Origin: Caldifarciminota bacterium
GTDB lineage: Bacteria; Hydrothermota; Tepidihabitantia; SM23-42
Direction: 5' to 3'
Assembly (NCBI GenBank): GCA_027026255.1
Contig: JALVOT010000017.1
Location: forward strand, 1-64,000
Length of the DNA: 64,000 nucleotides
Part shown: piece after piece, positions 1 through 64,000 of the stretch
Layout: the number at the start of each line of letters is the position of its first letter
Position numbering within the stretch: the stretch's first letter is position 1
Notes under the pieces: model-generated
The model's database searches: none
What the model was told of the DNA's origin: nothing
The model's input: the letters and a program-made list of their open reading frames with translations, nothing else
Position numbers and translations under genes: made by a program

Positions 1-1
1 G

Positions 2-106
2 GATACGGGTCAATATTTCTGGCGGGTCAGGGCATACAATAGAGCCTGGGAATGGTATACAGCGTGGTCAGAGATATGGTCTTTTTATTGCCGGGAAAAT
101 CCTTAA
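2..106 (+). CDS. C-terminal end of a secreted protein, FN3-like (partial)
   Basis: An open frame enters from the left edge and ends at TAA 104-106, giving the last 34 residues of a protein. The tail has the pattern YFWRVRAYN followed by W..AWSEIWSF, typical of the closing strands of fibronectin-III-like repeats in secreted or cell-surface proteins (family knowledge). The rest lies outside the window, so the function is unknown. The frame has no internal start, and the promoter of the next gene begins about 20 bases after its stop. Confidence 0.55.
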   Translation, partial: DTGQYFWRVRAYNRAWEWYTAWSEIWSFYCRENP

Positions 107-126
107 ACCTGGAACAATAATTTAAC

Positions 127-153
127 TTGACAATGTGATACATTTAGGATAAT
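127..153 (+). promoter_or_regulatory. Promoter for the gene at 163, near-leaderless
   Basis: TTGACA at 127-132 and GATAAT at 148-153 (15-bp spacer; TAATAT at 150-155 would give 17). The ATG at 163 is only 9 nt past the -10 box and no Shine-Dalgarno sequence fits between, so the transcript should start at or within a few bases of the start codon. Confidence 0.6.
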
Positions 154-162
154 ATAACCACA

Positions 163-906
163 ATGTTATCTGGATTGTTTATTATCCTAATTATATCAAA
201 CGCTGAATCTTTTTTGCCCGATGATTCAGTTAAAATAATTTTTGGAAAGATAAAAGACAAATACGAAAACAAGAAGTATCTGGAGGTGATAACTATCCTG
301 AAGCCGGTTGTCCCGGAACTGAAAAAAACAGATAAATCAAAGGCATACGAATATCTTGCTTACAGCTATACAAATCTGGGTGATGAGAAACAGGCGGTTG
401 AGGCATTCAAAAGACTGCTGAGGCTCTGTCCAAAATTTGAACCATCGGCAGTCTGTAACTCACCATCGGTTAAAAAGATATATCAAAAGGCAAAGACTGA
501 AGGCGCCCATGAGGCCGGTGCCTGTTCCTGTTTTATTCCCGGTATGGGACAATTACTCAAGGGTGAAGAGAGAAAGGGTAAGATAATAATCTTTACTGCG
601 GGCACAAGTTTCATCTCATCAATAATATTATGGTTAATAACCTTTGATAAACGCGATAAGTATCTTAAGGCGGAGCCCGATAATATAAAAGAGATCGAAC
701 AAAGATACCAGACCTATAAGTACTGGTTCAACGGTGCTATTCTCAGTTCGACAATATTCATCGGCACCTATATCTACAGTATCTATGATGCCTGGTCATC
801 AAAGACTGTAAGGCTTCATAAAACAAAGCATCCCGAATTCAAAATTCATTTAGATACAGAATGCAGGAAGACCTATTTCGGCCTTATCTATAAATTTTCC
901 GGATGA
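163..906 (+). CDS. TPR-containing membrane protein of unknown function
   Basis: 247 residues. A short hydrophobic N-terminus (about 1-16) looks like a signal peptide. Residues 30-90 form TPR-like helices (pattern AYEYLAYSYTNLGDEKQAVEAFKRLL). The C-terminal half has a glycine-rich PGMGQLLKGEERKGK motif followed by two membrane helices (about 143-160 and 190-207), as in DUF5683-like envelope proteins. The stop codon TGA overlaps the ATG of the next gene (ATGA), so the two are translationally coupled. I do not recognise a specific function; a role in assembling or anchoring the neighbouring lipoprotein is only a guess. Confidence 0.75.
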   Translation: MLSGLFIILIISNAESFLPDDSVKIIFGKIKDKYENKKYLEVITILKPVVPELKKTDKSKAYEYLAYSYTNLGDEKQAVEAFKRLLRLCPKFEPSAVCNSPSVKKIYQKAKTEGAHEAGACSCFIPGMGQLLKGEERKGKIIIFTAGTSFISSIILWLITFDKRDKYLKAEPDNIKEIEQRYQTYKYWFNGAILSSTIFIGTYIYSIYDAWSSKTVRLHKTKHPEFKIHLDTECRKTYFGLIYKFSG

Positions 907-1796
907 AAAATTTTATCTTATTGTTTACATCTACATTTCTAATTATCACCTGTATTAATCCGCCGCGCAGTAATGAGTTTGACCCGCAGAATCCTGATAA
1001 GGCCGAGTTTAAAGGCCGTACATATAATAATGACAATACCCCTTTATCCGGGGCGGTCATCTATTTGATGCGGGATAACGAGATCATCAAAATTGATACC
1101 TCGGATGCCTCAGGAGAGTTTGAATTTATACATGTTGACCCCGGTATTTACAAAGTCCTGGCTGATGCAGAATATTTTTCTGCGCAGGAATTCTATCCGG
1201 AGAGTCTTTCTGCCGGAACCCATCTTAATGATTTTAATATTTACTTTTCTACTTTTGATTTTGAGGATGATACAATCGGCGATTCAACCCCTTATGGATT
1301 TAACCCGGTAGGTGGCATCTGGGCGATTGAAAATGACAGTTTAGACCCGGAAAAACATTCGGTTAACAAAATCTACAATGGCGGTGCAGATAGCGTTTCC
1401 TCATCGGCAATAGCCATCTACGAAAAGAAACCGGCTGATTATCTGTTTGAGACAAATTTTAAGGTTTTTTCTTCATCCGACGACTGGTCTGCAGGTATTG
1501 TTATTGAATATCAGAACCCGCAGAATTACTATCTATTGCGGGTTCTCCCTGATTCAATCAATCTCTATAAAATAATCAACGGGAATCTTGATTCCTTACG
1601 GGTAAAATATCTCCATTTTTCAAAGGGTATCTGGTATAGAATCGGGGTTCAGTGTCAGGATAATTACCGCATATACTATCTGAACAATGAATATCTCTAT
1701 GCGGTTCTGGATAAGACCTTAAATAACGGTTTTCTGGGGCTTTATGTCAAGAATGGTTCAGTGCATTTTGATGATGTGACAATACAATTCAAGTAG
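903..1796 (+). CDS. Lipoprotein with carboxypeptidase-regulatory-like and laminin-G-like domains
   Basis: 297 residues. The signal peptide ends in a lipobox (LIITC, Cys at about residue 17), so the mature protein is probably lipidated. Residues 35-95 match the carboxypeptidase D regulatory-like beta-sandwich (FKGRTYNNDNTPLSGAVIYL ... GEFEFIHVDPGIYKVLA). From about 115 onward the strands resemble a concanavalin-like/laminin-G-like domain that often binds glycans (GFLGLYVKNGSVHFDDVTI). It overlaps the upstream gene by 4 bases and converges on lpxC. The ligand is unknown. Confidence 0.75.
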   Translation: MKNFILLFTSTFLIITCINPPRSNEFDPQNPDKAEFKGRTYNNDNTPLSGAVIYLMRDNEIIKIDTSDASGEFEFIHVDPGIYKVLADAEYFSAQEFYPESLSAGTHLNDFNIYFSTFDFEDDTIGDSTPYGFNPVGGIWAIENDSLDPEKHSVNKIYNGGADSVSSSAIAIYEKKPADYLFETNFKVFSSSDDWSAGIVIEYQNPQNYYLLRVLPDSINLYKIINGNLDSLRVKYLHFSKGIWYRIGVQCQDNYRIYYLNNEYLYAVLDKTLNNGFLGLYVKNGSVHFDDVTIQFK

Positions 1797-1808
1797 ATAT
1801 ATAGAAAT

Positions 1809-2588
1809 TTACGATTTAAGGGTTGATTCCAACATTTTGAGGAATTTCAGGTTGAGTCGATGGGATGTATTACAGGCATAAATTCTTCCTGCAAGCCAGC
1901 CTTTTAAAAAATAGAGATCGCCCAGCAGGTCAAGAACCTTATGCCGGACCGCTTCGTCAGCAAATCTCAGCACCTCTTTAGAATAGACGTTGGATCTGGT
2001 AATTGCAAAACCATAGGCAGGTAGATTCTTCAACCTGGGATCAGAATCTTCGGTAAATATAAAGGTGCGGGCAGGGGCGATCTCTGTTATGTAGTTTTCC
2101 CGGGAAAGATTGAAGCTTATAGACTGTGATTTGATATAGGGATGTTTTAACTCCATTTCAATTATTAGTCTTTTATGGGCTGATGGTTCATAGATAATAA
2201 AAGAGTTTTCTTCTTTGATTACAATTTTTTTCTTCGGGTTAACAATTATAGGAAAAGAGTGGGGAATTTTTTTAAGTTTCTTTACAAAGGCATAACTTGA
2301 ACCATCAAAAAATGGAATTTCATTACCCAGGAAATCTATACGGATATTGAATAGAGCAAGTCCATATAATGCAGAAAAAAGATGTTCAACTACAGAAATA
2401 GTTTTTATCCTGCCGATTGATACAAAATGATTTTTGACCATAATCTCAGCAATGTCTACAGGAATTTTAACCGGTTTTTTTGAATCTTCATATAAATAAA
2501 GGTCTAATTTTGAAAACGGAGATATTCTCAATGCTCCATCTATTCCACTCAGACATCTGCCTTTGATTATAATATTATGTTGATTCAT
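1809..2588 (-). CDS. lpxC: UDP-3-O-acyl-N-acetylglucosamine deacetylase LpxC
   Basis: 259 residues, somewhat shorter than the usual 300 or so. It catalyses the committed Zn-dependent deacetylation step of lipid A synthesis in the cytoplasm. Visible motifs: VVEHLFSAL (His69, Zn ligand), [15 protein letters not shown], and [14 protein letters not shown] (His216 and Asp220, Zn ligands). His243 in SHRLNLKFL sits 27 residues after His216, the same spacing as His238 to His265 of E. coli. All catalytic residues are therefore present. It follows lpxD with a 4-base overlap, so one transcript makes consecutive lipid A enzymes. lpxA is not adjacent in this window. Confidence 0.95.
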
Positions 2589-3520
2589 CCCATTTTCTTA
2601 TAGAGTCGGGCAATCGCCTGTAAAACCCGGTAATGTTCCCGTGCTGGAATACCTGAATATTTTCCCGGCTTTGGCAAAGATTTAAAAACTCCACTCTTTG
2701 CATAAATAATAACATCATCACCAACCCTAATATGCTCCTTAATCCCGGTTTGTCCACAGAGGATTACATTATTGCCGATTTCTGATGAACCAGCGATACC
2801 GGTTTGCCCCATAATTATACAATCCCTGCCAATCTTCACATTATGACCGATATGGACAAGATTATCAATTTTCGTTCCGGCACCGATTACAGTATTACCG
2901 ATTGTTCCACAATCAATAGTCACATTGCTTCCGATTTCCACAAAATCGTTTATGACCGTGCCGCCGATATGAGGAATCCTTTTATATCCTTTTTGATAGA
3001 TAAACCCAAACCCCTGTTTCCCGATAACCGTTCCGGCATTGATAATCACAAAATCCCCAATTTTTGTATTTTTATATACTACAGTATGGGGATGGATCTC
3101 ACAATTCTCACCAATAACCACCCCTTCATCAATAAATGAATGGGCACCGATATAGGTTCCAGAGCCGATATTAACATATTTTTTTATTACTACAAATGGT
3201 TCAATAAGGCAGGATTTTGGCAGCAATACACCGCGGGGGATTACCGCCCGGGACGAGATACCCCTGAGTTTTTTTTTCTTTGAAAGTTCTCTGAGTAAAA
3301 GATACATCGCCTCTCTTACATCATCAACCACAATACAATGCTTCTCAGGATGTCGATTTCTGGTTATTACCGCCTGAGCCCGGGTCTTTATATCATCAGC
3401 GAAGATAAAGCAAAGGTCATCCTCTTCTGCATCTTCAATCGGCTTAACCTGCTTTACAGAAAAATCTTTATCACCATAAAGCTTACCCTTAACAAGCCGG
3501 GCGATCTCTTCCAGTCTCAT
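2585..3520 (-). CDS. lpxD: UDP-3-O-acylglucosamine N-acyltransferase LpxD
   Basis: 311 residues. N-terminal uridine-binding domain (about 1-95), then a left-handed beta-helix built from hexapeptide repeats (I/V-G-x-x-x-x, about 95-290), and a C-terminal helix. His226 in HIGHNVKIG corresponds to the catalytic His of HNCQIG in E. coli LpxD. The enzyme adds the N-linked acyl chain from acyl-ACP in lipid A synthesis. It is the first gene of the lpxD-lpxC unit. The ATG lies 5 nt after a -10 box and has no ribosome site, so it is predicted leaderless. Confidence 0.95.
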
Positions 3521-3525
3521 ACTTT

Positions 3526-3554
3526 ATCCTATTCATAAAGTCCTTTATTGTCAA
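3526..3554 (-). promoter_or_regulatory. Promoter of lpxD-lpxC, leaderless geometry
   Basis: Read on the minus strand: TTGACA (3554-3549), 17-bp spacer, TAGGAT (3531-3526), 5 nt, then the ATG of lpxD at 3520. The expected start of transcription coincides with the start codon. Confidence 0.7.
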
Positions 3555-3737
3555 TAGAGAAACCATCTGCCCCACCTCCTGATGAACACTTTATGTGTTT
3601 GACCCGGAGAAATTGGGCAAACGGAAAGACAAAGCAGCAAAGAACCCAACAAATCAGACAGCAGAGTGGCAGACCGGGAAGGTTAAATAGTAAAGCAATA
3701 CAGAGAAAAAGCGGTGAGGAATCAGCAAATCTCTGTA
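3555..3737. other. Intergenic spacer between divergent promoters
   Basis: This stretch lies between the divergent lpxD and glycosyltransferase promoters. Open frames exist on both strands but lack start signals and family resemblance. I see no hairpin, repeat or RNA gene here. Confidence 0.5.
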
Positions 3738-3765
3738 TTGACATTATCAAAAACTGAGATAAAAT
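3738..3765 (+). promoter_or_regulatory. Promoter of the glycosyltransferase-surE unit, leaderless geometry
   Basis: TTGACA 3738-3743, 16-bp spacer, TAAAAT 3760-3765, then 5 nt to the ATG at 3771. An ATG at 3714 in the same frame lies upstream of this promoter, so it would not be on the transcript. Confidence 0.7.
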
Positions 3766-3770
3766 TAGGT

Positions 3771-4445
3771 ATGCGGAAAAGAGATATCGGTGTGGTCATT
3801 CCTGCCTATAATGCCGAGGCGACGATCAAAGATATTATTAAAGAACTGGCCGGTATGGGTTTGAAAAAGGAAAACATAATTGTTATTGACGATGGTTCGG
3901 CTGATCAAACCTACCGAATTGTTAAAGGACTGGGTGTAACCGTAATCCACCATCCCAAAAACCTTGGTAAGGGGGCGTCGCTAAAAGATGGATTCAATCT
4001 GGCTCGATCGCGGGCTCTCAAAAAGGTCTTCACGCTTGATGCCGATGCTCAACATCAGGTATCAGAAATAAAAAACTTTTTTTCTCACCGCAGTTTATGC
4101 AATCTGCTGATTGGTATCAGAAAAAATAATCTCCAGGCAATGCCCTGGCCAAGAAGGCTGGTCAATCGGACGGTCTCATTGGTTGTCTCCCTTTTGTCCG
4201 ACAAATATATCCCGGACGCCCAGTGTGGATTTCGTCTCATTGATTTAAAGATATTTGATCGCATTAAATTGAAGACCAATCGATATCAGACCGAATCTGA
4301 ATTATTGATTAAGGCATGCCGAAATAAATATCGAATTGATTTCATTCCGATAACTACCCGATATAATAGTGAGAAAAGTTATATTAAACCATTAATTGAT
4401 ACAATCAGATTTATTAATATGGCAGTGAGGTCATTATGGCGTTAA
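3771..4445 (+). CDS. Family 2 glycosyltransferase (polyprenol-phosphate-sugar type)
   Basis: 224 residues. GT-A fold signatures: IGVVIPAYNAEATI, IVIDDGSADQT, GKGASLKDG and the metal-binding FTLDADAQH (DxD-like). CGFRLIDL near residue 150 is typical of dolichol-phosphate-mannose-synthase-like enzymes, which transfer a sugar from a nucleotide donor to a lipid or glycan acceptor at the membrane. No membrane helices are present. I chose the start at 3771 rather than 3714 because the promoter lies between the two. It overlaps surE by 10 bases. The acceptor is unknown. Confidence 0.85.
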   Translation: MRKRDIGVVIPAYNAEATIKDIIKELAGMGLKKENIIVIDDGSADQTYRIVKGLGVTVIHHPKNLGKGASLKDGFNLARSRALKKVFTLDADAQHQVSEIKNFFSHRSLCNLLIGIRKNNLQAMPWPRRLVNRTVSLVVSLLSDKYIPDAQCGFRLIDLKIFDRIKLKTNRYQTESELLIKACRNKYRIDFIPITTRYNSEKSYIKPLIDTIRFINMAVRSLWR

Positions 4446-5161
4446 TACTTCTAACCAATGACGATGGTTATGATGCATTGGGTTTTCAATCCCTTTATAA
4501 AGCATTAAAGAGTAAATTTGATGTCTATGCGGTTGCACCCAGATTTCAGCAGAGTGGTGCCAGTCATTCTTTAACCCTGAGAAAACCAATCAGGGTGGAG
4601 AAATTGAAAGAAAAATTTTTTACGATATATGGAACTCCAACCGATTGTGTGCTCCTTGCCTATCATGATTTGATACAAAAACAAATCGACCTTGTAGTGG
4701 CGGGGATAAATCATGGACCAAATATGGGTAGTGATGTCTTCTATTCTGGCACGGTTGCCGCTGCACTGCAAGGTGCATCCCTTGGTATTAAATCAATTGC
4801 GGTATCAATGAGGGCAAGGGAATATAATAATTTTAAGCATGCGGTTCGCTATACGCAGAAATTAATCAAGCGCGTGCTCGATTCAAAAATTCCCGGGCTC
4901 ATCCTCAATGTCAATGTCCCAGAGGGAAAGATTAAAAACGAAAAGATAACGCGGATGGGAAAGAGAATCTATAAAGATAAAGTAATACGAGATTCAGAAA
5001 AAAAAGATGTTATGTATTCGGTTATCGACGGCACATTATCATACACGATTGAATCCGATACCGATTTTAAAGCAGTTGAAGAAGGTTATGTCTCAATAAC
5101 ACCTTTAAAACTTGATCTGACCGATTATGAGGGAATGAAAAGGCTGAAAGAAAATTTATAA
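4436..5161 (+). CDS. surE: 5'/3'-nucleotidase SurE
   Basis: 241 residues, a normal SurE length. The N-terminal LLTNDDGYDALG carries the metal-binding Asp pair (Asp9, Asp10). QSGASHSLTL supplies the metal-binding Ser/Asn region, and VAGINHGPNMGSDVFYSGTV is the family hallmark. SurE dephosphorylates nucleoside monophosphates in the cytoplasm. Its start overlaps the glycosyltransferase, so it is the second gene of a two-gene unit. Confidence 0.95.
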   Translation: MALILLTNDDGYDALGFQSLYKALKSKFDVYAVAPRFQQSGASHSLTLRKPIRVEKLKEKFFTIYGTPTDCVLLAYHDLIQKQIDLVVAGINHGPNMGSDVFYSGTVAAALQGASLGIKSIAVSMRAREYNNFKHAVRYTQKLIKRVLDSKIPGLILNVNVPEGKIKNEKITRMGKRIYKDKVIRDSEKKDVMYSVIDGTLSYTIESDTDFKAVEEGYVSITPLKLDLTDYEGMKRLKENL

Positions 5162-5369
5162 GATTTTCCAGCAACCGAGCGACTTCTGATACAAGACAAA
5201 GACCGATAAGGAATATATTACTCTTTCTCTCCCATATAAAAAACAGCGGCAAATTCACTTCCTGAAAAAGTAATAAAGAAGGGCAAAATTTTTGATAAAG
5301 ATTATGAAAAGGCAAACCCTGGGTTTTCTCTCTCAAAAATGGTTCAACAACGAAAAAACTGACCGAACT

Positions 5370-6941
5370 CTACGGTCGATATCTCAAAGGACAGGCAAGA
5401 CAGCGATCCGCCTCTTTTCTTAATTCTTCCTCTGATGCCCTTAATTCAACCTCTAAGAAATCATTTTTTCTCTCTTCCACATCCCTATGGGGAATCTTTA
5501 TTCTTGGTAAATCCTTAATAGGTAGAACCTCAACCCGGGGCATATAAGATTTTTTAAAGAATCTTCCAATTCCTGGTGCTATTCCCCTTAGTGAAAAATC
5601 AATCAAATCGGCAACCTCTTTTGCCTGACCAACCGCATGAGCAAGGGTCTTACTCCCCAGCACTGCATCACCACCGGCAAAAATCTTTGGATGGGAGGTT
5701 CTGCCGTTTTTCACCTTTATACTTCCATTCTGATTGACCTTTAAGTACTTTCTCAGAAAAGCTGAATCCGGAATTTGACCGCAGGCCAAAACCAACCGGT
5801 CAAGTTCCACCTCAAATTCACTATCCGGCATAATTTCAATTCTTCCTTTTCTTCCTTCCGGTGCCGCGGTTTTAATAAATGTTACCCGACCGTCTTCCAC
5901 ACGCTGGGGCAGACAAAGTGGCACAATCTCAATTCCCTCTTCCCGTGCCTCTTCTCGATCTTCGTGCTCGCACGGCATATCTTCAATCCTTCTCCGATAA
6001 TAGATTGTTACTTTATTACCCTGCCTTATCAAACTGCGTGCCACATCAATTGCTGTATTACCTCCACCAACCACCCCGACCCTGCCCAGATGAAATTCCT
6101 TACCCTTTTTTATTTCTTTCAAAAGTTCAAGTCCGTTCAGGCAATTCTCTTCACCAAGGATATTCAGCTTTATCGGTTTCCCGGCACCGGTGGCAACAAA
6201 TAGAGCATCGTATTTCTGGAGCAGTTCATCCAGGGAAATATCCGCGCCGACCCTGACCCCGCACTTAAGCTCTATACCACAATTCAAAATCTTTTCGATC
6301 TCTTCGTCAAGCACTGAGGAGGATAATCGAAATTCAGGAATAAAGGTTCTTAGAACACCACCCGGCATCTCTTCTTTTTCATAAATCGTAACTCCATAGC
6401 CTTTTTTAACAAGAAAATAACCAGCAGCCAGACCACAGGGACCTGCACCAATAATTCCGATTCTTTTATCCCTCTTTTTATGATTACATTGAGGCGGAGA
6501 CATTTTCACTGCCGATTTGAGATATTTTATTGCCACGGGTTTATCAATACCACGACGGGTGCATTTATCTTCACAGGGTGCCGGGCATATCCTTTCTAAT
6601 ATCTTAAAAAAAGGAAAGAATGGATATTCTTCTTTACTATCTGTAGCAATAAGATTTATATAAATCCAGGGAGTGATACCTGCCGGACACGCCTTTTCAC
6701 AGGGCGGTTTATCATATGTCGCACCTTTGTATGCATCATAGATATTATAAAGCCAGAATAGTATCCAGACACCAACGATACCCCAGAATGCAGGATTCAG
6801 CCCGGTCCAGATGTTTTTCATTAAGAAAATAGAACCGTAAAAGATTACTGCAAATGCAATTCCCACCCATAATCTGCCCTCGTAGACCTGGCCGCCTCCA
6901 ACAATAAATATCGAAATGATTATTGACTTAGCGGACTTCAT
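5370..6941 (-). CDS. Membrane-anchored GltD-like Fe-S flavoprotein oxidoreductase
   Basis: 523 residues. About 70 N-terminal residues form two or three membrane helices. A glutamate-synthase-small-subunit-like body follows: Cys81, Cys85, Cys119, Cys123 and Cys127 in CEKACPAGI and CPAPCEDKC (two 4Fe-4S clusters in relatives), an FAD site IGIIGAGPCGLAAG (from 161), an NAD(P) site VGVVGGGNTAIDVA, and the late FAD motif IFAGGDAV. Such modules pass electrons from NAD(P)H through FAD to Fe-S clusters. The membrane anchor is unusual for this family. The gene overlaps the NapH-like gene upstream by 14 bases, suggesting that protein is its partner. Confidence 0.85.
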   Translation of the reverse strand: MKSAKSIIISIFIVGGGQVYEGRLWVGIAFAVIFYGSIFLMKNIWTGLNPAFWGIVGVWILFWLYNIYDAYKGATYDKPPCEKACPAGITPWIYINLIATDSKEEYPFFPFFKILERICPAPCEDKCTRRGIDKPVAIKYLKSAVKMSPPQCNHKKRDKRIGIIGAGPCGLAAGYFLVKKGYGVTIYEKEEMPGGVLRTFIPEFRLSSSVLDEEIEKILNCGIELKCGVRVGADISLDELLQKYDALFVATGAGKPIKLNILGEENCLNGLELLKEIKKGKEFHLGRVGVVGGGNTAIDVARSLIRQGNKVTIYYRRRIEDMPCEHEDREEAREEGIEIVPLCLPQRVEDGRVTFIKTAAPEGRKGRIEIMPDSEFEVELDRLVLACGQIPDSAFLRKYLKVNQNGSIKVKNGRTSHPKIFAGGDAVLGSKTLAHAVGQAKEVADLIDFSLRGIAPGIGRFFKKSYMPRVEVLPIKDLPRIKIPHRDVEERKNDFLEVELRASEEELRKEADRCLACPLRYRP

Positions 6942-7716
6942 ATTTTATTGCCTGGGTTGGACAGACCTTTTTGCAATCAAGGCATCGGATACAATCAATA
7001 TGATTGGGAGACCTATGAATTGGAACATCCATCGGACAGACAAGCTGACAGGAACCGCAGTCGATACATCTTTTTTTATTGACCCGAATCCGTAAGAGAC
7101 TGAATCGATTGAATACTGAGTATATCGCACCAACCGGACAGAATGTTCGACAGAAAAACCGCTTGATGCCGATAGAACCCAAAAGAATAAAGATAAGAAT
7201 GGCAATCTTCATATAATAATGCCAGCCCACAAGTGCCCTGAGGTCGCCAGACCTGTCGGCAAGCACCAGAGGGATGCCGGCAATCAAACTGCCGTCCGGA
7301 CATAACTTACAGAACCACGGTTCTTCAGTCAGGTAGACAACAAACACTGCAACTCCGATCAACATCACATATTTAAGATATGAACACCAGTTCGGTAATT
7401 TAAGTTTGAATGATTTTATTTTATAAAGAATGTCCTGCAGAAATCCGAATGGACATATCCAGCCGCAGGACATCCTGCCGATTGTCATACCAACCGTGCT
7501 GAAGATCCCCAGAATATAAAATGGTATCAGTCTCAACCCGATAAAATGCTGAAGCGCACCCATTGGGCAGGAATACCAGGCAAGTGGACATCCCCAGCAA
7601 TTAAGGATTGGGGTGCAGTACCTCTTCAATACCCCCTGGTAGATTCCTCCAGAGAAAAACGCCGGAATATATGAATTATGAATAATGACAAAAACAATTT
7701 GAACGATTCTCTTCAT
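6928..7716 (-). CDS. NapH/NosR-like membrane protein with two 4Fe-4S clusters
   Basis: 262 residues with several membrane helices. It has the duplicated CxxxCP motif of NapH/NosR/RdxA proteins (Cys84-Cys88 in CGWICPFG, Cys189-Cys193 in CRTFCPVG). Two classical 4Fe-4S sites follow at the C-terminus (Cys217, 220, 223, 227 and Cys242, 245, 248, 252). Extra cysteines are Cys34, 40, 43 and 50 (NCWGCPLAWYSCP) and Cys136/139 (FCKLCP). Relatives move electrons across or along the inner membrane. Its position between a flavoprotein and periplasmic thioredoxins suggests it links the two (inference). Confidence 0.85.
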   Translation of the reverse strand: MKRIVQIVFVIIHNSYIPAFFSGGIYQGVLKRYCTPILNCWGCPLAWYSCPMGALQHFIGLRLIPFYILGIFSTVGMTIGRMSCGWICPFGFLQDILYKIKSFKLKLPNWCSYLKYVMLIGVAVFVVYLTEEPWFCKLCPDGSLIAGIPLVLADRSGDLRALVGWHYYMKIAILIFILLGSIGIKRFFCRTFCPVGAIYSVFNRFSLLRIRVNKKRCIDCGSCQLVCPMDVPIHRSPNHIDCIRCLDCKKVCPTQAIKYEVR

Positions 7717-7719
7717 TTT

Positions 7720-7857
7720 TTATTCAATCCCCATACAGGAAAGGCACATTATTGATCCTACACTCTGGGTTTCAATCACATCACCAAGTTTTGCGCCGTA
7801 GAATATGCCCGCCAGTGCCACAAATATGAAGATAATGATAAATATCAATTTCTTCAA
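7720..7857 (-). CDS. 45-residue single-span membrane protein with C-terminal CLSC motif
   Basis: A short frame starting at TTG 7857 after a purine-rich AAAGGGGG ribosome site and ending 3 bases before the NapH-like gene. Residues 3-20 form one hydrophobic helix preceded by two lysines, which predicts a periplasmic C-terminus. That tail ends with SIMCLSCMGIE (Cys38 and Cys41). The tight position inside the redox operon and the CxxC support a real gene. The function is not known; a small thiol electron carrier or assembly factor is possible. Confidence 0.65.
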   Translation of the reverse strand: MKKLIFIIIFIFVALAGIFYGAKLGDVIETQSVGSIMCLSCMGIE

Positions 7858-7868
7858 GGCTACCCCCT

Positions 7869-9386
7869 TTAAAAGATGCTGGAAAGCACCACCTTCACAC
7901 CCTTAAACGGTTCCTCAAATCTGCATACCCCGCCTGAACAGACAAGGCCGCCCTTCTCACCGCCTACCCTTATCCTTAAATTATGGCGGTTTGTAAGGTC
8001 AAGGCTCAATTCTGCCAGGGGCCAGGCCTTCTCATTACCCAGTTTATGTATAAGCCATGCAGGAATCCGATTACGCCATTCATATCTGAGGGTGAGAATG
8101 AAAAGTTCTGGCCTGCCAACACCGAATGTGATGCAGGGTTCATAAAAATCGCTTGTATCACATCGGATAAGGTTATGTTCATACTCAACCTCAACATAGA
8201 ATGGTCCAAAATTATAACTGATATCGCCGTATGGTTTTGTTTCAGTCTTGCGATTGATACCAATTTCAATCTGCTGTTTGATAAGACGGTCCAGACCGGT
8301 GGTTATCTCTAAATCGACAGTAGGATTGGACTTAAGCTTCAGGGTTTGTTCTAATACGCCGGACTGCTCCTTTGAAGGCATATTGATTGTCTGATTAATC
8401 CAGTCCTTGGTTGTATCATGCTGGGTTATCTTATTATTCTCAGCTTCAAAGGATATAAAATCAACCGGCGAAAAATTGACTGATACCCCATAACCAATCT
8501 CATCCATTCCCCGATTCACAGATATCCCGGACTTTATCGGCGTAGGAACCTCATTATATCGGTATCCAGCACCACCGAATCCCATCGTATCATAATCAAC
8601 ATACTGCATTGAAATTCCGAATCCGGGAACGGAAAACCCGAGTGTAGCAAGAAGCCCATCACCCTTCAATCTCCCACCAATAACCGGATGACAGCCAAGA
8701 TGTTTTCCATATTCAAAATAAGTCTCAAAAGGCCCAAACTGACATCCCAGGTTACCACCGAACAATTCTGTAAATGCCTTTGGTGTAAGGTCAACATTAC
8801 GATTCACCCGAACATATCTTGCCCCAAGGTCAAGTTTTGGAATTATCTTTGTCTCCAGATTTATTCCCCTGATCTGATCCGTAGTATCATTTTTTATCTT
8901 ATATATATTCTCTTCAAAGAATATATTCCTCGGCCTGCCGGCGATTAAACTCAACCTGCTTCTAAGATATTTTAAATCCGCCCGCACCCCGAATAAGGAA
9001 TTATCATTACGGAAATCTTCATCAAGAAATTGATTCAGAACCAGACCACGACCGAATGTTGGGTAGAATCTACCATAAACAAAATTCACTGGGTCCTTAC
9101 GATATTGCACCGTATAATTAATATAACGAAGTTTTTCAGAACTGGGCAGTGATGGATTCCACAAGAACAGGGCACCCTTTACTGTTAAATCGCGGTAGCT
9201 TAAAGAAAGTTTCAGTTTATCTTCTAAATGTTCTTTATAATTTAAAGAATCTAAGGATTCATCAACGAATACCCAGTACTCGGCATGATTAGACCCACGC
9301 AGACGCACATTCGCACCGAAAACAGGCATAAACAAAAATATTGCGAACAATAAAAGCCAGTGACTATTATTTTTCTTTTGATTCAT
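7869..9386 (-). CDS. DUF6029-like outer-membrane beta-barrel protein
   Basis: 505 residues from the ATG at 9386, which lies inside the end of the TlpA-like gene. A longer reading from 9560 is out-of-frame overlap with that gene and is rejected. Signal peptide (HWLLLFAIFLFMPVFGA), then alternating amphipathic strands typical of a large barrel, and a C-terminal GGLVCSGGVCRFEEP segment that I associate with DUF6029 proteins. It ends in a hydrophobic strand with terminal Phe, as in outer-membrane proteins. Within the redox operon it may present a redox Cys pair or act as a channel (inference). Confidence 0.75.
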   Translation of the reverse strand: MNQKKNNSHWLLLFAIFLFMPVFGANVRLRGSNHAEYWVFVDESLDSLNYKEHLEDKLKLSLSYRDLTVKGALFLWNPSLPSSEKLRYINYTVQYRKDPVNFVYGRFYPTFGRGLVLNQFLDEDFRNDNSLFGVRADLKYLRSRLSLIAGRPRNIFFEENIYKIKNDTTDQIRGINLETKIIPKLDLGARYVRVNRNVDLTPKAFTELFGGNLGCQFGPFETYFEYGKHLGCHPVIGGRLKGDGLLATLGFSVPGFGISMQYVDYDTMGFGGAGYRYNEVPTPIKSGISVNRGMDEIGYGVSVNFSPVDFISFEAENNKITQHDTTKDWINQTINMPSKEQSGVLEQTLKLKSNPTVDLEITTGLDRLIKQQIEIGINRKTETKPYGDISYNFGPFYVEVEYEHNLIRCDTSDFYEPCITFGVGRPELFILTLRYEWRNRIPAWLIHKLGNEKAWPLAELSLDLTNRHNLRIRVGGEKGGLVCSGGVCRFEEPFKGVKVVLSSIF

Positions 9387-9888
9387 TCTCAGGTTCCTTT
9401 TTAAATAACTCCCTGATTTTGGCGACAACCTTCTTCTCATCCCCTGGTTTATAACCCTGATGGGTAAAGACAATCTTCTTATTCTGATCAATAATGAAAC
9501 TGGTGGGCATTGCCTGAACATCATAGAGTTCACGCATATTATTTTCCGGATCAAGCACAACGATATAACGCCATTTATGGCTTCGGGCGAATGGTTTTAC
9601 CTTGGGAACTGCCCTGGTTTTATCCTGACTAATAGCAAGAAGATTAATTCCCAGGGAATCAAATTCATCATAATAAGGCTTCAAGGCATCCAGTTCCTTG
9701 ATACACATCTTACACCACATTGCCCAGAAACTCATAAATACCGGACCTTTAGCAAGTAGGGAATCAAGACAGACTGTATTACCATCAATATCTTCTAAGG
9801 TAAAATCCGGGGCATCAGAAAACTCGCCTTCCTGTGCCCAGAGCATAATTAACGGCAGTATAAAAATAAAAATTAATTTTTTCATCAT
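9367..9888 (-). CDS. TlpA-like periplasmic thioredoxin
   Basis: 173 residues. Signal peptide (about 1-18), then AhpC/TSA-Redoxin-type strands (APDFTLEDIDGNTVCLDSL), the active site WCKMC with Cys59 and Cys62, and the cis-proline loop AMPTSFIID. TlpA/ResA proteins reduce disulfides in the periplasm and need electrons from an inner-membrane donor, usually CcdA/DsbD. No such donor lies in this operon; a NapH-like protein does. The ATG overlaps the stop of the selenoprotein gene (ATGA), and the 3' end overlaps the barrel gene by 20 bases. Confidence 0.9.
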   Translation of the reverse strand: MMKKLIFIFILPLIMLWAQEGEFSDAPDFTLEDIDGNTVCLDSLLAKGPVFMSFWAMWCKMCIKELDALKPYYDEFDSLGINLLAISQDKTRAVPKVKPFARSHKWRYIVVLDPENNMRELYDVQAMPTSFIIDQNKKIVFTHQGYKPGDEKKVVAKIRELFKKEPENESKEK

Positions 9889-10613
9889 TCCTCCAAAAAT
9901 TTTTCTCCTTTTGACTGCATAATCTCTTTGGTATCCATATCCTGAACAAAAACAACCGTCCGCATCCTGTCAACCCCTATCGAATGAGAAAATGTAATCG
10001 TTGTATCAAGGCTATCAGGATAAATAAGATTCACGGGAAATTGAAAAAGCTGACGGCAAACACGATAATAGGTATATGAATGATTTGATGCACCAGGCAA
10101 ACTATCTTCAAGGATTGCAACAAATGCATTCATCTCATCTTCAGGAATTGTATCCGCGGCCACAATTTTGACCCTGACACTACCGGTTGAATTGGAAGCG
10201 CTTGCCTCAACCGTCAAATTAAAATATGGAGCCTTTGACTGGGCAATCCTGATATGCTCTTCATAGATTTCATTAAACGGTGGGCTTTCCACAAAGACGT
10301 GGTCTGTGCCATCAAAGACCGTGGTCGGTAAAAGGGGATTGTCATAAAATTCCCTGCGCTGATGGCTCTTTGGATTTTCATACGGCTGGTTAGTATGATA
10401 TGAAATCACTACTAATGTATCCCCTAATGATGCAAGACTATCAAGGAGGGCCTGCTCCGCAAGCCAGCAATATGGTCAACCATCCTCAGTAAACAATTCC
10501 GCAAGCACAGTGCGGCTTGTTGGTTCCGGAAAGTGAACCTCAGGAGCCTCTGAACAGCGCACAAAAAAACCAACAAGTATTAAACCGGGTAAAGATTTTA
10601 ATAATTTCTTCAT
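9885..10613 (-). CDS. Selenocysteine-containing Omp28/thioredoxin-like protein (UPYC)
   Basis: 242 residues if the in-frame TGA at 10478-10476 is read as selenocysteine 46. Residues 1-20 are a signal peptide, possibly lipoprotein-like (Cys20, imperfect lipobox). Then comes VLAELFTEDG-U-P-Y-C-WLAEQALL, where U replaces the first Cys of a CPYC thioredoxin/glutaredoxin site. The Trx fold continues through VVISYH and the cis-Pro loop LPTTVFDG, followed by an Omp28-like beta domain. A hairpin that fits bacterial SECIS rules starts 10 nt after the TGA. The gene itself ends with TGA, so UGA has both meanings here. First gene of the redox operon. Confidence 0.85.
10449..10465 (-). promoter_or_regulatory. 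Bacterial SECIS-like hairpin for Sec46
   Basis: The mRNA sequence is GGCUUGCGGAGCAGGCC: seven pairs (one G-U) closing a GGA loop. The loop begins 17 nt after the UGA (10478-10476), within the 16-37 nt range described for bacterial SECIS elements, and has the required G at its start. Confidence 0.75.
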
Positions 10614-10620
10614 ATTTTCT

Positions 10621-10648
10621 ATTCTATCTAAAAAAAGCTGATTGTCAA
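10621..10648 (-). promoter_or_regulatory. Promoter of the redox operon
   Basis: Minus strand: TTGACA (10648-10643), 16-bp spacer, TAGAAT (10626-10621), then 7 nt to the ATG at 10613, with no ribosome site. It starts just downstream of a strong terminator, which isolates this operon from the upstream selenoprotein unit. Confidence 0.75.
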
Positions 10649-10652
10649 CAGA

Positions 10653-10696
10653 AAAATGGAGATAGGGAAAACAAAAAAATTCCCTATCTCCATTTT
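10653..10696 (-). terminator. Rho-independent terminator of the second selenoprotein gene
   Basis: Perfect 17-bp inverted repeat (arms 10653-10669 and 10680-10696) with a 10-nt loop. The arms carry TGGAGATAGGG and its complement, ending in a T-rich run in the minus direction. It lies 6 bases after the stop at 10702. Confidence 0.85.
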
Positions 10697-10701
10697 ATCA
10701 T

Positions 10702-12606
10702 TTACCTTAGAAGAATTAATTTCTGTGTCTGAGTGTAGTCTGCAGCCTCAACTCTCACAAAGTAGACACCGGCGGAAACCAGATTATCTCTATCATCCCT
10801 TCGATTCCAGATAAGTTTTTCAGAACCAATATTCCTGAATTTCTTAATAAGTCTGCCTGTAGCATCAAAAACCGTAATCTCATCCAGGTTCTTAAGATTA
10901 AAGTTACTCAATTCAATGCTCACATTATCCCGAGAAGGATTGGGCCAGAGCATAAAATGCGGGGTGAGTGGCTTTGATTCAGCACATTCCTCAACCGCCA
11001 CAAGGCTGATGCCGAAGAAGTGCATAATTGAATCGAGCAAAGCTGCCCTGGTCGATACACCACTGCCGTCAACCAGACCGCCGAGTTCAAAAGAGGTGCC
11101 CACAGTCTTGTATGACCCGATATCCCGCGCTACACCACAATCATAATTGTTATTACCATCCCGAAAGATTAGAAAAGAACCGGAATCGGTTGGTGAGATA
11201 TGATCCATATAAGCATTATCACCGCCATAAGAAAAATTCATCTGATTGGTAAAGGTGCCGTTCTGTCCCACAACCGGACCCATATCACCGGACCCATCTC
11301 CGGTTGCATTAATACCGAAGAGCGGACCGAAATTATAACCACCCTCATTTCTGGGATCATAATACCAGACCTCACCACCCTCTAAGTACATCCTACCATT
11401 CTGATTCTGGAGAAAATCAACCAGGGTATTTGCTTCCGGGCTGTTATTTCTAATTACATAATTATCTGAATAAACCCCGACACAGACAAAGACCGCATAG
11501 TAATTTGCAAGTTCACTACTGGTCGGCAGTTTTACATCATAATTTCCTGAATACCCAAGATCAGAAAGGATATTATGTATCGCCCGACCTGATGCCGGTG
11601 TGAGATCTGGGTTCCAGACAAAATAGTGGATTCTGCCTACGACAACAGAAAAGTCAAAGGTATCCGTATATCCACCATCCGTAGCGATGAGCTTAAACAG
11701 GGCTTTATGACCCTGAGGAGCTGATGCACTGGCTGATATGGTATAGGGGTCGGCAGTATTCTCTTTTGTCGTGTCAACCGGAAGAGAACCAAAATTTCCG
11801 GAGTTGTCTGATATTGTTACATAGGAATCAGATGAGATGATGGTAGTGGAAAGATTGCTGAAGTTTACACCACCAATATTTTTTAAGGTAGCGGTTAAAT
11901 TAACGGTTTCACCCGGGTCAAGTCGGCCGTTGTTATTACCACCGCTGTCATAAATTGTATTTTTTATCAAAGCAAGATAGGGATTTGAACCGGTATAATT
12001 TAATGCAATATCATCGGCGAAGACCTTCGCCTCTTCTCGGGCACCTCAACATGTATGCTCGGTCTTTGCATAAAGGGTAATCTTTATTTTTTTAACATCC
12101 TGTGGGTTTACACCAGAAAGATTGTTGAGTTCATCATTAATATTAAAGCTATAATTATTCCAGTTTGTATTTGAAGCAATAATCAAATGTGAGGTTGAAG
12201 AATTTGCCCAGGGAAACGGCTCACTGAATCTACAGATCTTTGTATCACCAAGCAAAGAACCGCTTTCATCAAGATAACTGATTATTACGGCGGCACCCGC
12301 ACAGCAAAGTGTGTCCGCATTATTATCCCAGGCATAAAGTTTTGCCTTAACTGCGAACTGCAGATCGGTGGTCGGAATATTCACCACCTGCCAGAGTTGG
12401 GCAGTACCGCTGCCATTATTCACCAGACTCCTTGCTTCATAGTCAGGGTCGGTGTCATAATTTGTTGCTCGATCCACCACTGCATTACCACCGGATGTAC
12501 TCTCATACCAACCCGTATTAAGGGGTTGTTCAAAATCACCATTGGTTAATAGAACACTCGCCTGGGTCAAACCGATAATAAATAATAAGGCGAGAAACTT
12601 ACGCAT
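10702..12606 (-). CDS. Secreted selenoprotein with Cys-Sec pair and C-terminal sorting domain
   Basis: 634 residues if the TGA at 12048-12046 is selenocysteine 187; the frame continues uninterrupted on both sides. Signal peptide 1-17, then a jelly-roll (CBM-like) domain that opens with LTNGDFE and closes across the Sec site (KTEHTC-U-GAREEAKVFADDIALNY), a CARDB-like beta domain (GRLDPGETVNLTATLKNIGG), a central globular domain of about 220 residues and a C-terminal sorting/FlgD-like module (WPNPSRDN ... GVYFVRV ... QKLILLR). Other cysteines in the first domain are Cys101, 102, 125 and 186. A GGUC-loop hairpin follows the TGA. SD AAAGGAGG precedes the ATG. It follows the TrmB-type regulator by 12 bases. 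Confidence 0.85.
12016..12031 (-). promoter_or_regulatory. Bacterial SECIS-like hairpin for Sec187
   Basis: The mRNA GGCGAAGGUCUUCGCC forms six perfect pairs around a GGUC loop that begins 20 nt after the UGA at 12048-12046. The E. coli fdhF SECIS has a GGUC apical loop at almost the same distance (from memory). Perfect complementarity inside a coding region is unlikely by chance. Confidence 0.85.
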
Positions 12607-12618
12607 AAAAACCTCCTT

Positions 12619-13479
12619 TTATCTTACAACTTTTTTCTGGAAAAAGGTTCTTTCTGAACCCTTTTTCCTTAATGATTTAAGAACCTGATAATCATCAGCC
12701 TGCTGCCAGAGATGGTCAAACAGAATCCGTGAAGCCCGGGCAAAACCAGGATGTTCAATCACCAGCATTGTCAAGAGTGGTACTGCGGATTCAGCATTAT
12801 CAAGAGCCATAAGCACATATCTCTGATCAAAAACATACATCTTGATGGGAAGTTTCTTAACCACGCGCGCCTTTTCTCCAGCCCGAACACATTTTCCGAT
12901 ATGTTTAATTGTTATATCAACCTTATTCGGCTCAGGATATTCATAAAGCATCCTTACCACAATACCCGTTTTTAATATCTCATATTCCACAGTCTCCTGT
13001 TCAATCAGCTTATCTATTCTATATTCCGTGGCAAACGGCGGTTTAACAAAACCGATCAACTCTTTTTTGGTATTTTTCACCAGACTTAGATATCGCTCAT
13101 GGATTGAATTTATATCTTTAATAATCTCCACATATCCACACAGTTCCTTCAGGTTTTTCTCTTCTCTTATCTTTTCATAAAGGGGACAGAAAAAATTGCA
13201 GATTGCATTTGCCAGTTCCTTTTTTTCCTGCAGTTCATTTTCATACTGGTTTATCAGATTACTCAACGCCCTTTTCGGCTCCACTGCCTGGTATTTTCTC
13301 TTTCGGTTCATCAACTTCTCAATACACATTCCACGCAGAGCCATCTTATGGGTAATTTCGTAAACCTTGGTTCTTGGGACACTGGTAAGTTCATAGATTT
13401 CAGAGGCGCTCATCTCTCTTTTTTGCAATAAGGCGGTATAAATCTTTGCCTCGGTTTCTGAGATTCCAAGTTCGACCAT
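12619..13479 (-). CDS. TrmB-family transcriptional regulator
   Basis: 286 residues from the ATG at 13479. The N-terminal winged helix has the TrmB pattern (ELGISETEAKIYTALLQ, SASEIYELTSVPRTKVYEITHKM). A coiled-coil linker and a C-terminal effector domain (IEHPGFARASRILFDHLW) follow. TrmB proteins respond to sugars or other small ligands. The start is uncertain: the good SD AAAGGAGG lies 6 nt before an in-frame ATA at 13506, which would add IDKEDYIRK, whereas the ATG has only a purine run 2 nt away. The regulator shares a transcript with the second selenoprotein and may control it. Confidence 0.85.
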   Translation of the reverse strand: MVELGISETEAKIYTALLQKREMSASEIYELTSVPRTKVYEITHKMALRGMCIEKLMNRKRKYQAVEPKRALSNLINQYENELQEKKELANAICNFFCPLYEKIREEKNLKELCGYVEIIKDINSIHERYLSLVKNTKKELIGFVKPPFATEYRIDKLIEQETVEYEILKTGIVVRMLYEYPEPNKVDITIKHIGKCVRAGEKARVVKKLPIKMYVFDQRYVLMALDNAESAVPLLTMLVIEHPGFARASRILFDHLWQQADDYQVLKSLRKKGSERTFFQKKVVR

Positions 13480-13502
13480 CTTCCTTATGTAATCTTCTTT
13501 GT

Positions 13503-13553
13503 CTATTCTTCACCTCCTTTCATAAACCCTGTTATCCCTGTATAGAGTAACAT
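13503..13553 (-). CDS. Leaderless 16-codon upstream ORF (MLLYTGITGFMKGGEE)
   Basis: An ATG sits 5 nt after a TTGACG-16-TATAAT promoter, where this genome places leaderless start codons. The frame runs 16 codons; its last codons contain the AAAGGAGG ribosome site of the next gene, and its TAG overlaps the candidate ATA start of the TrmB gene (ATAG). It could couple translation of the regulator or act as a leader peptide. It has no recognisable family and the peptide itself may be unimportant. Confidence 0.45.
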   Translation of the reverse strand: MLLYTGITGFMKGGEE

Positions 13554-13558
13554 AGTAT

Positions 13559-13586
13559 ATTATAATTAAAATTCCCGAATCGTCAA
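13559..13586 (-). promoter_or_regulatory. Promoter of the TrmB-selenoprotein unit
   Basis: Minus strand: TTGACG (13586-13581), 16-bp spacer, perfect TATAAT (13564-13559), 5 nt, then the ATG of the 16-codon ORF at 13553. Confidence 0.75.
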
Positions 13587-13642
13587 GTCCCTGAATTTAG
13601 ACTTAAGTATTTTCCTGATATAACTTTATTTATAATTTATAT

Positions 13643-14995
13643 TTAAAAGAAAATTGAACCGGAAATATTTATAAACCATTCACCATAATCATTTCCCGGA
13701 TTATGCAGGTGATTATCAAAATAACGCCTTCCCGCCTTTAACTTTATATTGAGGTTATACTCAGGAAAATAATCAACACCCGCGCTGAATTCAATCTTCT
13801 TCTCGACAACCGGGGAGGGAAATGGCGGATTCCAATCTCCACCTTCAGTTTCAAAGGGCAGAAATATACTACCTTCGCCCTTTCTTATAAGGACAAAATC
13901 TAATCCCGGATAAAGCCCACATTTTGAGATGAATTTGATTGACCCCTGTAATCTGTCCACATCATTACCTAGAGGAAAACCTAAAGGGTGACCATTCCGT
14001 TCATAGGTATTAATTCTCCGGCGCTGGGTATAAACCCATTTGTCTACCCGGGTATAGTTAAGTTTACCGAGAAAATCTTTCAGCAGTAACTTCAATCCCA
14101 GGCGATATCCAAGTTTATCCGGATACGGGTCGTTTTCATACATATAGTCATCAATAAGAAATTCACCATAAATCTGGGTATTATAAGCCTGGATTGACCA
14201 ATCAAAACACCAGAGGATATTGTCATCCCGCTTAAGTTCCCACTGGATAAGATAATAGGGAAGAAAGACATTAAGGTAAGCCGGTTCCAGTTCATTGCCA
14301 TAGATAATTGCCTCGGAGAATCCTAACTTCAGGAAATTTTTTAAGTTCAGCCCCAGCCGATGGATACCCAAATACCGGGGTTTTTCAAGACCCAGGACCG
14401 TAAAGATTGCCTGGAATTCATAATATCTTCCTGGCATTACAAGATAGAATCCATCATATGCCTCAGGGTCCAGTGACAATAATAACCCATCCTGAAGTCC
14501 ATAACCGAGCAGAAAATTCCTGCGTCCCAGATAAAACTTTGCTTTTGGATAATCCCATTTGATAAGACCCTCAACCTGATAGGCCTGAAAATCCTTCCAG
14601 GGATTGGGCCCCAAAGAGTCAGGGATACTTCCCTTTAAAATCCAGACCCCCTGGGCAAAACTGACCCGGGGAAAAAGCTTTCCTCCAAGGTTTTCGCCTA
14701 TCTTTCCATAATAATACCCTGGATTGCGCTGGTATCCGGTCTTTGTCTGTATAATATATGAAAAATTCTCGGATTTGCTTAAAAGCGGCGTGAAATAAGC
14801 AAGAATCCTTCTATCCAATCCATTCAGTTTTTCATCCCTTATAAGGATGCTGTCAATCTGTCCAACCAGCCACTCCTTTTCATACGGTCTAACCCAGGAT
14901 ATCTCAATAAGTCCCCTTAATTGAAGATACTCAATATTTTCTACAACCGGTAAATCAGGGGGAATCATATATGTAAACAGCATCAATAACCACAT
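13643..14995 (-). CDS. Wzi-like capsule-assembly/outer-membrane barrel protein
   Basis: 450 residues. A short signal peptide, then a helical region with YLQLRGLIE and Asp/Glu-rich turns, then many amphipathic strands ending in FINISGSIFF with C-terminal Phe. The order and motifs such as YQVEGLIKWDYPKAKFYLGR and YGLQDGLLLS resemble the Wzi-like barrel family, which in capsule producers binds surface polysaccharide. The start ATG has the SD GGAGG 7 nt upstream. Last gene of the operon led by the TPR lipoprotein, directly after the Omp85 gene. The ligand is unknown. Confidence 0.7.
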   Translation of the reverse strand: MWLLMLFTYMIPPDLPVVENIEYLQLRGLIEISWVRPYEKEWLVGQIDSILIRDEKLNGLDRRILAYFTPLLSKSENFSYIIQTKTGYQRNPGYYYGKIGENLGGKLFPRVSFAQGVWILKGSIPDSLGPNPWKDFQAYQVEGLIKWDYPKAKFYLGRRNFLLGYGLQDGLLLSLDPEAYDGFYLVMPGRYYEFQAIFTVLGLEKPRYLGIHRLGLNLKNFLKLGFSEAIIYGNELEPAYLNVFLPYYLIQWELKRDDNILWCFDWSIQAYNTQIYGEFLIDDYMYENDPYPDKLGYRLGLKLLLKDFLGKLNYTRVDKWVYTQRRRINTYERNGHPLGFPLGNDVDRLQGSIKFISKCGLYPGLDFVLIRKGEGSIFLPFETEGGDWNPPFPSPVVEKKIEFSAGVDYFPEYNLNIKLKAGRRYFDNHLHNPGNDYGEWFINISGSIFF

Positions 14996-14996
14996 C

Positions 14997-16247
14997 TCAA
15001 AACCTCCTTTCTAAAAAAAGATGTAATTTACCATCACGCCAATCTCCATTCTTTGGCCAGGCAAGGATAAGTTTACCTCTTGTCCCTTCTCTATCCTGTA
15101 AAAGTCCTATTCCATAAGAGTAGACAAAATTATTATCCAGCCGTCCGATATCAAAAAGTGAAAAGATAAAAAGCCAGTGGTATTCAAGATTAACCCAGTA
15201 TGCCTTCTTCACAAAAAACTCTTCATCTAAATACCCCCGGATATCATCGATACCGCCGATGCGCAGAAAATCAAAATAATCAAAGGAATCGGTCAGGACA
15301 TAATGATAATGCGGCATAAGAAAAAATCCCTTAAAATTCACCGAACCATCATATTTAAATATTGTGCGGTCCGGGTCCCGGAAAAGATATTCAACAATAA
15401 ACGACTGGAAGATCTCTTCATAGTCGAAGCGTATACCCATACCCACGGTCTTATAAGATGCTTTGCCATCCTCCAGTCCGGAACTAATCACCACCCGGAT
15501 ATATTCACCCACCGGCGCAGTAATCCGGGCATCCAGCTTCATCTGACGCAGACTGTCATATGTATAAAGAGAAAAATTTAGTCCTATCTCGGCCGGTGTA
15601 ATAAGCACCGGCTCGGCAAAGTTTAAGGCAAAGAGTTTTTGATACTCATAATTAAATTGTAATCGACGCAGGGTGCCCAGAAGATTCCGGCTATTAAAGG
15701 AAACCCCGAAATGCCGGTTATCACGGGCAAAGGAGCCGAAGATACTGAAATAATCAGACTTTGTTTCATTTACCACAAAATCGACATAATAATCACCATC
15801 CCTGAACCAGATTTGTTCTTTCACATCGCTAAAGGCACCGGTCTGTAGAAGTTTATGTTTTGCATTCTCGATTTTTGATATAGAAAAATACTTATCTGGA
15901 TGTAAGCGGAGAAAATTCCTTATCACCCCGGGCATAGTCTTTTTCAGATTTGAAAATGTATAGTCACGAACCACAACCCTCTCACCCTCGATTATCTTCA
16001 GAACAATCTTTTTAATATGATTATCTTCAGAAATAATTTCCGGTGCCACCCGACAGAAGGCAAACCCGGCATTATTATATAATCTTATTATCCTTTCTAT
16101 TAACTGTTCTACTTTTAATCTGTTAACCGGTGGTTGAAAACTTCGTAAAAGATAAGGCATAGAAAAAAATCTGTTTCCAGAAATTTCTATTGATGGAGAT
16201 ATATTTTCGGCCTGGGCAATCAGGACAAGAATCTTAATCAACAGCAA
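14997..16247 (-). CDS. Omp85-family (BamA/TamA-like) protein with short POTRA region
   Basis: 416 residues starting at TTG 16247; no better in-frame start exists before an upstream TGA. Signal peptide LLIKILVLIAQA, then about 150 residues with POTRA-like pattern (EISGNRFFSM, LIERIIRLYNNAGFAFCRV, VVRDYTFSNLKKT, ISKIENAKHKLLQTGAFSDV), then a beta-barrel. GGIDDIRGYLDEEF is the conserved Omp85 L6 motif (xRGY). Omp85 proteins insert or export outer-membrane proteins. It is much smaller than BamA, so a specialised export role, perhaps for the adjacent Wzi-like protein, is possible. Confidence 0.85.
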   Translation of the reverse strand: MLLIKILVLIAQAENISPSIEISGNRFFSMPYLLRSFQPPVNRLKVEQLIERIIRLYNNAGFAFCRVAPEIISEDNHIKKIVLKIIEGERVVVRDYTFSNLKKTMPGVIRNFLRLHPDKYFSISKIENAKHKLLQTGAFSDVKEQIWFRDGDYYVDFVVNETKSDYFSIFGSFARDNRHFGVSFNSRNLLGTLRRLQFNYEYQKLFALNFAEPVLITPAEIGLNFSLYTYDSLRQMKLDARITAPVGEYIRVVISSGLEDGKASYKTVGMGIRFDYEEIFQSFIVEYLFRDPDRTIFKYDGSVNFKGFFLMPHYHYVLTDSFDYFDFLRIGGIDDIRGYLDEEFFVKKAYWVNLEYHWLFIFSLFDIGRLDNNFVYSYGIGLLQDREGTRGKLILAWPKNGDWRDGKLHLFLERRF

Positions 16248-16264
16248 ATTTATAAATGCTCATT

Positions 16265-16771
16265 CTAAGATTGAAAAAGATAAGGACGCCACTTGGTATT
16301 GGGATTTACAAATTCCCTCAAGATAAATGTAAAATAAGAAGGGCGCCGGGGCTTTTTCAAAAGTTTCATACCGGCCTGTTTCAGCGTTCGGTCTCCCTTG
16401 CGGTTATTGCATTCAAGACAGGCACAAACAAGATTTTCCCAGGAATCCTCACCCCCCAATGCCCTGGGTATAATATGATCGGTTGTCATCATTCCGGTGC
16501 TTCTTCCACAATACTGACATTGGTGATTATCCCTTTTTATGATATTCTTCTTTGTTAAAGATATCTCCTTTCTTTTGATATGAACAAAATATTTCAGCCT
16601 TATCACCGAAGGAACCGGATAGGCAATGCTGATTGCATGAACAAAATTACCATCTTCATTTTCAATCATATCCACCTTGCCCAGAATCAAAAGGGTAATC
16701 GCTCGCTTTAACTTAAGAATTGTAAGCGGTTCATAATTTTGATTTAAAAGAAGAACCGGTTTCTTCAACAT
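16265..16771 (-). CDS. HNH endonuclease-domain protein
   Basis: 168 residues. N-terminal beta region (PVLLLNQNYEPLTILKLKRA), then an HNH module with two zinc-binding pairs: CQYCGR, TTDHIIPRALGG (catalytic His region), SWENLVCACLECN and the family tail KGDRTLKQAGMKL. This family is widespread in free-living bacteria and is not tied to mobile elements, and its target is not established. The start ATG overlaps the stop of the preceding gene. Confidence 0.9.
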   Translation of the reverse strand: MLKKPVLLLNQNYEPLTILKLKRAITLLILGKVDMIENEDGNFVHAISIAYPVPSVIRLKYFVHIKRKEISLTKKNIIKRDNHQCQYCGRSTGMMTTDHIIPRALGGEDSWENLVCACLECNNRKGDRTLKQAGMKLLKKPRRPSYFTFILREFVNPNTKWRPYLFQS

Positions 16772-17136
16772 CAGTAATGCACTTTAATCTCAGCAATCTG
16801 GTCGATCTTATAATGCCGACAGGAACTGAACAGACCGAGGATATTTATTGAATCATCATATTCAACATAAATCCTGAAGGAATCGGGTATGCTGTGGTCA
16901 ATCCAGATATTATCCCGAGTGAGTCCCAATTTTATTTCTGATGCCTCTTTCAGTAAATTGTCTATTATCGCCTGGTCTGGCTGGACAGGACCAAGTTCTA
17001 CGGCGTCCTTGACCTTCTCTTTAAACGCATTATAGGTAAAGTTGGGGCGAAAGTATTGGTAGCCGGCATAGCCGCTTAATATCAGAATAATAATGATTAA
17101 AATCGCCCCAAATCCTGAAATGCCCCGATTTTGCAT
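16771..17136 (-). CDS. Small single-span membrane protein
   Basis: 121 residues. A hydrophobic helix at about 8-25 (GFGAILIIIILILSGYAGY), then a soluble domain with a helix and beta strands (DNIWIDHSIPDSFRIYVEYDDSI). It resembles DUF4845-like proteins, whose function is unknown. The gene abuts the TPR lipoprotein gene (stop/start overlap at 17136) and the HNH gene at 16771, so all three are co-translated. Confidence 0.7.
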   Translation of the reverse strand: MQNRGISGFGAILIIIILILSGYAGYQYFRPNFTYNAFKEKVKDAVELGPVQPDQAIIDNLLKEASEIKLGLTRDNIWIDHSIPDSFRIYVEYDDSINILGLFSSCRHYKIDQIAEIKVHY

Positions 17137-18353
17137 TATTTCCCTCCTTTACAATAAAACCATTTATCTTCATTTAGACCTTTTATCCATTTGCGACAAC
17201 GGATAATCTCATTGCTCGCATAACTGGAAAATTGTGGGTCTGCCTTCGCTTTTTTGTAGTGATTAATTGCCACATTAAAGGATGTCAATGCACTATTGAG
17301 AACCGGACAATTAGTCTTGGACTTATTCTTATCCCATTTCACCTTTGTATAATATCCCTTCCGCTCATAGATATCGCCCAAAAGCACTGAACCATAAAGA
17401 TTATCCGGTTCAATCACCTGCGCCTTTTTGACATATTTTTCTGCAACCGTCAATTTACCCTGCGAGAGGTAAAGGTCGGCAATCCGGAAAAATGGCTGAG
17501 CAGATTTCGGATTTAACTTCATCGCCGTTTCATACTCCTTCTGGGCTGAGGTGTATTTTTTAAGCAGCTGATAGATCGAACCCAGTTGAAGATGATAATA
17601 ATAATTATCCGGCTCCTTGGAAACCAAAAACTTATACTCTTCCACGGCTTCAGTATAACTTTTCTTATCCAGTAAGGCCTCAGCAAGTTTCTTTCTCACT
17701 TCGGTATTTTCCGGCCTCTTCGTCTTCACCTGTTTAAGATAGGAGACCGCCTTATTCAAATCTCCCATCTCCTTATAGACATTGGCCAGGGCAAACATAG
17801 TCGTAAGATTATCCGGTTCTGCATTAAGACTCTTTTGATAATAAGCCAACGCCTTATTATACTCTTTTGTTTTTGTATAGATATAACCCAGACCATTGAG
17901 TAAATTGACATTCGTAGAATCGTATCTAAGTCCGGACTTAAACTCATTTATCGCCTCGGAATAACGTTTAAACTTAGAATATAAAGCACCAAGCCCTTCA
18001 TAGGCCCTCGGGTCCTTAGGGTCAATCCTTTTTGCCTGATTATAGGTGGATTCCGCCTCGACTATATCCCTTTTAAACCGATAGGATTTGGCAAGGGCGA
18101 TATATGCGCTGTAATACTTTGGGTCAAGATTGATTGCCTCCTTAAGATGTTCAATGGCTGAATCATAATTCCCCTGTTTTATATATTCATAGGCAATCGA
18201 ATATTCCTGCTGAGCCTTTTCTCTATTATTTGTCTCAGGCTGATTCGAAACCGGTTTTTTAACCGTCTGGGTGGTTGGTGCACAGCCCACGACAATTAAG
18301 CCTATAACAAAAGCAATCAACAATAAGTTATGCCTCATAAAAGTTTTATTCAT
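17136..18353 (-). CDS. TPR-repeat lipoprotein
   Basis: 405 residues from the ATG at 18353, chosen because TGGAGGT ends 4 nt upstream; a longer frame from 18461 would run through the tRNA-Ala gene and is an artefact. Lipobox VVGC gives a lipidated N-terminus. About nine TPR units follow from residue 45 to 330 (for example YIKQGNYDSAIEHLKEAINL), then a less regular C-terminus with Cys residues. TPRs scaffold protein complexes. It heads the operon that continues into the Omp85 and Wzi-like genes, so a role in outer-membrane assembly is plausible. Confidence 0.85.
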   Translation of the reverse strand: MNKTFMRHNLLLIAFVIGLIVVGCAPTTQTVKKPVSNQPETNNREKAQQEYSIAYEYIKQGNYDSAIEHLKEAINLDPKYYSAYIALAKSYRFKRDIVEAESTYNQAKRIDPKDPRAYEGLGALYSKFKRYSEAINEFKSGLRYDSTNVNLLNGLGYIYTKTKEYNKALAYYQKSLNAEPDNLTTMFALANVYKEMGDLNKAVSYLKQVKTKRPENTEVRKKLAEALLDKKSYTEAVEEYKFLVSKEPDNYYYHLQLGSIYQLLKKYTSAQKEYETAMKLNPKSAQPFFRIADLYLSQGKLTVAEKYVKKAQVIEPDNLYGSVLLGDIYERKGYYTKVKWDKNKSKTNCPVLNSALTSFNVAINHYKKAKADPQFSSYASNEIIRCRKWIKGLNEDKWFYCKGGK

Positions 18354-18370
18354 CATACCTCCAATACAAA

Positions 18371-18443
18371 TGGAGCCGACGGGATTCGAACCCGTGACCT
18401 CTTGACTGCCAGTCAAGCGCTCTCCCAACTGGGCTACGGCCCC
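18371..18443 (-). tRNA. tRNA-Ala (GGC)
   Basis: 73 nt cloverleaf read on the minus strand: acceptor GGGGCCG / CGGCTCC, anticodon stem CTTGA/TCAAG around loop CTGGCAG (anticodon GGC), T-arm GGGTTCGAATCCC. CCA is not encoded. It lies 18 nt ahead of the TPR lipoprotein and probably shares its promoter. Confidence 0.95.
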
Positions 18444-18465
18444 GATATAACATAAATTCAAATGA

Positions 18466-18493
18466 ATTATATAATAAATTTCATAAAAGTCAA
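18466..18493 (-). promoter_or_regulatory. Promoter of tRNA-Ala and downstream operon
   Basis: Minus strand: TTGACT (18493-18488), 16-bp spacer, TATAAT (18471-18466), about 22 nt before the tRNA 5' end. Confidence 0.75.
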
Positions 18494-18742
18494 GGTCTAT
18501 AATAAGCAGACCTACAATCCTGTATCCCGGACCGAGATGGAGTCTTTTATTACAGCACTTCGGCGCGTTCTGTCATTGTGCATTAATTGTATATCTCTGA
18601 ACACTCAGCCTGCATAATGAGGAGGGGGGTCCAAAAGGGGATTATTCTCGTTAGGAGGTATCTTATTGGACCTCCCTCCTGATAAATTATAGACCATTAT
18701 AATAAAAATTTTTACAATTGCAAGTATTTTAAATAAATCAAT
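18494..18742. other. Gene-free spacer with a long imperfect inverted repeat
   Basis: No coding frame is supported. The stretch contains the inverted repeat at 18620-18680 downstream of the spermidine-synthase-like gene. The rest is unremarkable AT-rich sequence. Confidence 0.6.
18620..18680 (-). repeat. Inverted repeat, 15-nt arms, possible terminator
   Basis: Arms 18620-18634 (AGGAGGGGGGTCCAA) and 18666-18680 (TTGGACCTCCCTCCT) pair with one mismatch around a 31-nt loop. No clear U-run follows in either direction, so it may be a 3'-end hairpin or a mobile-element remnant rather than a classical terminator. Confidence 0.5.
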
Positions 18743-21253
18743 CTATTTATTCATAAAAAAATGATATTCTCTTATCACCTGATTGAGAAAAATCTTTATC
18801 TCATTATTTTCAGGATTCAGTTTCTGCGCCATCCTGAAGAATTTAATGGTCTCTCGAAGTCTTCTCTGATTCTGTGCCTTAAGCCCATTCAGAAAATACT
18901 TCTGACCCAGAAGATAACGGGAAAATACCTCTCTGTCATCAATATTTACTACTACACTTTCAGGATTTATCCTGAATTTCAACAACGCGTTGAGATTTCT
19001 CACCCAGTTTTCAGGGGATGGACTGTCAATACCGAAGAATTCAAGATATGGTCGGTTATCACTATTTATTCTACTCTCTTTGGTCAAATCCCGGACTGCA
19101 TCTTCATCAAGAAGCAGCGAACAGACAAAGAGATATGGATCATTTAATATTTCATCTTCAATCGTATTCAAAACATCTCTCAAAAATCGAAAATCGAGTT
19201 TCGCCCTCTCGGCGCTGCCCAGGAGGATACCATGGGAATGGCCGAGCCAAACTGTAGTATGGGGGAATACCGTGGCAAATGTCTTTATTGCAATCTTGAA
19301 TTCTTTATTTGATAATTTGTGAAGGGGAAGATATTGCGCAAAAACACCATCTTCTTTCAAATGTTTCTTGACCAACCTGAAAAATTCCCGGGTATATAGG
19401 TTACCGCAACCCAACGCCGGATGGGTTGGATCACAGGATATTATATCGTATTTTTTATTACTCAGAAGCAGATAATTTCTTCCATCCCCGGCGATAAAAT
19501 TAACCTTTGGATTCTTGATAATATTGTTATTGTAACGGATGAAATATCTTCCTGCCTCCCTTACCCCGGGACATATCTCAACACAATCAAGTTTTATAAT
19601 AGGATGACGGGCGATGGTGGCGGAAGTTATCCCAATGCCAAAACCAATAACCAGCGCGGTTTCAGCCCGGGGATTAAAAAGAAACGGTAATTCTCCCAGC
19701 ATCTTCACAACCTTGAGGGCATCATAGGTAATACCGCAAACTGCACTGTTATTGATGTAGCAGGCTCGAATGCCGGTAAATCTATCCTCGGTCACGACTA
19801 CCGTCCCTGAAGATGTTTCCTTATAATAAAGAACACGGTCACTACGAGATGAACTCCGCATAATTGATGGCGGCAGGATATAGTTATGCTGTTTCTTTAT
19901 AATCATAACAGACAAAACCGCCGAAAGGATACCGGCACCGACAAAAAATAAATTAAACCGCTTTTTGAATGTTTTTGTTAAATAGACAACAGCCCCGCCG
20001 GTCAATAAATAGATTAAACCAACAAGAACTATTCCGCGCACAACCCCAATTGCTGGAATCAATATAAATCCAGCGACAATCGAACCGATAATACTGCCGA
20101 CCGTATTTAAAAAATAGATCTTCCCGATCCCCTCTCCAAGCCTTCTCCGGGAACGGTTATAGAGTCTGCAGATTAAAGGGAAACTTATACCCATAAAAAG
20201 GGCTGGTAAAAACATTAAAATAAAAGAAAAGAACAGAGGCGGTAAGATAATCCTCAAGCCGGTCGATTTCAACAGGCCGCTTGCGGAAAAGAGCAATCCA
20301 GGAATTTGATTTATAAAAAATGTTGTAATTATAACATAAATACCGATGCCAGCCAAAACCATTATCAAATAAAAATAATCTTTTATTCGGGGTTCAAGAA
20401 ATCGGCTAAAAATATAGCCGCCCAGGGTTATTCCCGAAAGATAGGTGACAATAACGATAATAAATGTATAAGTAGCATTAGCAAGAAATATACTGAGTGC
20501 CCTGAGCCATAAAATTTCCAGACCCAGCCCTGCAAAACCGGTTACCGCCGCAACAACAGGCAAAAACGAGGCACGACCACAAACATTAATCTGCCTTTCT
20601 CTGTCCTCTTTATATTGTGTTATTCCCTTCTTTTCCGGGATGATAAAGACAATTATTCCAATTGTAATATTTATAAAAATAGCCAATAACTGGGTCTGTA
20701 TCTGACCCAGATTTCTAATCAAAAAAGCGCCGGTTGATACCGCACCAATGATACCGCCCACCGAGATTGCTGTATAGATTAACCCGATGCCGTGCCCGAT
20801 TCTTTTTGTAGTATCGGCATAAATTTTGACCAGCACAGGAAAGATTGCCCCCATAAGGAATGTTGGTAAGGATATTATAAAAAACGATGATACCGACAAT
20901 ATAATAATCGTCGGTATTGTCACCGAGAATCTTGTGTAGAGAAATTTATAAAATTCGGTTAATCTGGGAAGAATAAATATTAGCACCATAGCAGAAACAC
21001 CCACCCCAAATTCGATAAGCCCAAGAAACAATTTTTTCTTCTCAATGCGGTCAATAACCAGACCCCAGCACAGCCCACCCAGTCCCAGCCCAAAGAGGAA
21101 TGTCGCAATTACAATTGCCCCGGCTATGGTTGTCGTTCCGAATACCAATGCGAGGAGTCTTGTCCAGATTACCTCGTATATAAACATTGAAATACCGGAA
21201 AATATTGCAATTAAAATAACAATATATAAGTTTACAAGATTGGTATTCTTCAC
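18743..21253 (-). CDS. Membrane-fused spermidine-synthase-like protein
   Basis: 836 residues from GTG 21253. Residues 1-450 hold about 12-14 membrane helices in two transporter-like halves (FLFGLGLGGLCWGLVIDRIE, repeated as YLSGITLGGYIFSRFLEPR). Residues 480-750 form a spermidine-synthase-like Rossmann domain (ALVIGFGIGITSATIARHP, VEICPGVREAGRYF, DGRNYLLLSNKKYDIISCDP). The tail is TPR-like. Such fusions are common in environmental bacteria; an aminopropyl- or methyl-transfer activity coupled to the membrane part is not established. It lies 41 bases after fabH without a visible promoter or ribosome site. Confidence 0.85.
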   Translation of the reverse strand: MKNTNLVNLYIVILIAIFSGISMFIYEVIWTRLLALVFGTTTIAGAIVIATFLFGLGLGGLCWGLVIDRIEKKKLFLGLIEFGVGVSAMVLIFILPRLTEFYKFLYTRFSVTIPTIIILSVSSFFIISLPTFLMGAIFPVLVKIYADTTKRIGHGIGLIYTAISVGGIIGAVSTGAFLIRNLGQIQTQLLAIFINITIGIIVFIIPEKKGITQYKEDRERQINVCGRASFLPVVAAVTGFAGLGLEILWLRALSIFLANATYTFIIVIVTYLSGITLGGYIFSRFLEPRIKDYFYLIMVLAGIGIYVIITTFFINQIPGLLFSASGLLKSTGLRIILPPLFFSFILMFLPALFMGISFPLICRLYNRSRRRLGEGIGKIYFLNTVGSIIGSIVAGFILIPAIGVVRGIVLVGLIYLLTGGAVVYLTKTFKKRFNLFFVGAGILSAVLSVMIIKKQHNYILPPSIMRSSSRSDRVLYYKETSSGTVVVTEDRFTGIRACYINNSAVCGITYDALKVVKMLGELPFLFNPRAETALVIGFGIGITSATIARHPIIKLDCVEICPGVREAGRYFIRYNNNIIKNPKVNFIAGDGRNYLLLSNKKYDIISCDPTHPALGCGNLYTREFFRLVKKHLKEDGVFAQYLPLHKLSNKEFKIAIKTFATVFPHTTVWLGHSHGILLGSAERAKLDFRFLRDVLNTIEDEILNDPYLFVCSLLLDEDAVRDLTKESRINSDNRPYLEFFGIDSPSPENWVRNLNALLKFRINPESVVVNIDDREVFSRYLLGQKYFLNGLKAQNQRRLRETIKFFRMAQKLNPENNEIKIFLNQVIREYHFFMNK

Positions 21254-21294
21254 TCAGGGGTAATTTAAATTTAATTTATATGTGGCCTGTGGTT

Positions 21295-22269
21295 CTACCA
21301 GCGCAATAAAACTCCACCCCAGGTAAATCCTGCACCAAATGCCACCATCAGGATAAGGTCACCCTTTTTTATCCTTCCCTTTTCCAGGGCTTCATTCAGG
21401 GCAATCGGTATTGATGCCGCGGATGTATTCCCATACTTATCAAGATTTATATATACCTTATCCATCGGTACCTTCAATCGTTTTGCCGTAGCCTCAATAA
21501 TCCTGATGTTTGCCTGATGCGGAATCAAAAGGTCAATCGCCTCTCCGTCAATCCCCGCCTTTTGTAAAGTCTTCTCCGCAGCCTCATACATTGCCCTTAC
21601 TGCAAGTTTAAAAACCTCATTCCCCTGCATCTTAATATAGTGGAGTCTGTTTTTAACCGATTCTATCGATGCAGGAATCCGAGACCCACCGGCAGGTTGC
21701 TGCAGGAGTTTCCAGTTCGAACCATCGGCAGAAAAATATGATGCAATAATACCGCTTGCTCCTCTGTTTCTTTTTATCACTACCGCTCCTGCACCATCCC
21801 CAAAAAGCACGCAGGTCGCACGGTCGGTAAAGTCCGTTATCTTGGTCAGAATCTCAGCACCAATCACCAGGATATTGTCGAATCCATTCTTAATAAATGA
21901 TTCCGCAATACCCAGACCATAGAGAAATCCGGAACATCCTGCAGAAATATCAAAGGACATTACCTTATTGATGCCGAGTCGGGATTGAACAAGACAGGCA
22001 GTTGACGGGAAAAGCATATCCGGGGTTGCAGTGCCCAGAATTATTGCCTCAATATTCTTCGCTTCAATTCCAGCCGCTGCTATTGCACGCTTTGCGGCCT
22101 CACATGCAAGGTCACTGGTTGCAGTATTATTATCAACAATTCTGCGCTCACTGATTCCGGACCTTGTCCTTATCCATTCATCTGAAGTATCAACCAATTT
22201 TTCCATATCAAAATTGGTCACTACCTTTTCAGGAACATAACTACCGATACCACCTATTGCTGCCTTCAT
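21295..22269 (-). CDS. fabH: 3-oxoacyl-ACP synthase III FabH
   Basis: 324 residues, full length. The catalytic triad is visible: Cys112 in DISAGCSGFLYG, His251 in PHQANIRII, Asn281 in GNTSAAS. FabH condenses an acyl-CoA primer with malonyl-ACP to start fatty-acid synthesis. The start overlaps the end of plsX by 4 bases. The order rpmF-plsX-fabH is a classic conserved bacterial cluster. Confidence 0.97.
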   Translation of the reverse strand: MKAAIGGIGSYVPEKVVTNFDMEKLVDTSDEWIRTRSGISERRIVDNNTATSDLACEAAKRAIAAAGIEAKNIEAIILGTATPDMLFPSTACLVQSRLGINKVMSFDISAGCSGFLYGLGIAESFIKNGFDNILVIGAEILTKITDFTDRATCVLFGDGAGAVVIKRNRGASGIIASYFSADGSNWKLLQQPAGGSRIPASIESVKNRLHYIKMQGNEVFKLAVRAMYEAAEKTLQKAGIDGEAIDLLIPHQANIRIIEATAKRLKVPMDKVYINLDKYGNTSAASIPIALNEALEKGRIKKGDLILMVAFGAGFTWGGVLLRW

Positions 22270-23234
22270 CTCTTTAACGCCTCACCAATCCTTTCAACGA
22301 TATTATAGGTAATACACTCCCGGGCCAGGCCAATGGCGTTCTTTAAAGCCCGGGCTGATGAATGCCCATGGCATACAATAACCACACCATTGATTCCCAG
22401 AAGGATTCCTCCACCATACTCCTCATAATTGAACTTTGCCTTCAGGTCCTTGATTGCCGGTTTAACCAGAAACTTTCCAAAACGGCGTCTGGCGACCGCA
22501 TCAACCGTCTCACTCAGCATCTTCCATAATATATCAACGATCCCTTCAGAAAATTTCAGTATTACATTTCCGGTAAAACCATCACTGACTATCACATCTG
22601 CATATCCCTTCATAATATCACCGCCCTCAATATTACCGATGAAATTCAGGTCCGTCTGTTTAAGTGCCTGATACGCCTTTTGCCGGATTTCATCACCCTT
22701 GACACTCTCCGTGCCGATATTGAGAAGTGCGACCCTCGGCTTTTCTGTGCGTAGTACCACCTCGTAGAATACCGAACCCATTATTCCATAGTTAATATAA
22801 TCAACCATCTTGGGATGAATATTGGCGCCGACATCAATCATTACTGAATAACCGGTTTCAGTGGGAAATGTAATTGCCAGACCTGGTCTTGAAATTCCTT
22901 CCAACTTACCCAGTTCAAACATACTGAAGCCCAGAATCGCACCGGTATTACCGGCACTCACTATGGCATCAATCTTCTTTTCTTTTAAAAGCTTAATTAG
23001 AATGCCCAGCGACGAATTTTTCTTCTGGCGCACTGCGACCGCGGGGATTTCGTGCATCCCTACCACCTCATCGGCAAGGCAAAATTCAAAGCCCAATTCT
23101 CTTACCACATTTTCATAATCACCCTTACCCACTGCCACAATATCGTTTATTGCCTCTTCCTTCAAAATCTCAAGTGCCGAGAGTTCAGTCTTGGGCGCGC
23201 CATCAGAACCCATCAGGTCAAATCCAATCCTCAA
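22266..23234 (-). CDS. plsX: Phosphate acyltransferase PlsX
   Basis: 322 residues, normal length. Family motifs: [12 protein letters not shown] at the N-terminus, [34 protein letters not shown] and [16 protein letters not shown]. It converts acyl-ACP to acyl-phosphate for phospholipid synthesis. It overlaps rpmF at its start and fabH at its end. Confidence 0.97.
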
Positions 23235-23425
23235 CTCTTCTCCTTCTTCTCTTTGGGTAATAAAACAAGTTTACCCTTGTAATTACCGCAATTTGGACAT
23301 ACCCGATGGGGTAATTTCGGACCGCCACAATCCGGGCATTCCACATATTTTGTTGGACTTAACTTATAATGAGCACGTCGTTTATTTTTACGGGCATGGG
23401 AATGTCGTCTTTTCGGAACTGCCAA
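23231..23425 (-). CDS. rpmF: Ribosomal protein bL32
   Basis: 64 residues: [20 protein letters not shown], then a zinc ribbon [18 protein letters not shown] with two CxxC pairs, so it is the zinc-binding form. A strong SD (AAGGAGGT) precedes the ATG. The last codon overlaps plsX. Confidence 0.97.
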
Positions 23426-23435
23426 TTTTACCTCC

Positions 23436-25232
23436 TTATTTTGGATACAGATTCATTGCCTGGAACCATTTATTAAGCAATTCTCGGCGCCGTGTATCAT
23501 CTTCAGGCAATTTAAATGGTCGACCACGACAATCAATAATTAAACCAACAATACCACCCTTGACCTGGGTGCTCAAAGATTTACCCCGGCCGTTACCAAT
23601 ATCAAAACCCTTTTCCGGATGGATTGTTATCTTCGCCTCTTCATCGACACCAAGTGATATCAGCATAATATCGCCGTATTGAACTTTTTTCTCTTCCTTA
23701 CGACCATCCTTATATTCAATCTCAAGTTTTAAGACATCTGAACCAATCTTTCCCTCACCAACCGGGGCGATACAGGTTCCCAAGGGAATAAGACAATCTT
23801 TATTAAAAACCTCGGTTGCGGAACGTTTATGCACTGTAGAAAGAACCCCGAGATGGGGCATCATAAAGATTGAATCGACGGCAATCCGGGTAATCGACTC
23901 CGGCAGAAATGCATCAATAAGCATAAGGGCTGCCTGATTTCGCCGCGGGGCATGAGATAATATTCCGCCTGACCCGATTATCAGATTCAGACTCATAAGG
24001 TCAATCAGACTTTCCCCGGTCATCGTTTGAGAGAATGCATCAGAGATCGTCCTTTCCTGCTGAACGCCTTTAAGTCCTACCGCCATAGATTTATGTTGTT
24101 CAAATGCCAGCCTCAATGCCTCCCTTGCGATTGCCTGTTCAATCTTCAAATCCTCTAAGCTGTGAGGGATTGTGGTCGGACGAATCATCTTATTTCTAAT
24201 ACGGTTGCGCAGGTCCTTTTCATCAATCTCAATGGGTAACCAGCGCACGATATTCTTCAAGCCGGTCTCTGCGAGAACATTACTTATAGAATACGACATA
24301 CCTAAATTAGCACTGACTGTCCGGTTAAATATCTCCTGGAATACAGAAAAGACATCCGTAGTCGCACCGCCGATATCCACTCCAATTACTGAAATCTTCT
24401 CCTTTTTCGCCACAGTCTCAACCAGCAATCCCACTGCACCGGGTGTCGGCATAATCGGAACATCGGTCATCGACATCAATTTTTTATAACCCGGGGCATG
24501 CGCCATAACATGCTCCATAAACTGGTCGTGAATCTTATGGCGTGCCGGGTTGAGATTTTCTCTTTCTAAGACAGGACGGATATTCTCAACAATCACCAGA
24601 GCGGTATTCTCCTTCAGTGTTTTTAAGATTATCTCCCGGGCATCTTTATTACCGGCATAGATAACCGGCAGTTTATAACCGACACCAAAACGTGGTTTGG
24701 GATCCGCCGCCTTTATCAATTCGGCAAGTTCCACGACATGGGATACGGTTCCGCCGTCAATACCTCCGGACAGAAGAATCATATCCGGCCTCAAATTTCT
24801 TATTCTTTCAATCTTTTCATGGGGCAGTCGACCATCATTAGATGCAATGACATCCATCACAATCGCACCCGCACCCAATGCTGCCCTTGCCGCACTTTCT
24901 GCGGTCATTGTCAACACCACACCGGCAACCATCATCTGCAGACCGCCGCCGGCCGATGATGTTGAAACATAAAAATCCACGCCTTCGCCATTCTTAACTT
25001 CTTTTATTATATTTTCTCCATCAAGAAGCTTTACCCGGGAAAGTTCCTCAACCTCACGCACCGCATTCAAAACACCCTTGGTCACATCCTCAAAAGGTGC
25101 CTCCACCGTGGTAGGGGCCTCGCCCCGCACCACCAAACGATATTCATCCCCTCTCTTTTCAATCAAAATTGCCTTGGTTGTTGTGCTTCCGCAATCAGTG
25201 GCGAGAATTCTTTTCGGCTCTTTTTCTTTCAT
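23436..25232 (-). CDS. glmL: Glutamate mutase L-like ATPase (GlmL/MutL family)
   Basis: 598 residues from the ATG at 25232, chosen because GAGGAAAGG lies just upstream; an ATG at 25262 has no ribosome site. ASKHA-type ATPase motifs: [10 protein letters not shown] (residues 12-21) and [14 protein letters not shown]. Family members are found beside B12-dependent glutamate or other amino-acid mutases and are thought to be reactivating or accessory factors. No mutase subunits are present here, and the neighbours are gcvPB and rpmF, so the partner must be elsewhere. B12 use fits the class II reductase at 42.3 kb. Confidence 0.85.
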
Positions 25233-25515
25233 ACCTTTCCTCCTCAAGTCGTTCAATTTCACAGATTAAGGCCTCAACATTATTTCGGTCTTCAAGCATT
25301 GCAGTAATCTCTTCATATTCTCGATAAGAGAAGATCGCCCGATAGAAGGGCTGCATAAAAATCAGAAATTGATTGCCCAGGAAGGTTAAAGGTTTAGAAG
25401 ATTCCAGGAAAACGATGGCAACCGATGACAACCGATAATCAACCACCTTCTGGGCAATTTTGTTAATTAAAAATTTCTTGCGCTCTTCACTTACCTCAAA
25501 GCTTACTTTATCCAT
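25195..25515 (-). CDS. Conserved-looking hypothetical protein
   Basis: 106 residues, mostly alpha-helical, soluble and charged at the C-terminus ([20 protein letters not shown]-type tail). It overlaps gcvPB by 13 bases and glmL by 38 bases, which supports translation as part of the operon. I recognise no family. A small partner of the GlmL-like ATPase is possible from position alone. Confidence 0.6.
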   Translation of the reverse strand: MDKVSFEVSEERKKFLINKIAQKVVDYRLSSVAIVFLESSKPLTFLGNQFLIFMQPFYRAIFSYREYEEITAMLEDRNNVEALICEIERLEEERYERKRAEKNSRH

Positions 25516-26930
25516 CTAACCTTTAACTCCTTTATCGCCCTGACTTCATCAAGCCTGCGCACCGGTGTAGAATGAGGCGCATTCTTTAAAACCTCTGGAT
25601 TCTCTTCAGCCTCCTTACGAATCCTCTTCATTGCATCAATAAATCGATCAAGAGTCTCGATTGATTCACTATCGGTCGGTTCAATCATCAGCGCCTCGGA
25701 TACAATTAAGGGAAAATATATGGTTGGTGCGTGCAGGCCATAATCCAGGAGCCGTTTGGCAATATCCAGGGTCTTCACTCCGAATGCCTTAAGATGTTTT
25801 CCGGAAAGCACCCCTTCATGCATACAATAATTATCATAGGGAAGATAAAAATCATCTTTTAGAGATTGAATTATATAGTTGGCATTAAGCACTGCAGATT
25901 TTGCAATCGCTCTTAGACCCTTCTCACCAATCATCCTCAAGAATACATATGCCCTTACCATCACCAAAAAATTACCATAGAATGACTGGACCTTACCAAT
26001 CGTATTGGGAATATCATAATTTAAGTAGTATCTTTTATTATCTTTTTCTATAACCGGTATCGGTAAAAAATCTTTCAATACATCACACACCGCAACCGGT
26101 CCTGAACCCGGCCCGCCCCCGCCATGCGGTGTGGAGAATGTTTTATGAAGATTAAAATGAACTGCATCAAAACCCAAATCACCGGCACGCACAAATCCAA
26201 GCAGGGCATTAAGATTTGCACCATCAAGATAAACAAGGCCCCCGCGTTGATGCACCAGTTCAGTAATCCGGGTAATGTTCTTTTCAAACAGACCCAGGGT
26301 ATTGGGGTTGGTAAGCATCAATCCGGCAACCTCAGGGGTCATCAGTTCATCCAGCTGTTTCAAATCAACCACTCCATTCTTATCCGAAGGAAGGGTAATC
26401 GGTTTAAATCCGGAAAATTTAACCGAAGCCGGATTTGTCCCGTGGGCAGAATCCGGTATCAGAACATATTTTCTCGGCTCCCCCTTCTTTTTGAAGTATG
26501 CCTTAAAGATACTGATTGCGGTAAATTCCCCCTGGGCACCAGCTGCAGGTTGAAGTGTAATCGCCGGGAGATTAACTATCTTCTTTAAATAATCACCCAG
26601 TTCATACATCAGTTTCAATGCACCCTGGACCGTATCCCCCGACTGTAAAGGATGAACCTGACTAAACCCTGGCAGCCGTGCCAGTTCCTCGTTTATTTTT
26701 GGATTATACTTCATTGTGCAGGAACCCAGAGGATAAAAATCCTTATCCACATGGTGATTCAATACCGATAAATTTATAAAATGGCGCACCACCTCAGGCT
26801 CACTCAATTCAGGAAGGTTCGGGATTGATTTGCGCTGAAATACTTCAGGAATCTTATATTCAGGCACATCCAGCCCGGGCAGGCTATATGCCCTTCTTCC
26901 GGGACTCGATTTTTCAAATATCAACTCCAT
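25503..26930 (-). CDS. gcvPB: Glycine dehydrogenase (decarboxylating) subunit 2
   Basis: 475 residues, the length of the B subunit of split P-protein. The PLP-binding Lys lies in HFNLHKTFSTPHGGGGPGSG; other motifs are LGSCTMKYNPK and PDSAHGTNPAS. With GcvPA it decarboxylates glycine and loads the lipoyl H-protein. gcvPA is not in the window. The ATG follows the DUF6485 stop by one base, so translation is coupled. Confidence 0.95.
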   Translation of the reverse strand: MELIFEKSSPGRRAYSLPGLDVPEYKIPEVFQRKSIPNLPELSEPEVVRHFINLSVLNHHVDKDFYPLGSCTMKYNPKINEELARLPGFSQVHPLQSGDTVQGALKLMYELGDYLKKIVNLPAITLQPAAGAQGEFTAISIFKAYFKKKGEPRKYVLIPDSAHGTNPASVKFSGFKPITLPSDKNGVVDLKQLDELMTPEVAGLMLTNPNTLGLFEKNITRITELVHQRGGLVYLDGANLNALLGFVRAGDLGFDAVHFNLHKTFSTPHGGGGPGSGPVAVCDVLKDFLPIPVIEKDNKRYYLNYDIPNTIGKVQSFYGNFLVMVRAYVFLRMIGEKGLRAIAKSAVLNANYIIQSLKDDFYLPYDNYCMHEGVLSGKHLKAFGVKTLDIAKRLLDYGLHAPTIYFPLIVSEALMIEPTDSESIETLDRFIDAMKRIRKEAEENPEVLKNAPHSTPVRRLDEVRAIKELKVRWIK

Positions 26931-26931
26931 A

Positions 26932-27126
26932 TTAGCGGGAATGCAGCCTTATAAAATGTCCAAATGAACGGTCATAGGTGCGTTCGGCATCCTCAGGAAA
27001 ACAGCAAGCCGGCAATTCATTCATCGCAAGATGATAACGGATACATTCACAACACCTCCCCTTTCTTGAACAGGGCTCATAGGTGCAGTTGCAGTGCTTC
27101 AGGTTCTCTTGAATGTTGCAATCCAT
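26932..27126 (-). CDS. DUF6485-like cysteine-rich protein
   Basis: 64 residues with nine cysteines, including [21 protein letters not shown] and [15 protein letters not shown], the pattern I associate with DUF6485. The cysteines probably bind metal or an Fe-S cluster, but the role is unknown. It is the first gene of a long operon (gcvPB, glmL, rpmF, plsX, fabH). Its ATG sits exactly 5 nt after a perfect -10 box, so it is predicted leaderless. Confidence 0.85.
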
Positions 27127-27131
27127 AGGCT

Positions 27132-27159
27132 ATTATATCTAAAACCATTTAAATGTCAA
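27132..27159 (-). promoter_or_regulatory. Promoter of the DUF6485-gcvPB-rpmF-fabH operon
   Basis: Minus strand: TTGACA (27159-27154), 16-bp spacer, TATAAT (27137-27132), 5 nt, ATG at 27126. Both hexamers are perfect; this is the clearest leaderless promoter on this strand. Confidence 0.85.
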
Positions 27160-27263
27160 CTTAATTTTCCTTATCGTCTCTTCCCTTTTTTCCGTACCCG
27201 CCTATACGAAAATTTCAAGATACCGGATATTCCAGATTAAAAAAATTCTATCAGGGATTCAGA

Positions 27264-27977
27264 TTAAAATATTTCCGTTAGTGCATTATGGGGTATCCAG
27301 GCACCCATTCCACCGAGGAGCTGGACCAGATAATAATCACCCCTTACCCCTTTGATTTCAACCTCGGTGCCGTCATGGATTATGAGAATCTCTTTATACT
27401 CCTTCCCCGGCCCACTCAAACCAGAAACCTCAGGAACCGTAATAACCGCCGGCCTTGCCGCCATTTCTCCAGCCCACACCTGCCACACAATAAAACAGTA
27501 AATAACAAAGACCCCCGTAATTGCTGATAAATAACCGAAGATGCGCCTTCTATAAATAATATAGGAGGCAAAAAATATAGAACAGAATAGAAAGAATAAT
27601 GCCGTAAGAATTCGCGCCTCATTGAATGATAGGATATGAAATATTTTAGAAAAGAACTCAACAAGAGGGTTGCTTATCAACTTCAATTTATCCGGACGAT
27701 AATTGCGGGCAAATTCAAGATTATGATTTATATCACTGTCCCGGGGAGAAAGAAATCTTGCCCGGCGATAATTTACAATCGCCTTTCCAATCCTGCCCAA
27801 TCTAAAATATGCATTACCAAGATTGTAGTATAAAAACGGATGCTGGATGTTTTTAGCCGCCTCTTCATATAATTCAACTGCCTGCTCAAATTTCCCCTGA
27901 TTATAATACTGATTTGCCTGATTATAGAGCTGTGCCGGACTATTAATGTTAAAGATAAATATAAATAGCAGCATCAT
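27264..27977 (-). CDS. batE: BatE-like TPR/SH3 membrane protein
   Basis: 237 residues. Signal peptide, two to three TPRs (about 13-85: YYNQGKFEQAVELYEEAA, YYNLGNAYFRLGRIGKAIVNY), two membrane helices (about 115-160) and a C-terminal SH3b-like domain (GPGKEYKEILIIHDGTEVEIKG-type). This matches BatE of the Bacteroides aerotolerance clusters. It overlaps batD by 4 bases and ends the nine-kilobase MoxR/Bat operon. Confidence 0.8.
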   Translation of the reverse strand: MMLLFIFIFNINSPAQLYNQANQYYNQGKFEQAVELYEEAAKNIQHPFLYYNLGNAYFRLGRIGKAIVNYRRARFLSPRDSDINHNLEFARNYRPDKLKLISNPLVEFFSKIFHILSFNEARILTALFFLFCSIFFASYIIYRRRIFGYLSAITGVFVIYCFIVWQVWAGEMAARPAVITVPEVSGLSGPGKEYKEILIIHDGTEVEIKGVRGDYYLVQLLGGMGAWIPHNALTEIF

Positions 27978-29734
27978 AATCGATTAAGAGACTCCTTGAC
28001 CTCTTTAAATATCAGCCCGGGATCCTCATCCTGTATCCGGGGTGAAAAACGATATTGGTCACAGCGGTTCAAAAATCCTATCACCTTATCCGCCACTGCC
28101 TTATCCACACCCTGCTGATAAAGTTTTTCTAAAAGTTCGGCACTGGTCAGAACCCCCACATCAAGGTTGAATCGATCACCGATATACCCGGTTATGGCAC
28201 TGGCAAGGGATGAATAAAATTCCTTTTTTTCACCCTTTTTTAAATAGACCTCAGCAGCCTTCAACCGCTTCTTCACCAAACGGTTTGACCTCAGCCTGCG
28301 GGCATAGGCACGGTCCTTTAATAATCGAGACTGATGCCGGCGATAAATAAGCGAAAGGCCAACCATCAGGCAAGAACCCAGATAGATAAATATTAGCCAG
28401 CCGGATCCCGGAGCCAGATTATCCAATTCTTTTAAGTCCGGTTTTATATAGTTGATATCGGTGCCCAATACCTTAAGATTATTACCGGGGCTTGAGGCGA
28501 TATGTCTCGCCGTTCCTGTTGCCGTAAATTTCAGTTGTTCGGTCTCCAAAATATGATAAGATTTGTCTTTGGGATTAAAATAGGCAAATTTAATCTTCGG
28601 TATTATATATTCACCATCAGCCTGTGGAATCAGAGGAAAAGAAAATTGTTTGTATCCGGTCACCCGGTTATTTACTATATTAATATCCTCTTTCACCTCA
28701 GGGTCCAATATTTTAAGACCGCTAATGGTCTGAATCTCCGGCGGATTAATCAATTTCAGATTTCCTCTTCCCCTGACCCGAACCATAAGATTTATCGGCT
28801 CACCACCTTCAGATTTTGTCCTATCGAGTGATGCCTGGATTGTAAATTCCCCTACGGCACCGCTAAAACATTCCGGTCTATTTTCCGCAGGCAGGGGTAA
28901 AACATTTATGTTAATGGTCTGGGATGCAAGGCGGATATTCTTTGAGGTGCCAAAGAAATCAAAGAAATCACGGGGCGGCTGGATAACCTCGACATTCATC
29001 CTCATCGGACTGATTTTGAGTTTCCCTGTAGTAACCGGAAAGAGGGCGCATTTTTTCAAAAGGCAGACATCATATAGCCTTCCATTAATACTTCGCCGTT
29101 TGAAATTCAACCGTGTTGCGTCATATATCGGTTCTACCCAGAAACCTTCAAATTTAGGAAGTTCAACCGAACCGATATTCTGAATATTTAATCGGGTATA
29201 AAGACTGAATTCAACCATTACCTCTTCTCCCTGGAATACCGTATGTCGACTTGCCACTGCAGAAAGTTTTATATTGTCTTTTATCTTGAGAGAAGATATT
29301 GATGGCAAGGGCTTCGACTGCCCGGGAACCTGGCCGGACTGGACCGTTCCCTTAACAACCGTAATCTCAATCGGTTCCGTTGTATAGGTATTATTATTAT
29401 ATTTCAAGGTGCAGGGAGGAATTGAAAATTTTCCGGTCTTCTTTGGATGGAGGGTGTAGATAAAATTTATCGTCTGACTCTGTGTCATCTTACCATTGAT
29501 AATCTGGACGCTGGTGGACTGGGATGAAGAACGACCCCCGAGCTCAAATTCAGGCAATTCAGGTAACTTTGGTGAAGGAACCGAACCAACATTTTCACCG
29601 GATACTGAAACTGTAAGGATAAGATAATCATCCAAGCCCAGCCTGGTCTTGTCAACCGATGCCGAAAAATTGAGTTCCCCAGCCCGGATTATCAGCGGCA
29701 GTAAAAATAAGATTTTACCAATCCTTTTCCACAT
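27974..29734 (-). CDS. batD: BatD-like protein (oxygen-tolerance family)
   Basis: 586 residues. Signal peptide, then several Ig-like beta domains with the BatD opening (FSASVDKTRLGLDDYLILTV), MTQSQTINFIYTLHPKKTGKF and later PLIPQADGEYIIPKIKFAYF. One membrane helix at about 430-450 and a cytoplasmic C-terminal helical tail follow. BatD is the periplasmic scaffold of Bat complexes. The start overlaps the TPR gene upstream by 20 bases. Confidence 0.85.
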   Translation of the reverse strand: MWKRIGKILFLLPLIIRAGELNFSASVDKTRLGLDDYLILTVSVSGENVGSVPSPKLPELPEFELGGRSSSQSTSVQIINGKMTQSQTINFIYTLHPKKTGKFSIPPCTLKYNNNTYTTEPIEITVVKGTVQSGQVPGQSKPLPSISSLKIKDNIKLSAVASRHTVFQGEEVMVEFSLYTRLNIQNIGSVELPKFEGFWVEPIYDATRLNFKRRSINGRLYDVCLLKKCALFPVTTGKLKISPMRMNVEVIQPPRDFFDFFGTSKNIRLASQTININVLPLPAENRPECFSGAVGEFTIQASLDRTKSEGGEPINLMVRVRGRGNLKLINPPEIQTISGLKILDPEVKEDINIVNNRVTGYKQFSFPLIPQADGEYIIPKIKFAYFNPKDKSYHILETEQLKFTATGTARHIASSPGNNLKVLGTDINYIKPDLKELDNLAPGSGWLIFIYLGSCLMVGLSLIYRRHQSRLLKDRAYARRLRSNRLVKKRLKAAEVYLKKGEKKEFYSSLASAITGYIGDRFNLDVGVLTSAELLEKLYQQGVDKAVADKVIGFLNRCDQYRFSPRIQDEDPGLIFKEVKESLNRL

Positions 29735-30359
29735 TTTCCTTTTTCCTTGCCCGTTTTGTTTTTTTCAAATTCTCTTTTTCTTTATTTTTCAAGGCCTGGA
29801 GTATCTGTTCCACCTGCTGACGATCAAGTTGTCCCTTTTTCATTTCGGGCTTAGATCGGGCAGATTCTTTCTGAGATTTCTGTTCTTGCCTTTTTTGGTT
29901 TTTTTTGAGTGAATCTGATTGGGGATTCTTTTTCATCTCTTCTTTCAATCTGAGGCAGAATTCAAGGTTTTCCTTGGCATCCCGGTCCTGAGGATTTAAA
30001 AGAAGCGAAGCCTTATAGGATTCAATCGCCGCCTCAAGATTGCCTTTTTTAAATTGGCAGTTTCCAATATTATATAATGTCCGTGCCTTAAATTTTTTGT
30101 CCCGGGATAAAAGTCCAAGTTGATACTCATCAATCGCCTCATCATATTTTTTTAATTGATAAAGGGTATTTGCCATATTATAGTGAATCCGCGGATTATC
30201 CGGCTCAATCACCATCGCAGCCTGATAACTTTCCTGTGCCTTTTCAAATTTTCCTTTATGATAAAATGTATTTCCCTTACGCATCAACGCCCCGACATCC
30301 GCACATATTCCCGAGCCCGGGATCAACAGCAGCAAAAATAAAGTGTAGTATCTAATCAA
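29715..30359 (-). CDS. batC: BatC-like TPR protein
   Basis: 214 residues. Signal peptide, three to four TPRs (TFYHKGKFEKAQESYQAAMV, HYNMANTLYQLKKYDEAIDEY, LYNIGNCQFKKGNLEAAIESY), then a highly charged Lys/Glu/Gln tail (about 140-214), as in BatC-type proteins. It overlaps batB by 4 bases. Confidence 0.8.
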   Translation of the reverse strand: MIRYYTLFLLLLIPGSGICADVGALMRKGNTFYHKGKFEKAQESYQAAMVIEPDNPRIHYNMANTLYQLKKYDEAIDEYQLGLLSRDKKFKARTLYNIGNCQFKKGNLEAAIESYKASLLLNPQDRDAKENLEFCLRLKEEMKKNPQSDSLKKNQKRQEQKSQKESARSKPEMKKGQLDRQQVEQILQALKNKEKENLKKTKRARKKENVEKDW

Positions 30360-31360
30360 ATCAACCTCCCCCTGCGGTCATTCAAAAGCAGTCCCAGAAA
30401 TATGCTGATAAATGCAGCAAGCAAAAAATACTGATATCGTTCTTCATACTCAACATATTCACCACCACCGATCTCTTTCTTCTTTATTCTGTTAAGTTCT
30501 GCTACCAAGCGGCTGAGGTAATTACCCCGGGCGCGAAAATAACGACCACCGGTAGAGCGGGCAAGCACAATCAAGAGTTTTTCTGTGAGCCGCGTCATCA
30601 CAATCTTATTTTCTTTATCCTTTTTATAGGTGACCAGATTTCCATGCTTATCAAACTCAGGAACCGGTGAACCTTCAATCGTGCCGACTCCGATTGTAAA
30701 CAACCTTATCCCCTGTTCTTTTAAAAAATTTATTAGTGACAATGGCCTGCCCTGGAGATTATCACCATCCGTGATAAGAATCAATGCCTTATAGGTCTTC
30801 TCCCTGGGATTAAAAAGCGAAGCGGATACTGTAATCGCCCGCTCTAAATTTGTCCCGGGTTTTGGAATCACATCCGGAGAGATGATATCAAGAAAGAGTT
30901 TTGCCGCCTCAATATCCGTGGTAAGTGGACACATCACATATGTATCTCCAGCAAATGCGGTGATCCCTACCCGATTCGTGGAAACCTGTTCAAGCAGCGA
31001 TAGAATTTCGGTCTTTGCCCGTGCCAATCGGGTCGGTTTTACATCCTGGGCAAGCATACTCTTTGAGGCATCAAGGGCGATAACGATATCAATCCCCTTA
31101 CCTTTATAAACCCTTAACCGTTCACCCCATTTCGGTCGGGCAAGGCTGATCACCAAAAAGAGAAGACCCAGAACAAAGAGGATAGATTTTATAACCTGAA
31201 TTCGGTGATTTAGTGTGTCATTCAACCTCGGGATAAGTTCCGGGTCTACAATCTTCTTAAAACCCTGCCAGCGCCTCAAAAAATATACAACAAGTGCAAT
31301 CACAACAATGGGGATAACACCAAGCAGATAAAGATATTGGGGTTGTGCCCATTTAATCAC
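30356..31360 (-). CDS. batB: BatB-like von Willebrand factor A membrane protein
   Basis: 334 residues. Two N-terminal membrane helices, a VWA domain from about residue 88 with an intact MIDAS (DASKS and LITDGDN), and a C-terminal helix. It is the second of two VWA proteins in the cluster and follows batA with a 4-base overlap. Bat VWA proteins are thought to bind protein partners on the periplasmic face. Confidence 0.85.
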   Translation of the reverse strand: MIKWAQPQYLYLLGVIPIVVIALVVYFLRRWQGFKKIVDPELIPRLNDTLNHRIQVIKSILFVLGLLFLVISLARPKWGERLRVYKGKGIDIVIALDASKSMLAQDVKPTRLARAKTEILSLLEQVSTNRVGITAFAGDTYVMCPLTTDIEAAKLFLDIISPDVIPKPGTNLERAITVSASLFNPREKTYKALILITDGDNLQGRPLSLINFLKEQGIRLFTIGVGTIEGSPVPEFDKHGNLVTYKKDKENKIVMTRLTEKLLIVLARSTGGRYFRARGNYLSRLVAELNRIKKKEIGGGEYVEYEERYQYFLLAAFISIFLGLLLNDRRGRLI

Positions 31361-32334
31361 GGCAATCTCCTCAAAAATGTAAGCCCCAGAAACAGATTGA
31401 TAAGCATTATTATCGTTGCCGGCAGCATAAATAGACCGGCCTTTTCTGAATAGAGGGTGTGTCGGGTAACCTTGAATGTTGTCGGTTCAAGCTTATCAAT
31501 CTCATCATATATGGTTTTTAGCACCCGGGCATCGGTTGCCAGAAATGCCCTGCCCTGGGTGGTCCGGGCAATCTCATTGAGTATATCCATATCCAGGTCA
31601 AATCTTGCCTGAACATATCTTCGGCCAAAAACCGGGTCATTAACTGGATATCGCACCGGGCCTTTACTACCGACCCCGATACAGTAAACCTTAATACCCA
31701 GTGTCCGGGCAAGTTTTGCCGCACTTAAAGGATCAATCTCACCCGCATTATTCCTTCCATCGGTCAAAAGGATAATCAACTTGTTCTTTGCCCGGGAATC
31801 CCTTAACCGGGCAACTGCCGTCGCCAGGCCCATCCCGATTGCAGTGCCATCAGTTACAATGCCGGTATGGACATAATCAATAAGCTGCTCAACAATCTTA
31901 TGGTCCAATGTAAGCGGACATTGACTTATTGCATCAGCGGCAAATACTACAAGTCCGATTCGGTCGCCCGGCCTCTTCTCAATAAACTTCTTTGCCTGCT
32001 CCTTTGCTACATAGAGACGATTCCTGGGCGTAAAGTCCTCGGCAAGCATTGAGGTTGAGATATCGAGACAGAGGATGATATCCACCCCCTTAGATTCAAC
32101 CTCTTCATATATCCTTCCCTTTTGTGGTCGTGCCAGGGCGAGAATAACAAAAAACAGCACCAGAAGATTAAGCACCAAGGGGATAAATCCTTTATATCTT
32201 GCGCTGCTGCGCACCTTTTTAAAGAATGTTAAATCCGAATATTTGATTGCCGGCCTTTTTCTTAAAAATTGATAATAGATTAACGCACCCAGTCCAATAA
32301 AGAGCAGAAGATAAAAAGGACTCTGAAATCTCAA
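31357..32334 (-). CDS. batA: BatA-like von Willebrand factor A membrane protein
   Basis: 325 residues. Helices at about 7-24 and 51-68, then a VWA domain with an intact MIDAS (DISTS at about residue 90, TDGRNNAG later) and a C-terminal helix. The arrangement and the downstream paralogue match BatA-BatB. It overlaps its neighbours by 4 bases on both sides. Confidence 0.87.
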   Translation of the reverse strand: MRFQSPFYLLLFIGLGALIYYQFLRKRPAIKYSDLTFFKKVRSSARYKGFIPLVLNLLVLFFVILALARPQKGRIYEEVESKGVDIILCLDISTSMLAEDFTPRNRLYVAKEQAKKFIEKRPGDRIGLVVFAADAISQCPLTLDHKIVEQLIDYVHTGIVTDGTAIGMGLATAVARLRDSRAKNKLIILLTDGRNNAGEIDPLSAAKLARTLGIKVYCIGVGSKGPVRYPVNDPVFGRRYVQARFDLDMDILNEIARTTQGRAFLATDARVLKTIYDEIDKLEPTTFKVTRHTLYSEKAGLFMLPATIIMLINLFLGLTFLRRLP

Positions 32335-33212
32335 GATTTCACCTCCTCGGTCTCTACCGGTCTGGTCTTATTAATCAACTCCTTCACCTGTTCAATTGCC
32401 CTTGCTGACTCTTCCGGTCCTGGAACATACCTGGCATATTTCACCCGGTCAGCAACCCGGAAGAAATCGCCGAATTCGTTATACTGGGCGATCTTCCTCT
32501 GACGCAGATTCCTTAATATTTCAGTGGTTGTCTGCTCCACAGCGCAGAATTCAAACCTCCTTTCTAAATAGCGTTTCAGGATTTCCGAGAGTGTATAATA
32601 ATATTTTTTCCACCATCCCTTCTTCAACCAATCCTGGACCGGGATATTATCAATGGCAACAAGGGCCTCAATCCAGGGTGGTGCCGGAGGGACCACCGAT
32701 TCTTTTGCTCTTTTAAATTTCTTTATTAATCTGCGGCCAAAATATCCCAAGACTGCTAAACCGATTAAGATTCCTGCGATATAAATATAGAGATAATTGG
32801 GAAACCTTTCCAGTCCTTTGATGTCATTAATATCCTTCTTATTCTGAGAGAGAATTGATTCTATCTCTATTTTGGGTGTATTACTATAAATGGTATCAAT
32901 TCTGTCTTTCTCTTTATAAAGGACCTTAAACTCAGGAAGTTTCAAGGTTCCGGTCTGAAATGCAGCCAGTTTTATCTGATACTGATTTTCTACATATCCC
33001 CTTTCCTGGATAACCTTATTCTTTTTTTCGAGGATTACAAATGGTCCCAAGGAATCGATAAACGGTTCTGAGACATCCGCCTGGGAAGGATATTTGATAT
33101 TCAATCTAATCTCAAATGGATCACCAATTGTAAGTTTCTTATATGATTTCTCAATCAATTCAGTCTTGAGCTCAACCTGTTCGGCAAAGATTAAAAGGAG
33201 TATCAGTATCAT
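32331..33212 (-). CDS. Bat-cluster membrane protein (DUF4381/BatD-like)
   Basis: 293 residues. Signal peptide, a BatD-like beta domain (GDPFEIRLNIKYPS ... FQTGTLKLPEFKV), one membrane helix at about 142-162, and a cytoplasmic helical domain with KYYYTLSEILKRYLERRFEF and EQTTTEILRNLR, the pattern of the DUF4381-like/BatD C-terminal region. It sits between the DUF58 and batA genes with 4-base overlaps, the usual place in extended MoxR clusters. Confidence 0.75.
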   Translation of the reverse strand: MILILLLIFAEQVELKTELIEKSYKKLTIGDPFEIRLNIKYPSQADVSEPFIDSLGPFVILEKKNKVIQERGYVENQYQIKLAAFQTGTLKLPEFKVLYKEKDRIDTIYSNTPKIEIESILSQNKKDINDIKGLERFPNYLYIYIAGILIGLAVLGYFGRRLIKKFKRAKESVVPPAPPWIEALVAIDNIPVQDWLKKGWWKKYYYTLSEILKRYLERRFEFCAVEQTTTEILRNLRQRKIAQYNEFGDFFRVADRVKYARYVPGPEESARAIEQVKELINKTRPVETEEVKS

Positions 33213-34102
33213 CGATACCGCCTCGCCCTGGTTTCAAAGAATTTATGGAGGAGCGGCGTAAAATCGCTTTCTGTGCTCAATTCAATTGCATCAATGCCAA
33301 GCGATTTAAACAGTCTTGACCTCTGCTCAGCCCGGGTCAACTGATATGCCTTATATGCATCCATCAATCTTCTATCATTGGTATCCACGGTTATTATCTC
33401 CCCGGTCTCAAGGTCCTCTAAATCGAGCATACCCACCCCTTTTAGACTTATCTCCGCAGGGTCTGTAATTGTAATCACCACCAGGTCATGACGACGGGAA
33501 ACAACCCCGAGTGGTTTGCGAATCCTTTCTTCAGAAAAACCATCACCGATAAAATCACTGATAAAAAAGATGATTGCCCGGCGCTTCAGGACATTCATCA
33601 AAAATTCAAGGGCAAGAATTGGGTCCGTGCCTCTATGCCCTGGTTCAAAATAGAGAATATCCCGAATCAGACGCAGCACATGAAACCTTCCCTTTCTGGG
33701 CGGAATATACTTCTCCACCCGGTCAGTAAAAAAGAGAAGCCCAATCTTATCATTATTACGCACTGCAGAAAAGGCAAGGGTTGCTGCTATCTCAGCACCA
33801 AATTCCAGTTTGAATTCATTTCTGGTGCCGAACCTGTTTGAACCTGATGCATCAACAACCAGAATACAAATCAGTTCCCTTTCTTCAGCAAACTTTTTGA
33901 CATAGGGTCGTGCCATCCGTGCGGTCACCTTCCAGTCAATGCTTCTGATATCATCTCCCGGTAGATACTCCCGCACATCCAAAAACTCAATGCCGGTGCC
34001 CTTGAATGTCGACTTGTATTCGCCGGCGAACATCGTATTAACGAGTTTCTTTGTGCGAATTTCAATCTGGCGGATTCTTTTGAGAAACTCCCTGGGTATC
34101 AT
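33209..34102 (-). CDS. DUF58 domain protein
   Basis: 297 residues with no membrane helix. It has the DUF58 core FLDVREYLPGDDIRSIDWKVTARM followed by a VWA-like fold (LVVDASGSNRFG). These proteins always accompany MoxR ATPases and are probable chaperone partners. It overlaps moxR by 4 bases. Confidence 0.92.
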   Translation of the reverse strand: MIPREFLKRIRQIEIRTKKLVNTMFAGEYKSTFKGTGIEFLDVREYLPGDDIRSIDWKVTARMARPYVKKFAEERELICILVVDASGSNRFGTRNEFKLEFGAEIAATLAFSAVRNNDKIGLLFFTDRVEKYIPPRKGRFHVLRLIRDILYFEPGHRGTDPILALEFLMNVLKRRAIIFFISDFIGDGFSEERIRKPLGVVSRRHDLVVITITDPAEISLKGVGMLDLEDLETGEIITVDTNDRRLMDAYKAYQLTRAEQRSRLFKSLGIDAIELSTESDFTPLLHKFFETRARRYR

Positions 34103-35097
34103 GGAACCTCGACACCGGCCAAAATCTTCTGAACAATCTGGTCGGTTGTCACCTCTTCAGCCTCAGCCTCATAGGTTAATATAATACGATGCCTGAGCAC
34201 ATCCGGAGCCAACTCCTTGATATCTTCAGGTATCACAAATCCCCGCCCCTTTAAAAATGCCAGTGCCCGGGCCGTGGTTGTCAGATAGATTGATGCACGG
34301 GGTGATGCACCATAACGGATCAATGATTCAAGTTCATCCAATCCATAGTCCCTGGGATTACGCGTGGCAAATACCAGATCAATAATATAGTCCTTCAATT
34401 TATCGTCGATGTAGATTTTTTTGCACAATTCACGCGCCTTAAGGATTGCCTTTGGATTCACCACCGGCTGGATTTCCGGTTCACCCGCCACAGCAATCCG
34501 CTCCACAATCTCTTTCTCCTCTTTTTTATTCGGATAGGTAATCTTCACCTTTAAAAGGAATCGATCAATCTGGGCTTCAGGTAATGGATAGGTTCCCTCC
34601 TGCTCAATAGGATTCTGGGTGGCAAGCACAAGAAACGGTTCATCAAGATTAAATGTCTCCTCGCCGATCGTAACCTGACGCTCCTGCATCGCCTCAAGCA
34701 GGGCACTCTGCACCTTGGGTGGAGTGCGGTTGATCTCATCCGCAAGAATTAAATTCGCAAATATTGGTCCCTTACTTATCGTAAACTCATTGGTTCGTTG
34801 ATTATAAACCATTGTTCCGATAATATCCGCCGGCAATAAATCCGGAGTGAACTGAATCCGCTGAAATTTTGTCTTTATTACATTTGCAAGGGTGCGCACG
34901 GCATAGGTCTTGGCAAGACCCGGCACCCCCTCAATCAGAATATGGCCATTTGCAAACAAACCCACCAGCAGACGATTAATCAGATAATCCTGGCCAACAA
35001 TCGCCTTGCGAACCTCTTTGGTGATACTCTGAACAATAAGACTCTCTTTTTCAATCTGCTGATGAATCTCTTTAATCTCATCCCTGATCTGTTCCAT
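34099..35097 (-). CDS. MoxR-family AAA+ ATPase
   Basis: 332 residues. Walker A GVPGLAKT, Walker B LILADEINRTPPKVQSALLE, sensor LATQNPIEQEGTYPLPEAQIDRF and a C-terminal lid. MoxR ATPases act as metal-insertion or complex-assembly chaperones with VWA proteins. First gene of the cluster that runs to batE; SD AAAGGAGG lies 8 nt before the ATG. Unlike most first genes here it has a normal leader, and I find no clear TTGACA/TATAAT pair upstream. Confidence 0.93.
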   Translation of the reverse strand: MEQIRDEIKEIHQQIEKESLIVQSITKEVRKAIVGQDYLINRLLVGLFANGHILIEGVPGLAKTYAVRTLANVIKTKFQRIQFTPDLLPADIIGTMVYNQRTNEFTISKGPIFANLILADEINRTPPKVQSALLEAMQERQVTIGEETFNLDEPFLVLATQNPIEQEGTYPLPEAQIDRFLLKVKITYPNKKEEKEIVERIAVAGEPEIQPVVNPKAILKARELCKKIYIDDKLKDYIIDLVFATRNPRDYGLDELESLIRYGASPRASIYLTTTARALAFLKGRGFVIPEDIKELAPDVLRHRIILTYEAEAEEVTTDQIVQKILAGVEVP

Positions 35098-35389
35098 TGC
35101 AATGCCTCCTTTAAATCTGTTTTTAAAAGATATCTGAACCGATAAAGGGTTTTTAAAATTTTGACAAAAAATGCGGTTTAAAGTTTATTTTTCAGTTCTG
35201 ACCCTTTTAAGGATGAAGATATACCTGATTCTCAGATAAATATCTTGAAAAATCAAAAGATTTCAGCTTTATTTGTAAGATGTCGCTTATCTTATTTTTG
35301 AAATTTCCGGCTATCCCCATCCTGACCAGAAAAGGCATCGCATCGGTATATTAGAACGAAAATCAAAAAGAATTCGCTTCTCAGCTTTA
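35098..35389. other. Gene-free spacer between MoxR operon and tRNA-Val
   Basis: About 290 bases. A TTGACA at 35161-35166 on the plus strand has only a weak TTTATT 17 bp on. No reading frame with a start signal, no CIRCE element (despite groES/groEL downstream), and no stable hairpin that I can see. Confidence 0.5.
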
Positions 35390-35417
35390 TTGACAAAACT
35401 AAACTTTTAGATATAAT
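35390..35417 (+). promoter_or_regulatory. Promoter of tRNA-Val and probably the groESL operon
   Basis: TTGACA 35390-35395, 16-bp spacer, TATAAT 35412-35417, 12 nt before the tRNA. Both boxes are perfect. No second promoter is apparent before groES. Confidence 0.8.
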
Positions 35418-35429
35418 AAAATGTCTAAA

Positions 35430-35503
35430 GGGCGAATAGCTCAGATGGCGAGAGCGTCTGCCTTACAAGCAGAAGGTCACCCGTTCAAGTCGGGTTTCGC
35501 CCA
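35430..35503 (+). tRNA. tRNA-Val (TAC)
   Basis: 74 nt cloverleaf: acceptor GGGCGAA/TTCGCCC, anticodon arm TCTGC-CTTACAA-GCAGA (anticodon TAC), T-arm CCCGTTCAAGTCGGG. CCA is not encoded. Confidence 0.95.
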
Positions 35504-35535
35504 TCCGGTTCGGAGGTTAAATTAAAGAGGATAAA

Positions 35536-36041
35536 ATGGTGAATCGAGGTCATCGCGGTATTAGAGGGGGGCTCACGCCCCATCTACAGGATCCATATCT
35601 GACGCGCAAAGGCTATAAAGAACCGACATTTTGTCCGGTTTGCGGTCTGGTTTATAAAAACCGACGCTGGCAAAGGATACCCGATTTTGTGCGTGAAGAT
35701 GCGGCAGAGGTGCATAAATGCCCTGCCTGCCGTAAGATTGAAGACCGCTATGCTATGGGAGTTATTTATATAAGTGGAGATTTTTTCAAGGAACATAGTG
35801 AAGAAATCTTGAATATGATAAAAAATGAAGAAAATAAAGAGCTGGTTCATAATCCCCTTGATCGCATAATGGCAATCAATCAAAATGGGGATAAGGTTGA
35901 GATTGAGACTACCTCAGAAAATTTGGCGATTCACCTGGGAAGAATGCTTTATCATTCCTATGGTGGTAGTGTGGAATATAAATTTTCTGAGGAACAGAAA
36001 CTGGCAAGGGTTTTTTGGCATAGACAAAAGAAGGAGGTAAA

Positions 36042-36045
<4 letters not shown>
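35536..36045 (+). CDS. BCAM0308-like zinc-ribbon protein
   Basis: 169 residues. An Arg/Gly-rich start, then [15 protein letters not shown] and [15 protein letters not shown], two CxxC pairs forming a zinc ribbon. After that comes the family pattern [19 protein letters not shown] and [10 protein letters not shown] and a C-terminal alpha/beta domain with [18 protein letters not shown]. The function is unknown; the fold recalls Nmd3-like zinc proteins. SD AGAGGA lies upstream, and the last bases overlap groES (ATGA), so it is part of the chaperonin operon. Confidence 0.8.
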
Positions 36046-37981
<1,936 letters not shown>

Positions 37982-37988
37982 TCATAAT

Positions 37989-38026
37989 CTTTGGCCCAGG
38001 AGGTATCATCACCTCCTGGGCCAAAG
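37989..38026 (+). terminator. 16-bp perfect hairpin after groEL
   Basis: Arms 37989-38004 (CTTTGGCCCAGGAGGT) and 38011-38026 are exact complements around loop ATCATC. The RNA hairpin is very strong but lacks a long U-run, so it may act as a 3'-end stabiliser or weak terminator. It starts 7 bases after the groEL stop and ends 14 bases before the next ATG, and its arms bury an AGGAGGT sequence. Confidence 0.6.
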
Positions 38027-38040
38027 AAGGCCTTTCTGAT

Positions 38041-38328
38041 ATGCCCACCTACGAATATGAATGCACCCAATGCAATTATATCTTTGAGGCATTTCAGAAG
38101 ATAACCGATAAACCGTTAAAAAAATGTCCGAAATGTGGAGGGAAATTAAGACGTCTGATCAGTGGAGGTGCTGGATTAATATTTAAAGGCAGCGGATTTT
38201 ATGTAACCGATTACAAAAAATCAAACCTCCCAAAACCAAAAGATAAAAAAACAAAGGATCTAAAAAAACCTGATAAAAAACCAGGTCCTCCGGCAAAGGT
38301 TCCTAACCCACCATCCGGGGATAAATAA
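38041..38328 (+). CDS. FmdB-family zinc-ribbon protein
   Basis: 95 residues: MPTYEYECTQCNYIFEAFQK and KKCPKCGGKLRRLISGGAG form the FmdB zinc ribbon (two CxxC). GSGFYVTDYK follows, then a Lys/Pro-rich tail. Function in regulation is suspected but not established. No ribosome site directly precedes the ATG; the only AGGAGGT lies within the hairpin upstream. Confidence 0.92.
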   Translation: MPTYEYECTQCNYIFEAFQKITDKPLKKCPKCGGKLRRLISGGAGLIFKGSGFYVTDYKKSNLPKPKDKKTKDLKKPDKKPGPPAKVPNPPSGDK

Positions 38329-38586
38329 ATCTTAAGCCGCACTTCAGATAAATCATATTTATTTTACAGATAATCACATCACCGCCCCAAACGGCAAAAA
38401 ATTCAGCCCTTCTCGATTCTGCTCGGCAATGATGCACCGCAGAAACAAACTATATGAAGGAAGATTTGCAGTATTCAAGGATAACCATTACTTACCGCCC
38501 AATACTTCAGCACCATTTCCCGGCATTCCTCATTTTAATCGCGAGGGTTTAAACTTAACTTTTGATTCTCAAGTTCAAAGGTAATT
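38329..38586. other. Convergent spacer without recognised genes
   Basis: About 260 bases between the FmdB-like gene and the terminator of the minus-strand surface-protein unit. No supported frame or RNA. Confidence 0.5.
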
Positions 38587-38620
38587 GGTGGTGTAATAAC
38601 ATTAATGTCATTACACCACC
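38587..38620 (-). terminator. Terminator of the surface-protein unit
   Basis: Inverted repeat with arms 38587-38602 (GGTGGTGTAATAACAT) and 38605-38620, one mismatch. It lies 11 bases beyond the minus-strand stop at 38631. A long U-run is absent. Confidence 0.65.
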
Positions 38621-38630
38621 CCATCATATT

Positions 38631-39185
38631 TTATCTTAAGATAACCATCTTGTGAGTATCAATAAAGTCACCGGCTTTCAACTGATAGAAATAGATACCA
38701 TTGGGTAATGAATTTTTAGAGACATTACTAATATCCCAATTAACTTGATAATAACCTACTTTCTGGAACTCATCCACCAATACCGCAATCCGCCTGCCGG
38801 CAACATCGTAAAGGACAATCTCAACTTTAGATGGTTCTGCGATGGAGTATTTCACTATCGTTTTAGATACCACTGGATTTGGATAATTCTGCCCAAGATT
38901 GAATGTTATAGGAATTTTTGGTAAACTTTTGGTCTCTTCAATGCGTAGCAACGCAATTTTAGGTGTCCAGTAGCCAATATAAGCTATATAATTGCCGCTC
39001 GATAATTTACCAATAATAGATTGACTTATACTGCAGCCCATAATATATCCGCTTGAAGTTATTTTTTTAACACCGCCTCTATCAATGACATAGGGTTTGA
39101 GTGTATAGGATTGGCTGAATGCGAAAGAAAACATCAACGAATCTACTAAAACGGTGGAAAACATTAGTGGAATCATCTTACTCAT
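38631..39185 (-). CDS. Secreted protein with C-terminal sorting (type IX-like) domain
   Basis: 184 residues. Signal peptide, a short unidentified domain with YTLKPYVIDRGG and SSGYIMGCSISQ, then a C-terminal module NLGQNYPNPVVSKTIVKYSI ... VEIVLYDVAGRRIAVLVD ... LPNGIYFYQLKAG ... HKMVILR. This is the por-secretion-like/FlgD-like module used for export or surface attachment in the FCB group. It overlaps the larger surface-protein gene by 4 bases and may be its partner. Confidence 0.85.
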   Translation of the reverse strand: MSKMIPLMFSTVLVDSLMFSFAFSQSYTLKPYVIDRGGVKKITSSGYIMGCSISQSIIGKLSSGNYIAYIGYWTPKIALLRIEETKSLPKIPITFNLGQNYPNPVVSKTIVKYSIAEPSKVEIVLYDVAGRRIAVLVDEFQKVGYYQVNWDISNVSKNSLPNGIYFYQLKAGDFIDTHKMVILR

Positions 39186-40870
39186 TTTTGGCTCCTTTCA
39201 GGTAGCGAAAACTTCGGAAATCTTAAGTAATCGGTATCTTTTCGATTAGCAACAACCCGATAGGTAAATGAAGCATTATTCGTTCCATTATGCAGTTCGT
39301 AGACATCGAAGCCGGTTTGACCCACCTTCACATAAACTCCATTACAGTCGTCGTTCAGTTGGATGAATACCTTCATCGGATGATCAGCGTCAGTCTTTAC
39401 GCAATCTAAGAATATCGGATCAAGTTCAATGTGGCAGTGACCATTAATTAACTGAGCATGCCCAAAGTCTTCGAAATACGGTTCAGGGCACTCGGGTCCA
39501 AAAAGAATCTTCTTACCATAACGAGTTTCCGTTACGCAAGATTGATTACCAGATCCAAGGATTTTATAATTCGTTCCGCCCATACTTACACCCACAAGTG
39601 CAGAACCACCGCCACTCGCCACAAACTGACCTCCCCAACGATCTCCCGAAGTACTTGTAGCTTTTCCAAGCACACCTTCACCTTGTGCTTCTCCGTACAC
39701 TCCTGGACCACTACCTGCACTTATTCCCTCAACACCTGCATAAGTACCATTATTAACACCTCTCAACGCAGAAGCACTACCACTATTAGTTGTGACACGA
39801 ACTGCAAGACCAGAATTTCTTGAAACTTCAAGCGGAACTGATGGATTTACGCCAATCCCCACATTCCCTGCGAAATATGTTTCCCCATTAGCAACATGTA
39901 GCTTATAGGAAGGACTTGCCGTCCCTATCCCCACTTTTCCAGAAACTCCAGAATACATATCAGTCCCCGATATAAACCAATCATTGTCAGAGCCAGTATT
40001 ATCATTGGCCGGTGCCCACTGAGAACCATTCCATTTCACTACTTGCCCATTAGAAGCACCCGATTGGCTTAAATCCCCAAGTGGAACAGAAAGACTTGCA
40101 ATATCGGTCCCTGTTATCGTACCATCCTGAATCATCCCCGAACTTATTGAATTTGACTGCCCCTCATTAACATATCGATTATCACCGTAATTCTGATCAA
40201 ATGTGACAGCATCATTGCTAATGGTAATTCCAGACCCTGTATTTACATACAGTGTAATATCACCTGAAGGACCATTATCCGGAGCCAGGCCATTACCACC
40301 GTTAACTGAAGTAATATCTCCATTTCCGTATGGTAAATTATCATAATCATAGCCATCGAGCTTATCAGAATTAAATGCATAAACACTTGTATCTGATTTT
40401 GTCGCAGTATAGGACCAGGGGCTGCTTGTGATCTCAATTCGTGGACTTAGAGTTTGGCTATTTACTGTAACCTCCATCCATCTTTGTTGATTCAATTCAA
40501 AAGCTGTATAAGGTATGCCAAGGATTTGATTAAACAAACCATTTTCGACCGAAACTGTTATTGTACCAGATGTCCAAACTTGTGTTCCCCCTGATTGTGC
40601 AGTCCATAACGAAAAAACCATAGGGGTATTACCATTAACTGGCTGGCCGTTGTTGTCAGTAAGGTATCCTTGAATATCTACATTTTCTGGAACTCCCTTG
40701 GAGTCGTTGGGGGCAACAATCTTTTTGATATTTATTAATCCGAGATCTGTTTTTTTTATCATATTTACACTATTAATGATTTTTTTGGCAGTTTTTTTCG
40801 GCTGTATCAGAGATTGGGCCCAAATCAGGCTACAGATTATAGCCAATACTATTGCATATTTTTTAAACAT
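39182..40870 (-). CDS. Surface fibre-like repeat protein
   Basis: 562 residues. Signal peptide, a beta domain (VDIQGYLTDNNGQPVNGNTP), then long low-complexity Gly/Ser/Asn stretches with tail-fibre-like motifs (GDITSVNGGNGL, WNGSQWAPANDN, KVGIGTASPSYKLHVANGETYFAGNVGIG). The C-terminal globular domain has several Cys and His residues. Similar repeats occur in phage tail spikes and bacterial adhesins, but no phage genes are near. SD AAAGGAGG precedes the ATG. It heads a two-gene unit with the sorting-domain protein. Confidence 0.75.
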   Translation of the reverse strand: MFKKYAIVLAIICSLIWAQSLIQPKKTAKKIINSVNMIKKTDLGLINIKKIVAPNDSKGVPENVDIQGYLTDNNGQPVNGNTPMVFSLWTAQSGGTQVWTSGTITVSVENGLFNQILGIPYTAFELNQQRWMEVTVNSQTLSPRIEITSSPWSYTATKSDTSVYAFNSDKLDGYDYDNLPYGNGDITSVNGGNGLAPDNGPSGDITLYVNTGSGITISNDAVTFDQNYGDNRYVNEGQSNSISSGMIQDGTITGTDIASLSVPLGDLSQSGASNGQVVKWNGSQWAPANDNTGSDNDWFISGTDMYSGVSGKVGIGTASPSYKLHVANGETYFAGNVGIGVNPSVPLEVSRNSGLAVRVTTNSGSASALRGVNNGTYAGVEGISAGSGPGVYGEAQGEGVLGKATSTSGDRWGGQFVASGGGSALVGVSMGGTNYKILGSGNQSCVTETRYGKKILFGPECPEPYFEDFGHAQLINGHCHIELDPIFLDCVKTDADHPMKVFIQLNDDCNGVYVKVGQTGFDVYELHNGTNNASFTYRVVANRKDTDYLRFPKFSLPERSQK

Positions 40871-41062
40871 TTCAACCTCCTTTTTTTTAAATACTTTATT
40901 CCAAGCATTTTATTTTTTCTTTATATCACCTCCTTCCTCTACACCCTTCCGCACCTGCAGGTTTTTACTTTCGTCTTCGGCTCGGTACCACCGAACGAGA
41001 AATAAAATCTTCTTAAACTTTTATGTCCAAAATAATTCTTTTTAAAAATTTTCTCTATATAT
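40871..41062 (-). promoter_or_regulatory. Long 5' leader of the surface-fibre gene
   Basis: About 190 nt separate the promoter from the ATG. The leader can form a hairpin around GTTCGG/CCGAAG near 40975-41000, and carries AGGAGGTGAT (near 40925-40935) with only a three-codon frame after it, before the AAAGGAGG used by the gene. I do not recognise a riboswitch class. Confidence 0.4.
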
Positions 41063-41090
41063 TTTATAATAAAAAATTAGCAATTGTCAA
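41063..41090 (-). promoter_or_regulatory. Promoter of the surface-fibre unit
   Basis: Minus strand: TTGACA (41090-41085), 16-bp spacer, TATAAA (41068-41063). Confidence 0.75.
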
Positions 41091-41196
41091 CCCCTGAAAT
41101 TATAGACTTAAGTGTAGTTATAGATACTACTAACTTTAATTATTCATTAACAGAAATTATATACCACAAATATCTGATTTTGTATTATTCTTTCAA

Positions 41197-41270
41197 TGGG
41201 CGGTAGGTGATTTGAACACCTGCCCTTCGGTATGTGAGACCGACGCTCTAACCAACTGAGCTAACCGCCC
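41197..41270 (-). tRNA. tRNA-Val (CAC)
   Basis: 74 nt cloverleaf on the minus strand: acceptor GGGCGGT/ACCGCCC, anticodon arm TCGGT-CTCACAT-ACCGA (anticodon CAC), T-arm AGGTGTTCAAATCACCT. It begins 64 bases after the purN stop and has no clear promoter of its own, so it may be read from the purN transcript. Confidence 0.95.
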
Positions 41271-41333
41271 AGAATAGACAACTCCTCTACTACAGATACG
41301 AAGACAACCGCCATCAAAAATTTCAGCCGAAGA

Positions 41334-41945
41334 TTAATCTGTCCTGATTACCCTGCGGCCAATAATCTTATACTTACCAGAAAGCACAATATTTATCGCC
41401 TCGGTATAAATTCGGTGTTCCTCCTTCAGGATACGCCGGGCAAGGGTCTCAGGTGTATCATCATCCAGCACCGGCACAGCTGCCTGGGTAATTATCGGAC
41501 CGGCATCAACATCCTCGGTAACAAAGTGAACCGTGCATCCGGAAAATTTCACCCCATATTCCAACGCCTTACGCTGAACATCAAGTCCTGGAAAGGCGGG
41601 AAGAAGTGCTGGATGGATATTGAGAATCCTGCCCTTAAATGCCGAAAGAAATGTTTTTTTCAAAACCCGCATAAATCCGGCAAGGCAAACAAGGTCAACA
41701 TTTCGGTCCTTCAGGACCTTTACATATTTCTCTTCAACCTCAGGAATGAGCCAGGTCTTTTTTGAACCGGGGTCAATATAAAGGGCTTCAATATTATGTC
41801 TGCGTGCCCGTTCCAATGCCGGGGCTTCCTTATTATCACTAATTACACAGACAAGCTTTGCCGGTATCGTGCCGTTCTCAATATTATCAATAATCGCCTG
41901 AAGGTTTGTGCCTCTGCCTGACGCCAGAACTGCAATATGTTTCAT
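41334..41945 (-). CDS. purN: Phosphoribosylglycinamide formyltransferase PurN
   Basis: 203 residues. Catalytic residues visible: Asn109 and His111 in ILNIHPALLPAFPG, and Asp147 in TEDVDAGPII, with the same 36-residue spacing as His108 to Asp144 of E. coli. It transfers a formyl group from 10-formyl-THF to GAR in purine synthesis. The ATG is 8 nt after the -10 box without a ribosome site. Confidence 0.97.
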   Translation of the reverse strand: MKHIAVLASGRGTNLQAIIDNIENGTIPAKLVCVISDNKEAPALERARRHNIEALYIDPGSKKTWLIPEVEEKYVKVLKDRNVDLVCLAGFMRVLKKTFLSAFKGRILNIHPALLPAFPGLDVQRKALEYGVKFSGCTVHFVTEDVDAGPIITQAAVPVLDDDTPETLARRILKEEHRIYTEAINIVLSGKYKIIGRRVIRTD

Positions 41946-41953
41946 AACATCTT

Positions 41954-41981
41954 ATTCTAATCAATTTTCTAAAAATGTCAA
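41954..41981 (-). promoter_or_regulatory. Promoter of purN
   Basis: Minus strand: TTGACA (41981-41976), 16-bp spacer, TAGAAT (41959-41954), 8 nt to ATG 41945. A leader of only one or two bases is expected. Confidence 0.75.
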
Positions 41982-42050
41982 TTCTAATTGAGTCTGATTC
42001 CTCTCCACTTTTTGTTTCGGTTTTTTTGTAAGCTATGTAGGTTACAATAT

Positions 42051-42224
42051 AGCCGGGGGGCGTCCCGCCCCGAGGCAGGTCGCCTGGCGGGCTGCAGGAG
42101 TTTCTGAAACGAGTTAAGAATGACAAACCTCTAACGGGCGGCGGGGACGCCGCCCGCGCTGAGAAAAATAGAAACGCCGCCCACGTTGAGAAAAACGGGG
42201 ACGCCGCCCGCGCTGAAAAAAATT
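42051..42224. repeat. GC-rich REP-like palindromes and short tandem repeat
   Basis: A GC-rich island in AT-rich surroundings. 42136-42155 is a perfect 8-bp hairpin with GGGA loop (GGGCGGCG / CGCCGCCC). Three copies of a 26-28-nt unit follow at 42143-42170, 42171-42196 and 42197-42224, sharing the core ACGCCGCCCGCGCTGA with small changes. It lies between the divergent purN and nrdJ promoters. It resembles REP/BIME elements; no Cas genes or spacers are present. Confidence 0.65.
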
Positions 42225-42267
42225 GAACCGAGCGAAGAAGGAAAAAGTAAAGAAGGAATCAACCGTG

Positions 42268-42295
42268 TTGACAAATTAATGATAGTAAGTATAAT
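42268..42295 (+). promoter_or_regulatory. Promoter of nrdJ
   Basis: TTGACA 42268-42273, 16-bp spacer, TATAAT 42290-42295, both perfect. The GTG start at 42305 is 9 nt further, with no ribosome site and an in-frame TAA just upstream, so initiation occurs at or near the 5' end. Confidence 0.8.
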
Positions 42296-42304
42296 TAAAT
42301 TGTT

Positions 42305-44341
42305 GTGAAGAAGGTCATTAAGCGCGATGGGTCAGAAGAAAATTTTGACCCGAATCGGATATATGAGGCGATTAGAAAGGCCCTGGCTGCAAGCCAGGAA
42401 GATCCATCTCTGGCTCAAACGATTGGCAATGAGGTTATAGAAGAATTAGAGAAGCATCCAGAAACATTCAAACCCAATGTCGAGGATATCCAGGACCTCA
42501 TTGAAAAAATCCTGGTGCGCTATGGTAAGTATGCAACTGCAAAGGCTTATATTATCTACCGAAAAAAGCGATCCGAAATAAGAGAAAAGAAGATTATTCT
42601 TGGTGTTAAGGATAGACTTAAATTATCATTTAACAGCCTGAAGGTTCTGGAAGAACGTTATTTGAGGCGTGATATATCAGGCAGGGTCATAGAATCACCC
42701 GAACAGCTTTTCAGACGGGTTGCCGGAGCGATTGCTGAGGTTGATGCCAATTATGGAGGTCGTCCTGAAGAAAGCGAAGAGAAATTCTTTAATTGTATGG
42801 TCAATTTAGAGTTTCTGCCCAATTCACCAACCCTGATGAATGCCGGGACTGAGATGGATCAGTTATCTGCCTGTTTTGTCCTGCCGATTGATGATTCATT
42901 AAAAAGCATATTTGACACCCTGAAAAACGCCGCATTGATTCACCAATCCGGAGGCGGCACCGGTTTTTCATTCTCTCGAATCCGACCCCGGGGTGATGTG
43001 GTAAAATCGACAATGGGTATTGCATCAGGGCCTATCTCATTTATGAAAATCTTTGACCGTGCTACAGAAATAATAAAACAAGGCGGACGACGGCGTGGGG
43101 CAAATATGGGGGTTTTACATATTACCCATCCTGATATCATCGATTTTATCCGCCTTAAAGAAAAAGAAGATGAACTGAGTAATTTTAATATCTCGGTTGC
43201 GGTTTCGGATGATTTTATCAATCGGGCGATTAATAATCAGGGTTATGAATTGATAAATCCCAGGGACAAAAAGACGGTAAAGATTCTGAATGCCCGGGAT
43301 GTCTTTGACTTGATAATCACCAATGCCTGGAAGGTCGGGGACCCTGGAATGCTCTATATTGACGAGATAAATCGTAGAAATCCCACCTTGGAACTCGGGG
43401 TGATTGAAACCACAAATCCCTGTGGTGAAGTGCCCCTTCTGCCCAATGAATCCTGTAATCTCGGTTCAATAAATCTGGTGCGTATGTTCAATAAAGGTAA
43501 ATTTGATTATAATAAACTCGGTCGGACAATTGAGGTTGCGATTCATTTCCTGGATAATGTGATTGATGCCAATCGATATATTATTAAAGAGATTGAAACT
43601 GCGACCCGGGGTAATCGGAAAATCGGCTTGGGTATTATGGGTTTTGCTGATTGTCTGATAAAGATGAATATTCCTTATGATTCCCAGACGGCGCTTAATT
43701 TTGCTGATGAACTTATGAATTTTATCCAGAATAAGGCACGGGAAGTATCGCAGGAACTGGCCGAAAAAAGGGGTTCATTTCCTAATATTCAACACTCAAT
43801 CTTTAGAAATAAAAAGATGCGTAATGCCACAGTGACATCGATTGCACCAACCGGTACAATCAGCACCATTGCGGATGTCTCATCCGGAATTGAACCTTTA
43901 TTTTCAGTTGCATATTTAAGAAATGCCCTGGATACTACATTATTGACTATCAATCCTCTATTTGAAAAGATTAGCCGGGATAAAGGTTTCTACTCTGCAG
44001 ATTTGATTGCCGAGATTGTACGTACCGGCTCTATTCGGCATATAAAACAGATTCCAGAGGAAGTAAGGCGGATATTCCCGGTTGCCCATGATATACCGCC
44101 GGAATTTCATATCAGGATGCAGGCAACATTTCAACACTATGTGGATAATGCGGTGAGTAAGACAATTAACCTTCCTGAAAATGCAACCTTAGAACAGACC
44201 CGGATGGTCTTTTTACTTGCCCACCAACTCAAATGTAAAGGTACTACTATATATCGATACGGAAGCAAAAAGCGGCAGGCATTGGAATTTGGAGAAATTA
44301 GTGACTATGGTGTTTGCAGCTCGGGAATCTGCGATTTTTAA
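42305..44341 (+). CDS. nrdJ: Adenosylcobalamin-dependent (class II) ribonucleotide reductase
   Basis: 678 residues from GTG. An N-terminal ATP-cone (about 1-90: VIKRDGSEENFDPNRIYEAI), then the barrel with SACFVLPIDDS (redox Cys), HQSGGGTGFSFSRIRP, TTNPCGEVPLLPNESCNLGS (catalytic Asn-Cys-Glu) and SIAPTGTISTIADVSSGIEP. The C-terminal CSSGICDF carries the redox Cys pair. It makes deoxyribonucleotides with B12, without oxygen. The C-terminal zinc-ribbon extension of many NrdJ proteins is absent. PhzF-like gene follows 8 bases later. Confidence 0.95.
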   Translation: MKKVIKRDGSEENFDPNRIYEAIRKALAASQEDPSLAQTIGNEVIEELEKHPETFKPNVEDIQDLIEKILVRYGKYATAKAYIIYRKKRSEIREKKIILGVKDRLKLSFNSLKVLEERYLRRDISGRVIESPEQLFRRVAGAIAEVDANYGGRPEESEEKFFNCMVNLEFLPNSPTLMNAGTEMDQLSACFVLPIDDSLKSIFDTLKNAALIHQSGGGTGFSFSRIRPRGDVVKSTMGIASGPISFMKIFDRATEIIKQGGRRRGANMGVLHITHPDIIDFIRLKEKEDELSNFNISVAVSDDFINRAINNQGYELINPRDKKTVKILNARDVFDLIITNAWKVGDPGMLYIDEINRRNPTLELGVIETTNPCGEVPLLPNESCNLGSINLVRMFNKGKFDYNKLGRTIEVAIHFLDNVIDANRYIIKEIETATRGNRKIGLGIMGFADCLIKMNIPYDSQTALNFADELMNFIQNKAREVSQELAEKRGSFPNIQHSIFRNKKMRNATVTSIAPTGTISTIADVSSGIEPLFSVAYLRNALDTTLLTINPLFEKISRDKGFYSADLIAEIVRTGSIRHIKQIPEEVRRIFPVAHDIPPEFHIRMQATFQHYVDNAVSKTINLPENATLEQTRMVFLLAHQLKCKGTTIYRYGSKKRQALEFGEISDYGVCSSGICDF

Positions 44342-44349
44342 GGAAAGTG

Positions 44350-45288
44350 ATGGAGTGGCTTAGAATAAGAAGAGTCAGCACCTTCACCCGAATACCTTAT
44401 GCGGGTAATCCGGTATGGATAATCGTCGGTCAGAAAAACAAGATTGAACAGAAGAAACTTCTAAAGTTAACCCAGGAGTTGAATCCAATTTCAGATACGA
44501 CATTTATCTTCCCCGGTGATCAGAATGCCGACATCTATCTGCGGTTTTTTAGTAAATCTGAAGAAATAAATTTTTCCGGCCACGGCACAATCGCTGCATA
44601 TTTTGGAATTGCCGATGAAAATTTGATTAAACTTACCGAGCCTATTACATTGATTCGACAACATACCAAATCCGGAATCAAACACCTGGAACTAAGGGTT
44701 AAGAACAATAAGGTAGAACGGGTAACTGTTTTAATCCCGGTTCCCCAATTTTTGAGTATACCCATAGACATAAAATCAATATCAAGGATTTTGGGTATCT
44801 CTCCGATTGATATTCGGGAAACAAATTATCCGGTAGCAGCGGTAAGTTCCGGATATACTGATTTAATTGTTCCGGTAAAGAGCCTTGAGCAGTTGATGGA
44901 TATTAAACCAAATTTCCAATTGATGACAAGTTATTGTAATCGTCTGCGCATCAATGGCATTGTTGTTTTTACGATGAAGACCTTCGACGAAAATAATACA
45001 GTGCATATGAGGTATTTTGCACCAACGGTTGGAATCAAAGAAGACCCGGTAAGCGGTGCATCAAGTGCTTCCTTGGGATGTTATCTATTAAAGAACCGCA
45101 TCATTCCACAACAGGAAATGACAAGGATTCTTGTCGAACAGGGCCATTCTATGAATATGCCGGGCATTGTATATGTCCATATAAATATAATCAAAGACCA
45201 AATCTTAAAAGTATCATTCGGCGGCCAGGGTGTAGTAACATTTGAGGGCCGTATTTTACTCCCGTCCGGGTCAATATGCACAAGATGA
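44350..45288 (+). CDS. PhzF-family isomerase/epimerase-like protein
   Basis: 312 residues from the ATG at 44350 (AAGGA 7 nt upstream; an earlier ATG at 44314 lies inside nrdJ). PhzF-type duplicated fold: RVSTFTRIPYAGNPVWII, FSGHGTIAAYF and EDPVSGASSASLGCYLL. The usual catalytic Glu near the PxxDT segment is replaced by the surrounding LNPISDTTF, so activity is uncertain. Family members isomerise small metabolites. It is co-transcribed with nrdJ. Confidence 0.85.
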   Translation: MEWLRIRRVSTFTRIPYAGNPVWIIVGQKNKIEQKKLLKLTQELNPISDTTFIFPGDQNADIYLRFFSKSEEINFSGHGTIAAYFGIADENLIKLTEPITLIRQHTKSGIKHLELRVKNNKVERVTVLIPVPQFLSIPIDIKSISRILGISPIDIRETNYPVAAVSSGYTDLIVPVKSLEQLMDIKPNFQLMTSYCNRLRINGIVVFTMKTFDENNTVHMRYFAPTVGIKEDPVSGASSASLGCYLLKNRIIPQQEMTRILVEQGHSMNMPGIVYVHINIIKDQILKVSFGGQGVVTFEGRILLPSGSICTR

Positions 45289-45305
45289 AAATTAAGTAGT
45301 CAGCG

Positions 45306-46274
45306 CTAAATATAATTATGTTTTTGATACCATTCAACTGTCAGTCGCATCCCCTGTTCCAATCCATATTCAGGACTGAATTTCAATTCCCTGACAGCAA
45401 GGCTATTTTTACAGAGCCAATATCGTGCGGTAAGTTCTTTCACCTTGTCGTATGTTATAAGTTTTTTGTGCCCGGGCAAAAGAGCATCATTAAAGAGACC
45501 GAAGCACAGGCTGAGCGATTCCGGGACATATATCTTAACAATCTTTTTCTTTAATATCCCTGCGATCGTTGAAAAAACCTGCGAGAAGCTGTATATATTA
45601 CCGTCATTGATAAAATATATCTTATTATTAAAAATATCTAATTTTATGACCTTCAAAATTATTTTAACCAAATCCATAACATAGATTAAATTAAAATACT
45701 TCTCTTCCCGGCCCACAATCAGCCCGAGCCCTTTATTGAGAAGTTTTATGTATTTCAGTATATCGGTATCATATGGACCGTAGGTGGAAACTGGACGCAA
45801 TATTATATATTCAAACCCACTCTGGATTATCATCCTTTCTGCTAAGCATTTGGACTGGCCATAAGATGAAATCGGATTTGGTATGTTTGATTCATCTATC
45901 GGATTTTTATCAGGACTTGGCCCGGCCGCAGATTGAGAACTGAGAAAAAGGATTTTCTTAACCCCTTTTTGTTTCATCACAGTCAAGAGATTTTTTGTTG
46001 CTGAAGTATTTGTGCGATAGAATGCAGCAAAATTTTTGCCCCGGGTTTCTCCAGCACAATGGATAACCAGTTCAATATCTTTCAAAGCATCATTAAGACT
46101 GTAATTTTCTACGAGATTACCCTGGACGATTTCTACTTGAGGCAGGTCTTTCAGATACTCGATATTTGAAGTGGGTCTTGTAAAAACCCTGACCTTTCTT
46201 CTCCGGGCAATTTCTGGAACCAAATTCTTACCGATAAATCCGGTTGCTCCCGTAATAAGAATTTCAGTCTTCAT
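45306..46274 (-). CDS. NAD-dependent epimerase/dehydratase (extended SDR)
   Basis: 322 residues. NAD site ILITGATGFIGKNL, Tyr-x-x-x-Lys as SSYGQSKCLAE, substrate region RPVSTYGPYDTDI. Probably acts on a nucleotide sugar or a sterol-like/dihydroflavonol-like substrate; no closer assignment is possible. It overlaps gatB by 4 bases. Confidence 0.88.
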   Translation of the reverse strand: MKTEILITGATGFIGKNLVPEIARRRKVRVFTRPTSNIEYLKDLPQVEIVQGNLVENYSLNDALKDIELVIHCAGETRGKNFAAFYRTNTSATKNLLTVMKQKGVKKILFLSSQSAAGPSPDKNPIDESNIPNPISSYGQSKCLAERMIIQSGFEYIILRPVSTYGPYDTDILKYIKLLNKGLGLIVGREEKYFNLIYVMDLVKIILKVIKLDIFNNKIYFINDGNIYSFSQVFSTIAGILKKKIVKIYVPESLSLCFGLFNDALLPGHKKLITYDKVKELTARYWLCKNSLAVRELKFSPEYGLEQGMRLTVEWYQKHNYI

Positions 46275-47731
46275 CTTCTTCCCCGAAGGATTTTTTCTGC
46301 AATCATTTTACTGACCTTTTTTGGATCCAGCCTTCCCCTGGTTAATTTCATCACCTCCCCCACTAAGACACCAATCGCACCATCCTTGCCCCGCCTAATC
46401 TTTTCAACAATGTCTTGATTTTTTTTGATTACCGAATCTACCGTCTGTTCAAGGAGCTTTAAATCTTCGATCCGGGCTAAGCCTTTTCTCTTTATAAGTT
46501 CTTCCGGAGGCCTGTGCTCGTCAATCATCATCTTAAAAAGCTCCTTACCGGTTTTTGTGGTTACCTTCTGTTCTGTTACCTGAGCAAGAAGTTGCGCTAT
46601 CCATCGGGCTGGAATGTCAAATTCTTTTAATTCAAGTTTATTCTGATTCAGATATCCAAGTATTTCTGTGGTGAGAAAATTAATAACCATCCTGGCGCCC
46701 TCTCTTTTGGTTATTAATTTGTAATATCTTTTTATTTCCTCAAAATATTCGTAACCATTGATATTTATCAAGGTCTCAATCTGTTCTGAAGGAATTTTGA
46801 GATTCTTTAATTCTTCTCTTATCTTATCAGGCATTAACACATCTGCGGATTTACTGAGTGATGCAATATATCTATCGTCAATCCTCAACGGTAAGAGATC
46901 AGGTTCAGGAAAATATCGGTAGTCTGCGGATTTCTCTTTCAACCGAAGGCAAACCAACTGTTTTTTTCTATCCTCCCAACCCATTGTCTGCTGAACGATT
47001 TTTTGACCCTTCTTAAGAAGATTTTTCTGTCTTGCTATCTCAAATCTAAGCGCCTTTCTTAAGTTTACAAAAGAATTAATATTCTTTATCTCAACCCTGG
47101 TGCCGAATCTCTTTTTATTTTTCATCCTTAATGATATATTCGGTTCACATCTCATCTGCCCCTTTGCCATATCTCCATCGGTAATGCGCAGACGCATCAG
47201 GATAATCCTCAACTCCTTGAGGAATCTCTCAACCAATTGTATATCCTGAATAATCGGTTCAGTGACAATTTCAATAAGGGGAATACCGGCGCGATTGAAA
47301 TCAACCAAGGTTTTATTATCTTTATACATAAGTCGTGCAGTATCTTCCTCAAGATGAAGTCTTCTTATTCTTACTGCTCTATCATTAAATTTTAGATAAC
47401 CGTGCTGGGCCAAGGGCTCGTCATATTGGGTTATCTGATAGCCTTTGGGAAAATCTGGATAAAAATAGTGTTTTCGAGCGAATCGGCTGATGATATTTAT
47501 CCTGCAATTCAGATTTTTTGCAGCAATAACCGCCAGTTCCACCGCCCTTTTATTCAAGACCGGTAAGGTGCCTGGTAGACCAAGGCAGCGTGGGCAGACA
47601 TTTTGATTGGGTCTGGCATTATATTCAACCGGACAGGTGCAGAATAGTTTACTGCGTGTTCGGAGCTGTATATGAACCTCCAGCCCGATAACTATTTCGT
47701 AGTCCTTATATTCTTCCAATCGATTTTTCAT
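46271..47731 (-). CDS. gatB: Asp/Glu-tRNA(Asn/Gln) amidotransferase subunit B
   Basis: 486 residues. N-terminal VIGLEVHIQLRTRSKLFC and CPRCLGLPGTLPVLN (zinc-binding Cys), FPKGYQITQYDEPLAQHGYL, DFNRAGIPLIEIVTEP, then the YqeY-like tail. GatB activates the mischarged tRNA before amidation. It overlaps gatA by 26 bases at its start. Confidence 0.97.
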   Translation of the reverse strand: MKNRLEEYKDYEIVIGLEVHIQLRTRSKLFCTCPVEYNARPNQNVCPRCLGLPGTLPVLNKRAVELAVIAAKNLNCRINIISRFARKHYFYPDFPKGYQITQYDEPLAQHGYLKFNDRAVRIRRLHLEEDTARLMYKDNKTLVDFNRAGIPLIEIVTEPIIQDIQLVERFLKELRIILMRLRITDGDMAKGQMRCEPNISLRMKNKKRFGTRVEIKNINSFVNLRKALRFEIARQKNLLKKGQKIVQQTMGWEDRKKQLVCLRLKEKSADYRYFPEPDLLPLRIDDRYIASLSKSADVLMPDKIREELKNLKIPSEQIETLININGYEYFEEIKRYYKLITKREGARMVINFLTTEILGYLNQNKLELKEFDIPARWIAQLLAQVTEQKVTTKTGKELFKMMIDEHRPPEELIKRKGLARIEDLKLLEQTVDSVIKKNQDIVEKIRRGKDGAIGVLVGEVMKLTRGRLDPKKVSKMIAEKILRGRR

Positions 47732-49103
47732 AAAACCTTCCTAAACTGAGTAACAGCTCTTCCTGAAACCAGGGCCCGATGAGCTGGAAACCTATCCCGT
47801 CCTTAACTGGTAAGGCAAGGGCCGGCAACCCGGCCAAAGAAGCAGGGACTGTAAATGAATCACAATGATACATCATTAAGGGGTCTTTGACTAATGTGCC
47901 TATGGGAAAAGGTTTTACCGGGGCGACCGGGGTGAGAATTACATCCACACAATTGAACGCCTTTTTAAACTCATCACCGACCACATTGCGTACCTGCTGG
48001 GCAACATTGTAGTATTGTTCATAATATCCACGCGACAGGACAAAGGTTCCAAGGATGATGCGTCGTTTGACTTCGGTTCCAAAACCTTCATCCCTTGTCT
48101 TGACATAGGTATTGTTATCTGCAATCCTCAAGCCATATCTGACACCATCATAACGGGCAAGATTTGATGATGCCTCAGCAGGTGCAATCAGATAGTAACC
48201 GGCTAAGGCATAACCGGTGCCGGGCAGAGAAATTTTTTTCAATTCCTTTATTTCCGGTTTGAATATCTCAATCACATTGTTTATCGCATCCGTGATTTCG
48301 GGATTCAGGTCATCAGGGAAATATTCTTCAGGGATACCGATTCGACAATCTTTGATTGATTTAAGAATAGTCTTCGGGTGGGCTGTAAGCGAAGTTGAGT
48401 CATTCGGGTCAAAGCCGGCAATCGCCTGCAGCATTATCCCGGCGTCGATTGTATTGCGGGTAAGCGGACCAATCGTATCCAAGGATGATGCATAGGCGGC
48501 AAGCCCATAACGGGAAACGAGTCCATAGGTGGGTTTTAATCCCACAATGCCACAGAATGATGCAGGCAGCCGAATTGAACCGCCGGTATCCGAACCCAGG
48601 GATGCACAGGCCCCACCATATGCCACAACCGCAGCCGAACCGCCACTTGAACCACCGGCAACAAGTTTTTCATTAAAGGGATTACGAACCGGACCGAATA
48701 TTGATGTCTCACTTGAAGAACCCATAGCAAATTCATCAAGATTTGTCTTTCCCAGAATAATTGCCCCCTGTTCTTTTAAACGGTTAATTACCGTAGCAGA
48801 ATACGGCGAGATAAAATTTTTCAAGATTCTTGAACCACAGGTAAGCGGTTTACCTTCAATTGCGATATTATCCTTTATTGCGATGGGTATACCAAATAAT
48901 GGTGGAATCTTGTCGTCGACATTTTTTTCAAGCTGGCCTGCCTGTTCAAGCGCCTCTTCAGGATAGAAAAAACTGTAGCCATTAACTGTATCATCAATCT
49001 CTTCAACCTTCTTGATTACCGCCCCGACCAATTCAGATATTGATATCTCTTTTTTTATAATAAGTTTATGAAGCTGATAAAAAGGTAATCGGGTTAATTC
49101 CAA
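47706..49103 (-). CDS. gatA: Asp/Glu-tRNA(Asn/Gln) amidotransferase subunit A
   Basis: 465 residues from TTG 49103. Amidase signature with the Ser-cisSer-Lys triad: Lys in GIPIAIKDNI, VAGGSSGGSAA, and GSDTGGSIRLPASFCG. It frees ammonia from glutamine. Part of gatC-gatA-gatB, whose presence implies indirect Gln-tRNA and/or Asn-tRNA synthesis. Confidence 0.97.
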   Translation of the reverse strand: MELTRLPFYQLHKLIIKKEISISELVGAVIKKVEEIDDTVNGYSFFYPEEALEQAGQLEKNVDDKIPPLFGIPIAIKDNIAIEGKPLTCGSRILKNFISPYSATVINRLKEQGAIILGKTNLDEFAMGSSSETSIFGPVRNPFNEKLVAGGSSGGSAAVVAYGGACASLGSDTGGSIRLPASFCGIVGLKPTYGLVSRYGLAAYASSLDTIGPLTRNTIDAGIMLQAIAGFDPNDSTSLTAHPKTILKSIKDCRIGIPEEYFPDDLNPEITDAINNVIEIFKPEIKELKKISLPGTGYALAGYYLIAPAEASSNLARYDGVRYGLRIADNNTYVKTRDEGFGTEVKRRIILGTFVLSRGYYEQYYNVAQQVRNVVGDEFKKAFNCVDVILTPVAPVKPFPIGTLVKDPLMMYHCDSFTVPASLAGLPALALPVKDGIGFQLIGPWFQEELLLSLGRFYEKSIGRI

Positions 49104-49104
49104 C

Positions 49105-49371
49105 TTAAAAAACTATAAAACCTTTATGAATAAACGGAGTAAGTGTGGGTAAATCAATATCTGTATGCTCTGGTTTATCCGGCCTTAATTGTCTGATATC
49201 AATAAAAGATAGACCCCTGGAATCTATTTTTTTGGTGTCAAGATTCTGGATTAATTCGAATGATTTTATTATTTTTATAAGTTCTTCGGTAAACTGTTCC
49301 GAAGGCGTTTTTAATTTTGCTAAATTCGCAATCTCTTCAATCGTTTTTCTGCACAGCCTATTTTTTTTCAC
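49105..49371 (-). CDS. gatC: Asp/Glu-tRNA(Asn/Gln) amidotransferase subunit C
   Basis: 88 residues from GTG 49371. The helical N-terminus (TIEEIANLAKLKTPSEQFTEEL) and the LRPDKPEH motif are typical of GatC. It stabilises the GatAB complex and lies just ahead of gatA. Confidence 0.9.
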   Translation of the reverse strand: MKKNRLCRKTIEEIANLAKLKTPSEQFTEELIKIIKSFELIQNLDTKKIDSRGLSFIDIRQLRPDKPEHTDIDLPTLTPFIHKGFIVF

Positions 49372-49386
49372 CGGTTATGAAAATTT

Positions 49387-50397
49387 TCAGAAACGATATG
49401 AGAATGAAAATTTACGATTGGTGGTTGGAAAATCATAGATTGCCTGATCAATTCCAACATCGATGGAAAACCCACCGGCCCGAATTCCACCTCCATAGGT
49501 GAATCCAACCCGGGCACCTTTTATGTCGCGGAAATATCCACCACGCAGTGCGATAAAATTGTAATACTCTATTTCGAAACCCATTGCCTTCCAGGCTTCC
49601 TCAAATTCATACTTTAAATTTTCTGAGAAGGAATTGTCTTTGTTGGCAAACATCCCGACTAAAATCTTGGTTATATCACTACTAAAGGCGACCCTTAATA
49701 TTCGAGAATTTATCGGCTCAAACTTCATTCCCAGCCTCAGGGTATATGGCAGAGGATCCGATGAACCACTTTGTGTGTAGCTTATGTTGGGACCGAAATT
49801 CTGCATGACGACTCCCAGGGACAGAAAACTGTATGGTTTGTAAAGCAGCCCTCCATCAAATGCCCAGGTAACACCGGTACCACCCTTTTCGATTCCCAAT
49901 CCGGGCATCTTTTCAAATACCCAGTCAGGGACTAAAAATGAGTAGATGACTTTCCAGCCCATTCCCATACCCAGTTGGGGAGTTAAATTAAACCCGTAAT
50001 TCAATCCTGCGGCGATATCAAAGGTGACATATTCGCCAATATATCGTCCGTTTTCATCAATCACTTCGGTGGTTCCGGTGGTGAGATAGATTATATCCAG
50101 ACCCAATGCCCCCGACTTTATCGGTTTCACGACTCCGGCATATTCATAATACATTCCTGGATTGAGTCCAGGCAGCCAGTTTGCATGTTGCAGGGTAACG
50201 ATGGTTTTATCAAGAAATGCCAATCCCGCCTGATTATAATAGCAGGCGGTAGCGTCATCAACGATTGCCGAGAATGCACCACTCAACGCAGTCGCCTTTG
50301 CCCCGGGCCAGATCAGCAAGAATACCGCCCCGGGTCGTCTGCCTGCAGCCCCGAGCAGACCGCATAACAGACTAATCAAGAAAAAAACCTTGCGCAT
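49387..50397 (-). CDS. PorV/PorQ-family outer-membrane barrel protein
   Basis: 336 residues from the ATG at 50397 (SD GGAGG 6 nt away; a TTG at 50400 is less likely). Signal peptide, then WPGAKATALSGAFSAIVDDATACYYNQAGLA, the hallmark of PorV/UPF0164-like barrels, and alternating strands to the terminal FSFSYRF. In type IX systems PorV shuttles cargo to the attachment complex. The two sorting-domain proteins in this window could be clients (inference). Leads the gatC-A-B transcript. Confidence 0.85.
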   Translation of the reverse strand: MRKVFFLISLLCGLLGAAGRRPGAVFLLIWPGAKATALSGAFSAIVDDATACYYNQAGLAFLDKTIVTLQHANWLPGLNPGMYYEYAGVVKPIKSGALGLDIIYLTTGTTEVIDENGRYIGEYVTFDIAAGLNYGFNLTPQLGMGMGWKVIYSFLVPDWVFEKMPGLGIEKGGTGVTWAFDGGLLYKPYSFLSLGVVMQNFGPNISYTQSGSSDPLPYTLRLGMKFEPINSRILRVAFSSDITKILVGMFANKDNSFSENLKYEFEEAWKAMGFEIEYYNFIALRGGYFRDIKGARVGFTYGGGIRAGGFSIDVGIDQAIYDFPTTNRKFSFSYRF

Positions 50398-50423
50398 CAA
50401 AAACCTCCATATTTTAGTGTATT

Positions 50424-50451
50424 AGTATAATAAAATTATCATCAATGTCAA
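50424..50451 (-). promoter_or_regulatory. Promoter of the PorV-like/gat operon
   Basis: Minus strand: TTGACA (50451-50446), 16-bp spacer, TATACT (50429-50424). Unlike most in this window, it leaves room for a leader (about 20 nt) that contains GGAGG. Confidence 0.78.
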
Positions 50452-50491
50452 GGTTTACAATAATAAGCCTGGAGAATTTAGATTTTTCCCT

Positions 50492-50519
50492 TTGACAATC
50501 AGAAAATCAGGGATATAAT
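50492..50519 (+). promoter_or_regulatory. Promoter of the phosphohexomutase gene, leaderless
   Basis: TTGACA 50492-50497, 16-bp spacer, TATAAT 50514-50519, 5 nt, ATG 50525. Both hexamers are perfect and there is no space for a ribosome site. Confidence 0.85.
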
Positions 50520-50524
50520 CAGAT

Positions 50525-51838
50525 ATGCCATTTTTATTCAGTGTATCCGGCTTAAGGGGAATAATGGATAAGAAGCTGCCCATTATAGTTCGGGATTATA
50601 CCTTCCTATTTACCCGATTTATGAAGGCAAAAAGGGTTGTTCTGGGAAGAGATGCCCGGGGTTCAGGTCCGGTTTTAAGAAAGGCGGTAATCAAAGGGTT
50701 GAAGATGGGTGGTTGTGAGATTATCGATTTGGGTATTGTGCCTACACCCACCGTGCTATTTAATGTGCGCAGATTTAAGGCCGGTGCCGGACTTGTTATC
50801 ACGGCAAGCCATAATCCTGAAGAATGGAATGGTATCAAATTCATAAATGGTAACGGAAATTTTCTTGACGAAAAGGAATTTATTCGATTCTCAAAATTTC
50901 TGCAGAAGAATACTGAACAAACAAATGTGAAGACCTCGGGCGGGATAAAAAGGTATTCAGGCATTAATTATCATATTAAAAAGATTACTGCAACCCCCGG
51001 TCCCGTGAAAAAAGGGATTAAGGTCGGGGTCGATGCGGTGGGTGGTGCTGGATCGATTGCCCTGCCCAGATTGCTCTTAGAAATGGATTGTAAGGTATAT
51101 CGATTGAATTGTAAGTTCAGTTCTAAATTCCCCCGTGGACCAGAACCGATTCCCCAAAATATTAAAGAACTGTGTCGGCTGGTGAAATCAAAAAAACTTG
51201 ATATCGGTTTCGCCGTGGACCCGGATTGCGACCGGCTTGCTGTAGTTGATGAAAACGGTTGTCCGATCGGTGAAGAATTGACCCTGGTTTTAGCAACCGA
51301 TTACATTTTAAATAAGAATAAAGGGAAGGTTGTAACCAACCTTTCTACTACTGCCCGGATGGAATATATTACAAAAAGATATGGATGTTCTCTTTATAGA
51401 ACAAAGGTCGGCGAGGCGAATGTTGTCGCCAGGATGCATCGTGTTAATGCGGTAATCGGTGGTGAGGGTAATGGTGGTGTAATCTATCCCAGAATAAATT
51501 TCACCCGCGATGCATTGACTGGTGCCGGTTTAATTCTTAAGTTGATTACAGAACGAGACAAAAAAATTTCAGAAATTGTTGCCGGCTATCCGGCATATTA
51601 TATGATAAAACGGAAATTGAAAATTGCAAAAAAGGTCCTGGAGCAGAAAAAAGAATTATTATGTGCACAATTCAAGGGAAGATTTAATTTTCTGGATGGT
51701 ATAAGAATCACTGAAAAAAATTATTGGGTTCATATTCGACCATCCAATACCGAGCCGGTGGTTCGTATTATCGGTGAAGGTCAAAGTAAAAGTGTAATCA
51801 AAGATGTTGTTCATAAGATTGAAATGTTGTTGACCTGA
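50525..51838 (+). CDS. Phosphoglucomutase/phosphomannomutase/phosphoglucosamine mutase
   Basis: 437 residues. Alpha-D-phosphohexomutase motifs in order: SGLRGIMDK, the active Ser in TASHNPEEWNGIKF, metal loop DPDCDRLAVVDE, sugar loop EGNGGVIYP, and phosphate loop RPSNTEPVVRII. It interconverts hexose 1- and 6-phosphates; motifs do not settle which sugar, though a GlmM-like role in wall and lipid A precursor supply is plausible. Monocistronic by layout. Confidence 0.93.
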   Translation: MPFLFSVSGLRGIMDKKLPIIVRDYTFLFTRFMKAKRVVLGRDARGSGPVLRKAVIKGLKMGGCEIIDLGIVPTPTVLFNVRRFKAGAGLVITASHNPEEWNGIKFINGNGNFLDEKEFIRFSKFLQKNTEQTNVKTSGGIKRYSGINYHIKKITATPGPVKKGIKVGVDAVGGAGSIALPRLLLEMDCKVYRLNCKFSSKFPRGPEPIPQNIKELCRLVKSKKLDIGFAVDPDCDRLAVVDENGCPIGEELTLVLATDYILNKNKGKVVTNLSTTARMEYITKRYGCSLYRTKVGEANVVARMHRVNAVIGGEGNGGVIYPRINFTRDALTGAGLILKLITERDKKISEIVAGYPAYYMIKRKLKIAKKVLEQKKELLCAQFKGRFNFLDGIRITEKNYWVHIRPSNTEPVVRIIGEGQSKSVIKDVVHKIEMLLT

Positions 51839-51852
51839 GCGGGGTCAAATCT

Positions 51853-52077
51853 TTACATTTTACATAATGCCCTCACCCTTTCTTCAATCTTTTTAAATCG
51901 TCTCCTCAGCTCCATATCTACATACATCTTTTCTTTCAAACGCCGTCTTAGCTGATGCACTGATACATAGTCAATTCCACCCAAATAATTGCCAATCTCA
52001 GCCTGAGTTATATCACAAAATTTTACAAATTGACTCGTCAAAGATGCATTTACATCGGTTGACTTTTTATAGTTATT
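51853..52077 (-). pseudogene. 3' remnant of a REP-associated (Y1) transposase
   Basis: An open frame of about 75 codons without a start. The sequence ITQAEIGNYLGGIDYVSVHQLRRRLKEKM followed by a charged helix (DMELRRRFKKIEERVRAL) matches the DnaA-like helix-turn-helix tail found in many Y1/RAYT transposases. The upstream catalytic HUH part is missing because purA and its promoter begin there; the frame read further is merely antisense to purA. Confidence 0.6.
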
Positions 52078-52086
52078 GGATAGAAT
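52059..52086 (+). promoter_or_regulatory. Promoter of purA, leaderless
   Basis: TTGACT 52059-52064, 16-bp spacer, TAGAAT 52081-52086, 6 nt, ATG 52093. Confidence 0.75.
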
Positions 52087-52092
52087 AACATT

Positions 52093-53340
52093 ATGAACAT
52101 CGCCGTGATCGGACTCCAGTGGGGGGATGAGGGTAAGGGCAAGGTGGTTGATTACCTGGCTAAGGATTTTGATATCGATGTTCGGTTTCAGGGTGGAGCC
52201 AATGCCGGACATACAGTCCGGGTTGGAGAGAAAGAACTTATCTTTCACCAGATTCCCTGCGGTATTCTAAATAAAGATATAACCGGTGTTATCGGTGCTG
52301 GCTGTGTATTCGACCCTTCGGTGTTTTTTGAAGAGTTAAATAATCTCAAAAAGGTTGACCCCACCATTGAAGAACGGATTAAGATTTCACAATTCTGCCA
52401 TCTCGTAATGCCCTATCATATAATGATTGACCGAATCCGGGAAGAAACCCAACAGGGTATCGGCACAACCAAAAAGGGTATCGGTGTTGCCTATGAAGAT
52501 AAGTACGGCAGGATCGGCCTGCGGGTTGGTGATATGTTCAATCCCGAACGATTTGAAAAACTTTTGAAACACAACCTCTCAAGGAAGAATCTTATACTGA
52601 TGGAAATTTATCGTGCTGAACCGCTCTCCGACAACGAAATAATACATCAATTCCGGGAATATGCCGATCGGCTGAGGCCGATGGTGATTGATGATACAGC
52701 ATTTCTTTCCCGGGCAATAAAGGAAAAGAAAAATATAATATTTGAAGGTGCCCAGGGCACCCTGCTCGACATTAACTTCGGCACCTATCCCTATGTTACT
52801 TCATCCCATACGATTGCCGGAGGAGCAAATATCGGAGTGGGGATTGGACCATTATATATTGACAAAGTTATTGGTGTTGTAAAGGCCTATACAACCCGGG
52901 TTGGTCGAGGACCGTTTCCCTCGGAGGATGATTCCTGTCTTGGTGAAGATTTAAGAAAGATGGGTAAAGAATTTGGAGCGACTACAGGCCGACCGCGGCG
53001 CTGTGGTCCATTTGATGCTGGTGTGGTGCGTTACGCAGCCCGCCTGAACGGTGTTGAAGAAATATTTTTAACCAAACTGGATGTGCTTTCCGGGCTGGAT
53101 AAGATAAAAATCGGTGTAGCATATAATAATAAAAAGGATTTTGACCCATTTCTTGCTGAAGAATTGAATCCAATCTATAATGAAATCCCCGGCTTCAAAG
53201 AAGATATTTCGATGATTAGAGACTTTAATGATTTACCTGAACAAGCCAGGAATTATATTAAGTTGATTGAACATCATACAAACCTTCAGGTGAATTTTAT
53301 CTCGGTAGGGCCGAATCGCGATGCGGTAATCAAAAAATAA
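52093..53340 (+). CDS. purA: Adenylosuccinate synthetase
   Basis: 415 residues. P-loop-like GLQWGDEGKGKVVDYLA with the catalytic Asp, FQGGANAGHTV, GIGTTKKGIGVAYEDKYGRIGLR, FEGAQGTLLDINFGTYPYVTSS and TTGRPRRCGPFDA. It joins IMP and aspartate using GTP. With purN it marks de novo purine synthesis, but the two genes are not in one operon. Confidence 0.97.
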   Translation: MNIAVIGLQWGDEGKGKVVDYLAKDFDIDVRFQGGANAGHTVRVGEKELIFHQIPCGILNKDITGVIGAGCVFDPSVFFEELNNLKKVDPTIEERIKISQFCHLVMPYHIMIDRIREETQQGIGTTKKGIGVAYEDKYGRIGLRVGDMFNPERFEKLLKHNLSRKNLILMEIYRAEPLSDNEIIHQFREYADRLRPMVIDDTAFLSRAIKEKKNIIFEGAQGTLLDINFGTYPYVTSSHTIAGGANIGVGIGPLYIDKVIGVVKAYTTRVGRGPFPSEDDSCLGEDLRKMGKEFGATTGRPRRCGPFDAGVVRYAARLNGVEEIFLTKLDVLSGLDKIKIGVAYNNKKDFDPFLAEELNPIYNEIPGFKEDISMIRDFNDLPEQARNYIKLIEHHTNLQVNFISVGPNRDAVIKK

Positions 53341-53386
53341 CTATTATTTTGTAGATAATAATCTTTCCCTCTATTACAATTAACTC

Positions 53387-53414
53387 TTGATTTTTTTAGA
53401 ATTATGTATATTAT
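53387..53414 (+). promoter_or_regulatory. Promoter of the alr operon, leaderless
   Basis: TTGATT 53387-53392, 16-bp spacer, TATTAT 53409-53414, 7 nt, ATG 53422. The ATG at 53404 lies between the two boxes and so cannot be on this transcript. Confidence 0.7.
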
Positions 53415-53421
53415 TATTTTA

Positions 53422-54603
53422 ATGAACCAGTCAGCAGGAAGGGTATGGGCAGAGATTCATCTGGATCGACTTATTAATAATTACCAACTCATAAAAAAAA
53501 GGGTGGGTAAGGCCCGAGTGATGGCAGCGATTAAGGCAGATGCCTACGGTCATGGAGCAAAAGAAATTGGCCGCACCCTTGAAGCAGAAGGTATTGAAAT
53601 GTTCGGGGTAGCAAGTATTGAAGAAGGAATTGAATTACGCGAGATAGGAATCCAGACCCCGATACTGATTTTGAGTCCAATCCTCTACTCCCAAATCGAT
53701 ACACTACTTGAGTATAACCTGATTCCTACAATATCAGAGTTGAATTTTTATAAGCATTTAGAAAAAAAATTAAGAAAATCGGGGCGTCGAATAAAGGTTC
53801 ATATTGAGGTTGACACCGGTATGACAAGGACTGGATTTCCCTATCACAGCATTAAAAAGGTGCTCCATAAAATCGGTGATTCAGAGTTTATTAAGATCGA
53901 AGGAATATTCTCCCATTTCCCGGTTGCGGACGCCGATGGTTCGTTTACCAAAAAACAGATTGATGATTTCAAGAATTTGATTAAGGATATGAAGGCATTA
54001 CGTATTAAACCCCGTTATATACATCTGGCCAATTCTGCAGGAATCTTCAAATATCCCCGGGCCTATTTTAATCTTGTTCGTCCTGGAATAGCACTTTATG
54101 GACTGCGACCCAGTCCGACTGTAGAGTTTGATAAAAATTTTTCTCCGATTTTGGCATTAAGGTCGAGGATCGTAAATCTCCATTATGTCAATGCAAATAC
54201 ACCGATTAGCTATGGTCATAAATTTATTACCACGAGACGAAGTCGAATTGCTACAATAAGTGTCGGATATGGTGATGGTTATCCCAGGATACTTTCGAAT
54301 CAGGGTGAGGTTGTTATAAAAGGCTGTCGGGCAAAAATTGTCGGTACGGTTTGTATGGATTTGATTATGGCTGATGTTACACATATTCCCAATGTGAAAA
54401 TTGGTGATATTGTTACCCTGATCGGTCGGGATGGTAAAGAGGAAATTACCGCTGAGGAATGTGCCCAATGGGCGAATACTATTGTTTATGAAATTACTTC
54501 AGGGATTGGTCCAAGGGTTGCAAGGGTTTACAAAATAAAGGGGCAAGTAGTGGAAATTAGAAACCTATTAGGAAGGTGGCGAGATGATACTGAACCAAAA
54601 TAG
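53422..54603 (+). CDS. alr: Alanine racemase
   Basis: 393 residues from the ATG at 53422. I prefer this start to the ATG at 53404 because the promoter overlaps the latter and because family members begin close to WAEI. Lys38 in AAIKADAYGHGA binds PLP. The C-terminal half has ISYGHKFITTRRSRIATISVGYGDGY with the catalytic Tyr, and TVCMDLIMAD. It makes D-alanine for peptidoglycan. First of a plus-strand operon through to 63274. Confidence 0.95.
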   Translation: MNQSAGRVWAEIHLDRLINNYQLIKKRVGKARVMAAIKADAYGHGAKEIGRTLEAEGIEMFGVASIEEGIELREIGIQTPILILSPILYSQIDTLLEYNLIPTISELNFYKHLEKKLRKSGRRIKVHIEVDTGMTRTGFPYHSIKKVLHKIGDSEFIKIEGIFSHFPVADADGSFTKKQIDDFKNLIKDMKALRIKPRYIHLANSAGIFKYPRAYFNLVRPGIALYGLRPSPTVEFDKNFSPILALRSRIVNLHYVNANTPISYGHKFITTRRSRIATISVGYGDGYPRILSNQGEVVIKGCRAKIVGTVCMDLIMADVTHIPNVKIGDIVTLIGRDGKEEITAEECAQWANTIVYEITSGIGPRVARVYKIKGQVVEIRNLLGRWRDDTEPK

Positions 54604-54653
54604 TAAGTTACCTGACCGGTTGGCAGGGAATTATTTTTTATAAGGAGGCAAAT

Positions 54654-55664
54654 ATGAAGAAATTATTGATTCTTTTGAGCGCGGTCTCCATCTTCGCTCA
54701 GGAGACGACGCATGTAGTAAAGAAGGGTGATACCCTATGGGATATTGCCGGGATATACTATCAAAATCCATTCCTCTGGCCCTATATTTGGCGTGCCAAT
54801 TTAACCAAGATTAATGACCCCCACTGGATATATCCAGATCAGAAATTTGTTATTCCCCCGGCACCTGAAGAGGGCTTGGGCGCAGCACCGACACCCGCTC
54901 CAGAATCTGCAGCAATGCCCATACCAGCTCCTCCACCGAAGAAAGAACCGGTGGCAGAGATAATTTCCGTCGTCAGTCCCGAGCAGCACATCTTCAGCGA
55001 AGAAATGATTCATCGCGCTGGATTCATCCTTGAAGATGATCTTCCTTACTGGGGAAAAATTCTTGGGACCGAACCTGCAGCAGAAAAAAATATTACAACC
55101 TTTAAGAAGATCTATATTGACCGGGCTACAGATGTTAAGGCAGGTGATGTTTTAACAATATATCGTCCGGGTAAGATAATCACTGATCCCAAAACAGGAA
55201 AACGGTTGGGTAAGGAAATCATTGTTCTGGGGAAAGCAAAGATTGAAGAAGTGGGTCCTGATGGTTCGCGGTGTAAGGTAACTGCATCTTATGATATTAT
55301 CAAAAAGGGTGACTTTGTAACCCCTTATGAGCCGGTAATTGCACCGGAAAAGGTCAGTTTGATCCCTGCCGAGAAAGAAATTGAAGGCTATGTGGCTGAG
55401 GTGAAGAACCAGGATATTTTAACACCATCAAATATTTTTGTCTATGTAAATCAGGGTGAGGATGCAGGCATAGCGGTTGGCGATCTTTTTGATATCTATG
55501 AAAAACGGGTAATTGATGGTAAGAAGATGCCGGATTATAATATCGGCAAGATTCAGATTGTCAGTGTTTTTAAAAATGCCTCGATTGGGTTATTACTTAC
55601 CCAGAGAAACACAAATGTGATAAAAAGAGGGATGCACTGCCGTCTCTCAATGGAGGCAAGGTGA
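54654..55664 (+). CDS. LysM-domain protein with Pro/Ala-rich linker
   Basis: 336 residues. Signal peptide (1-15), LysM at about 20-68 (HVVKKGDTLWDIAGIYYQNP ... WIYPDQKFVIP), a Pro/Ala linker (about 70-100), then a beta-rich C-terminal domain with repeated KxGDVLTIYRPGK-like segments. LysM binds peptidoglycan, so it is probably a periplasmic wall-associated protein. SD AAGGAGG lies before the ATG. The stop overlaps the GTG of the next gene (GTGA). Confidence 0.88.
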   Translation: MKKLLILLSAVSIFAQETTHVVKKGDTLWDIAGIYYQNPFLWPYIWRANLTKINDPHWIYPDQKFVIPPAPEEGLGAAPTPAPESAAMPIPAPPPKKEPVAEIISVVSPEQHIFSEEMIHRAGFILEDDLPYWGKILGTEPAAEKNITTFKKIYIDRATDVKAGDVLTIYRPGKIITDPKTGKRLGKEIIVLGKAKIEEVGPDGSRCKVTASYDIIKKGDFVTPYEPVIAPEKVSLIPAEKEIEGYVAEVKNQDILTPSNIFVYVNQGEDAGIAVGDLFDIYEKRVIDGKKMPDYNIGKIQIVSVFKNASIGLLLTQRNTNVIKRGMHCRLSMEAR

Positions 55665-56125
55665 AAAACAGGGAGGTCCTTAGTCAGGTCTACCTGTTCC
55701 GTGAGCTGAGTCCAGGTGAGATGGATATTCTCATTTCAATTTCCAGAGAGAAACGGGTTAAGAAAAACGAGGTTATCTTTAAAGAAGGGGATATTGGTGA
55801 TGCATTCTATCTGATTGTCTCAGGCAGTGTCCGGATATCGACAACTGTCCCCGGGGTCGGAGAAGAGGCATTAACGATTTTAAGGGAGGGCGAATATTTT
55901 GGTGAGATGGCTTTGATCGATGATGCCCCTCGTTCGGCCTCGGCTATCGCTAACGATGATACCATCCTGCTTTCTATCGCTAAAGATGATTTTCGAAAGT
56001 TATTGGCCCAGGATACCCAGATTGCCTATAAACTACTCTGGGTATTTACCCGAACCCTCTCGGTACGATTGCGCAAGACTGACGAGCAACTGAAGAACAT
56101 CTTTTCGATCGCCAAGACATTCTGA
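55661..56125 (+). CDS. Cyclic nucleotide-binding domain protein
   Basis: 154 residues from GTG 55661. A cNMP-binding domain (VIFKEGDIGDAFYLIVSGSVRIS ... REGEYFGEMALIDDAPRSASAIA) with the phosphate-binding GEMALIDDAPRSA loop. There is no DNA-binding domain, so it is not a CRP-type regulator. It is placed after the LysM gene and ahead of the TPR proteins, which suggests a sensor in that complex. Confidence 0.9.
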   Translation: MKNREVLSQVYLFRELSPGEMDILISISREKRVKKNEVIFKEGDIGDAFYLIVSGSVRISTTVPGVGEEALTILREGEYFGEMALIDDAPRSASAIANDDTILLSIAKDDFRKLLAQDTQIAYKLLWVFTRTLSVRLRKTDEQLKNIFSIAKTF

Positions 56126-56192
56126 TTGAAAAATAATATATTGAAATCGGGGGATTTGCAGTGAAATTTAGTCTTTAAAATCGGGGTAGACT

Positions 56193-56516
56193 ATGGCAGA
56201 GGTCTTAATCCTTGTGCTGGCACTATCACTGATTGTAGAAAGGATTACTGAAAAAATTTTATTCCTATTACCTATTTCGGATAAAAAGGTATCTTCCTGG
56301 ATAGTGAGTACCGGACTTGGTCTCTTAATCAGTTTCTCATTCTCTTTTGGTATTGTCCGGGAACTCGGTCTTAATACCAACCATCATATCGCCCAATGGA
56401 TAGATTATCTTATCACCGGGCTCTTGATCTCCTCAGGAAGTGAACCGGTCCATTCGATTATTGAAGTCCTGGCAATAAAGAAAGATGAATTGAAACGGAA
56501 GGTAAAAGGTGTTTGA
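56193..56516 (+). CDS. Small membrane protein with three hydrophobic segments
   Basis: 107 residues. Hydrophobic stretches at about 3-20, 32-52 and 65-80, and a basic tail (KKDELKRKVKG). The pattern AEVLILVLALSLIVERITEK and TGLLISSGSEPVHSIIEVL suggests a helical bundle. No known function. The stop overlaps the start of the 1241-residue TPR protein by 8 bases. Confidence 0.7.
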   Translation: MAEVLILVLALSLIVERITEKILFLLPISDKKVSSWIVSTGLGLLISFSFSFGIVRELGLNTNHHIAQWIDYLITGLLISSGSEPVHSIIEVLAIKKDELKRKVKGV

Positions 56517-59500
56517 CTTTTTTGGAACAAGGGATCCAGAAAAGGCCCGGCAGAAGGCCCAGGATTATATAAGAGAAAATAAGACTGAATCAGCAATTAA
56601 GCTGTTGGAAGAAAACCTTACTGAGGGTGAAGAATCTTTTGAAAATTATCAGCTTTTAGCCCGGCTCTATTATGATACCGCACAGCGTGAGCAGGCGGTG
56701 CGTATTTTACAGCAGCTCCAGAAAATTGCACCAGCAAGAAGCGATGAGATTTTCAACCTGGTATCCGAACTCTTTTACCACCATCCTTCAATCGACTGTG
56801 GTGACCTTTTTCTTCATTTGTCAATCATCAAAGAGCGTTATGAGGAGATTGAAAAGATTCTGCGTGCACTTAATGAACGGGAAGTGAAATTGCTCACCGC
56901 CCGTTATGATAAATTAAATCAGAACCTCAATGCCAGGTCGGTTTTATCAAAAAAAGATTTTGAAAATCTGTTGATTCTCTCGGCTCTTCGCTTTTTTATC
57001 AATGAAAGTGAAGCAGGCTTTAAGGTCATCGAACCGATAATCAATGTGGAAATCTATGCCGAAAAGGTCTTGAAATGGGCTCGAATTCTGGCAAGGAGTC
57101 GTTTTAATGATCCCTATTCCGCATTACTACTTCTGAAAAGTCAACTCGCAAATAGTGAGTATGAAGCCGGGGTGGCACAGGCACAGCGGATTTATGAAAA
57201 ATTCCCGGATTTTATCGACCACCTGATTGATACAATAATAAAGACAAAAATTCCCAAAAATATTGAAGTAAAGTTCTCCGAGTTTCTTACTGAATTGTAT
57301 ATCAAAAAAGGAGACTTTGCTACATCCATTGAACAGTTAAAAAAGATTCTTGCTGAAGACCCGGGTAAGATTGATGATGTAATTAAAGGTTTGAGGGAAC
57401 TGGAACGCATAAATCCCAAGGACCTTAACATTTTATTTACATTATCTGACACCTATCTTGAGGCAGATCGAATCTCCTTGGCGATAAATGAGTTTGACAA
57501 GATTCTTGAAATCGCCCCTGAAGAGTATGAAAAGGTTATAGCCCGCTATAAAAAGGCATTAGAGAAGGAACCGAATAATCTCCTCGTAATTCAGGGAATT
57601 GTTAATGCCTATCTACGAAATGAAAAGGTTGACGAGGCGGTAGCAGTTATTGAAAAGGCATATAAGAATGATCCTGGATTGATTGATGAATATATATTAA
57701 ATCTTAATGCAATCCTTGAAAAGAATTTGGATAACCCAAAGGCACTGTATCTTCTGGGACTCTGCTATGCACATAAGGGCAATAAGGATAGGGCGTTGGT
57801 GATTTTTCATAACCTGATCGACCAGAAAGAATATGAATATGTAAATAGGGCGTTAGAAGAAATTCTAAATAAGATTGAAGACCCTGATTATCTGAATCTT
57901 CGGACCAAAACCCTGTGTCTACTTGGAAAATATGATGTGGTATTCGCAACAATAAAGCCCTATCTTGATGAATCACCAGAAAAACTCCTCATCTTTTTCC
58001 CGAGCCTTGACTTAATTGTTAATAAAAAACCTTCCCTTCTAAAAAAGGTTCTGCCTATTTATCAGACATATAAAAAGGTGGATCTCTTTGTCGGCGAACT
58101 GGCTACAGCACGTGCCTATGCCTTTGCCGGTAAATATGAAGAGGCAGTCAAAGGGTTTGAAAAATGTCTTGCCAATGAAGAACAGAGGGATGTGGCAAAA
58201 CGCGGCTTGATTGAGGTTATTAAAGAACGTCCTGATGCGGTGCCCTTATTACTTACCGCAGCAAGAATATATATGAAGGAAGGGGAACTTGATATTGCTA
58301 CCCAGTTTTTCAAAACCGCTCAGAAGGTTAACCCCAAGGCATTCTTTAAAATCGTTGATGAATTTTACGATGCACTTAAGGCATTTCCCAAGGACCGTGA
58401 AGTCAGAAAGGTGCTGATTGAAACATTCTTCCAGCGCGGACTATGGGACCGCGTAATTGAAGAGGCGAATCGGGCGATTGAGGTTTTTGGAAGAAATGAA
58501 CAATACTTTAATTTGAAATTGGGCCAGGCCTTAGTGGAGAGTGGAAATCTGAGTGATGCAGTAAGACCTTTAATGCTCTCACTCAATGGTGAGGAAGACT
58601 ACTCCCGTGAGGTAATCGATTATCTTGATAAAATTTTACAGATTGATAAAAGTAATGTCTCGGCACATTTTGCCCGGGGTCGGGCATTGAGCCGCGCCCG
58701 GCGTTTTGATGAAGCTGTTGATGAATATCTTTTAACCGTAAGAATCCTGCCGGCACGGGCAGAATATGTCCTTGATGAACTCAAATCATTATCCTCAAAG
58801 ATAATGGCGAATCCCAAGATTATCTTTGCCCTCGGCAGTGTGGAAATGGTTCTTAAAAAATATGATGATGCAGTTAAACATCTACTTCAGGCCTGTGAAC
58901 TGGATACGACTTTGGTAAAAGGAGTGATACCGTTATTCGAAAAACTATCAAAGAAAATATCAAGCCCCCTGCTCGATTTTTCCCTGGCAAGGGTATACCA
59001 GCTCGCAGATTTGAAAAATTTGGCGGTAAAATATTATATGAAGGCGCAGAAAGCGAATAAGGCATATCAGGAACCAGCAATTTCCGAACTGAAGAAAATC
59101 TGCACCGCCAATCCGAAGGATGTGGACTCCCGAATCGGTCTGGCTGAACTCTATTTTGACTACAATAACCTTGAGGATGCAGCAGCCCTGGTGAGCGAGG
59201 TATATCAACTTGATAAGACAAAGATTAATTGGGTTAAAAATTTCGTTGGTCGAATACTAAAGAAAAATCCCCATCATATTCCTTCCTATTATTTCCTTGC
59301 CCATATATTTATCAGTGAGAAGAGTTATAAAAAGGGTGTTGAGGTTTATAAAAAACTCCTTGAAATGTTCCCTGCAGAATTACCAAAGGTGGTCAATATT
59401 TTAAAGAAATATGAAGATGCAGACCCCGATATAATGTTCTTCCTTGGTGTCCTTTATACAAATAGTGGAAATCTTAAGCAGGCGATTGAATTATTTAATA

Positions 59501-60234
59501 AACTCTACAACCGCTCACCAGATTTCGGCTCGGCAATCACCTATCAGATTAAAGAGATTCTAAAAAGGAATGCGGACCTGGGTGATGCCTATCTTCTGGC
59601 CAGCAAGATATTTGCAATGGAGCAAGAATATGAAAAGGCGATTGAATCAATCCGCCGCGCCCGGGAATTAATGCCGGAGAAAGAAAACCTTATATTGAAA
59701 GAAGGACAATTATATTACAAAATGGGGGAACCTGAAAAGGCGACGAAACTTTACAGCGAATTGCTGAAAACAACAAAGGATCGTAAGAAACTCTATCGAC
59801 TTATCAAAAACACCCGGACTAATTACTTAAAAGAGAGCTTGGAACTTATAAAGGGTGATGATGAAGAGGCACGTCTGAAAAGGGCAGATATTTATCTGCT
59901 TCTTAATAAACTTGATAAAGCAGCCAGGGAGCTTCAGTTTGTCCCCGGAAACAATTTTTTGTTGAAGAAACAGACAATCCTTCGTGCCCGATTATATCTT
60001 AAGAAAAATCGCCTGATTGATGCACTCGAAATAATCCGCACCCTGCCTGTAGATAAGGATACGGCGTTTGTCTATGCAGATATCTATGAGGCGATGGGTT
60101 CTTACGGCACAGCAGCCGGGGTGTTAAGACAGGCCGGGATTGAAGGAACCGAGGCGAGGATTGCCAACTACGAAAAACTTGCCCTGATGACAAGGTCGAC
60201 AAAAGGAAGATATTTTATTGAAGGGAGGAGTTGA
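56509..60234 (+). CDS. Giant TPR protein, 1241 residues
   Basis: Starts at GTG 56509. No signal peptide. Almost the whole length is helical TPR-like repeats, clearest at about 265-420 (LADTYLEADRISLAINEFDKIL), 590-720 and 900-1200. This makes a large superhelical scaffold in the cytoplasm. It is translated next to a membrane protein and a long coiled-coil protein, which may form one assembly. I recognise no catalytic domain. Confidence 0.85.
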   Translation: MFDFFGTRDPEKARQKAQDYIRENKTESAIKLLEENLTEGEESFENYQLLARLYYDTAQREQAVRILQQLQKIAPARSDEIFNLVSELFYHHPSIDCGDLFLHLSIIKERYEEIEKILRALNEREVKLLTARYDKLNQNLNARSVLSKKDFENLLILSALRFFINESEAGFKVIEPIINVEIYAEKVLKWARILARSRFNDPYSALLLLKSQLANSEYEAGVAQAQRIYEKFPDFIDHLIDTIIKTKIPKNIEVKFSEFLTELYIKKGDFATSIEQLKKILAEDPGKIDDVIKGLRELERINPKDLNILFTLSDTYLEADRISLAINEFDKILEIAPEEYEKVIARYKKALEKEPNNLLVIQGIVNAYLRNEKVDEAVAVIEKAYKNDPGLIDEYILNLNAILEKNLDNPKALYLLGLCYAHKGNKDRALVIFHNLIDQKEYEYVNRALEEILNKIEDPDYLNLRTKTLCLLGKYDVVFATIKPYLDESPEKLLIFFPSLDLIVNKKPSLLKKVLPIYQTYKKVDLFVGELATARAYAFAGKYEEAVKGFEKCLANEEQRDVAKRGLIEVIKERPDAVPLLLTAARIYMKEGELDIATQFFKTAQKVNPKAFFKIVDEFYDALKAFPKDREVRKVLIETFFQRGLWDRVIEEANRAIEVFGRNEQYFNLKLGQALVESGNLSDAVRPLMLSLNGEEDYSREVIDYLDKILQIDKSNVSAHFARGRALSRARRFDEAVDEYLLTVRILPARAEYVLDELKSLSSKIMANPKIIFALGSVEMVLKKYDDAVKHLLQACELDTTLVKGVIPLFEKLSKKISSPLLDFSLARVYQLADLKNLAVKYYMKAQKANKAYQEPAISELKKICTANPKDVDSRIGLAELYFDYNNLEDAAALVSEVYQLDKTKINWVKNFVGRILKKNPHHIPSYYFLAHIFISEKSYKKGVEVYKKLLEMFPAELPKVVNILKKYEDADPDIMFFLGVLYTNSGNLKQAIELFNKLYNRSPDFGSAITYQIKEILKRNADLGDAYLLASKIFAMEQEYEKAIESIRRARELMPEKENLILKEGQLYYKMGEPEKATKLYSELLKTTKDRKKLYRLIKNTRTNYLKESLELIKGDDEEARLKRADIYLLLNKLDKAARELQFVPGNNFLLKKQTILRARLYLKKNRLIDALEIIRTLPVDKDTAFVYADIYEAMGSYGTAAGVLRQAGIEGTEARIANYEKLALMTRSTKGRYFIEGRS

Positions 60235-62870
60235 TGAAATGTCCTTTTCTGATTAAAAGAAAGGATATCCTTGATAAGAGTGGTAAAAAAATTGGAGAGG
60301 AGATTACTCTCCAGAATTGTCTCAAGAATGAGTGTATGGTTTACGATGGTGCAACGAAACTATGTTCATTACTCTCAGCGAATATGAAGATTGGTGTGCT
60401 GATTGATGACTTCAAAAAGGGAATTGAAAGTCTCAAAGGAGAAATATTCCAGCGCTCCGAGGCGGTCAACTCCGGGTTCTCATCCGCAATCCAGGTCTTA
60501 CAGGATACATTGGTAGGAAGGTTTGATATCCTGCAGAAACAGAATGAAGTTGTCGTCCTGGCTTTTGATAAATTACAGGGGACATTTAATAACAGATTTG
60601 AAGAACTAAAGGACGGTTTCAGTGATTTTACGAATACCATAAGCTCCTTAAGGGATGGAATTATTGATTCCCTCAGCGACTATAACAACAGGGCCGTTAA
60701 TGAGATTAATAGTCTTATCAACAGTCTTATTGAAACAGTGAATGACAAAGGTGAAGGATTAAAGACAAATATTCAATCGGTTCAGGAAAAGATTTTTGAG
60801 GCAGATACGACAAACGCCAAATTACTGGGTGAAATAAAAGAGATTAATGAACGATATACAAGTCAATTATCTGAAATGGGGGATCTGGTAAATCGCCAGG
60901 CTGAAGAGATGAAATCATTTATAAAGGCTCTCCAGGATAATACAGTCGAGTTGAAGAATACGAATGCGCAATTTATCGAGGATATTAAGGATTTTAAGGA
61001 ATCAATTTTAGATAAACTGATTCAGGGCGATGAGTTTACCCGGACTCTTCAGGAAGGTCTTTTATCCAAACTGGAACTTTTGCGTGAGAACATCGTAAAG
61101 TTGATGACCACCAATCAAGTTGGTATGGAAACCCTGGGCGGTGAACTGGGCAGGATAAATGAGCGCAATAATGAATTGTTTGAACGGCTTCAGGTTCTGG
61201 ATAATATCTCGGCTGGGGTAAACGGCCTGTCCGCAGCATTTAAATCAGAACTCAGTCTGTTAAAAAATGAAGGGACAAATCTCATCAACTCTATCTCAGG
61301 AAAGTTTGATGAATTGGCCCGGATTTTCTCTGAGGCGATAAAGCCGGGCATTGATAGTATGACGGAATCGATAACAACAGAAATCAGTGGACTGAAGTCA
61401 GAGAGTTTGCGGGTACTCGGGACGATTTCAACAAAATTTGATGAACTTGCCGGTGTCTTTTCCGAGGCAATCCGACCCGGGATTGAAAATATGCAGGAAC
61501 TTATCAAAAGCGAACTCGATACAGTGCGGACCGATTCTGTAAAGGCGATCGGTGCGCTTTCTCAAAAGATTGATGACCTCGGCGGAATAATGGCTGATTT
61601 AATAAAGAATAATCGTGCCAATGCTGATAATCTGATTGAAAAATTTGAGACAATTACCGGGGCGATAAAATTAAATATCGGTGAATTACAAAATAGTATT
61701 ACTACAAAATTCGATGAATTGAATAACATTGTAACCGAATCATCAAAAACCCAGCAGCAGGGCGCGGAAATGATAGTGGAGCACTTCGGCACTATCGGTG
61801 AAGGCATCAAGGAAGAAGTAAAGGCACTCCATTCTGATGCCACTTCATTATGGAATAATGTGCGTAGTGAAATCGGTGTTTATCTTGATGGAGTGAAGAC
61901 GGAGATAATAAATTTGAAGACTGATCAGACCGCCTCACTTAACAATGTTCAGACCGAACTTTCAAAATTGAAAGAACTATTTACCCGGTCCTCGGAAAAT
62001 CTATCTACAATGAGTGATATGATGAAAAATTTGAATAAGAATTATATTGAATCCCTGAGCAAGATTGCCGACCTTGCCGAAGGAATGCGCAGAGGTATTG
62101 AAAAGGTAGGCGAAGGAATGTATGATTCTGTGAAGGATTTGGTCGTAGAGATGAAAAAGGAGATTGGTATCCTGGAGAAACAGTATGAAAAGACATTTGG
62201 CGAAATTGCCCAGATTGCCGGGAAATTTGAGGCATTGAATAATCGCATTAAAGAAATGACCCGGGAAGTTGAGCATGAATTTAAAGAATCTTTTGAACGA
62301 CAGGCCAAACTTTCTGATTATACAAAGACCATTTTTGAGGATATCAAGAAATATTTTGAAAAGGAAGAGCAGCGCTATATAGAAGAACAGAAGAATCAAC
62401 AGAAAAAAGAGGCACTTGACCACTTTGATCGAGCCGCTCTCTATTACTATCGTGGCAATTATGAACTCGCTCTGAATGAGATTGAGAAAGCAATTGAGAT
62501 TGAGAAAACTGCAGAATATCTTAACCTGAAAGGACTTATCCTTACAGAACTGGGGAAGTTTGATGAATCTAAGAAGACCTATTTAGAGGCATTAAAACTG
62601 GAACCGAATCTTGCGGAAATCCATAATAACCTGGGGCTGTTGTATATCAAGATGAAAAAATTTGATGATGCAGTAATTTCATTTCGGGATGCGACAAAGA
62701 AGAATGTCCACTATGCCTCAGCCTATGTGAATCTGGGTAAGGCACTGCTTGAGATGGAAAAATTTGATGATGCAATCAAGGCATATAATAAGGCGCTGGA
62801 AATTGACCCATCCAATAAAGAGGCGCTGGAAGCGATTCAATTATATAAAGAAGGCAAACTCAGTGAATAG
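60234..62870 (+). CDS. Coiled-coil protein with N-terminal Cys cluster and C-terminal TPRs
   Basis: 878 residues from ATG 60234, which overlaps the upstream stop (TGATG). Cys3, Cys29, Cys34 and Cys44 form a possible zinc or Fe-S site, after which residues 55-720 are heptad-rich helix with repeated KFDELxxIxxEAIKPGI-type units, recalling methyl-accepting or apolipoprotein-like coiled coils. Three or four TPRs close the protein (HFDRAALYYYRGNYELALNE, EIHNNLGLLYIKMKKFDDAV). No signal peptide or membrane helix. Predicted partner of the giant TPR protein. Confidence 0.85.
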   Translation: MKCPFLIKRKDILDKSGKKIGEEITLQNCLKNECMVYDGATKLCSLLSANMKIGVLIDDFKKGIESLKGEIFQRSEAVNSGFSSAIQVLQDTLVGRFDILQKQNEVVVLAFDKLQGTFNNRFEELKDGFSDFTNTISSLRDGIIDSLSDYNNRAVNEINSLINSLIETVNDKGEGLKTNIQSVQEKIFEADTTNAKLLGEIKEINERYTSQLSEMGDLVNRQAEEMKSFIKALQDNTVELKNTNAQFIEDIKDFKESILDKLIQGDEFTRTLQEGLLSKLELLRENIVKLMTTNQVGMETLGGELGRINERNNELFERLQVLDNISAGVNGLSAAFKSELSLLKNEGTNLINSISGKFDELARIFSEAIKPGIDSMTESITTEISGLKSESLRVLGTISTKFDELAGVFSEAIRPGIENMQELIKSELDTVRTDSVKAIGALSQKIDDLGGIMADLIKNNRANADNLIEKFETITGAIKLNIGELQNSITTKFDELNNIVTESSKTQQQGAEMIVEHFGTIGEGIKEEVKALHSDATSLWNNVRSEIGVYLDGVKTEIINLKTDQTASLNNVQTELSKLKELFTRSSENLSTMSDMMKNLNKNYIESLSKIADLAEGMRRGIEKVGEGMYDSVKDLVVEMKKEIGILEKQYEKTFGEIAQIAGKFEALNNRIKEMTREVEHEFKESFERQAKLSDYTKTIFEDIKKYFEKEEQRYIEEQKNQQKKEALDHFDRAALYYYRGNYELALNEIEKAIEIEKTAEYLNLKGLILTELGKFDESKKTYLEALKLEPNLAEIHNNLGLLYIKMKKFDDAVISFRDATKKNVHYASAYVNLGKALLEMEKFDDAIKAYNKALEIDPSNKEALEAIQLYKEGKLSE

Positions 62871-62884
62871 TTCGGAGAAAAGGA

Positions 62885-63274
62885 ATGGATATTATTGAAC
62901 GTTTGAAAAAAAAGAAGAAGGGTGATTCGGTCTTTGATACACTGATAAAAAGAAAAAAAGAAGCAGATAAACCAGAGAAAACAGAGAGACCGGGTGATAT
63001 CGAAGTCCGGGAACTATCCGATACTGCGCATACTCCAGTTCCGGAATCACCTGAAGAGATGATGGATACTTCACAGTTAGAGGCAAAACCGGTCAGGGAA
63101 TTTCGAACTGAGGGTATGCATGAATTCGATATTGAAAGTCTTGGCACCTCCACGGATGCCGCACTGAAGTCAGAATATAAATCACGCATCAACAATTTAA
63201 TTGATCATAATAACATTGATGAAGCGATTAACTTACTCAAAGAATTGAAAGAAAAGTTGGCTGAGAGTAAGTAG
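62885..63274 (+). CDS. Small charged protein of the TPR operon
   Basis: 129 residues: basic start (MDIIERLKKKKKGDSVFDTL), disordered acidic middle, and a C-terminal helical hairpin (SRINNLIDHNNIDEAINLLK). SD GGAGAAAAGGA precedes the ATG. Last gene of the alr-LysM-TPR operon; its low-complexity linker suggests an adaptor. No family recognised. Confidence 0.65.
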   Translation: MDIIERLKKKKKGDSVFDTLIKRKKEADKPEKTERPGDIEVRELSDTAHTPVPESPEEMMDTSQLEAKPVREFRTEGMHEFDIESLGTSTDAALKSEYKSRINNLIDHNNIDEAINLLKELKEKLAESK

Positions 63275-63622
63275 GTTTTATTTTTAATTATTATCATAAA
63301 TAATAGCTTGAAACCGTCACCACAATTGCAGTAAAATACCGGTCAGCTTATCGACGATGGCCCGGCTCATTATCCGACCTGGATTGATAGGCCGGCATAA
63401 AGAAATAACCAAACGCGGGGTTAAGGATTAATAACCCTGCAATTTCCTGAAAATCAACGAAACCGGCCCGATAGTAATATTTGATAGCTGAGCTGTATCC
63501 TCAGGACCGGACCCTTTCTCAGCCGGTAATTTTACTTAATGAACAGCGAATTTCCCGAAGCCCGCTGGAGCAGCAGCAACATAATAATCTGTTTTATTCA
63601 TTCTCCTTATGGAACAGGGTCG
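63275..63622. other. Gene-free convergent spacer
   Basis: About 350 bases between the TPR operon and ppdK. No frame with start signals, and no clear terminator hairpin or RNA gene that I can identify. Confidence 0.5.
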
Positions 63623-64000
63623 TCAACGCTTTTTCTTTTTCCGTGGTTTCTCCAATAATGCAGCATGGGCAGCGGAAAGGCGTGCAATAGGAACCCGGTA
63701 TGGAGAGCAGGAGACATAGTCCATTCCCAGCTTATGGCAGAAATGGATAGATTTAGGATCACCACCATGTTCACCGCAGATACCAATCTCTAAATTTGGT
63801 TTTGTCTTCCTTCCCAGTTTTATGCCGATTTCAAGAATCTTACCTACACCGTCAACATCTATGGTCTTGAATGGATCAGCCGGAAGGATCCCGAGCTCAA
63901 TATATCGGGGGGTAAATTTTGCAACATCATCACGGGAAAATCCCAATGTTGTCTGGGTCATATCATTTGTGCCGTAGGAAAAGAAATCTGCAGCCTGGGC
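63623..64000 (-). CDS. ppdK: Pyruvate, phosphate dikinase, C-terminal part (cut by window edge)
   Basis: The last 125 residues of a frame that continues past position 64000. DFFSYGTNDMTQTTLGFSRDD, then ICGEHGGDPKSIHFCHKLGMDYVSCSPYRVPIARLSAA are hallmarks of the PEP-utilising C-terminal domain of PpdK, including the catalytic Cys region GMDYVSCSPYR. PpdK interconverts pyruvate and PEP with ATP and phosphate. Confidence 0.92.
   Translation of the reverse strand, partial: AQAADFFSYGTNDMTQTTLGFSRDDVAKFTPRYIELGILPADPFKTIDVDGVGKILEIGIKLGRKTKPNLEIGICGEHGGDPKSIHFCHKLGMDYVSCSPYRVPIARLSAAHAALLEKPRKKKKR

Follow-up and report, generated by a model that had tools for sequence, protein, structure and literature searches.

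A predicted Omp28-related UxxC selenoprotein in a conserved redox gene cluster of the WOR-3 (Stahlbacteria) group

The gene at 10613-9885 of the window (the whole 64-kb stretch of DNA analysed here) very probably encodes an Omp28-related selenoprotein of the cell envelope, with a probable thioredoxin fold and a predicted Sec46-Pro-Tyr-Cys49 site, which would act as a thiol/selenol oxidoreductase reduced by a TlpA-like partner. Selenoproteins of the Omp28-related UxxC kind are already known; what is new is the conserved redox-cluster setting of this gene and the presence of a second selenoprotein gene next to it. An earlier note on this DNA had described the selenoprotein gene and mentioned neither the redox cluster downstream of it nor the second selenoprotein gene upstream. 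The features of the region are listed in Table 1.

Table 1. Positions in the window of the two predicted selenoprotein genes, of their recoding and transcription signals and of the genes downstream.
Feature	Position	Strand	Basis
GltD-like FAD/NAD(P) oxidoreductase with N-terminal Fe-S domain	5370..6941	minus	family match; adjoins NapH in several loci
NapH-like membrane 4Fe-4S ferredoxin	6928..7716	minus	family match; syntenic
DUF6029 protein	7869..9560	minus	PF19494 E 2.5e-23; syntenic
TlpA/ResA-like thioredoxin, CKMC	9367..9888	minus	start codon overlaps Omp28 stop; adjoins in 22/25 related loci
Omp28-like UxxC selenoprotein gene, 242 aa, Sec46 (FTEDG-U-PYC)	9885..10613	minus	orthologues with TGA in same column; sub-threshold NF033782/NF045500 matches
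Bacterial SECIS hairpin GGCUUGC-GGA-GCAGGCC	10449..10465	minus	covariation and fit to bSECIS model
Internal TGA, predicted Sec46 codon	10476..10478	minus	same column in 24 further genes; Cys in paralogues
Signal peptide up to invariant Cys20 (CSxAP), predicted lipidation site	10554..10613	minus	conservation
Promoter-like TTGACA-16-TAGAAT	10621..10648	minus	agrees with consensus at 11/12 positions; expectation at scan threshold, 0.7 sites per shuffle
Probable terminator (17-bp hairpin, U-run) in the gap separating the selenoprotein genes	10653..10696	minus	-27 kcal/mol, z -7.2
Gene of a second selenoprotein (634 aa, HTC-U-GA with Sec187) that ends in a T9SS type A signal	10702..12606	minus	TGA in 15/15 homologues
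SECIS hairpin GGCGAA-GGUC-UUCGCC, loop 20 nt past UGA	12016..12031	minus	covariation
In-frame TGA, predicted Sec187	12046..12048	minus	conservation

The reading frame of the Omp28-like gene opens with an ATG at 10613-10611 and the N-terminal sequence MKKLLKSLPGLILVGFFVRCSEAPEV. Its sole internal stop is a TGA, in the context VLAELFTEDG-U-PYCWLAEQAL, and its terminal stop, at 9887-9885, is a TGA as well; re-reading of the sequence agrees with the earlier note on both, including the placement of the in-frame TGA (10478-10476) at residue 46. Residues C20, S21, A23 and P24 are invariant among 24 aligned sequences, and this C20-S-x-A-P signature suggests that the product is a lipoprotein. The N-terminus and the profile matches described below support the exported, thioredoxin/Omp28-like nature that had been proposed for it.

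Matches to the Omp28-like protein were found in 53 of 61 related genomes, and nearly all of its closest orthologues have exactly one TGA. The TGA occupies the same column in 24 further genes, mostly one per related genome. In the resulting set of 25 genes, the U-x-x-C motif and the flanking sequence on both sides are conserved, and the Sec rows of the alignment are 31-58% identical to the window protein. The earlier note had proposed asking whether Cys replaces the TGA in homologues. It does so in paralogues with RCxYCP or RCVFCP motifs, including one in the same genome (C17:84340-85053, RCTYCP), and the presence of Cys at the Sec column supports the assignment of Sec46 to the catalytic position of the UxxC motif. 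As for relatives in which neither residue is found, an orthologue-like extra copy in genome G017 (L050, G017:C65:5286-6014) has GGA (Gly) in place of the TGA and has retained the SECIS codons; it represents a recent loss of Sec. The Sec label requires only three changes on a 39-row tree, where one Sec row, L043, falls within the Cys clade on starred branches. In the RNA of this copy (L043:1501-2211, minus strand), which has the motif RUTYC, the usual SECIS is replaced by a hairpin that folds about 29 nt past the UGA and has GGAU as its loop; the copy is possibly the outcome of an independent Cys-to-Sec change. In the contig profile searches, a single Omp28-like protein as the query yielded no relatives, and an alignment of family members (A3) yielded seven loci.

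The hairpin that the earlier note had drawn downstream of the UGA was recovered in all its particulars, as it starts 10 nt past the UGA and has its loop at 17 nt, with G as the first loop base. The bSECIS model calls for a loop of 3-9 nt, a stem of 4-16 bp, a distance of 16-37 nt from the UGA and an MFE <= -7.5, with G among the first two loop bases (PMC13188914), and the window hairpin fits this model (GGA loop, 7-bp stem, 17-nt spacing, MFE of about -12 kcal/mol). Its stability in the single sequence was rejected as evidence for a SECIS, because the z-score of the 57-nt stretch (-12.4 kcal/mol) is +0.66, with 147 of 200 shuffles at least as stable. Covariation was tested on 24 sequences, with an 8-bp stem and 500 shuffles. 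Stem cells are paired in 91% of cases versus 77% in the shuffles, and two-sided changes affect six of the eight stem pairs, amounting to 29 cells versus 9.0 +/- 3.7 in the shuffles (0/500); slid versions of the stem all perform far worse than the actual register. Codon 6 after the UGA is GCG in 23 of 25 genes and codon 7 is GAG in 24 of 25, with variable codons around them. One stem pair joins the wobble base of codon 5 to the middle base of codon 8; among 24 sequences, 12 have U-A and 11 have C-G there. Protein constraint does not explain why a Gln/Arg change should be matched in this manner by a wobble base that is synonymous or unrelated. Two loci, L038 and L043, deviate from the common SECIS form.

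The genome to which the window belongs (2.1 Mb, 99% complete) encodes the machinery for selenocysteine insertion: selA, selB, selC and selD, which the earlier note had suggested looking for, are all present. The selA gene (C15:3125-4477, 548.7 bits) is directly followed by one of two selB genes (341 and 324 bits), the tRNA-Sec has a TCA anticodon (78.5 bits), and the two selD genes (347 and 310 bits) are of the Sec type, each with an in-frame TGA. Among 65 genomes of the class, selA or selB is present in 36 of the 38 that have a TGA-bearing Omp28 gene versus 15 of the 27 that do not (Fisher p 3.7e-4, a test that ignores kinship and uses TGA-bearing labels taken from internal-stop counts in search matches, some divergent rows of which were not inspected by eye). 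One exception, G001 (53% complete), has a tRNA-Sec. In G027, a 91%-complete draft with a TGA gene, searches for selA, selB and tRNA-Sec found none of them, perhaps owing to absent contigs. The eight f4-family genomes and one from family f8 have neither selA nor selB, and no TGA-bearing copy is present in any of them.

Two selB genes were found only in this genome and in G017 among the 65 genomes. The idea that they explain the existence of two SECIS types is unsupported, as a single selB is seen in most of the genomes that have the two types. The second full-length selB gene (C17:75150-77036; L047:11111-13045) is located near genes for a cysteine desulfurase, a YedE-like transporter and a Sec-type SelD. 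Elsewhere on the contig (C17:85630-86940; L048:1630-2940), a fusion between a ferredoxin-thioredoxin reductase beta-chain domain and SelD has an in-frame TGA (GUASK), and genes for an ABC transporter, a methyltransferase and a corrinoid protein are found downstream of it. It is possible that this cluster serves selenium uptake or activation.

The conserved TGA, the covarying SECIS and the presence of the Sec machinery support the reading of the codon as Sec put forward in the earlier note, and the same observations bear on the other ways in which it could be read. Under the standard code translation ends at the TGA, and beyond it lies a 174-aa ORF that begins with GTG, such that the gene might be a pseudogene or its second part might be translated from the internal GTG at 10409. 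Nevertheless, the same TGA is found in 24 further genes in which both halves are conserved, the redox site straddles it, and the SECIS covaries in a lineage equipped for Sec insertion, which makes a genuine stop highly improbable. We give even less credence to the decoding of the TGA as another amino acid, for example Trp, by reassignment or suppression. Several genes of the genome have internal TGAs, but TGA terminates 21 of the 48 long ORFs in the window; it is therefore an ordinary stop, and genome-wide reassignment is rejected on that basis. Furthermore, paralogues have Cys, not Trp, at this position, and a tRNA-Sec(TCA) is present. Insertion of Sec at residue 46 is thus the reading that we retain.

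The Omp28-like protein has only a weak DUF1223 match in Pfam. Its matches to the NCBIfam models NF045500 (Omp28-related selenoprotein; 32.3 bits, E 6.7e-8) and NF033782 (Omp28 lipoprotein; 21.5 bits, residues 31-82 only) are below the respective cut-offs of 200 and 150. All 24 family members match NF033782 (E < 0.001), and 21 of the 24 match NF045500. A profile search of the PDB identified the thioredoxin-fold structures 1FO5 (E 1.9e-5) and 2AXO (E about 2e-5); in the alignment with 1FO5, the Sec column falls on the leading Cys of its CPHC motif. The window protein thus shows the trait of NF045500, a UxxC motif in a thioredoxin-like domain. The AlphaFold2 model built from eight sequences is poor (pLDDT 48.6, with residues 1-127 below 50), and hence sequence similarity is the basis for assigning a thioredoxin fold.

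The Omp28-related UxxC kind of selenoprotein goes back to a 2008 prediction, under the name GOS_C, with 74 sequences from ocean metagenomes (PMC2398784), and GOS_C appears as NF045500 in a table of a 2026 review (PMC13188914). The earlier note had called the protein undescribed-looking. This holds for the gene itself, given its score far below the NF045500 cut-off, but not for its kind, which is known as GOS_C. Because of that score, the gene is best regarded as a divergent WOR-3 variant of the GOS_C kind, outside NF045500. It shares with GOS_C/NF045500 the predicted thioredoxin-like fold, the UxxC motif and the relationship to Omp28, but it differs by its length (242 aa versus 377 model positions), its WOR-3 lineage, its lipoprotein-like N-terminus and its clustering with TlpA, DUF6029 and NapH genes. 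The lipoprotein-type N-terminus and the same redox-motif region are also found in the NF033782 Omp28 lipoproteins, in contrast with which the window protein has Sec replacing the first Cys. Sec is likewise the first residue of the CxxC motif, with a bSECIS inside the coding region, in the UxxC Trx-like, TlpA-like and SaoT proteins (PMC13188914), unlike which the window protein has a C-terminal beta region of the Omp28 type. The SAO and Tso operons (PMC13188914) also have several selenoprotein genes side by side, although they involve other protein families, and the products encoded in the window have export or T9SS signals. Our literature search, outside of which most subscription papers fell, retrieved no publication on Omp28 and selenoproteins, on WOR-3 and selenoproteins, on Stahlbacteria and selenium, or on selenoproteins with T9SS signals.

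The gene neighbourhood of the Omp28-like gene is conserved. TlpA and DUF6029 genes are found downstream of it in 22 of 25 loci, and in those 22 the NapH gene is present wherever the sequence extends far enough, followed in several of them by the FAD oxidoreductase gene. The three loci without TlpA and DUF6029 are the Gly copy, the G005 copy that belongs to the Cys clade, and a locus in G004 where the sequence immediately downstream is masked. The DUF6029 protein is a probable outer-membrane beta-barrel. Upstream, the promoter-like element ends 7 nt 5' of the ATG, which implies a nearly leaderless mRNA. This conserved neighbourhood, a cell-envelope thiol redox module, is the strongest clue to function.

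We propose that SelB and Sec-tRNA, guided by the hairpin at 10465-10449, would decode the UGA as Sec, and that the precursor would then be exported and, judging from homology and gene neighbourhood, probably lipidated at Cys20. Sec46 would attack disulfides or other oxidised thiols or selenols, giving rise to a Sec46-Cys49 selenenylsulfide. The gene order suggests that the co-translated TlpA-like CKMC partner most likely reduces this bond, that the NapH-like ferredoxin and the FAD oxidoreductase would be the likely source of electrons, and that exported Cys or Sec proteins, including the neighbouring T9SS selenoprotein, would be the likely clients. Alternatively, the protein might be a true selenoprotein whose main role at the cell surface is the handling of peroxide, of metals (Hg, As) or of selenium, rather than disulfide reduction. 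UxxC thioredoxin folds serve many reactions, and two selD genes of the Sec type and a cluster presumed to concern selenium are located about 70 kb away, in keeping with such a role. We nevertheless consider it rather unlikely, as the gene has a TlpA-type thiol oxidoreductase as its constant neighbour, accompanied by ferredoxin and FAD proteins, and the cluster revealed no gene recognisable as one for metal handling. A thiol/selenol oxidoreductase reduced by TlpA remains our preferred explanation.

As for the second selenoprotein gene, two apparent ORFs (186 and 422 aa) form one frame across the TGA at 12048-12046, which reads HTC-U-GAREEAKVFADD. The residue before the TGA is Cys in 12 and Gly in 3 of the 15 homologues examined. 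In the stem with the GGUC loop, 98.9% of the cells are paired, and 14 cells show two-sided changes versus 3.8 in the shuffles (0/500). Outside of the sorting domain, Pfam and NCBIfam revealed no family for the 12606-10702 protein, which is apparently an undescribed exported selenoprotein. The same genome encodes a SprA-like translocon protein with a score above the cut-off. This T9SS Cys-Sec protein is the most novel part of the exported selenoprotein cluster. Many relatives also encode, just upstream, a T9SS Omp28 protein bearing a U-x-x-C motif; this constitutes a third type, and a TGA is present in all 10 intact copies read. Two Omp28-like proteins of this third type, each about 350 aa long, are encoded in tandem at another locus of the genome (C8:76067-77826; L077, L078), and they have UGQC and UGCC motifs and C-termini that resemble sorting signals.

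It is tempting to speculate that WOR-3 bacteria possess an exported selenoprotein system, in which selenoproteins secreted by the T9SS, namely a Cys-Sec or Gly-Sec surface protein and Omp28-like UxxC proteins, would be maintained in a functional state by a trans-envelope relay dedicated to them and composed of the FAD oxidoreductase, the NapH-like ferredoxin, TlpA and the Sec-lipoprotein. This broader scheme is tentative, and we hold it to be possible rather than probable. With this analysis, the uncultured WOR-3 (Stahlbacteria) group gains a selenoprotein lineage that is well supported and verified at the level of its SECIS. The constant set of genomic partners makes the function of the orphan GOS_C/Omp28 selenoprotein kind testable, and the finding of an apparently exported T9SS selenoprotein leads one to ask how selenols, once secreted, stay reduced outside the cell.

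Follow-up and report, generated by a model that had tools for sequence, protein, structure and literature searches.

A predicted family of secreted selenoproteins with a carbohydrate-binding-module-like beta-sandwich in candidate division WOR-3 and its relatives

On the minus strand of the 64,000-nucleotide stretch of DNA analysed here (the window), a single reading frame extends from an ATG at 12606 to a TAA at 10704-10702, and its sole internal TGA is codon 187 (12048-12046). Does this TGA end the gene or is it read as selenocysteine (Sec), and, in the latter case, what might Sec do in a secreted protein? A first-pass annotation, made from the sequence alone, had read both halves as one protein of 634 codons. 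Translation of TGA as U indeed gives such a frame, and homologues align across the site. The same annotation held that the 186-residue N-terminal frame would otherwise stop in mid-domain, in agreement with the structural model described below, in which a protein made without readthrough would lack the domain's last strand. The locus and its neighbouring genes are listed in Table 1.

Table 1. Features of the predicted selenoprotein gene and its neighbourhood (coordinates in the window)
Feature	Coordinates	Strand	Evidence or remarks
Predicted selenoprotein gene	10702..12606	-	634 codons + TAA, Sec = codon 187; homologues align through TGA
Shine-Dalgarno AGGAGG	12612..12617	-	Upstream of ATG 12606; strong, from sequence
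UGA codon for Sec187	12046..12048	-	Loop joining last two strands (predicted); TGA in 105/106 domains
Signal peptide, residues 1-16 (approximate)	12559..12606	-	Hydrophobic N-terminus; low-confidence helix 2-13 in model
Sec-bearing CBM-like beta-sandwich, residues 17-205	11992..12558	-	AlphaFold model and Foldseek CBM matches
Type IX-type sorting domain, residues 553-631	10714..10950	-	Por_Secre_tail E=9.9e-10; TIGR04183 E=6.2e-12
Cys186 codon, candidate resolving Cys	12049..12051	-	Cys in 59/105
Cys101 codon, alternative candidate resolving Cys	12304..12306	-	Cys in 43/106
bSECIS hairpin GGCGAA-GGUC-UUCGCC	12016..12031	-	Also encodes A193-K-V-F-A197; covariation
Omp28-like selenoprotein, U-P-Y-C motif	9885..10613	-	TGA 10478-10476
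TlpA/ResA-like thiol-disulfide oxidoreductase	9367..9888	-	AhpC-TSA E=1.7e-24; ResA E=2e-26, under family cut-off
DUF6029 protein (start uncertain)	7869..9560	-	Pfam E=2.5e-23; syntenic in relatives
NapH-like membrane polyferredoxin	6928..7716	-	Profile matches; syntenic in relatives
GltD-like NAD(P)H flavoprotein, N-terminal membrane segment	5370..6941	-	NF009410 E=1.8e-100, under family cut-off; syntenic in 4 relatives
TrmB-type regulator	12619..13479	-	Directly upstream; TrmB E=9.3e-18

Conservation of the in-frame UGA

A search of 150 relatives with the N-terminal domain gave matches in 50 genomes, nearly all with one in-frame TGA. In an alignment of 106 distinct complete domains, drawn from about 50 genomes, the site is TGA in 105 and TGC in one. 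The TGA picture was unchanged in a profile search of 147 genomes of the phylum, which placed the family in 50 of them. The family comprises more than 100 genes, with up to nine copies per genome, and all sequences compared are draft or metagenome-derived. Homologues that end at residue 186, which the first-pass annotation had named as telling against its reading, were not found, and the TGA is kept across the approximately 50 genomes. Neither did homologues with Cys-Cys at residues 186-187 turn up, for which it had proposed a search; this outcome is informative because the homologues have Sec rather than Cys at the position (105/106).

A scan of named genomes yielded 55 loci, mostly from candidate division WOR-3 / Ca. 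Stahlbacteria, with a minority titled Eisenbacteria, Krumholzibacteriota, Thermoanaerobaculales and Cloacimonadota. All loci that cover the site have the TGA and the hairpin described below; the scan pattern favours the peptide coded by that hairpin and is thus not unbiased with respect to Cys forms. Outside the phylum, profile searches found the Sec form to be rare (1/396, 3/47 and 1/80 genomes), and the copies from other phyla also carry TGA.

Cys homologues are rare, namely L108 (TGC) and the distant L226 (TGT). The former (G056:C1:2500112-2500684) has a weakened hairpin and lies in a genome that also has eight Sec copies. It may represent a Sec-to-Cys switch within a strong paralogue expansion of nine members on that chromosome.

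The hairpin and the selenocysteine machinery

The hairpin GGCGAAGGTCTTCGCC at 12031-12016 begins 14 nt past the TGA. The first-pass description of a perfect six-pair stem with a GGUC loop 20 nt after the UGA is accurate, and the stem covaries among homologues. Its dimensions fit the published bSECIS model, which has a stem of 4-16 bp and a loop of 3-9 nt with G among the first two loop bases, 16-37 nt from the UGA. The folding energy is -13.1 kcal/mol for a 49-nt stretch and -7.3 for the bare 16-nt hairpin, the latter being borderline against the bSECIS limit of -7.5 kcal/mol or lower. As background, some 6-pair bSECIS-like hairpin lies downstream of 8.6% of all TGAs in the window, and one with an NGTN tetraloop downstream of 0.45%. 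Taken alone, the window hairpin is mildly unusual and would be weak evidence; it becomes decisive because the TGA is conserved in 105/106 domains and the hairpin covaries.

A 16-nt hairpin at bSECIS distance is present in 105/105 TGA genes, in 22 distinct variants, and its loop starts 17-26 nt after the UGA across the family, inside the published range. Across the 22 variants, 129 of 132 pairs are formed, compared with a mean of 104.8 and a maximum of 114 in shuffles (0/500 as good). Double-change cells number 27, against 7.4 expected from shuffles (0/500), and slid controls are at most 56% paired. Two of the varying pairs, 1-16 and 4-13, link third codon positions, and selection must therefore act on the RNA itself. 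The remaining two alter the protein: residues 194/196 are KF (55), ES (35), RL (6), EF (5), RF (2), QC (1) or WY (1), and covary because their codons pair in the hairpin. Among Sec members A193, V195 and A197 are near invariant. These patterns fit a peptide, A-x-V-x-A-D, that would be imposed by pairing in the hairpin; the A-x-V-x-A motif is missing in the two distant relatives without Sec, L226 and L225, the latter having no Cys.

In the genome to which the window belongs (G000), selA, selB and tRNA-Sec are contiguous on contig 15, and selD was also found. The family is present in 45/61 genomes with SelB over the cut-off and in 5/86 without (Fisher p=1.2e-18, genomes treated as independent); these five are all drafts, 53-91% complete, two of them at about 90%. 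From the combined sequence evidence, the gene product is almost certainly a genuine selenoprotein. TGA is the stop of 21/48 genes in the window, so UGA is an ordinary stop here and a code change does not account for the frame. We give hardly any credence to a sequencing error, pseudogene, alternative code or pair of genes split at the UGA: either frame, of 186 codons upstream or 422 codons downstream, could pass for a gene, but the TGA is shared by 105 distinct genes with a covarying hairpin in a genome with Sec machinery, termination would precede the last strand of the domain, no ribosome-binding site is apparent upstream of the downstream TTG, and TGA conservation together with stop usage rules out error, split gene and alternative code.

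Several further observations concern the machinery. Two SelB genes are present in G000 (C15:4506-6383 and C17:75150-77036), and G017 likewise has two over the cut-off; such paired genes might serve different SECIS types. There are also two SelD genes in G000, each with an in-frame TGA (C17:80273-81196 and C17:85936-86841; L037 and L038). In the L038 SelD, the N-terminus is extended by a stretch with many Cys motifs that resembles ferredoxin-thioredoxin reductase and ends in CPGU. In G025, two tandem Sec beta-sandwich genes directly follow a selA-like ORF and selB (L218:428-3949), and in G007 selB is found about 2.4 kb from another family copy.

Fold, secretion, cysteines and operon

AlphaFold was run on 50 sequences. 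The model of the Sec domain is mostly beta sandwich (pLDDT 95.3, pTM 0.92) and places Sec187 in the loop preceding the last strand. Among solved structures, the best Foldseek matches are carbohydrate-binding modules (CBMs), domains of phage tailspikes and the sugar-binding domain of Fbs1 (E ~1e-6 to 5e-5, TM ~0.5); with the full-length model, TM was ~0.2 and uninformative. Sequence searches of the Sec domain against Pfam, NCBIfam and solved-structure sequences gave nothing convincing. In the window protein, the domain had no Pfam match at E<=1, hence the CBM_4_9 cut-off was not reached, and NCBIfam gave no match over cut-off except the tail. CBM_4_9 was matched at E<0.01 in 2/48 members, most members matching no CBM model. 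The NGDFE...GW start and ADDI-type end of the Sec domain resemble CBM_4_9.

The CBM-like jelly roll proposed in the first-pass annotation thus finds its counterpart in the predicted model and its Foldseek CBM matches. Secretion and a type IX-type sorting tail, also proposed there, are upheld by the hydrophobic N-terminus and by tail scores over curated cut-offs (PF18962, 39 bits against 27; TIGR04183, 45 against 23). As predictions, both the CBM-like fold and secretion are considered well supported. The sorting tail is present in 31/48 full-length members, and the middle of the window protein (approximately residues 206-535) is common to non-Sec paralogues of the same genome. Short members (212-234 residues) comprise just the Sec domain, and lipoprotein-like signals occur in some of them; the domain is therefore the functional unit.

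Across the domains compared, Cys is found at 186 in 59/105, at 101 in 43/106 and near 131 in 75/105. Not one of the 105 Sec domains is Cys-free at all three positions, against ~7.8 expected if these were independent, an absence partly explained by Cys near 131 being common already. Cys186 and Cys101 are anticorrelated (odds ratio 0.08, p=1.3e-8, phylogeny ignored); on the tree each Cys trait changes 8-11 times, with only 4 supported independent pairs, for which the sign test is not significant and has no power. The first-pass annotation had suggested that Cys101/Cys102 and Cys186/Sec187 may pair across the domain. The Cys186/Sec187 pair is present in the window protein but is not a family constant, and the frequency of Cys186 rules out a vicinal Cys186-Sec187 as the active motif of the family. 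Cys102 is near-unique to the window protein, its column being Trp in 70/106, and is ruled out as the Sec partner. A Cys101-Sec187 link is plausible, with Cys101 tending to occur where Cys186 is missing. The distribution is suggestive, but no more, of a resolving Cys that may shift among 186, 101 and 131.

The operon has the order Sec beta-sandwich gene, Omp28-like, TlpA/ResA, DUF6029, NapH-like and, in some genomes, also GltD-like, and relatives from several genera of the bacterial family to which the window belongs keep all or part of it. Beyond that family the gene does not adjoin the operon, and no common neighbour partner is evident. The Omp28-like gene had been annotated as the first of two selenoproteins, and its TGA is kept in 8/8 syntenic homologues. 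It has a 7-pair hairpin, GGCUUGC-GGA-GCAGGCC, at 10465-10449, and its product is related to NF045500 (32 bits against a cut-off of 200).

Omp28-like ORFs with late apparent starts, possibly due to a Sec TGA, are also found near Sec beta-sandwich genes at L219:4025-4876 and L218:11428-12162. The TrmB-type gene is a possible regulator of the operon; a homologue is seen only in a single relative, G011, at two loci that overlap. The GltD-like flavoprotein, with its N-terminal membrane segment, may provide an unusual link between NAD(P)H and thiols outside the cytoplasm.

Possible roles of selenocysteine and comparison with known systems

We suggest that SelB and tRNA-Sec decode UGA 187 by means of the downstream hairpin, and that Sec comes to lie at the edge of a CBM-like beta-sandwich outside the cytoplasm, presumably via the type IX-type tail or, in some short members, by display via a lipoprotein signal instead. 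Extracytoplasmic selenol redox chemistry is proposed for the domain because every Sec domain has Cys at 186, 101 or 131, and Sec would form a selenenylsulfide with a resolving Cys, which would sit at one or another of these positions in different members. In the window's bacterial family, recycling would proceed from NAD(P)H to the GltD-like flavoprotein, the membrane polyferredoxin, TlpA, the Omp28-type selenoprotein and finally the Sec domain.

This explanation as a whole (secreted selenoprotein, hairpin-read UGA, redox Sec with shifting Cys, recycling by the operon) is considered probable. Its parts differ in strength. The operon chain would probably recycle the Sec protein in the window's bacterial family, with roughly even odds or less for the electron route. 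A redox-active Sec falls slightly short of an even chance; the CBM fold is, to our knowledge, not a known redox fold, which counts against it. The notion of a CBM-type beta-sandwich turned extracellular selenoenzyme, with a moving resolving Cys and electrons brought from NAD(P)H to the cell surface via a dedicated operon, is tentative and would have to be called rather doubtful.

The constant presence of Cys at one of three positions would also suit a metal or metalloid ligand, that is, surface capture of a soft metal (Hg, Cu, Ni) by Sec and a nearby Cys with no redox turnover. Metal binding or processing, of mercury among others, occurs in other families of the 2026 inventory (PMC13188914). 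We regard this role as unlikely, since the operon in the window's bacterial family contains thiol-disulfide and electron-transfer genes rather than metal resistance genes, and no His/Cys cluster is conserved.

Sec could also stabilise or anchor the protein rather than serve in catalysis, either through a static selenenylsulfide or by bonding covalently to another surface component, in keeping with the extracellular location, the modelled CBM-like fold and partner Cys at varying sites. For such a purpose a disulfide would usually do, yet Cys forms amount to 1/106, and the reducing operon is conserved; a purely structural bond is thus quite unlikely. The invariance of Gln73 and the presence of Trp149 in 105/106 domains recall a Sec-Gln-Trp site akin to glutathione peroxidase chemistry. 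A peroxidase-like enzyme of this kind is nevertheless very unlikely, because the fold is unrelated to that of glutathione peroxidase and CBM-like relatives could keep both residues for packing.

If the proposed redox-active, secreted selenoprotein is real, the Sec beta-sandwich would bring a new fold to selenium catalysis. Thioredoxin-like folds prevail among characterised selenoproteins. The family presents a secreted beta-sandwich for which selenium seems all but indispensable, and a clean natural case of an mRNA hairpin setting protein sequence. The conserved operon makes extracytoplasmic selenol reduction directly testable. Annotation pipelines would split Sec beta-sandwich genes, and what looks like a broken gene would be a working selenium protein with an unexpected structure.

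The family of uncultured WOR-3 / Stahlbacteria and relatives is apparently undescribed. A May 2026 review inventoried 119 prokaryotic selenoprotein families, none of which, judged by its table, is CBM-like or type IX-tailed, and the Sec beta-sandwich family is absent from that table (PMC13188914). A literature search, with subscription literature and preprints largely outside its scope, found nothing on WOR-3/Stahlbacteria and selenium.

Thioredoxin-fold extracytoplasmic selenoproteins (TlpA, DsbA and peroxiredoxin types) share with the Sec domain the combination of Sec and a candidate resolving Cys, the position of which varies in peroxiredoxins, as proposed here. The Sec domain differs from them in fold and is without UxxC or CxxU. 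With type IX cargo (TIGR04183 / PF18962 tail) the window protein has in common its C-terminal sorting domain, over the curated cut-off. The Omp28-related selenoprotein (NF045500; "GOS_C" in the 2026 inventory, PMC13188914) is likewise secreted, and a relative of it is encoded by the next gene of the operon, but its UxxC motif is of the thioredoxin type, and a sequence relation to the beta-sandwich domain was not found. Known selenoprotein families usually have many Cys homologues (PMC12013277), whereas the Sec beta-sandwich family has almost none, and discovery via Cys homologues would therefore miss it. Closest in fold are the CBM_4_9 / CenC-like modules (CBM4, CBM16, CBM61, CBM22), which resemble the Sec domain as beta-sandwiches at TM ~0.5; in contrast to these modules, the Sec domain has Sec in the loop before its last strand and a bSECIS in the codons that follow.
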